DNA of 25,882 nt from a virus, in IMG/VR virus record IMGVR_UViG_3300025889_000844, positions 1 through 25,882 of that record; one strand, 5' to 3'. Below the pieces are notes generated by a model. The model was not told the DNA's origin. It saw nothing but the letters and a program-made list of their open reading frames with translations, and did no database searches. Made by a program: the position numbers and the translations under genes. Shown here one piece after another: positions 1 through 25,882 of this stretch (position 1 is its first letter; the number at the start of each line of letters is the position of its first letter).

Positions 1-228
1 GTTCGGCGTTATCCGCATAATACGAGGAAACGGAAGTTCCGTTTCAAAAAACTCTAACCATACCGGCGCACCGGCTGAAATATAAAACATACGTTTGCCG
101 CGCCGCTTTTGACTATGCAAACCGACGTACAAAGAGCGAACACAAAGAGCCAAAGAATTGGCGCGAACTACCGGAACGCGGGTTTTTTGCTTACCGGATT
201 CTTGGAATAAAACATACTTAAAAGACAT
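1..228 (-). CDS. Unrecognised leftward gene, 5' part only (cut by window edge)
   Basis: An open frame on the minus strand begins with ATG at 228 and stays open for 76 codons to base 1, so the 3' end lies outside the window. The protein starts MSFKYVLFQESGKQK, continues with a basic stretch (HSQKRRGKR, about residues 38-46) and then a hydrophobic/aromatic part with VWLEFFETELPFPRI (about residues 56-70). I see no signal peptide, membrane segment or known motif and do not recognise the family. The amino-acid pattern looks protein-like rather than random. It is transcribed away from the endolysin block, and a leftward terminator-like hairpin (256-282) lies just upstream, so it should need its own promoter between that hairpin and 228; no good TAnnTTTG box is visible there. 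The start is the only ATG near the head of the frame. Confidence 0.5.
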   Translation of the reverse strand, partial: MSFKYVLFQESGKQKTRVPVVRANSLALCVRSLYVGLHSQKRRGKRMFYISAGAPVWLEFFETELPFPRIMRITPN

Positions 229-255
229 AAAACACTGAATTTAAACACATTAGAC

Positions 256-282
256 AAAAAACGCCCCGCCAACCGCGGCGGG
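256..282 (-). terminator. Rho-independent terminator, leftward
   Basis: Read on the minus strand, a 6-bp GC stem (CCCGCC / GGCGGG, plus-strand 265-270 and 277-282, 6-nt loop) is followed after a short GCG by six T residues (plus-strand A run 256-261). This is a classic terminator shape for transcription running leftward out of the 300-1000 region. It sits about 28 bp in front of the leftward gene starting at 228, so it would separate that gene from upstream leftward transcription, or act as an attenuator. Confidence 0.5.
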
Positions 283-983
283 AACGCCAGCAAGATACGG
301 CAAAGATTCCATACCACAAAAAAAAATTTAGCCCCAAGCGGGCGCGGCGCATATCTGGGGGGCAAAAAAGGGGTGCAAGGGATCGCGGGAAAAAAGGTCG
401 GGGGTATTGTTCCGCCCATCTTTAAAAGGGGGCGCCAACATAATCAAACGCCCGCGCCAAAAACGCCAAAACCTGGGAACAAAAACCCGCCAAGCGAGGG
501 GGCATACCTTGCGGAAACGATTCCGGGCGCAATAGGAAAACGCGCGTATATGTATATAATCCCCCAGGTACTTATTTCTGATACGTCTGGGGCAAGTCTG
601 CCCCTAGATACTATTTTCTAAAACGTTTTACGGGGAGATACTTCACTATGTTCGTCATTTTGCAAAGCTGAGGATTGAAACAGCTATGTGAAATAAAACT
701 AGCGTTACAGATTTTTTGCTGTTCGAAGTGTCCGTCCGGTTGTAGGAACTTGACAGACCGGACAGAACTGGACAGGATATAGTATCTGCCAGAGCTTTCA
801 AGCGGTTTCTGGTTGCGTTGCTCTATCGCTTGTCCGGGTCGCTTGTCGCCTTAGGGCTAGCTCCCCTTACTGTATACGCCCTCGGCTCAAGATCGCCGTC
901 GGGCTATGGTTGTGATGCTTCGTATATGAGAAGCGTCAGGCGATATGCTGTTCAGTCGTTGCTCTTGTCGCAAGAGCGTAGCA

Positions 984-1014
984 CAAAGCTAAGGTCTACA
1001 GACGAGAAAGTCAA
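984..1014 (-). promoter_or_regulatory. Candidate leftward Bacteroidota-type promoter
   Basis: On the minus strand TAGCTTTG (plus 984-991) fits the -7 core TAnnTTTG and is preceded by TTG (plus 1012-1014) with a 20-nt spacer, close to the usual -33 spacing. It would drive transcription leftward through the hairpin-rich segment toward the terminator at 256-282. No gene lies immediately downstream, so a non-coding transcript is the simplest product if the promoter is real. Confidence 0.35.
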
Positions 1015-1148
1015 GTGGTATGTGTAGATTTAGTTGTGTGGTTTTCAGGTAGTTAAGTAAATACCCACTAATTTAGTAGGAGTTTATTCTGCGTATTTGT
1101 AAGGGTACACGTTTTGTACCCATTAAAAACAGCTATTGGTAGGTTGTT

Positions 1149-1156
1149 TATCTTTG
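1149..1156 (+). promoter_or_regulatory. Bacteroidota -7 promoter box for the endolysin gene
   Basis: TATCTTTG matches the TAnnTTTG core and ends only 4 nt before the ATG at 1161. With the usual distance from this box to the transcription start, the mRNA would begin at or next to the start codon. No good TTTG -33 element is seen at 19-21 nt upstream. Confidence 0.55.
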
Positions 1157-1160
1157 CTAT

Positions 1161-1625
1161 ATGAAACTAAGCAGGTACGTATCGTTGGCTGAGGTAACAC
1201 GGAGTGATACCGCTAAGCGCAAAGGGATTGACAACACTCCTACTGGGGAGCATCTCGAGAACCTAAAGGTTATCTGTGAGGATGTGTTTGACAAGGTTCG
1301 TGAGCACTTTGGTGTTCCCATCTACATCTCTAGTGGATACCGGTCTGCTGCCTTGAACAAGGCTATTGGGGGTAGTAAGACCTCGGACCATAACAATGGT
1401 CGTGCTTTGGATCTGGATCAGGATGGCCACGGTAATGGTGTTACCAATGCGGATGTGTTTAACTACATCAAGAACAATCTAGAGTTCGATCAATTGATCT
1501 GGGAGTTCGGAACAGATAAGAATCCTGACTGGGTACACGTAGGCTACCGCAAGGATGCTAACCGCAAGCAGATGTTGAAGGCTGTCAAGGAAGGTGGCAA
1601 GACAAAGTACGTACCGTATAAATAG
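1161..1625 (+). CDS. M15-family peptidoglycan peptidase, probable endolysin
   Basis: A 154-residue protein of the D-Ala-D-Ala carboxypeptidase / L-Ala-D-Glu peptidase type (peptidase M15), expected to cut peptide stems of peptidoglycan at the end of infection. Visible signature: SSGYRS around residue 58-62, then SDHNNGRALDLD with zinc-ligand candidates H77 and D84 (H-x6-D), an acidic catalytic candidate E115 in LIWEF, and the third ligand H126 in WVHVGY. Length is normal for a single-domain phage M15 enzyme. There is no signal peptide, so it should need a holin to reach the periplasm; a holin-like gene lies far away at 18198. It is the first rightward gene after the long gene-poor region and has its own promoter box 4 nt before the ATG. 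Family call is firm; the role as the lysis enzyme is inferred. Confidence 0.9.
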   Translation: MKLSRYVSLAEVTRSDTAKRKGIDNTPTGEHLENLKVICEDVFDKVREHFGVPIYISSGYRSAALNKAIGGSKTSDHNNGRALDLDQDGHGNGVTNADVFNYIKNNLEFDQLIWEFGTDKNPDWVHVGYRKDANRKQMLKAVKEGGKTKYVPYK

Positions 1626-1626
1626 A

Positions 1627-1634
1627 TAACTTTG
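1627..1634 (+). promoter_or_regulatory. Bacteroidota -7 promoter box
   Basis: TAACTTTG lies immediately after the endolysin stop codon and ends 5 nt before the ATG at 1640, giving the next gene a nearly leaderless transcript independent of the endolysin gene. Confidence 0.5.
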
Positions 1635-1639
1635 TAGCT

Positions 1640-2014
1640 ATGAAAGCGAAGATGACTGTTTACCAGAACGGAGGCAAGGCTCCGGTTGATCCCAAGAAGC
1701 TGTTTGGTCCCACCAAGCCGGTGAGCAAGGAGCAGATGCGTGTTGAGATGATCCAGCAAGACATTGATGAACTCAAGAAGGAGTACAACAGCTGGATGAA
1801 GAAGGGAAACTCACAGACGGCCTCTGGTGTTAAGGCAGCCATTGATGCTAAGATGGCTAAGCTTGCTGACGCCAAAGCTAAGGTTCCTGCTGCTAAGCCA
1901 AAACAGACTCCTGTGTGGATGCCTAAGAAGTACTCCAAGGGGGGCAAGATGAACGTTGACGGATACGCTAACGGAGGAAAGCTTAAGAGCTATCTCAAGA
2001 AGATGATGAAGTAA
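1640..2014 (+). CDS. Small basic protein with repeated Y-x-x-G-G-K motifs
   Basis: A 124-residue lysine-rich protein of unknown function. It begins MKAKMTVYQNGGK and has two more copies of the motif near the C-terminus (YSKGGKM and YANGGKL), ending in SYLKKMMK. The middle (about residues 30-75) is charged and probably helical (QMRVEMIQQDIDELKKEY), followed by an Ala/Lys stretch. No signal peptide or membrane segment. The next gene (2021) and the gene at 2799 share the MKAK start and a related motif, so these three probably belong to one kind of phage protein. Own promoter box 5 nt before the ATG. Function not known to me. Confidence 0.75.
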   Translation: MKAKMTVYQNGGKAPVDPKKLFGPTKPVSKEQMRVEMIQQDIDELKKEYNSWMKKGNSQTASGVKAAIDAKMAKLADAKAKVPAAKPKQTPVWMPKKYSKGGKMNVDGYANGGKLKSYLKKMMK

Positions 2015-2020
2015 ACAGCT

Positions 2021-2371
2021 ATGAAAGCGAAGAAATATCCTAATGGTGGCTTTGTAACTCCGTCGTGGGTTGGTAAAGGACGATCTCCCGAGGATCCTTC
2101 TTCAAAGGCAGAGATGTCTCCAGCTGAGTACCTAGAACGACTTACTTGGGCTAATGCTGTTAAACAGCTAGAGAAGCGTGGGGCGTCTATGATTGACAAG
2201 TCACGCAAGGGCGGAGAGGCTGTTTTGCGAAAGGGCGCATCTGAGATGCCGGGCAAAAACTACGAGCTTGCCATCAAGAAGGCTAAGGAGTACGATGTGT
2301 ACGACCTGGCAAGAGAGCAAGCTGTTGCTGAGTTCCGCAAGTGGCAGGCGGGACGTAAGCCTCAGGGCTAG
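2021..2371 (+). CDS. Small phage protein, N-terminal MKAKKYPNGG motif
   Basis: A 116-residue charged protein starting MKAKKYPNGGFVTPSW, then a likely helical part with AEYLERLTWANAVKQLEKR and AREQAVAEFRKWQ. It follows the 1640 gene by 6 bp with no promoter box of its own, so it is probably co-transcribed. The N-terminus resembles those of the genes at 1640 and 2799. The stop codon TAG (2369-2371) interlocks with the stop of the leftward gene at 2368: the palindrome CTAG ends both. Function unknown. Confidence 0.75.
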   Translation: MKAKKYPNGGFVTPSWVGKGRSPEDPSSKAEMSPAEYLERLTWANAVKQLEKRGASMIDKSRKGGEAVLRKGASEMPGKNYELAIKKAKEYDVYDLAREQAVAEFRKWQAGRKPQG

Positions 2372-2730
2372 TCCCTAGATCCCCACATAATAACGACAAC
2401 AGGGAGGTTGTAGGTGTCGTCCCTCCAGTCGGCGAGAAATACCTGTGTTGCGTTGGGTAGGCTGTAGACGCCATTCATCGGCATCGCTCCTTGGCCAATC
2501 ATCTGTGACTGCATAACGTGCCAGTCGGCTTCTGTTATTACCTGATAGCGTACGCTGTCGGGGGCCATCGCCCACGTCTTGGTCTGGGACAGCACATAGG
2601 TGACCCCTTCGTATTCGTTTACTCGTGCCTCGTACTGGTGGCCAAACATATTGGTCTGGGGGTGCCACAGCGACTGGGCGCTAAGAAATGACGAACATAG
2701 TAGCAGTAAGGAAGTGATGATGTTTTTCAT
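2368..2730 (-). CDS. Small exported protein with signal peptide, possible moron
   Basis: A 120-residue leftward gene. The N-terminus MKNIITSLLLLCSSFLSAQ is a clear Sec signal peptide, with likely cleavage after SAQ (about residue 19); there is no proper lipobox, so a soluble periplasmic or surface protein is expected. The mature part (about 100 residues) has Trp, Tyr and Met residues spread through it, looks beta-rich and is not a family I recognise. ATG at 2730 is preferred over the TTG at 2751 because the TTG lies inside the promoter box and the ATG gives a clean signal peptide. It stands alone on the opposite strand with its own promoter (2749-2780), the layout of a phage 'moron'. Changing the infected cell's envelope, for instance superinfection exclusion, is only a guess. 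Confidence 0.7.
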   Translation of the reverse strand: MKNIITSLLLLCSSFLSAQSLWHPQTNMFGHQYEARVNEYEGVTYVLSQTKTWAMAPDSVRYQVITEADWHVMQSQMIGQGAMPMNGVYSLPNATQVFLADWRDDTYNLPVVVIMWGSRD

Positions 2731-2748
2731 TGATTGGTTTCTTTGGTG

Positions 2749-2780
2749 CAAGTATATGGATAATTTTTTGCTTTACAAAA
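2749..2780 (-). promoter_or_regulatory. Bacteroidota promoter with -33 and -7 elements
   Basis: On the minus strand TTTTG (plus 2776-2780), a 19-nt spacer, then TATACTTG (plus 2749-2756), one base off TAnnTTTG. This is one of the best two-element host-type promoters in the window. It reads into the exported protein gene starting at 2730, with an expected short leader of about 15 nt. It lies back to back with the rightward box at 2786-2793. Confidence 0.6.
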
Positions 2781-2785
2781 TAATT

Positions 2786-2793
2786 TATTTTTG
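2786..2793 (+). promoter_or_regulatory. Bacteroidota -7 promoter box
   Basis: TATTTTTG ends 5 nt before the ATG at 2799. A TTTG 15 nt upstream (2767-2770) is closer than the usual -33 spacing. It forms a divergent pair with the promoter of the exported protein. Confidence 0.45.
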
Positions 2794-2798
2794 CAGGT

Positions 2799-2975
2799 AT
2801 GAAAGCAAAGAAGTATAACGAGGGAGGCAAGATGGAGATGTCCGGTGAGGAGATCGAGATCAAGTCTATGGATATGGCCTCAGGTATGAAACAGCTTGAG
2901 GCTGCTGTCAAGGCTTCTGGTAAAACGCCAACGAGCTACGAGTTCAAGGCTTGCTTCTACGGGGATGAGGAATGA
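2799..2975 (+). CDS. 58-residue protein, MKAKKYNEGGK start
   Basis: A short gene (ATG 2799, TGA 2973-2975) encoding 58 residues beginning MKAKKYNEGGKMEMSGEE. The N-terminus matches the pattern seen at 1640 and 2021; the rest is acidic to neutral and probably helical (ASGMKQLEAAVKAS), ending SYEFKACFYGDEE. A promoter box sits 5 nt before the start and the reading frame overlaps the next gene by 11 bp, both supporting it as real. Function unknown. Confidence 0.65.
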   Translation: MKAKKYNEGGKMEMSGEEIEIKSMDMASGMKQLEAAVKASGKTPTSYEFKACFYGDEE

Positions 2976-3156
2976 GATCCTTAACGACTACGTGTTCCAC
3001 TACAGTCCGTACCGGGATCAGTGGGCCGCAGTCCCTCGTGATTACTATCTGGATTACTTCAATGGCGTCTACGACAACGTAGTATTCAACGACTCAATCA
3101 ACAGCTTAACCAGCTTTATCATAAAGCAATGGCACAGTCAGAAAAAAAGCGAGTAG
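2965..3156 (+). CDS. Conserved-looking small phage protein, aromatic-rich
   Basis: 63 residues starting MRNEILNDYVFHYSPYR, with many aromatic residues (FHYSPYRDQW, RDYYLDYFNG, KQWHSQ). The frame is open further upstream, but ATG 2965 is chosen because it overlaps the previous gene by only 11 bp, as is common in this cluster, and the part upstream of it looks like an out-of-frame translation of that gene. The sequence looks well constrained and globular. I do not recognise a named family. Confidence 0.65.
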   Translation: MRNEILNDYVFHYSPYRDQWAAVPRDYYLDYFNGVYDNVVFNDSINSLTSFIIKQWHSQKKSE

Positions 3157-3251
3157 TAAACAACAACGGTGTCAAGCGTGTAAGCAAGGACCGTACTGCT
3201 GTTGGTATTCGTAACTTTCAATTGCTAAATAAACTCAGTAATGAAAACTAA
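3129..3251 (+). CDS. 40-residue hypothetical protein
   Basis: A short frame, ATG 3129 to TAA 3249-3251, encodes a basic 40-residue peptide (MAQSEKKRVVNNNGVKRVSK..., ending LLNKLSNEN). It overlaps the end of the previous gene by 28 bp and the start of the next by 11 bp. It fills an otherwise empty gap in a tightly packed run, which is the main support. No recognisable domain; a nonfunctional frame is possible. Confidence 0.4.
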   Translation: MAQSEKKRVVNNNGVKRVSKDRTAVGIRNFQLLNKLSNEN

Positions 3252-3459
3252 GAAGTTCTACGACGAGAATCCCGAGGCTTACGAGAAGAAGAAGGCGTAC
3301 GACAAGAAGTACCACTCCACTCGTGAGCGCAAACAGTATCGTGCGTTTCTGAACAAGAAGAACCGTCAGTCCGGAACCTATGGAAATGGAGACGGAAAGG
3401 ACTACGACCACGAAGAGAAGCGCTTTATCTCAGCTGTAAAGAATAGATCTAAAAAATGA
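3241..3459 (+). CDS. Small basic phage protein with GTYGNGDGKDYDH motif
   Basis: 72 residues, very rich in Lys, Tyr and Asp. Visible parts: a basic helical N-terminal half (ENPEAYEKKKAYDKKYHS, RERKQYRAFLNKKNRQ) and the motif GTYGNGDGKDYDH at about residues 45-57, ending FISAVKNRSKK. I recall similar small proteins in other phages, where the N-G-D-G-x-D-Y-x-H stretch is the conserved part. It is reminiscent of the acidic/His core of HNH-like folds, but no complete nuclease motif is present, so I do not assign one. It overlaps the next gene (ATGA). Confidence 0.65.
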   Translation: MKTKKFYDENPEAYEKKKAYDKKYHSTRERKQYRAFLNKKNRQSGTYGNGDGKDYDHEEKRFISAVKNRSKK

Positions 3460-3629
3460 AGGCTAAGAAAAAACAGACACATATGATGGTGGACGCCCCA
3501 AAAGGCTACCATTGGATGATGGAGAAAGGCCGGTACTATCTGATGCCAGACCCTGAGGGTGGCTTTAAGCCCCACCCGAACGCTTCGAAGAAGGGACGAT
3601 TCCGCTTATATCAATCCCATTCTCAATAG
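3456..3629 (+). CDS. 57-residue phage protein, PKGYHWM type
   Basis: ATG 3456 overlaps the stop of the previous gene (ATGA). The product is 57 residues: MKAKKKQTHMM, then APKGYHWMMEKGRYYLMPDP, then a C-terminal basic part (PHPNASKKGRFRLYQSHSQ). I recall a small protein type with a PKGYHWM core and a terminal A-S-x-x-x-x-F in phages of this host group; function unknown. Its 3' end overlaps the 3' end of the leftward regulator gene by 65 bp (3565-3629), tail to tail. Confidence 0.6.
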   Translation: MKAKKKQTHMMVDAPKGYHWMMEKGRYYLMPDPEGGFKPHPNASKKGRFRLYQSHSQ

Positions 3630-4197
3630 CCTTAGCTATAAGCTTCTTTCCCAGCGGTGTGTCCTCGTGGCCACGCAATCTCTTCTTTAGCTTACCGCCA
3701 ATAGGCAGACCTTCTTTCTTGTCTGGGATCTCAAAGTTCTCAGCCCTCGGGTGGTAGTCAAGCTCTACCTTTTCCGATCCGGAGGCTATCGCCTTCCACC
3801 GATCTGCAATCATCCTACCTTCTTGCGTTAAAGCATAACGCTTGCGGTAGTTCCACCTGTTCTCCTGACGAAACCACATAGACGTATCCTTGTGGATATT
3901 GATGTCGTCAGCAGAGAAGTAGTCGAACAGCAACCCCTTCTTACGCATCTTTACCGTAAGCCAGTCCTTTGTCTGGTTGTAAGATTTAGATAGCTGTTTA
4001 GCCATCCACTCGATGGTGAAGAACTCCAGATCGTAGGCATATATAAGGAACTGCACATACATAGGCTGTAGGCCGTAGTGCTGCTTGATGTAGCGATCTG
4101 CGTGCCATACGTACTTGTAGGTGAGGTCACCGCGGTTGTCGCGGTAGGCGAAGTCCCTGAACTTCAGGTCGTCCTTCTTTTTGAACTTTTTAGCCAA
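3565..4197 (-). CDS. Putative winged-helix (MarR-like) regulator, TTG start
   Basis: A leftward gene of 210 residues beginning at TTG 4197 (MAKKFKKKDDLKFRDF). The frame is open upstream to 4587, but that part is the antisense of the fibre gene and lies beyond the promoter, so it is not coding; no ATG exists between the promoter and the basic start. Residues about 35-130 have a winged-helix pattern: helices around MYVQFLIYAYDLEFFTIEWMAK and SKSYNQTKDWLTVKMRKKGLL, then a wing, then RYALTQEGRMIADRWKAI, like the L-T-x-x-G-x-x-L end of MarR domains. The C-terminal part (about 150-210) is charged. Divergent from the fibre gene with interlocked promoters, which suits a regulator of its own region. 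Fold is inferred from pattern only. Confidence 0.6.
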   Translation of the reverse strand: MAKKFKKKDDLKFRDFAYRDNRGDLTYKYVWHADRYIKQHYGLQPMYVQFLIYAYDLEFFTIEWMAKQLSKSYNQTKDWLTVKMRKKGLLFDYFSADDINIHKDTSMWFRQENRWNYRKRYALTQEGRMIADRWKAIASGSEKVELDYHPRAENFEIPDKKEGLPIGGKLKKRLRGHEDTPLGKKLIAKAIENGIDISGIVPSSKRSGGA

Positions 4198-4209
4198 TGA
4201 AGTAAATTG

Positions 4210-4217
4210 TATCTTTG
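4210..4217 (+). promoter_or_regulatory. Rightward -7 box for the 4235 fibre-type gene
   Basis: TATCTTTG matches TAnnTTTG and ends 17 nt before ATG 4235, leaving a short leader. It supports 4235 as the true start of the downstream gene rather than the in-frame ATG at 4181, which lies upstream of the box. Confidence 0.55.
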
Positions 4218-4220
4218 TAG

Positions 4221-4228
4221 CAAAAGTA
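4221..4228 (-). promoter_or_regulatory. Leftward -7 box for the putative regulator
   Basis: The minus strand reads TACTTTTG, a match to TAnnTTTG, 23 nt before the TTG start at 4197. It lies 3 bp from the rightward box at 4210-4217, so the two transcripts would start across each other's promoter and could not be initiated at once without interference. Confidence 0.5.
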
Positions 4229-4234
4229 CAGAAT

Positions 4235-5137
4235 ATGGCAACACTTAGTGGACAAAAGGTTAAAGATGCGTTTGCTTCGCTGCTGAAGCTATCGTCAAAC
4301 ACTGCCACCACCACGCTGAAGAATGTAGAGTCTGGTGATGGAGTAGCTACCGCACTGCAGGTTGGAACCACGAAGGTTGGTATCAATGGAACCCTTGAGT
4401 TTTCTACTCCCCCCGCAACCGGGTCTACGGAGCTTGACGTTTTGCTGATCAACGGTTCGGACCAAGTTGTAACACGGACTCTTAATGTGTCTGCATTCTC
4501 TGGTGGTGCTGTTACAACAGCCACGTTGCCTTTGGCTATTACCAGCTCAACGGTGCGTCTAGATAACCCATCGTCCATCTCTGACATCGGAACTCCGGCA
4601 ACTGGAGACCGCTTCCTTATCTATGATGCGTCAGCAACAACGTGGAAGCGTATCGACTACGCTGTATTAAGCTCGCTGATCAATCCTGGATCATACCAGT
4701 CGGCTCCTGAGCTTGTAGCCCGGACAAGGGTAGCGCTCGATCTTACAGCCACACCTAAGTACCTAGACTTTGCCGGTATCGGAACAACAGCAACAGATTC
4801 ACTAAACATTGGTGATGCTAGCAACGTATATTTTCTTACAAATACGTACGGAGGAACAAACACCGCGGTTCGTATTCTTGTGGAAGGTGTGTATGAAGTT
4901 ACGCTTAGCGCAGCATTTACAACAGTTGGAACAAACACAGACGTAATCCTATACTTTGACATCAATGGTTCAAACGTAAACATAAACCAAAACTTATTTA
5001 AGAACTCTGGTGGCCACTTCATCACCGAGTCTACCATCGTAAATCTTGTTATTGGAGATAATCTTTCCGTCCGAGCCACATCTTCAGCAGCAACTGAGCT
5101 TGGTGCGTACAGTGTGTTCCACTTACGCAAGCTCTAA
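4235..5137 (+). CDS. Fibre-type virion protein with C1q/TNF-like C-terminus
   Basis: 300 residues from ATG 4235 (MATLSGQKVKDAFASLLKL). The N-terminal third has the 'KNVESGDGVATALQVGTTKVGINGTLEF' flavour typical of phage fibre shafts (low complexity, Thr/Ser/Gly rich). From about residue 165 the sequence becomes beta-rich with alternating hydrophobics: YLDFAGIGTT, VYFLTNTYGG, VRILVEGVYEVTLSAAF, VILYFDINGSNVN, ITESTIVNLVIGDNLSV, AYSVFHLRKL. This resembles the trimeric jelly-roll of C1q/TNF-like domains that cap fibres. A tail or head fibre is likely; which one cannot be told. It overlaps the next gene (TAATG). Confidence 0.65.
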   Translation: MATLSGQKVKDAFASLLKLSSNTATTTLKNVESGDGVATALQVGTTKVGINGTLEFSTPPATGSTELDVLLINGSDQVVTRTLNVSAFSGGAVTTATLPLAITSSTVRLDNPSSISDIGTPATGDRFLIYDASATTWKRIDYAVLSSLINPGSYQSAPELVARTRVALDLTATPKYLDFAGIGTTATDSLNIGDASNVYFLTNTYGGTNTAVRILVEGVYEVTLSAAFTTVGTNTDVILYFDINGSNVNINQNLFKNSGGHFITESTIVNLVIGDNLSVRATSSAATELGAYSVFHLRKL

Positions 5138-5439
5138 TGACTAAGGAGGAGGCACGTGTAGAGCTGTTCATCTTTGCTAGGAACAGCTTTGAAGAAGTTG
5201 CAGAGAAGGCTAAAGACCTTGGAGTCTATGATGACTTTATGATGATCGGAACTGTTGGCCTCGTCACTGGAGAGGAAAACGGTAAGAACGTAGTAGAGTC
5301 TATCTCTACGATCGACGTAGATTCCCAGCAAGAGATGAATTCATTGCTTATGTATCTTGCAGCATCATACGAAGAAGATGATGAAGACGATGAAGGAGAC
5401 GACACGTCGGACCCAGACTTCTGGATAAATCTAAATTGA
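5137..5439 (+). CDS. Acidic hypothetical protein
   Basis: 100 residues (MTKEEARVELFIFARNSFEEV). An N-terminal helical part is followed by LGVYDDFMMIGTVGLVTGEENG and a C-terminal tail made almost entirely of Asp/Glu (about residues 80-92, EEDDEDDEGDD), ending DFWINLN. Starts inside the stop codon of the fibre gene, so translation is probably coupled. No family recognised; the acidic tail could mimic DNA or bind basic partners, which is speculation. Confidence 0.7.
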   Translation: MTKEEARVELFIFARNSFEEVAEKAKDLGVYDDFMMIGTVGLVTGEENGKNVVESISTIDVDSQQEMNSLLMYLAASYEEDDEDDEGDDTSDPDFWINLN

Positions 5440-5445
5440 AATGAA

Positions 5446-5679
5446 ATGGACCTTATTCGTAAAATCATTGCGGGCACTGATCCGCTGAAAGCTCTGGCCT
5501 ACTATGTGGGTCAAAAGGCAGGAGATGGAGAGATTGACTCTATCTTACTTGATGGATCTCACCTCCACAACCACGGAGAACGCAGATACCTCATCTACCT
5601 AAAGAAAGACAACGGCATTATGCTGTGGAAGTCTATCGAGGGTATGCCTACAATTATAGAGTACGATTGCAACTTCTAA
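5446..5679 (+). CDS. Hypothetical protein, 77 residues
   Basis: MDLIRKIIAGTDPLKALAYYVGQ start, then GEIDSILLDGSHLHNHGERRYLIYLKKDNG and a C-terminal KSIEGMPTIIEYDCNF. Small soluble alpha/beta protein by pattern, 6 bp after the acidic gene and so in the same transcript. No known motif. Its stop codon lies in a perfect inverted repeat (5678-5700). Confidence 0.7.
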   Translation: MDLIRKIIAGTDPLKALAYYVGQKAGDGEIDSILLDGSHLHNHGERRYLIYLKKDNGIMLWKSIEGMPTIIEYDCNF

Positions 5680-5700
5680 GTTGTAACTGACTTACAACTT
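5678..5700. repeat. Perfect 9-bp inverted repeat
   Basis: AAGTTGTAA, a 5-nt spacer CTGAC, then TTACAACTT. It begins at the stop codon of the upstream gene and ends 18 bp before the GroES-like gene, followed by TTAATTTAAATT. The AU-rich stem and the lack of a continuous T run make it a poor terminator; as a DNA dyad it could bind a dimeric repressor. Confidence 0.5.
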
Positions 5701-5718
5701 TAATTTAAATTACTTCAT

Positions 5719-6297
5719 ATGACACCACTATACCACATTTTGGTACACATCCCATCGGCCGTCAACGAGACGATGAAGGTCGGGGAGACAGAAATCTTTG
5801 TAGATACTAAGTTCAACGAGTTCCAGCATCGAACGATGAAGGCTAAGGTTGTCGGCATCCCCGCTAAGTTCAAGTCGGAGCTGGAGGTTGGAGACTATGT
5901 GTTTCACCACCACCACGTAGCCCTTAGCGAAAACCAGATCGTTGACCCACAGGAAAAGATCTACCGAGTCAACTACGATCCGTTTGGTGGTAGTGGCAAT
6001 CAGGCGTACCTGATCGAGAAGCCTGACGGAACACTTTTGGCTGTAGCCGACTGGGTGTTTCTGGAGCCGGTAGAAGAGGAGCCCGAGCTCAAGAGTAGTG
6101 TTATCGAATTAGTTACGTTTAAGGAACCAGACAAGCGTTGGGGACGCATTGTATACGGAAGCCAGTGGCTGGAGTCAGAGGGTCTTGCTGTTGGTGACGT
6201 TGTCCACTTCGCTAAGGATGCTGACTACGAGATGGACATCAATGGTCGCAAGCTGTGGCGTATGCAAATCCATCATCTGCTATGCGTAAAGCAGTAA
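5719..6297 (+). CDS. GroES-like co-chaperonin candidate (duplicated fold)
   Basis: 192 residues. Two parts each resemble the GroES/Hsp10 barrel core. The first (about residues 1-120) has MKAKVVGIPAKFKSELEVGDYVFHHH and ends ...LLAVADWVFLEP. The second (about residues 125-192) has WGRIVYGSQWLESEGLAVGDVVHFAKDADYEM then GRKLWRMQIHHLLCV. The repeated pattern is G/A-x-V-V/Y-x-x-P/S ... L-x-VGD-x-V-x-F, as in GroES (VLAVG ... VKVGDIVIF), and the C-terminal hydrophobic strand fits the GroES end. Phages such as T4 (gp31) carry their own co-chaperonin so that host GroEL folds the capsid protein; the place upstream of terminase/portal fits that role. Pattern-based call; twice the size of a normal GroES. 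Confidence 0.6.
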   Translation: MTPLYHILVHIPSAVNETMKVGETEIFVDTKFNEFQHRTMKAKVVGIPAKFKSELEVGDYVFHHHHVALSENQIVDPQEKIYRVNYDPFGGSGNQAYLIEKPDGTLLAVADWVFLEPVEEEPELKSSVIELVTFKEPDKRWGRIVYGSQWLESEGLAVGDVVHFAKDADYEMDINGRKLWRMQIHHLLCVKQ

Positions 6298-6581
6298 AGT
6301 TCACTACAGCTCAGGCAGCCAAGAACCTCATTGAGGCTATGGAGCAGGCCATCCACAATATGACTGAAGAGCTCAAGAAGCCCGTCGATCCAGATCTTAC
6401 TGGGTCTGCTCGCAAGGCGGAGCTTGCTGCGCTAAAGGATACAGCCCTTGCGTGCAAGGAACTCATCGTAGAGCGCCAGAAGCTGGAACAGCTTATCGGT
6501 GACCTCGAGGAATCTGGTGGTGGCTTCGAGGAGGAGAAGGATTTCAAGGGAGGATTTGCAGAACGAATGGCTAAGAAATAA
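6282..6581 (+). CDS. Candidate small terminase subunit
   Basis: 99 residues from ATG 6282 (MRKAVKFTTAQAAKNLIEAM); a GTG 27 bp upstream would add 9 residues. The chain is almost all helix, with EAMEQAIHNMTEELKK, a helical run KAELAALKDTALACKELIVERQKLEQLIGDLEE, and a Gly-rich tail ending GGFAERMAKK. It overlaps the previous gene by 16 bp and the large terminase by 1 bp (TAATG). Position directly before TerL and the small helical build suit a small terminase, but no helix-turn-helix is evident, so this is mostly a context call. Confidence 0.5.
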   Translation: MRKAVKFTTAQAAKNLIEAMEQAIHNMTEELKKPVDPDLTGSARKAELAALKDTALACKELIVERQKLEQLIGDLEESGGGFEEEKDFKGGFAERMAKK

Positions 6582-8695
6582 TGGCAGGGCTGAAGATGAT
6601 AGACGGCAAAGAGGTGGTAAACATCTGTCCCAATGGGTCGGATGGTCCCATCATTGAGATTGAGTCTATCCTGATTCAGCTGCCAGAGATGCCAGAGGAC
6701 ATCCTATTCAAAAGTTCACCAATATTGAACCAAAAATGGCAAAGATTTGAATTGCCAAAGGAGCTGTCGCAGATCCAGAGTATGGACGACTGGTACGAGG
6801 CTCCTCGTGAGTTTCAGAACAAATGGAACCCGTACATCGAGGAGGAGTTCCGTCGAAGGAGAGAAGGTCTGTGGTTTATGAATAAGGGTGAGCCAACGTA
6901 CATCACAGGACACCACTATATGTTCCTTCAGTGGAGTAAGATTGACATCGGATACCCAGGATACCTAGACTTCCAGAGGAAGCTTTTCACACACTTTGCT
7001 GCGTGCGAGGCTGATCCTCGGTGTTTAGGTCAGATATACACCAAATGTCGACGCTCTGGATACACCAATATGAGCGCTGCTACGCTTGTTGATGAAGGCT
7101 CACAGGTGACGGAAAAGCTGTTGGGCATTATGAGCAAGACTGGTACGGACGCTCAGGAGGCGGTGTTTGGATCTAAGATTGTACCCATCTTCCGTAGCTA
7201 TCCATTCTTCCTTAAGCCTATTCTTGACGGTACCACCAATCCGCGTATGGAGCTTGCGTTCCGTGAGCCGGCAAAGAGGATCACCAAGAAAAACAAGACG
7301 TCCCACCGCGGCGAAGCACTGGACACCATCATCAACTGGAAGAACACAACCAACAACGCATATGACGGTAGCAAGACCCATATGCTGTTCCTTGATGAGG
7401 CCGGTAAATGGCTGAGTCCTAATGACATACGAGAAGTTTGGCGTATTCACCGTACCTGTTTGCTGGTTGGACGTAGGGTGATTGGCAAGGCTATGGTCGG
7501 CTCTACGGTAAACCCGCTCGACAAGGGTGGGCGTGAGTTCAGGGATCTGTACTACGACTCGGACCCCAACGATCGTAACGAGAACGGACGTACCAAGAGC
7601 GGTCTGTATAAGATATTCATACCAGCATATGAGGCATTGGAAGGTTTCTTTGACCAGTACGGTATGCCAATCGTTGACGACCCAGCTGAGCCAGTGATGA
7701 CCGAGGATGGTACGTTTACCTCTATTGGTGCGCGTACCTTCTTGAAGAACGAGCGCAAGGGCCAACAGAACAACAGCTACGAGCTTAACGAGATCATCCG
7801 TCAGTTCCCATTCACGGAAGACGAGGCATTCCGCGACTCAACGAAGTCTTCGCTATTCAACATCCAGAAGATCTACGAGCAGATCCAGCACAACGAGGAG
7901 TTGTTCCCCAATCCCGTTATCATTGGAAACTTCCAGTGGAAGGACGGTAAGCCAGACACTGAGGTTGTGTTTGCCCCAGATCCTAATGGTCGTTGGCGTG
8001 CTTCTTGGCTTGCGCCTCCTGATATCAGAAATAAACGAAAGATGGAGAACAACAAGCTTGTGGCTCCCAACGCAGCGTTCGGCGTGATGGGTGTTGACTC
8101 CTATGACCTTGACACCACGGTAGACTACCGGGCATCTAAGGGCGCCTGCCACGTATACAACAAGTTCTCGATGGAGCACCCGGCGAATATGTTTGTTGCT
8201 GAGTATGCAAGCCGACCACCGCTCGCTAAGATCTTCTACGAGGACGTTCTGATGGCTGCCGTGTTCTATGGGTATCCTATTCTTATAGAGAACAACAAGT
8301 ACGGAATCGCAAGATACTTTGAGTCAAGAGGTTACGACGAGTACCTGATGGACCGTCCTGCCCACCTTGCCACAACAGCAATGAAGACAAGCGTGAAGAC
8401 CAAGGGCATCCCGTCAAACAGCCAAGATGTTATCCAGGCCCACGCACAAGCGATCGAGGCATACATCCACGACCACGTTGGCATCAACAACGAGACTGGT
8501 CAGTTTGGCAGGATGTACTTCTCCAGAACGCTGGAGGACTGGATCAACTTCAAGATTGATGATCGAACAAAGTTTGACTTGACAATCTCGTCGGGTCTAG
8601 CACTTCTCGCAGCACAAAAACAAGTTAAGCAGGTCAAGAAGACTGACTTCAATGATAAGGTTTTCTTCCGTAAGGGCAAGGAAATTACGCGCTAA
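6581..8695 (+). CDS. terL: Terminase large subunit
   Basis: 704 residues, the packaging motor ATPase and headful/end nuclease. Visible motifs: an adenine-side region YITGHHYMFLQW (about 107-118); a deviant Walker A, KCRRSGYTN at residues 155-163, with R157/R158 and T162 where most P-loops have GK[ST]; Walker B MLFLDEAGK with D272/E273; a coupling-type motif GSTVNPLD near 307-314; and the start of the RuvC-like nuclease domain at FGVMGVDSYD, with D506 as first acidic metal ligand. Length and motif order match large terminases of big Bacteroidota phages. It is translationally coupled to the gene before it and followed by the portal. Confidence 0.93.
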   Translation: MAGLKMIDGKEVVNICPNGSDGPIIEIESILIQLPEMPEDILFKSSPILNQKWQRFELPKELSQIQSMDDWYEAPREFQNKWNPYIEEEFRRRREGLWFMNKGEPTYITGHHYMFLQWSKIDIGYPGYLDFQRKLFTHFAACEADPRCLGQIYTKCRRSGYTNMSAATLVDEGSQVTEKLLGIMSKTGTDAQEAVFGSKIVPIFRSYPFFLKPILDGTTNPRMELAFREPAKRITKKNKTSHRGEALDTIINWKNTTNNAYDGSKTHMLFLDEAGKWLSPNDIREVWRIHRTCLLVGRRVIGKAMVGSTVNPLDKGGREFRDLYYDSDPNDRNENGRTKSGLYKIFIPAYEALEGFFDQYGMPIVDDPAEPVMTEDGTFTSIGARTFLKNERKGQQNNSYELNEIIRQFPFTEDEAFRDSTKSSLFNIQKIYEQIQHNEELFPNPVIIGNFQWKDGKPDTEVVFAPDPNGRWRASWLAPPDIRNKRKMENNKLVAPNAAFGVMGVDSYDLDTTVDYRASKGACHVYNKFSMEHPANMFVAEYASRPPLAKIFYEDVLMAAVFYGYPILIENNKYGIARYFESRGYDEYLMDRPAHLATTAMKTSVKTKGIPSNSQDVIQAHAQAIEAYIHDHVGINNETGQFGRMYFSRTLEDWINFKIDDRTKFDLTISSGLALLAAQKQVKQVKKTDFNDKVFFRKGKEITR

Positions 8696-8704
8696 GATAA
8701 CTTG

Positions 8705-8712
8705 TACCTTTG
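8705..8712 (+). promoter_or_regulatory. -7 promoter box for the portal gene
   Basis: TACCTTTG matches TAnnTTTG and ends 17 nt before ATG 8730, directly after the terminase stop codon. No clear -33 element is visible. Confidence 0.45.
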
Positions 8713-8729
8713 TGTATAATTTGCGATAA

Positions 8730-11189
8730 ATGGATCAATACTCAGTTAAAAGCAACGGATACGACTCTACATTTCCGGATCCGCTGGCTTCACACGAGAT
8801 CAAGGTTAGCAAAGCCTATGGTCTTCAGTATGCAAAGGCTATCTATGGCCAGTGGGGTAGTGCTCAGTGGGAAGGCTCGCTGTACAGCAAGCGCTGGAAG
8901 GAGTTTGAGATCTCACGCGACTACGCCAATGGCACGCAAGATACATCAATCTACAAACAAATCCTAACTTCACTTGATCCAAACAACGGTGATGGCTCAC
9001 TGGTGAACCTTGACTGGACTCCAGTGCCTATCATCCCCAAGTTCGTTAAGATCGTAGTAAACAAGATTCTGTCCGCCAAGTTCTACCCCAATCTTGAGGC
9101 CATCGATCCATTAAGCCGCAGCGAGAAGGACATTGAAAAGAACAAGGTAAAAGTATTTATTGAGAACAAGGACATCCTCAAGGAAGCAAAGGAAACCGGT
9201 CTACGTACTGCTGTTGACCCTGACGCCCTTCCCGACACTGCTGAGGAGGCAGAGATCTTCCTAGAGACCAACGTAAAGACGGCAGCTGAGATCGCTGCGC
9301 AGATCGGAACGAACCTTACCCTTAGCTGGAACGACTTTGACGAGCGCATCTTCCGCCGCAACGTAGAGGACCTAGTTACCTGCGGTATGGCTGTTGTCAA
9401 GCGCAGCAACGACCCTAACTATGGAATCGTAGAAGAATATGTAGATCCTGCATATTTCATCCATAGCTTCACAGATGATCCTACCTTTAGCGACATCACT
9501 TACGCTGGTCATATGAAGCGTATGAGCATCGCTGAGCTCAAGCGTATCGCTGGCGATCAGTTCACCGAGGCGCAGTACGAGAATATGGCTCGCACGGTTA
9601 TGAATCGCTTTGGTAACGATCCCAACCGCTTTATGAACTCACAGTACGACGTGGGTATGGAGCGCTACTACTACGGCTACGACGAGTACACCATCGACGT
9701 GATGGACTTTGAGTTTGTGAGTGTAGACAACATCATCTTCGAGAAGAAAGAGTCTCGTTTTGGTAACGTAGGATTCTACTTCAAGGGCCACAAGTACAAC
9801 GCGCCCCAGCAGAGCGTATACGACCGTGAGGCCGTCTATATGCAAAACCAGACGCTGTATGGTGGTAAGTTTATCGTAGGAACTGAGTACATCTTTGACT
9901 ACGGAGTAAAGAAGAACATCCCGAAGAACGTACACGACCTTACCCGCACCAAGATGAGCTACAGTGCTGTGGCCACCAATATGCGTCGGATGATCCCGAA
10001 GTCAATGGTAAGTTCTGTTATCGGCTTTGCTGACCAGATCCAGATCACACACCTGAAGCTTCAGCAGTCCATTGCCAAGGCTAAGCCTGATGGATTGATC
10101 GTAGACATCGAAGGACTGGAGAACGTACAGCTCGGTCGTGGCGGAGAGCTCCAGCCTCTGGATATCCAAGACATCTACGAGCAGACAGGTGTGTTCTACT
10201 ACCGCAGCAAGAACGCTGATGGTAGCTTCCAGAACCCGCCTATCCGTCCGCTGGACAATGCGATTCGCAACATCAACGAGCTAATTACGATCTACAACCA
10301 CGCACTGCGTATGATCCGTGATGCTACGGGTATCAACGAGGTTATGGATGGCACGAGCCCGAAGGGTGACCAGCTTGTAGGTGTGCGCCAGCAGCAGCTT
10401 GCCGCAGCCAACAACGCGCTGTACGACATCACCAACGCATCGCTTGTGCTTTACCGCCGTGTTTGTGAGGACATCGTTAAGTGTTTACAGATCCTTCCTC
10501 CCAAGTCTATCCTGTACAGGGCGTATGAGACGGCTATCGGACGAGAGAATATGGCTGTTCTTACCAGCTTCGCCAAGCTTCCTATGTACAACTTCGGTGT
10601 ACGTGTGGTGACGGATATGAACGAGATGGACCGTATGTACCTCGAGCAGAACATCCAGGCTTCTATTGCCGCTGGTGAGCTGGACATCGAAGATGCTATG
10701 GCTATCCGTCAGCTGCGTGACATCGACCAAGCCGAGCGTCTGTTGGTGGTTCGCCGCAAGAAGCGCATCAAGCAGCGTCAGGAGATGGCCCAGCAGAACT
10801 CTCAGTTCCAAGCACAGGCTAACGCTCAGGTAGCTCAGGTTACAAGCCAATCTAAGATGCAGGAGGAGCAGATGAAGGCACAGCTAGAGGCCCAGAAGAT
10901 CCAGCTGGAGGCACAGGCAAAGGCCCAGCTCCTGCAGGTTGAATACCAGCTCAAGATGCAGCTTGCACAGCTTCAGGGACAGTTCGGTATCACCGAGCAG
11001 CAGATCGAATCTGGCGTACGTCAGAGTGCCGAGAAAGAGGCTGAGGACCGCAAGGACGATCGCATCAAGGAGCAGGCTGTAGCCCAAAGCAAGCTTATCG
11101 CTCAACGCAAGGGAGAGCGTCCAGAACTTAAGAAAGAAGACCTGAAAGGTGAGGAAGACATCGTCGACATCATCCTAGGTGGTAGCTGA
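8730..11189 (+). CDS. Portal protein (very long type)
   Basis: 819 residues, a size seen in portals of crAss-like and related Bacteroidota phages. It follows terminase directly. Features: an acidic/aromatic N-terminus; a central core (about residues 60-560) with VVNKILSAKFYPNLEAIDPLS, a helix rich in Asn/Arg near LIWNDFDERIFRRN, the strand-rich YGYDEYTIDVMDFEFVSVD; and ATGINEVMDGTSPKGDQLVG (about 533-552), the RDATGINE-like signature common in large portals. From about residue 670 to 775 it has a long Gln/Ala/Lys coiled coil (repeats of AQLEAQ, QAKAQLLQ), then a charged tail ending DIVDIILGGS. The protein forms the dodecameric DNA gate at one capsid vertex. Identity rests on context, length and these signatures. 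Confidence 0.85.
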   Translation: MDQYSVKSNGYDSTFPDPLASHEIKVSKAYGLQYAKAIYGQWGSAQWEGSLYSKRWKEFEISRDYANGTQDTSIYKQILTSLDPNNGDGSLVNLDWTPVPIIPKFVKIVVNKILSAKFYPNLEAIDPLSRSEKDIEKNKVKVFIENKDILKEAKETGLRTAVDPDALPDTAEEAEIFLETNVKTAAEIAAQIGTNLTLSWNDFDERIFRRNVEDLVTCGMAVVKRSNDPNYGIVEEYVDPAYFIHSFTDDPTFSDITYAGHMKRMSIAELKRIAGDQFTEAQYENMARTVMNRFGNDPNRFMNSQYDVGMERYYYGYDEYTIDVMDFEFVSVDNIIFEKKESRFGNVGFYFKGHKYNAPQQSVYDREAVYMQNQTLYGGKFIVGTEYIFDYGVKKNIPKNVHDLTRTKMSYSAVATNMRRMIPKSMVSSVIGFADQIQITHLKLQQSIAKAKPDGLIVDIEGLENVQLGRGGELQPLDIQDIYEQTGVFYYRSKNADGSFQNPPIRPLDNAIRNINELITIYNHALRMIRDATGINEVMDGTSPKGDQLVGVRQQQLAAANNALYDITNASLVLYRRVCEDIVKCLQILPPKSILYRAYETAIGRENMAVLTSFAKLPMYNFGVRVVTDMNEMDRMYLEQNIQASIAAGELDIEDAMAIRQLRDIDQAERLLVVRRKKRIKQRQEMAQQNSQFQAQANAQVAQVTSQSKMQEEQMKAQLEAQKIQLEAQAKAQLLQVEYQLKMQLAQLQGQFGITEQQIESGVRQSAEKEAEDRKDDRIKEQAVAQSKLIAQRKGERPELKKEDLKGEEDIVDIILGGS

Positions 11190-11197
11190 TAAAGAAG

Positions 11198-11205
11198 TAA
11201 ATTTG
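11198..11205 (+). promoter_or_regulatory. -7 promoter box, near-leaderless gene
   Basis: TAAATTTG ends 4 nt before ATG 11210 and starts 9 bp after the portal stop codon. It would start the host-recognition block. Confidence 0.5.
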
Positions 11206-11209
11206 CACT

Positions 11210-11584
11210 ATGGCAACCTGTAACAACCCATCTGTAGTAAATCTAGACAACGCACAGCGTGTAGATATAATTTGCCGAAAAGGTGATACATTCTCTATTG
11301 AGATTGATTTCTACGATGCTAATGACAACCCAATTGACCTTACCGCGTACACTTGGAAGATGGACGTGTCTGAGAGCGATACATCTCCTACTCCAGTACT
11401 CAACGATACGGACTTTAGCTACAACGGAAACTCTAGCGGAAAACTTTATGTTACGGCCACTGCCAACACAATGGCTACCATTGATGGCGGTCTTTATGTG
11501 TATGGTCTTCAAAGTAATGACTCTGGTACCGTAAAGACTTGGTTGTACGGATTGTTTACTGTTAACGAGGACATTGTAGAATGA
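11210..11584 (+). CDS. BppU-N-like baseplate/fibre adaptor protein
   Basis: 124 residues. The part RKGDTFSIEIDFYDANDNPIDLTAYTWKMDV (about 23-54, read in pieces: GDTF...DANDNPIDLT) is the typical N-terminal beta-sandwich pattern of phage receptor-binding adaptors of the BppU / DUF2479 kind. The rest is beta-rich (GKLYVTATANTMATID, LYVYGLQSNDSG, KTWLYGLFTVNEDIVE). It probably joins fibres to the tail. It has its own promoter box and overlaps the next gene (ATGA), so the two are likely made together. Confidence 0.65.
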   Translation: MATCNNPSVVNLDNAQRVDIICRKGDTFSIEIDFYDANDNPIDLTAYTWKMDVSESDTSPTPVLNDTDFSYNGNSSGKLYVTATANTMATIDGGLYVYGLQSNDSGTVKTWLYGLFTVNEDIVE

Positions 11585-11904
11585 GCGCCATAGTAGTAAA
11601 AGAGACTGGTAACTCAATAACTGTAACGGAGGTTCAGGGAACAACGCTTGTTGCCAACCAAAAGGGTAACACCGTAACCGTTACTGGCGTTATTGGAGGC
11701 GTAAGTCTTGACGCTAACTACGTATACACCCAAAGCGTTCCATCTGCTACGTGGGTGATAAACCACAATCTAAACAAGTACTGCTCAGTCACAGTTGTTG
11801 ACTCTGCTGAAAATCTTGTGTATGGAGAAGTTGTATATAATTCAGTTAACCAAGTAACACTAACTTTCGCTGGAGCTTTCAGCGGCAAAGCATTTTTTAA
11901 CTGA
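11581..11904 (+). CDS. Small beta-rich tail-fibre-associated protein
   Basis: 107 residues. The N-terminal half (SITVTEVQGTTLVANQKGNTVTVTG) is a short beta repeat. The second half YTQSVPSATWVINHNLNKY, SVTVVDSAENLVYG, VTLTFAGAFSGKAFFN is a recurring fibre domain of phages: a W-x-I-x-H-x-L motif, then a V-V-D strand, then the terminal G-K-A-x-x-N. The C-terminus of the next gene has a related arrangement (VYAVTHNLGTRDVIVQLYD). Overlaps both neighbours (ATGA and TGATG). Confidence 0.65.
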   Translation: MSAIVVKETGNSITVTEVQGTTLVANQKGNTVTVTGVIGGVSLDANYVYTQSVPSATWVINHNLNKYCSVTVVDSAENLVYGEVVYNSVNQVTLTFAGAFSGKAFFN

Positions 11905-13391
11905 TGGCTATTAAGTATCTATCGTCCATAAATTTAAACCAGAATGAGCTCCAGAATGCTGTTGTTCAGAATCTGGCTACACCTCCGGGTTCTCCGCTAG
12001 AGGGTCAGATCTACTTTGACTCTAGCGCGTCCGATAAGTCAATCTACTTCTGGGATGGATCAGCTTGGGTAGATATGGGTGGAGACATCCGCAGTGTAAC
12101 TGCTGGAGCAGGTCTAACGTCTACCGGTACTCGCGACATTACGCTTAACGTAGGTCAGGGTGTGGGCATTCAGGTGAATGCTGATAGCGTACAGCTGAAC
12201 CACCTAGGTCTTGAGAACCTTACGGGCCCTGGCGCTGACCGTATCTACTTCTGGGATGATTCTGTTGGATACTCTCAATGGCTGGAGGTTTCCTCTGCTA
12301 CGGGTATCAGCATCAGCGGAACAACACTTGCACTTGGATCTATCCCCAACAGTTCTCTTGCTAACTCAAGCGTAACCTACACTGCTGGCGCTGGTTTGAC
12401 GGGCGGTGGAACGGTAGCACTCGGAGGTAGCGCTACGCTTACTGTTGGTGCGGGTACAGGTATCACCGTCAACGCTGACGACGTAGCCCTTAAGAACGCT
12501 GGTTCTCTTACGAACAACACTGTAACAAAGTGGGACTCAAGCAACGGTCAGCTCGTAAATTCACTTCTCACTGACGATGGATCTACGGTAACTATTGCTG
12601 GTAACCTTGACGTAAACGGAACGACCACAACCATCGACAGCACGATTGTATCTATTGGAGACAATATGATGCAGTACGCAAACGCCAACGTGGCGAACAG
12701 CGTCGACATCGGTTTCTACGGTAACTACGTCAACAGTGGAACTAAGTACGCATCGTTCTTCTACGACGCATCTGCGAGCTCTGTAAGCGAGGCTGTGTTC
12801 ACTTTGGGACATACGTCTACCGAGCCCACTTCAACGGTGTCTGGACTCACCGTAGGACGCCTTGTTGCTAATGTAACTGGTGATCTAACTGGAAACGCTG
12901 ATACGGCCACTAAGCTTGCTACGGCCCGTAGCATCACCATCAGCGGAGATGCCAGTTGGACTGTTAACTTTGACGGTAGCGCCAACGTTTCTGCTTCACT
13001 TACTCTTGCCAACAGCGGTGTTACTGCTGCTCAGTACGGTAGTGCTTCGAGCGTTGCTCAGGTGACGTTTGACGCTAAGGGTCTTGCTACTTCTGCAAGC
13101 TCTGTTACGATTGCTATCACGGCATCGCAGGTCACTGACTTCACTGCTGCGGTTCAAGCCCTTATTGGTGCTTATGGTGCTGTTGCTAACGTAGGTGACG
13201 GAACGAATACGGTATATGCTGTAACACATAACTTAGGTACTCGTGATGTGATCGTTCAGCTGTACGACAACGCCACGTATGACTCAGTGTACACCGACAC
13301 AGTGCGTACTGACGCTAACACGGTAACGTTGACGTTTGCTACGGCACCGGCTTCTAATGCGTACAGAGTGCTTATTAGCGTAGTCTCATAA
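11904..13391 (+). CDS. Tail fibre protein
   Basis: 495 residues of typical fibre composition (Gly, Ser, Thr, Ala, Val, Asn). N-terminus MAIKYLSSINLNQNEL, probably the virion-attachment end; YFDSSASDKSIYFWDGSAWVDMGG about 48-71 is a common fibre module. The shaft contains GAGLTGGGTVALGGSATLTVG and AGTGITVNADDVAL, then DVNGTTTTIDSTIVSIGDNM and LTGNADTATKLATARSITISGD, all recognised trimeric-fibre shaft elements. The last 60 residues (VYAVTHNLGT...VTLTFATAPASNAYRVLISVVS) form a beta domain like that of the preceding small gene. It ends at a strong terminator hairpin (13413-13450). Receptor-binding role inferred. Confidence 0.85.
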   Translation: MAIKYLSSINLNQNELQNAVVQNLATPPGSPLEGQIYFDSSASDKSIYFWDGSAWVDMGGDIRSVTAGAGLTSTGTRDITLNVGQGVGIQVNADSVQLNHLGLENLTGPGADRIYFWDDSVGYSQWLEVSSATGISISGTTLALGSIPNSSLANSSVTYTAGAGLTGGGTVALGGSATLTVGAGTGITVNADDVALKNAGSLTNNTVTKWDSSNGQLVNSLLTDDGSTVTIAGNLDVNGTTTTIDSTIVSIGDNMMQYANANVANSVDIGFYGNYVNSGTKYASFFYDASASSVSEAVFTLGHTSTEPTSTVSGLTVGRLVANVTGDLTGNADTATKLATARSITISGDASWTVNFDGSANVSASLTLANSGVTAAQYGSASSVAQVTFDAKGLATSASSVTIAITASQVTDFTAAVQALIGAYGAVANVGDGTNTVYAVTHNLGTRDVIVQLYDNATYDSVYTDTVRTDANTVTLTFATAPASNAYRVLISVVS

Positions 13392-13412
13392 GTATCAATA
13401 ATCTAATTAACA

Positions 13413-13450
13413 GCGGGAGTAGGCAAGTATGCTTGCTCCCGCTTTTCTTT
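13413..13450 (+). terminator. Rho-independent terminator after the first fibre
   Basis: GCGGGAG (13413-13419) pairs with CTCCCGC (13436-13442); inner GCAAG/CTTGC pairs extend the stem with a small bulge. It is followed by TTTTCTTT (13443-13450). The end of the T tract overlaps the next promoter box (13450-13457). Confidence 0.75.
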
Positions 13451-13457
13451 ATCTTTG
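13450..13457 (+). promoter_or_regulatory. -7 promoter box for the HNH gene
   Basis: TATCTTTG, 4 nt before ATG 13462 and fused to the T tract of the upstream terminator. Gives the HNH gene transcription independent of the fibre upstream, probably leaderless. Confidence 0.5.
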
Positions 13458-13461
13458 CATT

Positions 13462-14178
13462 ATGAAGAGATGCATCACTTGCAAAAAAGAAAAACAAATT
13501 GACTCGTTTTCAAAAAACAGGTCTAAAAAAGATGGACGTCAACAAAAATGCAAAGAGTGCGAAAAAGATTACTACTGGAGCAATAGAGATAACATAATAA
13601 AGAAAAGAAAAGAGTCTTTTGAGGAAAACAAAGATTTAATTTTAAGCAAAAGAGCCGAGTACTATAAGAAACACCAAGATAAAAAAATAGCGTACTCAAG
13701 GGCCTACAGAGAGAAAAATAAAGAGAAAGACTTGGCCTATAAAAGGGAGCATTATTACAATAACAAAGAATACTACGCTAATAAGCACAGAGAATATCGC
13801 GATAAAAACAAAGATAGAATTAGAGAGTATCACACAAAGTATTGCGCTAAAAGAAGGAGCTCTGATCCAATGTATAGGTTGGTTTCTGGGATTCGTTCTC
13901 GAATTTCTAATATTTGTTCTTCAATGAAAAACAAAAAAAACTGGAAAACATTTGATGCAATAGGATGTAATCGTGAAGACTTTAAATTATACATTGAGTC
14001 TTTTTTTGTAAGCGGTATGTCTTGGGATAACTATGGTGAATGGCACATTGATCACATCAAGCCACTCTGCACAGCAAAGACAGAAGAAGACGTTTTCACA
14101 CTGAATCACTACACTAATCTCCGGCCGATGTGGTGGTTTGACAATTTAGCTAAAGGCGGTAAATACCAAGAATTATGA
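13462..14178 (+). CDS. HNH endonuclease, probable homing type
   Basis: 238 residues from ATG 13462; the upstream in-frame ATG at 13429 lies within the terminator hairpin and is rejected. N-terminus MKRCITCKKEKQIDSF with C4/C7 and C30/C33 forms a zinc-ribbon-like pair of CxxC motifs. A long basic, Tyr/Lys-rich middle (about 40-130) looks like DNA-binding helix repeats. The nuclease core is HIDHIKPL at 195-202, LNHYTNLRPM at 214-223 and WWFDNLAKGGK at 224-234, the beta-beta-alpha metal pattern of HNH enzymes. Codon use is strongly A/T-rich (AAA, AGA, ATA) compared with the fibre before it, a sign of recent arrival. It overlaps the following fibre gene by 4 bp (ATGA). Sits between two fibre genes, a usual target of such nucleases. 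Confidence 0.9.
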   Translation: MKRCITCKKEKQIDSFSKNRSKKDGRQQKCKECEKDYYWSNRDNIIKKRKESFEENKDLILSKRAEYYKKHQDKKIAYSRAYREKNKEKDLAYKREHYYNNKEYYANKHREYRDKNKDRIREYHTKYCAKRRSSDPMYRLVSGIRSRISNICSSMKNKKNWKTFDAIGCNREDFKLYIESFFVSGMSWDNYGEWHIDHIKPLCTAKTEEDVFTLNHYTNLRPMWWFDNLAKGGKYQEL

Positions 14179-16031
14179 GTTTGAAATTTCTATCCGGAAT
14201 CGATGTGGATTCCAATACGCTGTTTGTAGATTCCGCAAATGATCGTGTCGGAATTGGTACGGCGAGTCCAGATAAAAAATTAACAATATCTGGACCTGGA
14301 GGCTCCGGAGGCGCTTTATTAAGCCTCATAAATTCAACAGGAACAGGCAGTTCTGGGCCCTCAATGGATTTTAATGGAGGCACAGCTGGCAATAATCATA
14401 GAGTTGGTAGTAATCTTTTTGTTGAGGGAGATTTTGCCATTTATGATACAAACAACACAAATCGAATGTTTGTTATCAATCCAAGTGGCAACGTCGGCAT
14501 TGGAACGACGAGTCCAACAAGAGGTATTACGATAAATAAAACAAACGAATTTGCATCACTTAACATTGTAAAGGCCAATACTACAAACCAAATTGTCTAC
14601 TTGGGAACTGGAAGTAGTGGTCCAGATGACTTAGGCATCCTTCAACTTTATGATGGAGGTGTAGCAAAAGTACAGCTTTATACTGGTGGCAATAGTTATT
14701 TCACTGGCGGCAACGTCGGCATTGGCACGACGAGTCCAAGTGCGCCACTTCACATAATAAAAGATTTAGGAACAAGTGTTGAGGCAGTTGCTAGACTTAG
14801 AAACTCTAATTCAACTGCAAGAACTACACGATTACAGTTTGAAGATTACAATGGAACCATAGCTGATGGTTTTCTAGATTTTGTTATACCAACCGCTGGA
14901 AGCTCTACCGGAGCAAGACTCGATATCGGTGTAAATGGTGCTAATATTAGTTTAGTCAACGGCGGCAACGTCGGCATTGGCACGACGGCTCCGACATCTC
15001 TGCTTCATATTGCAGGAAGTCCACCGGCTACAAGTGGGTCAATGATGAACATTAGGGATAATGCTGCTAATGGTTCTAACACTTCTTTCTCTGGTATATT
15101 TTTTAATTCTAGCCCAGGAACAGACTACTCAATTGGAAAACTATCTTCTGGGGCTGATGGCTTTTTTCAAATTAGAAATGGAAACAACGGAACTGGATAT
15201 CTTACAATAAACAATAGTGGCAACGTTGGCATTGGTACGACGAGTCCAAGTGAAAAGCTGCACATAACAGAATCTACAAGCAATTCTTATGCTACTTTCA
15301 GATTGGAAGGTTCAAACAGAGGTGGTATCATTGATATGTATCAAGGAGCTTACCCAGTGTCAAGATATTTGACAGACCAATCTGGTAATATTGGCATATA
15401 TACTTCTGGTGCGTTCGGTAGTACAACATTAACTGAAAAAGTTTCAATAACAACAGGCGGCAACGTCGGCATTGGCACTACGAGTCCTTCGTATAAGCTT
15501 GATGTTAATGGTACGGGTAGGTTTAGTGTAGTACGTTCAAATTATTACGACATACCATCGGGGACTGGGTTTAACTCTTTCCAAATGGGGGCTGATACTA
15601 GCGCTGGTGGTTGGTATGTTTATAATTTAACAACTGGCACATATAGTTTAACAGTAGCAAATAGCGGCAACGTAGGCATTGGCACTACGAGTCCAGGATA
15701 TAAATTAGACGTTAGCGGAACCATACGTGCCACAGGAGATGTAATCGCATACTCTGATGCTCGTGTAAAGGAAAACGTAAAAACAATTGACGGAGCTCTT
15801 GAGAGGGTTCTAGATATGCGTGGTGTTTTCTACAACAAGATCGGTGAACACGAAAAGAAGGTTGGTGTTATCGCTCAAGAAATCATAAAGGTTCTTCCAG
15901 AGGTTGTGTCTCAAGACGAGACAGGAACCTACTCTGTAGCCTACGGTAATATTACTGCTGTTCTTATTGAAGCGGTGAAAGAGCTCTCTGCTCGTGTTGA
16001 ATTTTTGGAGGAAAAACTTAAGCAAAAATAA
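14175..16031 (+). CDS. Tail fibre with S74 auto-processing chaperone domain
   Basis: 618 residues. N-terminus MSLKFLSGIDVDSNTL resembles the start of the 11904 fibre (KxLSxIxxxxN), suggesting a common attachment end. The shaft has seven copies of a GNVGIGTTSP-type motif, spaced about 75-85 residues, typical of trimeric fibre segments. The C-terminal 95 residues are an intramolecular chaperone of peptidase family S74: YSDARVKENVK with the Ser-Lys pair S527 and K532 (spacing of 5 as in endosialidases), then GVIAQEIIKVLPEVV and a terminal coiled coil VEFLEEKLKQK. This domain helps the trimer fold and then cuts itself off. Base composition is more A/T-rich than the first fibre, like the HNH gene before it. 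Coupled to that gene by ATGA. Confidence 0.9.
   Translation: MSLKFLSGIDVDSNTLFVDSANDRVGIGTASPDKKLTISGPGGSGGALLSLINSTGTGSSGPSMDFNGGTAGNNHRVGSNLFVEGDFAIYDTNNTNRMFVINPSGNVGIGTTSPTRGITINKTNEFASLNIVKANTTNQIVYLGTGSSGPDDLGILQLYDGGVAKVQLYTGGNSYFTGGNVGIGTTSPSAPLHIIKDLGTSVEAVARLRNSNSTARTTRLQFEDYNGTIADGFLDFVIPTAGSSTGARLDIGVNGANISLVNGGNVGIGTTAPTSLLHIAGSPPATSGSMMNIRDNAANGSNTSFSGIFFNSSPGTDYSIGKLSSGADGFFQIRNGNNGTGYLTINNSGNVGIGTTSPSEKLHITESTSNSYATFRLEGSNRGGIIDMYQGAYPVSRYLTDQSGNIGIYTSGAFGSTTLTEKVSITTGGNVGIGTTSPSYKLDVNGTGRFSVVRSNYYDIPSGTGFNSFQMGADTSAGGWYVYNLTTGTYSLTVANSGNVGIGTTSPGYKLDVSGTIRATGDVIAYSDARVKENVKTIDGALERVLDMRGVFYNKIGEHEKKVGVIAQEIIKVLPEVVSQDETGTYSVAYGNITAVLIEAVKELSARVEFLEEKLKQK
14241..15695 (+). repeat. 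Seven-fold 30-bp repeat inside the fibre gene
   Basis: Near-identical 30-bp units encoding GNVGIGTTSP start at 14241 (most diverged), 14487, 14709, 14964, 15219, 15459 and 15666. Consecutive spacing is 207-255 bp, always a multiple of three. Intervening sequence differs between copies. The units are almost the same at DNA level (for example 14709 and 14964 differ only near their ends), which could allow in-frame recombination between shaft segments. Confidence 0.85.
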
Positions 16032-16032
16032 G

Positions 16033-17097
16033 ATGACCTTACCACTTTCAGGAACTCTTGAAGCAAGCGACATCAACGTAGAGCTTGGACGTAGCGCAAC
16101 AGCTACGTTCTCTATTACTGATGCGGCAACTGGCGTATATGCTACAATAAACACCTGTAGCCCATACTACCCCAACTCATCTGCACCACACGCCTACTCT
16201 GAATGGTATGGATACAACCACAACGCCCCCTGCTTGAATTCAAACTTCTCGTATTGGGATGATCCATCAACCACTACAGATAATATGCTTTATTCAGCCA
16301 AGAATACCTATTCAACACAGGTGTCATCGACAAGGCCAAATCCAGCGTCGAATATGAGTATAAGCTTCTGGATGAAGCAGTTTAATGATGGCGTAACAGC
16401 AGGATATATATTCGGACTATGGGAGACAACAGGTGATTCAATGAGTATTGAGTGGGGTACGAATTATGACTCAGGATCAAGCTCTTGGAGTAACTATCTA
16501 AAGTTTAGTTTTGCTAACTCTGGTGGAGGGTTTGTGAACTCCACAGTAAACCTAAGTGATGCCACAAATGAAGGGATAACAGATGTACGTAGTGCGGACA
16601 TATGGAGCGACACAAATCAGGGCAACGTTGATACAAATGGATACTCACTCATAACAATTACTGTTAATTACTCTAATTTTGGAAGTGATACATATATTCA
16701 GTGGTATTGGAACGGTGACCTCCTTGAGGTTCCCTGGACAAACTCTGCTGGCACATACGACTCACATACTTACGGTGACTCCATTTCAACGCCAACGTGG
16801 ACTACTGGTCATCAACTTGCAGTAGGTGGATTTAATGTCAATCAAATATCTTCCAAATGTAGACTTGATGCTTTTGCAATATACATTGACACCACACTTG
16901 CAGATGCAAATGTTGTAACACTATACAATGGTGGTGCCGTAGCTTCGCTGTCGGACTATAAAAACATATCAACACAGCTTCTGTTTTACAACTTTGAAAT
17001 TACAAATCCAAATATGGGAGACGAAACAGGCGGTACGTTTGCGTTTGATCTTGATGAGTACAATTCTCCAAAGAGAGTAAATGATCCAGCTGTGTAA
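16033..17097 (+). CDS. Virion protein with LamG/concanavalin-like lectin domain
   Basis: 354 residues from ATG 16033. The in-frame upstream ATG (15994) lies within the previous fibre gene and is not used here. N-terminus TLPLSGTLEASDINVELGR with SATATFSITDAATGVYA and YSEWYGYN is the short module 'LSG-x-x-x-x-S/DINVELG ... S/D-x-Y/WYG' found at the start of many phage adhesins. Residues about 85-350 read as a LamG / concanavalin-A-like beta sandwich: NMSISFWMKQF, YIFGLWETTGDSMSIEWG, TVNYSNFGSDTYIQWYWNGDLLE, HQLAVGGFNVNQ, CRLDAFAIYIDTTLADANVVTLYNGGA. It probably binds carbohydrate on the host surface. 1 bp after the previous stop. Confidence 0.8.
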   Translation: MTLPLSGTLEASDINVELGRSATATFSITDAATGVYATINTCSPYYPNSSAPHAYSEWYGYNHNAPCLNSNFSYWDDPSTTTDNMLYSAKNTYSTQVSSTRPNPASNMSISFWMKQFNDGVTAGYIFGLWETTGDSMSIEWGTNYDSGSSSWSNYLKFSFANSGGGFVNSTVNLSDATNEGITDVRSADIWSDTNQGNVDTNGYSLITITVNYSNFGSDTYIQWYWNGDLLEVPWTNSAGTYDSHTYGDSISTPTWTTGHQLAVGGFNVNQISSKCRLDAFAIYIDTTLADANVVTLYNGGAVASLSDYKNISTQLLFYNFEITNPNMGDETGGTFAFDLDEYNSPKRVNDPAV

Positions 17098-17109
17098 GCT
17101 AATGCTTTG

Positions 17110-17117
17110 TATATTTG
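17110..17117 (+). promoter_or_regulatory. -7 promoter box
   Basis: TATATTTG, 27 nt before ATG 17145 and just after the stop of the lectin-type gene. No good -33 element seen. Confidence 0.4.
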
Positions 17118-17144
17118 TCTCACTAATTAGTAAACAAAACACAA

Positions 17145-17531
17145 ATGTCAGTAATCTACTCTTGGGACTGCCGCACTGTAGACTGCTACCCAACCAAAGA
17201 TGAACAGGGTGTAGTGCTTGATGACGTTGTATACAACATCCACTGGCGCCTGACTGGAACTGAAGAGTCTGGAGGAAAGACATACTCTGCCACCGTTATC
17301 GGTACGCAGATGGTTGCTGCTGATGACATCGATCCAGCTACCTTCGTTCCCTTCGATGAACTTACCAACGAGATTGCCACTGGCTGGTGCACCGCAGCAA
17401 TGGGTGCCGAGCAGGTGACTAACCTCGAGACCTCTGTTGCTAACCAGATTGCTTCACAGATCAATCCGACCAGCATCACACTTGTTATTGGACAGCCGGC
17501 ACCCGTGCCTCCTGCTCCTGTAGCTGAATAA
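17145..17531 (+). CDS. Conserved small phage protein (DCYP type)
   Basis: 128 residues. Pattern YSWDCRTVDCYPTKDEQGVVLDDVVYNIHWRLTG at the N-terminus, then YSATVIGTQMVA, FVPFDELTNEIATGWCTAAMG, and a helical stretch LETSVANQIASQINP, ending in a Pro-rich tail (GQPAPVPPAPVAE). I recall this type as a common small protein of many phages, encoded near tail-fibre genes, with a DCYP...V-x-W signature and W at the helix; its function is not established. Own promoter box; followed 27 bp later by a coiled-coil gene. Confidence 0.7.
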   Translation: MSVIYSWDCRTVDCYPTKDEQGVVLDDVVYNIHWRLTGTEESGGKTYSATVIGTQMVAADDIDPATFVPFDELTNEIATGWCTAAMGAEQVTNLETSVANQIASQINPTSITLVIGQPAPVPPAPVAE

Positions 17532-17558
17532 CTTTACTAACCTCAAACTTCAATTAAA

Positions 17559-17816
17559 ATGGCGAAAGTCAAACAAGAGCTGCTCGATGCAGTAAAGGAA
17601 GCCCAGAAGAACCTTCAGGCTATCCAAATGGAACTAGGTGTAATCGTTCTTGCCGAGCTACGCAAGGGTGCCTTGCTTAAGGCATACGAAGAGCAGCAGG
17701 CTAAGATCAAGGAGGCTACCGACGCTATCCAGACCGAACACGGTGATGGAAACGTTGACCTTGAGACTGGCGAGTTCACCCCAGCTCCTGCTCCCGAAGC
17801 AGAGGTTGTAGAGTAA
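17559..17816 (+). CDS. Small coiled-coil protein
   Basis: 85 residues. Residues 1-60 are helical (KQELLDAVKEAQKNLQAIQM, LLKAYEEQQAKIKEATDAIQ), then GDGNVDLETGEFTPAPAPEAE, an acidic Pro-rich tail. No membrane segment. It shares a transcript with the 17145 gene and ends at a strong terminator. May be a fibre assembly or virion accessory factor by context only. Confidence 0.7.
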   Translation: MAKVKQELLDAVKEAQKNLQAIQMELGVIVLAELRKGALLKAYEEQQAKIKEATDAIQTEHGDGNVDLETGEFTPAPAPEAEVVE

Positions 17817-17840
17817 GCAAAGCAGAGCCTTACCAAAGTC

Positions 17841-17866
17841 AAGCCCCGCAAGGGGCTTTTCTTTTT
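17841..17866 (+). terminator. Rho-independent terminator with GCAA loop
   Basis: AAGCCCC (17841-17847), loop GCAA, GGGGCTT (17852-17858), then TTCTTTTT: a 7-bp stem with a stable GNRA tetraloop followed by a T tract. It closes the 17145-17816 transcript. Confidence 0.85.
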
Positions 17867-17870
17867 GGCC

Positions 17871-17878
17871 TAACTTTG
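17871..17878 (+). promoter_or_regulatory. -7 promoter box with 40-nt leader
   Basis: TAACTTTG starts 4 bp after the T tract of the terminator and lies 40 nt before ATG 17919, the longest leader among these boxes. The leader is AT-rich and ends ACTTAAAAATTCCCACT. Confidence 0.45.
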
Positions 17879-17918
17879 TAGTGCGTTTATGAATCATTAA
17901 CACTTAAAAATTCCCACT

Positions 17919-18194
17919 ATGGGTTACGCAAACATCAACAACCCCGCGAACTACCAGCTGGCTATGATGGGTCAGTTTGGATTCCGCAAAATTGATAGCT
18001 CATTCACTCCGGTTGCTGGAGAGTACTACCGCATCATTGAGATTGTAAGCACCGATGCAACAGTAACTGTTACTTCAGTAAATGGCGATAGCCTATCTTC
18101 TGAGCTTCTAGTTCAGGGAACTAAGCTATACGGTCTTTTTAGCGCTGTATCCGTATCTGGTGCGAGCGACGTAGTAATTGCATACATCGCCTAA
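17919..18194 (+). CDS. Small beta-rich virion-like protein
   Basis: 91 residues. After MGYANINNPANYQLAMMGQFGF it is strand-rich: SSFTPVAGEYYRIIEIVSTD, ATVTVTSVNGDSLSSELLVQG, KLYGLFSAVSVSGASDVVIAYIA. This pattern is common in small phage capsid- or tail-decorating proteins. No signal peptide. It leads the transcript that continues into the lysis cluster (stop codon 3 bp before the next start). No named family assigned. Confidence 0.65.
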   Translation: MGYANINNPANYQLAMMGQFGFRKIDSSFTPVAGEYYRIIEIVSTDATVTVTSVNGDSLSSELLVQGTKLYGLFSAVSVSGASDVVIAYIA

Positions 18195-18197
18195 GCC

Positions 18198-18425
18198 GTG
18201 AAGTTCTGGGATATCTTCAAAGACAACAACGAATACAACGAGAAGACCATCATTGGTTTTCTTTCATTCGCTGTAATGGCAATCTTTGCTGGTGCTGACA
18301 TTGTAACTGGCATCCTTGAAAAGCCTTTGGTTATTCAAGACACTATCTTCAACTCTTTCGTTATCATTACAATTGGTGCCCTCGGTATCGCTGAGGCAGG
18401 TAAAATCTTTGCCGACAAAAAATGA
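18198..18425 (+). CDS. Two-membrane-segment protein, candidate holin
   Basis: 75 residues from GTG 18198, 3 bp after the previous stop; no ATG in the N-terminal part would keep the first membrane segment intact. N-terminus MKFWDIFKDNNEYNEK, then a membrane segment at about 17-36 (TIIGFLSFAVMAIFAGADIV) and a second at about 47-66 (IFNSFVIITIGALGIAEAGK), with a short basic tail FADKK. Size, two segments and basic end fit a class II holin, which would let the M15 endolysin reach the cell wall. It heads a cluster of four small overlapping membrane-associated genes. Holin function is inferred. Confidence 0.65.
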   Translation: MKFWDIFKDNNEYNEKTIIGFLSFAVMAIFAGADIVTGILEKPLVIQDTIFNSFVIITIGALGIAEAGKIFADKK

Positions 18426-18673
18426 AAATGCCCGTTACTTTTGATCAATTTCAAAAGAATCCAATTGCTGCCCTCGCATTCATCTTTATGGTTGTGATTG
18501 GCTATCTGTATATTGATCAGAAGATAAACTACAGCAAGGTTGACGACCGCTGTCAAACACGAGTGTCTGAACTCGAAGTGAAGGTTGAAAGCTATACCGA
18601 GCACATCCGACGCCTCGACTCCGCACTCGCATACACAAGTGCTAAAAACGAAATGCTCATACAAACACGATGA
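18422..18673 (+). CDS. Membrane-anchored coiled-coil protein, spanin-like
   Basis: 83 residues starting in the stop of the holin candidate (ATGA). One membrane segment at about 15-32 (AALAFIFMVVIGYLYI) followed by a likely coiled coil to the end (VSELEVKVESYTEHIRRLDSALAYTSAKNEM) containing one Cys (DRCQ). A single N-terminal anchor with a periplasmic helix is the build of inner-membrane spanins (Rz type). It overlaps the next gene by 4 bp. Role inferred from build and place. Confidence 0.55.
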   Translation: MKMPVTFDQFQKNPIAALAFIFMVVIGYLYIDQKINYSKVDDRCQTRVSELEVKVESYTEHIRRLDSALAYTSAKNEMLIQTR

Positions 18674-19017
18674 AACACACTCTCCTACTTTTATCTGTTG
18701 GTGTTACCATTGGCGCCGTAATCGCAAATCAGAACAAGAAGCCTGAGGTTATGCCAGACCCTGTTGAGCTTATCATTGAAAAATCTAAACAAACGATGAA
18801 GCAGGCGGCCGCTGTTTCTCAGCGTGCAGACCAGAAGGTTCTCGAACAAGTTCAGGAGATGAAGCAAACGATCGAGGTCCTTGCAGAGGAGAAGGAACAG
18901 CTTGTTAAACAAGTAAATGTAATGGAGAATGAAATCATTGCTGTTAAAGCTGTTGCTGATGCACAGCCTTTTGATGTACTCGCAATCGGTGTACCCGATA
19001 CAGCGGGTCGAAAATAA
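18670..19017 (+). CDS. Membrane-anchored coiled-coil protein, spanin-like (second)
   Basis: 115 residues starting MKHTLLLLSVGVTIGAVIAN, a membrane anchor or uncleaved signal at about 3-20, then a long coiled coil (about 30-95: IIEKSKQTMKQAAAVSQ, KVLEQVQEMKQTIEVL, EEKEQLVKQVNVMENEI) and a short C-terminal end with no hydrophobic patch. Overlaps the previous gene by 4 bp and is overlapped at its 3' end by the next gene for 89 bp in another frame. The nested arrangement recalls Rz/Rz1 gene pairs, but the protein inside the overlap has no lipobox Cys. Inferred periplasm-spanning role. Confidence 0.6.
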   Translation: MKHTLLLLSVGVTIGAVIANQNKKPEVMPDPVELIIEKSKQTMKQAAAVSQRADQKVLEQVQEMKQTIEVLAEEKEQLVKQVNVMENEIIAVKAVADAQPFDVLAIGVPDTAGRK

Positions 19018-19294
19018 AGACACCGTAGTCGTTATGACTAAGGCTCAGGCTGTTGCTATCAACAACCGCTATCTTTCTATGGACTCAACAATCAAAGCAT
19101 ACAATGAAGCTTACAAGTTCAAATATCTTCAATATAGTCAAGCAGTTAAAGCTTTGGATCGCCAAGATTCAGTCATTGCTGAACTCAATCGACAACTCCT
19201 CGTCAAGCCGTCGTTCCGACCAATGACCACTACGGACATCGTGATGACTGTTGTTATTTCAATGTTTGGTACATTCTTAGTAACCCTTCCTTAA
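18929..19294 (+). CDS. Protein with signal peptide and C-terminal membrane segment, lysis cluster
   Basis: 121 residues. ATG 18929 lies inside the previous gene (89-bp overlap, different frame); it is preferred because it gives a full signal-like N-terminus MKSLLLKLLLMHSLLMYSQ. Alternatives are ATG 18959 and 18974. The middle (about 35-95) is helical and polar (AQAVAINNRYLSMDSTIKAYNEAYKF, ALDRQDSVIAELNRQLL), and residues 100-120 (TTDIVMTVVISMFGTFLVTLP) form a membrane segment at the very C-terminus. An N-terminal export signal plus a C-terminal anchor matches the topology of unimolecular spanins, except that I see no lipobox Cys. Function uncertain. Confidence 0.6.
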   Translation: MKSLLLKLLLMHSLLMYSQSVYPIQRVENKDTVVVMTKAQAVAINNRYLSMDSTIKAYNEAYKFKYLQYSQAVKALDRQDSVIAELNRQLLVKPSFRPMTTTDIVMTVVISMFGTFLVTLP

Positions 19295-19295
19295 G

Positions 19296-19619
19296 ATGGA
19301 CAATCGAGTTAAAAACCTACTAAAGAAACACGGGCTCTCTGGCGTTAACAAGCCAAAGAAGACTCCGTCTCATCCAACTAAGAAAGGCATTGTGCTCGCC
19401 AAGGTGGGAGACAAAGTACGCTTGATTCGCTTTGGAGACCAGAAGATGGGCCATAACTACAGCCCTGAAGCACGTAAAAGCTTTAAGGCGCGCCACGCAA
19501 AGAACATCGCCAAGGGCAAGATGAGTGCTGCATATTGGGCAGACAAAGCGTTCTGGGGAGGTCCCAGCGCGGACAAGAAGATGCCACCTAAGTCGCAGAA
19601 GTATACACGTGGATTGTAA
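19296..19619 (+). CDS. Conserved small basic phage protein (SPEARKSFKARH type)
   Basis: 107 residues, strongly basic. Visible: GIVLAKVGDKVRLIRFGDQKMGHNYS at about 31-56, then the conserved-looking SPEARKSFKARHAKNIAKGK and MSAAYWADKAFW. I recall this protein type (R-F-G-D-x-x-M-G-x-x-Y-S-P-E-A) in many aquatic phages, usually near structural genes; function unknown, though the basic, Trp/Tyr-rich build would suit a nucleic-acid or capsid partner. Overlaps the next gene (TAATG). Confidence 0.75.
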   Translation: MDNRVKNLLKKHGLSGVNKPKKTPSHPTKKGIVLAKVGDKVRLIRFGDQKMGHNYSPEARKSFKARHAKNIAKGKMSAAYWADKAFWGGPSADKKMPPKSQKYTRGL

Positions 19620-20008
19620 TGGCAACAGCAAAGAAAAAGAACCCAGCACTTTGGAAGAGCATAGTTGCTCGAGTCAAGGCTGGCTCGAAGGGAGGGGACT
19701 CTGGGGAATGGAGTGCGAGGAAGGCACAATTAGCTGTTTCGTTATACAAGAAAGCAGGAGGCTCCTACGAGGGCCCCAAGCGCTCAACTTCTCTCTCAAA
19801 ATGGACCCGTCAGAACTGGCGTACAAAAAGTGGTAAACCGTCATCGGAAACAGGTGAACGCTACCTGCCAGAAAAAGCAATAAAATCTTTATCCTCAGCA
19901 GAATACGCAGCCACAACTAGGGCCAAGCGTGAGGGTAGCGCAAAGGGCAAGCAGTTCGTAGCTCAGCCCAAGTCAATCGCAAAGAAAACAGCCAAGTTTC
20001 GTAAGTAG
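19619..20008 (+). CDS. DUF5872-type phage protein
   Basis: 129 residues, basic. The pattern NPALWKSIVARVKAGSKGGDSGEWSARKAQLAV, then KKAGGSYEG, SLSKWTRQNWRTKSGKPSSETGERYLPEKAIKSLSSAEYAATTRAKREG and QPKSIAKKTAKFRK matches, as I remember it, the DUF5872 family found in phages and some large viruses. The Trp residues, GERYLP and EYAATTR are the best-kept parts. Function unknown. The start overlaps the stop of the gene before it, so the pair is probably made together. Confidence 0.85.
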   Translation: MATAKKKNPALWKSIVARVKAGSKGGDSGEWSARKAQLAVSLYKKAGGSYEGPKRSTSLSKWTRQNWRTKSGKPSSETGERYLPEKAIKSLSSAEYAATTRAKREGSAKGKQFVAQPKSIAKKTAKFRK

Positions 20009-20051
20009 CGTCATACGATGCACTTGCAAAATATGCAATAGTAATTTGCAG

Positions 20052-20059
20052 TAATTTTG
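20052..20059 (+). promoter_or_regulatory. -7 promoter box for the head-assembly transcript
   Basis: TAATTTTG, 25 nt before ATG 20085. AGTAATTT occurs twice about 11 bp apart (20039-20046 and 20050-20057), the second including the box. Confidence 0.5.
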
Positions 20060-20084
20060 CTTGTGTAATTAAAATTTAATTCGT

Positions 20085-21221
20085 ATGAGTACAGAAATTG
20101 AAGATGCTCTTGGAGCAATGGGATTTGAGGTAACCAGTGGAGAGGTTCCCGAGGGCACATCGTTAGACGCCCCGAGTTTCGAACCTCCTCAGGGATCAGA
20201 GGTCTTAGACTTCTCTCAGCCAACAGCTGAGCCAACCCCTGAACCTGCTGTTGAACCTCAGGCCGCAATGACTCCAGAGCCAGAAGCGCAACCTGAGCCG
20301 GTAATGGCTCAAAGTTCTTTAGATACTAATCCCGAGCCCGAGATGTCGGAGCAGGAGTTCGAGGCGGCTATCGCCAGTTACGTCAGTGAAAGGCTAGGCG
20401 TTTCTGTAGACAGCATCGAAGCTCTAGCTAAGATCCTCGAAGCTCAACAAACCCCATCGATTGACGAGCGAGTTAAAGCCATCGCTGACTTCGTTGAGGA
20501 GACGGGACGTGATCCGTATGACTGGTTTCGATACCAGTCCATCAACCCGTCTGAAATGGACGACCTGAGTGCTGTTAAAATGCAGCTTGCGGTTGACTAC
20601 CCGAACCTCTCCAATGAAGACATCAATCTCTTAGTTGCGTCCAAGTACAAAGTTGACGAGGACATCTACAGTGACGACGAGGTTCGACTGGCTAAGATTC
20701 AATTGAAGATTGATGCGGATAAAGCTAAACGGGACATCGATCAGTTACGCGAGAACTATCGTATGCCCGTGAAGCAAGAAGAGCCCGCACAAGCGGAAGT
20801 TCAGAGTCCTATTGACGAGAACTGGATTCGCACGATGAGCCAGGAGGTTGATGCACTTGAATCCCTTACTTTTCAGTTGGGTGATCAGGAGTTCAACTTC
20901 GGACTCAACGACCAGTACAAGTCGAGCCTGAAGGATAAGAATGCCCGTCTTGACGAGTTCTTCGATCAGTATGTAGACGAAAGCGGAAGCTGGGACTTCG
21001 AGACACTGAACGCTCATCGAGCCCTTTTAGATAACATTGACGAAATTGCCAGTGCTATCTACAAGCAGGGACTCAGTGATGGTCAGCGCAATCTCGTAGA
21101 AAAGGCTGCGAATGTAGATGTAACATCTCCTCGTGTCGCTGAATCGAAAAATGCTGATTCCGTCGCTGCCCAGATCTTCAACTATCTGAACAGCAATGAT
21201 GGTCTTCGTTTAAAACTCTAA
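20085..21221 (+). CDS. Scaffold-like capsid assembly protein
   Basis: 378 residues, strongly acidic. N-terminal third (about 1-95) is Pro/Glu/Ala-rich and low in complexity (AEPTPEPAVEPQ, TPEPEAQPEP); the rest is helical, with a region EVRLAKIQLKIDADKAKRDIDQLREN (about 205-230) typical of scaffold coiled coils, and a compact C-terminal piece ending FNYLNSNDGLRLKL that could bind capsid protein. It lies directly before the major capsid gene (13 bp gap, no promoter box), the usual site of the scaffold. No protease triad is evident. Identity is from composition and place. Confidence 0.65.
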   Translation: MSTEIEDALGAMGFEVTSGEVPEGTSLDAPSFEPPQGSEVLDFSQPTAEPTPEPAVEPQAAMTPEPEAQPEPVMAQSSLDTNPEPEMSEQEFEAAIASYVSERLGVSVDSIEALAKILEAQQTPSIDERVKAIADFVEETGRDPYDWFRYQSINPSEMDDLSAVKMQLAVDYPNLSNEDINLLVASKYKVDEDIYSDDEVRLAKIQLKIDADKAKRDIDQLRENYRMPVKQEEPAQAEVQSPIDENWIRTMSQEVDALESLTFQLGDQEFNFGLNDQYKSSLKDKNARLDEFFDQYVDESGSWDFETLNAHRALLDNIDEIASAIYKQGLSDGQRNLVEKAANVDVTSPRVAESKNADSVAAQIFNYLNSNDGLRLKL

Positions 21222-21234
21222 ATAGACAAAAACA

Positions 21235-22653
21235 ATGTCAACTATTTCAACTCCGTTGGATTTTTCCCCCAACAGTTTTCGTCGGTTAGATCCGACCAAA
21301 TATGTATCTCTTGGTGATTTCATCAACGAGGTAAACAAGCCCGATAACCGTGACCTTCTCGTTAAGACCTACGGCAACCAAGGCATCACTGGCTTCCTCC
21401 AGATGGTAGGAGCTGTGAAGTCTAACGGTGTTGCTGACGAGGTTCAGTACTGGGAGGAGACCCGTCTGCACCAAGTACAGGTTGCTGCTCCTTCAGCCAC
21501 TGTAAACGCTGGTGCAACGTCTATCGTTCTTGAGATGGCTTCTGCTGCCACTAGCGCGACTGGTGCTACCAAGGCTGCTGCCCAGAAGTACCTGCGTGTA
21601 AACGACGTGATCTTGGTTGGTGGTGTAGACCGCTTCATCATCACTGCTGTTTCTGCTGGTGAATACTCTCAAACTGCTACTGCTGCTGCAACTGCTGTTG
21701 CTCTTACGTCTGCTGGCTTGAGCGCCAACGTAACCACTGCTGCCGCAAACTACCCGATCATCGGTAATATGTTTGCTCAAGGTACCGACCAGAACACTGG
21801 CTACCTCGAGTCTAACGTTGTTAAGCGCACCAACCCGTACCAAATCTTGAAAGAGGTTTACAAGGTTACTGGTTCGCAGGCTACCAACATCGGCTGGATC
21901 AACTTGGGCAACGGCGACTACCGCTGGTTCATCAAGTCTGAGAACGACACTCGTCAGCGCTTCCTCGACAAGCGTGAGATGATGATGCTGTTGGGCGAAG
22001 AGGTTTCTAACACCGGTTTGACGACCCTTGGTTCGATCGCTGGTTCAGAAGGTTACTTCTCTGCTCTTGCTAACCGCGGTATCGTAGTTAACTCTGGTGC
22101 TACCACGACTGCTGCTATCGCTACCCTTGACGAGTTGGATGCTGTTATCACGGCCCTCGACAAGCAAGGTGCTATGCCTGAGTACGCTATGTACGTTAAC
22201 CGCCTGCAAGATCTTGCCTTCGACGATATGATCGCTCAAGGTACGTCTACGGCTGCTAACATCACCGCTGGTGTTACCACTCAGTTCGGTCAGTTCGCTA
22301 ACGCCGACGATATGGTGAAGCTTGGCTTCTCTTCGTTTATGCGTGGCAGCTACACGTTCCACAAGCACAGCTGGAAGCTCCTCAACGACCCCACGTTGTT
22401 GGCCGGAAGCAACTTCCAAGGTGTTATGATTCCGTTGACCAAAGTTGCTGATCCGCGCACTGGAGAGAAGTCTCCGGCTCTGGAGCTCAACTACAAGGCT
22501 ACCAACGGATACAGCCGCGAAATGGAGCACTGGATGACGGGTTCTATCCTTGGTGTAACCAACACCAACACGGACGCCCTGCAGTTCAACTACCGCTCGG
22601 AGTTCGCTCTGGTAACTCGCGCAGCCAATCAGCACGTGTTGCTCAGTAAGTAA
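21235..22653 (+). CDS. Major capsid protein
   Basis: 472 residues. N-terminus with RRLDPTKYVSLGDFINEVN and the extended GVADEVQYWEETRLHQVQ pattern seen in HK97-fold capsid proteins; then an Ala/Thr/Val-rich insertion of about 70 residues (about 85-165) that looks like a beta-rich surface domain; a core with RWFIKSENDTRQRFLDKREMMMLLGEE and the C-terminal part FHKHSWKLLND, ALELNYKATNGYSREMEHWMTGS. Codon use is very uniform (GCT, GGT, AAC, CGC/CGT, TAC), as expected for the most abundant virion protein. Preceded by the scaffold-like gene and followed by a strong terminator. HK97 fold is inferred; no cleavage site is obvious. Confidence 0.85.
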   Translation: MSTISTPLDFSPNSFRRLDPTKYVSLGDFINEVNKPDNRDLLVKTYGNQGITGFLQMVGAVKSNGVADEVQYWEETRLHQVQVAAPSATVNAGATSIVLEMASAATSATGATKAAAQKYLRVNDVILVGGVDRFIITAVSAGEYSQTATAAATAVALTSAGLSANVTTAAANYPIIGNMFAQGTDQNTGYLESNVVKRTNPYQILKEVYKVTGSQATNIGWINLGNGDYRWFIKSENDTRQRFLDKREMMMLLGEEVSNTGLTTLGSIAGSEGYFSALANRGIVVNSGATTTAAIATLDELDAVITALDKQGAMPEYAMYVNRLQDLAFDDMIAQGTSTAANITAGVTTQFGQFANADDMVKLGFSSFMRGSYTFHKHSWKLLNDPTLLAGSNFQGVMIPLTKVADPRTGEKSPALELNYKATNGYSREMEHWMTGSILGVTNTNTDALQFNYRSEFALVTRAANQHVLLSK

Positions 22654-22678
22654 TTGATTTTTAATCACTTACGACAGA

Positions 22679-22702
22679 GAGGGCCTTCGGGCCCTCTTTT
22701 TT
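22679..22702 (+). terminator. Rho-independent terminator with UUCG loop after the capsid gene
   Basis: GAGGGCC (22679-22685), loop TTCG, GGCCCTC (22690-22696), then six T residues (22697-22702). Perfect 7-bp GC-rich stem with a UUCG tetraloop; would give a very stable 3' end to the capsid mRNA. Confidence 0.9.
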
Positions 22703-22732
22703 ATTGCCGAAATTTTGCATTACTACAACAGC

Positions 22733-22740
22733 TAATTTTG
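22733..22740 (+). promoter_or_regulatory. -7 promoter box
   Basis: TAATTTTG, 30 nt before ATG 22771 and about 30 bp after the terminator. A TTTTG 15 nt upstream is closer than the usual -33 spacing. Confidence 0.45.
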
Positions 22741-22770
22741 CAGAAGTTATTAACATAATTCTATTTAACA

Positions 22771-23538
22771 ATGGCACGTCCAGCAACACGAGCAGCCGCA
22801 GCTCCTAAAGCGGAAACAACGGAACGTAAGGCTAAGATCTTTCACATTCCAAAGGGCGGTGGCATCATCGCCACCATTAAGTCAGAGGCTATTATCTACG
22901 ATCCTGAGAGCAATACCAATCGACAGATTCGATACTGCCCGAACGAACCTTCAATCTTTGCAGACGAGCAGAGCAACCTTGCTGTTCGCAAGCACGTGGT
23001 CTTTGAGAATGGCCTTCTTATAGTCCAGCCAACAGAGCCCACACTTATGCGATTCTTAGAGATGCATCCCGGAAACCGAGCCAATGGTGGTGGTTTGTTT
23101 GAAGAGGTTAACACCGAACACAAGGCGGAGGTTGATGTAAATGCGGAGTTCATCATTCACGATGCAATTGGTCTTGTCCGCAACAAGAGCGTCGATGAAT
23201 TGATTCCTGTGGCTATATACTTAGGTATTGACACTCGCCAGAAAAATGCCGAGATTAAGCGTGAGCTTCTTCTGGAGGCTAAGTCTAACCCAAAGCGATT
23301 CATTGAGTTGTTCGACAACCCAACGGTTGCAGCCCGAGCAACAGTTAAGAAAGCTGTTGATTACCAGCTGCTTATGGCTCGTGAAGACGGAATGTTCTGG
23401 TTTGACAGTAATCGTTTGATCGTTGCAACTCCTGCAGGACAGGATACCGTAAGCGTTATGACGCAGTTCTGTATGACAGAAAAAGGTGCTCAGACTTACG
23501 AAACTTTGAAAGAAGAGTTGCAGAAGTTAGAAATGTAA
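22771..23538 (+). CDS. Virion-associated protein of unknown role
   Basis: 255 residues. N-terminal Ala/Arg/Lys-rich tail (MARPATRAAAAPKAETTERK) followed by IFHIPKGGGIIATIKSEAIIYDPESN and RQIRYCPNEPSIFADEQ; a helical part (about 125-205, RNKSVDELIPVAIYLGI, IKRELLLEAKSNPKRFIELFDNP) and a C-terminal beta/helix part (MFWFDSNRLIVATPAGQDT, SVMTQFCMTEKGAQTYETLKEEL). I recall similar proteins beside capsid genes of Bacteroidota and marine phages but no defined role. Lies between the capsid and connector genes, with its own promoter and a terminator. Confidence 0.7.
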   Translation: MARPATRAAAAPKAETTERKAKIFHIPKGGGIIATIKSEAIIYDPESNTNRQIRYCPNEPSIFADEQSNLAVRKHVVFENGLLIVQPTEPTLMRFLEMHPGNRANGGGLFEEVNTEHKAEVDVNAEFIIHDAIGLVRNKSVDELIPVAIYLGIDTRQKNAEIKRELLLEAKSNPKRFIELFDNPTVAARATVKKAVDYQLLMAREDGMFWFDSNRLIVATPAGQDTVSVMTQFCMTEKGAQTYETLKEELQKLEM

Positions 23539-23548
23539 TGTATATTTG
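23518..23548 (+). promoter_or_regulatory. Promoter with -33 and -7 elements at the 3' end of a gene
   Basis: TTG (23518-23520), a 20-nt spacer, then TATATTTG (23541-23548). It overlaps the end of the 22771 gene and points at a stretch of about 70 bp that has no gene and ends in a terminator, so a short RNA would be its product. Confidence 0.4.
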
Positions 23549-23589
23549 TCCATCGGTTGTTTCATAGACGATTGATTGGTTGGTTGATT

Positions 23590-23619
23590 GGGCTCCAGAA
23601 ATGGGGCCCTTTCTTTTTT
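23590..23619 (+). terminator. Rho-independent terminator
   Basis: GGGCTCC (23590-23596), 6-nt loop, GGGGCCC (23603-23609), then TTTCTTTTTT (23610-23619). The stem has one T-G pair. Preceded by a short repetitive stretch of GATTG/GGTTG units (23571-23590). Confidence 0.8.
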
Positions 23620-23622
23620 GAG

Positions 23623-23630
23623 TACTTTTG
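23623..23630 (+). promoter_or_regulatory. -7 promoter box for the connector genes
   Basis: TACTTTTG, 22 nt before ATG 23653, starting 3 bp after the T tract of the terminator. No -33 element at the proper spacing. Confidence 0.45.
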
Positions 23631-23652
23631 TATCAACTACAGATACTAAGTA

Positions 23653-24384
23653 ATGGCAAGTGTAAACCGAGTATATTCAGCCTTGAAGGATCTGGTCAAC
23701 AAAGACCAGCGAGGCTTTGTTACGCCTGCTGTCTTCAACAACTTTGCTCAGGTGGCCCAGATGAACATCTACAACGATCTGTTCAGCAACCTTGATCGCT
23801 CTAAGATTGTACGTCTGCGTAATGCAGACCCGAAGTCAGACAAGTCTACAACTAAACGTATTGAGGAGGACCTCTCTGTTTTTATCAAGCGTGCAACGAT
23901 TGCTCAGGCAAACGGAGTGTTTGACAAGCCAGCTGACCTGGCACGAGTTATCTCTGCCACTTCATTTGGCTCCATCCTTATGAACACTTCTACGAAGGTG
24001 AGCATTCCCGTTGTGTACGATCCAATCAAGCTTGACTACATCCTGCGCAGCGAGCTGTCTATTCCTACAGAAACAGCCCCTGTAGCGGCTATCTTCGATG
24101 ACATTGAGGTGTACCCCACCACGATCAAGAAGATCATCCTGACGTACTACAAACAGCCTCAGGGCCTCAATCCGGTCACTGGCGCTAAGACCACTACGAT
24201 GCCTCGCTTTGGTTACACTGTTGTTGCCGGTAAGGAGATCTACAGCGCTGCAAACAGCGTTGACTTTGAGCTTCCTGAGCACTACTTCGCTGACCTTGTC
24301 GTGGAGATCGCTAAGCTTATCGGTGTGAACCTGCGTGACACTGATGTGTACGCCTACGCTAACCAAGAAACTCAACAGCAATAA
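23653..24384 (+). CDS. Head-tail connector / neck protein candidate
   Basis: 243 residues. It starts MASVNRVYSALKDLVNKDQRGFVTPAVFNNFAQVAQ, a helical section; a middle with EDLSVFIKRATIAQANGVFDKPADLARVIS and repeated V-x-I-P strands (KVSIPVVYDPIKLDYIL); then FDDIEVYPTTIKKIILTYYKQPQG and the C-terminal helix LPEHYFADLVVEIAKLIGVNLRD. The 'P-x-x-I-x-x-I-x-L-x-Y-x-x-x-P' strand followed by a helix that ends in a residue count of about 240 is the usual form of neck/ring proteins in podovirus-like Bacteroidota phages. Assignment is by pattern and by position just before the 24384 gene, with which it overlaps (TAATG). Confidence 0.6.
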   Translation: MASVNRVYSALKDLVNKDQRGFVTPAVFNNFAQVAQMNIYNDLFSNLDRSKIVRLRNADPKSDKSTTKRIEEDLSVFIKRATIAQANGVFDKPADLARVISATSFGSILMNTSTKVSIPVVYDPIKLDYILRSELSIPTETAPVAAIFDDIEVYPTTIKKIILTYYKQPQGLNPVTGAKTTTMPRFGYTVVAGKEIYSAANSVDFELPEHYFADLVVEIAKLIGVNLRDTDVYAYANQETQQQ

Positions 24385-25127
24385 TGGCACAGAGTTACGT
24401 AACAGTAGACCAGATCGTCAATGACTTCGTCCTCACGATGGAGTTTGATGACTACGCAAATTCTGTATCTGACGTCACCATCCGCAACTTAGCCAAGCGT
24501 GCTGTACGCGAGCTGGGCTTTGATATGCTCAAGCGCCTTAAGGCTGTAGAGCTTACCATTGACCTCAGCACAAACACTGTTGAACTTCCTTGCGACTACG
24601 TAGATCTAGTAAAAGTTGGAATTGTAGGATCAGATGGACTTGTATACATTTTTGGAGAGAACAAAAACAAAAACATCCTCGAGCAGCAGCAACCTTACCA
24701 AGTTCCTGATTATCTGTTGGGTTTTGACGACTTTATTTATCGCAACTATGTGTACGCCACAACTGACGGCCGTTTATACGGCTATGGAGGCGGACACTAC
24801 AGCGGAGAGTACCGAATAAACCTAGAGCAGAACCGCATCGAGCTCACCACTGGAACCAGCGTGGACACTGTGTACTTGGAGTACATTGCTGATGAGGCTC
24901 TGTCGGAGAACCCATCTGTTCACGTATACGCAGAGCAAGCTGTTCGTTCGTACATCTACTACCACATCGTGGAGCGCAAGAGCAACGTACCTCTAGGAGA
25001 GAAGGCCCGTGCCCGTCAGGAGTACTACAACGATCGTCGACTTGCTAACTCACGACTGAAGTCATTTACGAAGGACGAAGCACTGAAGACCATTCGCAAG
25101 AATTTCAAGCAATCTCCTAAGGCATAA
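24384..25127 (+). CDS. Tail adaptor protein candidate (gp4/gp11-like)
   Basis: 247 residues. N-terminal helical part (VTVDQIVNDFVLTMEFDDY, VTIRNLAKRAVRELGFDMLKRLKAVELTID) followed by a strand pair TVELPCDYVDLVKVGIVGSDGLVYIFG, a Tyr/Gly-rich loop (YVYATTDGRLYGYGGGHYSG), another strand part (RIELTTGTSVDTVYLEYIAD) and C-terminal helices (VHVYAEQAVRSYIYYHIVERKSN, EKARARQEYYNDRRLANSRLKSF). The A-x-R-x-x-E-L-G and 'LP-x-D-Y-V-D-L-V-K-V' pattern is typical of adaptors that dock on the portal, such as P22 gp4 and T7 gp11. Family name is a judgement from pattern. Confidence 0.65.
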   Translation: MAQSYVTVDQIVNDFVLTMEFDDYANSVSDVTIRNLAKRAVRELGFDMLKRLKAVELTIDLSTNTVELPCDYVDLVKVGIVGSDGLVYIFGENKNKNILEQQQPYQVPDYLLGFDDFIYRNYVYATTDGRLYGYGGGHYSGEYRINLEQNRIELTTGTSVDTVYLEYIADEALSENPSVHVYAEQAVRSYIYYHIVERKSNVPLGEKARARQEYYNDRRLANSRLKSFTKDEALKTIRKNFKQSPKA

Positions 25128-25133
25128 GTACTT

Positions 25134-25882
25134 ATGATTGATAAACTAATACCTCGGTACCTAAACCTTGATGACGACGCACGTCTTATCAAGAGCACTG
25201 AGATGACCGATGCCGTAAACGTACGAGTAAGTTCAGAGCAAGACGGCGATGGCGGTGTAATCAAAAATGCTTACGGAAACGAGCCTGTGTCTTTTGCCTC
25301 TGGCAGCGCACTGGCTGCTGGCACGAACGAGGTTATTGGTGCGGTATCTAACCCGCAGACCGGTGAAATCTTCTTCTTTGTTTGGAACAGCAATGATGAT
25401 CACTCGATCTATCGGTTCTCTACGTCATCAAACGAGGCTAAGCTGGTTTACCGTGACTCGGTGCTTAGCTTCTCTAAGTTCTACCACGTACGTGCTGATG
25501 TGGTTAAAAACCTTGACGGAGAGACGCTGCTTTACTTTACGGATGCAAATACGGAGCCTAAGAAGATCAACGTAACACGTGCGTTGCTGGGGCTTTATCC
25601 TGCGTCATTTACTTCTGGAACGGATGCTGAGAAGCTGGCAAACATTGCTGTTGCCAAGCAGCCACCAATGACTCCTCCTACGTTTGCATTCTCAACGAAT
25701 CTTTTGTTGAAGCAAAACAACTTGTACGAGTCTACGTTCCAGTTTGCTGCTCAGTATGTGTACGAGGACGGTGAGCTTTCAGCTCTCAGCCCGTACTCTG
25801 AGGTTGCTGTTGCCCAGAACCAGTTTCTTGATGGCATCATCTCTGAAGAACAAAAGCTTGCAAACAACACACTTTCGGTTAG
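25134..25882 (+). CDS. Tail tube / 'muzzle'-like protein, 5' part (cut by window edge)
   Basis: Open frame from ATG 25134 to the window end, 249 complete codons, 3' end missing. N-terminus MIDKLIPRYLNLDDDARLIKSTEMTDAVNVRVSSEQDG is the pattern of T7 gp12 / P22 gp10 / crAss muzzle proteins, which open with a 'n-x-x-D-A-x-N-V-R-V' strand before the beta-propeller. Following strands: GEIFFFVWNSNDDHSIYRFS, AKLVYRDSVLSFSKFYHVRADVV, ETLLYFTDANTEPKKINVTRAL, QFAAQYVYEDGELSALSPYSEVAVA. The 'Y-x-T-D-x-x-x-x-P-K-x-I-N' and 'Y-E-D-G-E-x-S-x-L-S-P-Y-S' elements are good matches to tail tube propellers. It is 6 bp after the adaptor-like gene and shares its transcript. Confidence 0.7.
   Translation, partial: MIDKLIPRYLNLDDDARLIKSTEMTDAVNVRVSSEQDGDGGVIKNAYGNEPVSFASGSALAAGTNEVIGAVSNPQTGEIFFFVWNSNDDHSIYRFSTSSNEAKLVYRDSVLSFSKFYHVRADVVKNLDGETLLYFTDANTEPKKINVTRALLGLYPASFTSGTDAEKLANIAVAKQPPMTPPTFAFSTNLLLKQNNLYESTFQFAAQYVYEDGELSALSPYSEVAVAQNQFLDGIISEEQKLANNTLSV

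Follow-up and report, generated by a model that had tools for sequence, protein, structure and literature searches.

The window analysed here, a virus record of 25.9 kb and probably no more than a fragment of a phage genome, has affinities to Flavobacterium phage elemo and to Cellulophaga and Maribacter phages. Its TerL is 40% identical to those of these phages (the best TerL match, at 48%, is an environmental record), and its MCP is ~29.5% identical to relatives among them. Four ORFs with successive overlaps of 4, 4, and 89 bp are placed between the portal and capsid genes (Table 1). Their coordinates and overlaps match exactly those given in the initial annotation, which had proposed a lysis cluster with an unusual spanin-like overlap. 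The gene for the M15 peptidase endolysin is located 16.6 kb upstream of the set, in agreement with the distance of more than 16 kb reported there.

Table 1. Features of the four-ORF set and of the presumed partner enzyme in the window
Feature	Position	Strand	Basis
M15 peptidase endolysin (presumed partner enzyme)	1161..1625	+	phrog_894 endolysin, E = 4e-40
Holin-like protein, 75 aa, two hydrophobic segments	18198..18425	+	GTG start; hydropathy
I83, 83 aa, N-terminal membrane anchor then predicted coiled coil (i-spanin-like)	18422..18673	+	Hydropathy, alignment
CC115, 115 aa, N-terminal anchor then predicted coiled coil (i-spanin-like)	18670..19017	+	Hydropathy, alignment
TA121, 121 aa, SPase-I-type signal, predicted periplasmic coiled coil, C-terminal hydrophobic helix	18929..19294	+	Alignments, hydropathy, charge flanks
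CC115/TA121 dual-coding overlap, 89 bp, frame +1	18929..19017	+	18/18 loci, synonymous divergence

The topologies of all four proteins were deduced from hydropathy and sequence, and the coiled coils of CC115 and I83 from sequence. Hydropathy agrees with the topologies described earlier: two segments in the 75-aa protein, a single N-terminal segment each in I83 and CC115, and a single C-terminal segment in TA121. The C-terminus of CC115 reaches a borderline score (1.33) beside its N-terminal segment. The N-terminus of TA121, MKSLLLKLLLMHSLLMYSQS, reads as a Bacteroidota SPase-I-type signal peptide. The defining feature of o- and u-spanins is a lipobox. TA121 contains no Cys at all, and the alignments reveal no lipobox in it or in any of its 18 elemo-type homologues, which bears out the absence of a lipobox Cys claimed for this gene. 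Many TA relatives have a Cys ~11 residues from the start, which is too early and without lipobox context. Rz-like PHROG matches of I83 are weak and sub-threshold only. More generally, PHROG and Pfam matches of the coiled-coil proteins were discounted, being of the type that coiled coils yield by chance, and PDB profile searches returned nothing credible.

The overlap between CC115 and TA121 is real dual coding. It is 80 to 89 bp long and in frame +1 in all 18 homologous loci, a count of loci and not of independent events, as some IMG/VR loci are near-duplicates or fragments. Across these loci, the synonymous divergence of CC115 drops ~3-fold (0.76 outside the overlap versus 0.23 inside), and that of TA121 drops ~2-fold (0.63 versus 0.30). 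Moreover, when the window was scanned blindly for a single-anchor ORF overlapped by a signal-peptide ORF, CC115/TA121 was the only such pair. The same scan of 14 long contigs retrieved this locus wherever it is intact, two further like pairs, and two matches that were judged spurious. Given its recurrence in every locus, the reduced synonymous divergence, and its standing as the sole match of the blind scan, the overlap is more than a product of chance. One locus has an aberrant arrangement (L098:702-2285): the MCP homologue stops after 321 aa and leads straight into CC115/TA, without I83 or a holin, which represents either an assembly chimera or a truncated capsid gene.

The holin-like protein belongs to a family with 384 matching stretches in IMG/VR. 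An endolysin homologue lies within 1.5 kb in 61 of the best 80 loci of this family, the window itself not being such a case, and the relative in the cultured phage immuto (gp192) adjoins an annotated endolysin. The small size, the two hydrophobic segments, and the nearby endolysin in relatives are those of a two-TMD holin and sustain the earlier "holin-like" label; the protein has no significant PHROG or Pfam hit and matches no curated holin family.

A search for the set in related phages, as had been proposed, showed that the I83-CC-TA triplet, including a conserved I83, is kept in two different phage types, elemo-like and myovirus-like. In elemo-like contigs, the triplet is usually located 3′ of the holin-like gene. 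The gene order is u-spanin, small membrane protein, I83, CC115, TA, M15 endolysin in contig L095, where the M15 homologue directly follows TA, and holin, I83, CC115, TA, GH19, u-spanin in contig L002. A u-spanin gene is directly 3′ of TA in four further contigs (L085, L086, L088, L090). In myovirus-like contigs (L055, L058, L066, L076, L104-L114), the order is I83-CC-TA-holin-endolysin; the endolysin is of the M15, GH19, or PG-binding type and, where the contig extends that far, is followed by a PF05105-type holin. Because adjacency to a holin, endolysin, or u-spanin gene is repeated in two phage types, the lysis link of the I83-CC-TA set is well supported, and with it the lysis cluster of the initial annotation.

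The constant part of the TA family is an N-terminal signal and an aligned motif, YP....DT.V...K.QA..N, and all TA variants overlap a CC gene in +1. The family has three types of C-terminal end: a hydrophobic helix of ~20 aa (window type, L055, L066); a ~190-aa domain rich in Gly, Thr, Ser, and aromatic residues, ending ..YTYAGLAFRFSK (L058, L104-L114); and a soluble end (L021, G017), with the G017 protein having no membrane anchor at all. Judged by sequence, the TA C-terminus is swapped between a basic-flanked helix, a putatively beta-rich domain, and no anchor. The helix is preceded by 2 to 5 K/R and followed by 0 or 1 in 21/21 homologues, whereas 2 to 5 K/R follow the TMD in all 11 u-spanins compared (including those of 11b, 6H, and FCL-2). 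Such a charge pattern is odd for an inner-membrane C-in anchor. The beta-rich character of the ~190-aa end is weakly indicated: of three beta-ended members, two show nominally significant strand alternation (P = 0.02 and 0.045; P = 0.32 in the third), and AlphaFold2 models of a beta-ended TA are unusable (pLDDT of 34 for the whole protein and 27 for the C-domain alone). No match to the TA variants was found by tblastn among 50,697 phage records, and a contig scan with the TA alignment and one short pattern gave no relative. The claim of an unusual spanin-like overlap hence needs rewording: an overlapping architecture without a lipobox is present, but its unusual part is the interchangeable TA C-terminus, and the relevant pair is CC115/TA121.

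The suggestion that TA121 itself is a unimolecular spanin is not supported by the sequences, since relatives that have this set encode a u-spanin of their own besides it. A scan for proteins with a lipobox and a C-terminal TMD detected one in 10 of 12 long elemo-like contigs with TA. Homology added the u-spanins of G007 (signal LLTGC) and G014 (N-terminus with the lipobox not readable in the contig), which brings the count to 12/12. The u-spanin gene is usually far from TA, ~20 kb beyond the MCP gene in the genomes most like the window. Within the window, no u-spanin was found, just a spurious antisense frame; given its presence and usually distant location in these contigs, the u-spanin of the window's phage is probably encoded beyond the window's right end.

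Applying the same criteria to two long myovirus contigs of uncertain completeness, we found no u-spanin candidate in either G018 (170 kb, beta-rich TA end) or G017 (187 kb, TA189). Scans for myoviruses with a helix-ended TA (L055 and L066 type) gave no contig with that TA longer than 14 kb. We do not claim a rule by which a helix-ended TA goes with a u-spanin and a beta-ended TA goes without one, there being a single long beta-ended contig and G017 having neither.

With overlapped two-component spanins (the lambda-like Rz/Rz1 class; PMC6139136), CC115/TA121 shares a single-anchor coiled-coil gene, an out-of-frame 3′ overlap, an exported partner, and a lysis context. Both CC115 and I83 have the N-terminal TMD and predicted periplasmic coiled coil of that class, and the class's linkage to holin and endolysin genes is seen in relatives; in the window, the holin-like gene adjoins and the endolysin gene is distant. 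CC115/TA121 differs from the Rz/Rz1 class in that the TA partner has an SPase-I-type signal without a lipobox and ends in a hydrophobic helix, a putatively beta-rich domain, or nothing, and there is no family-level sequence match. Because the lipobox is absent, we do not file CC115/TA121 as a spanin, and it is not a bona fide one. The u-spanins of flavobacterial phages (11b gp49, 6H gp36, FCL-2 gp19, and those of elemo-like contigs) resemble TA121 in their exported N-terminus and C-terminal hydrophobic segment. However, a lipobox, a more hydrophobic TMD, and 2 to 5 K/R after it set them apart from the window-type TA, which has none of these features and coexists with such a u-spanin in relatives.

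Pairs of like architecture are found in two cultured phages. In Flavobacterium phage immuto, gp187 has one anchor and a coiled coil, and an 89-bp overlap in +1 links its gene to that of gp186, which has a signal, a coiled coil, and a weakly hydrophobic C-terminal segment. This pair occupies positions 7356-8019 (NC_055915, L115), with gp186 probably beginning at ATG 7618 and not at the annotated start further downstream, 7660. Among the phages for which Kongari et al. (PMC6139136) list no spanin is Croceibacter phage P2559S. Its gp29, with an N-anchor and a coiled coil, is encoded directly after the endolysin. In the region 27508-28065 (NC_018276, L196), the annotated GTG start of gp30 (27826) looks too late, and an unannotated 5′ extension (ATG 27508 or 27577) overlaps gp29 out of frame. 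So extended, gp30 gains a signal peptide (..LALSQ) and a coiled coil; its short end, ..GGRLSFAIW, is beta-like. The partner ends of the two pairs are thus C-terminally hydrophobic or beta-like, as in the TA family. Unlike CC115/TA121, both pairs are annotated as hypothetical with the start of the second gene set too far downstream; they have no detectable sequence similarity to TA121, and tblastn gave no credible relatives for them. What they have in common with CC115/TA121 is architecture, not homology. Second overlapping pairs, with a 77-bp overlap, are present in G018 (132795-133461, minus strand) and G017 (22257-22929, minus strand). In each, a single-anchor protein is joined by one with a signal, a coiled coil, and a C-terminal TM, and the pair is located away from lysis genes.

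That CC115 and TA121 are an overlapping pair which co-evolves and is linked to lysis is strongly supported; a spanin-like mechanism, with the topology of the pair, its complex formation, and its action at the outer membrane, is inferred. Our tentative proposal, and the best single reading, is that CC115 and TA121 form an auxiliary, lipid-free spanin-like pair within a lysis-linked envelope module. It rests on how the genes are arranged, on the export signal, on coiled coils predicted for CC115 and TA121 alike, and on the replacement of the helix by a beta-rich end. The holin-like protein would perforate the inner membrane. CC115, helped by I83, would meet TA121 through periplasmic coiled coils, the two being built like an i-spanin and an o-spanin without the lipoprotein. 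TA121 would be exported by its cleavable signal and touch a membrane with its C-terminus, and once the peptidoglycan is cut by the endolysin, the pair would contribute to breaching or fusing the outer membrane. The window's phage group would use the pair alongside a canonical u-spanin encoded elsewhere; the beta-rich TA C-terminus of at least one myovirus relative may take the place of that u-spanin. The dual coding, the lysis context in two phage types, the C-terminal exchange in the same locus, the 170-kb beta-ended contig without a u-spanin candidate, and the like architecture in immuto and P2559S all argue for the spanin-like pair. Against it stand the missing lipobox, the u-spanin already present in relatives, the anchorless TA of G017, the low pLDDT and weakly significant alternation of the beta-rich end, and the sub-threshold level of the Rz-like profiles.

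Several of these same points would suit the main rival, in which I83, CC115, and TA121 are inner-membrane-anchored periplasmic regulators of lysis timing, antiholin-like proteins that hold back or trigger the holin, and the u-spanin alone breaks the outer membrane. The set is always near a holin-like gene, a u-spanin is encoded elsewhere in all 12 long elemo-like contigs, three membrane proteins seem beyond what a spanin needs, and the TA of G017 has no anchor. Yet timing regulators would not account for a TA end that is replaced by a beta-rich domain, and the charges around the TA helix are unlike those of a normal inner-membrane C-in anchor and of the same phages' u-spanins; we regard this rival as rather unlikely. 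A non-lysis role in the envelope, such as superinfection exclusion or envelope remodelling, would be in line with the position of the set among structural genes, far from the endolysin gene, in the window and several relatives, and with the second pairs of G017 and G018. Such a role is improbable, as the set lies time and again right beside holin, endolysin, or u-spanin genes, and does so across different phage types. Location between the portal and capsid genes might also point to minor virion proteins, but in other phages the set travels together with holin and endolysin genes, and it has membrane and signal features. Homologues known as virion proteins had been named as evidence that would overturn the lysis assignment; no homologue is annotated as structural, most of them being in unannotated contigs, and we consider a virion role very unlikely. 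Equally slim are the chances that TA121 is a unimolecular spanin attached to the outer membrane in some unusual way: it has the signal peptide and C-terminal hydrophobic segment, but besides the missing lipobox and the separate u-spanin of relatives, it is paired with CC115 wherever the locus is intact.

If the spanin-like reading is extended, Bacteroidota phages might use lipid-free two-component spanins, in which an i-spanin-like gene is overlapped by that of a coiled-coil partner, exported with an SPase-I-type signal and touching the outer membrane with its C-terminus, replacing u-spanins or working alongside them. Contact with the outer membrane would be made by beta-strands in P2559S gp30 and the L105-type TA and by the basic-flanked helix in the window type. 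We consider this generalization doubtful. Such a class would have escaped notice because a lipobox is demanded in surveys and the start of the overlapping gene is wrongly annotated. Kongari et al. could recognise no spanin in about 13% of the phage genomes in their survey (PMC6139136), and a 2025 survey that required a lipobox concluded that Bacteroidetes phages use only unimolecular spanins (PMC12596118). We suggest that the conserved overlapping pair with its interchangeable non-lipid C-terminus, together with the immuto and P2559S look-alikes, provides named genes for trying out the suggestion that an OMP or a type I protein may serve as a spanin.

Two other proteins drew our attention. In phage elemoA (MT497075, L103), QMP85595.1 (12468-13013) has an N-terminal TM and a C-terminal strand-like stretch ending ..GIGIPIF (alternation P = 0.008), and could bridge the membranes as a single protein in inverted orientation; its gene is two genes after the neighbour of an M15-like endolysin gene. 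In the window, the protein encoded at 13429-14178, which starts like a CxxC zinc finger and contains an HIDHI motif, reads by eye as HNH-endonuclease-like; flanked by tail-fibre-like genes, it is possibly a homing endonuclease.
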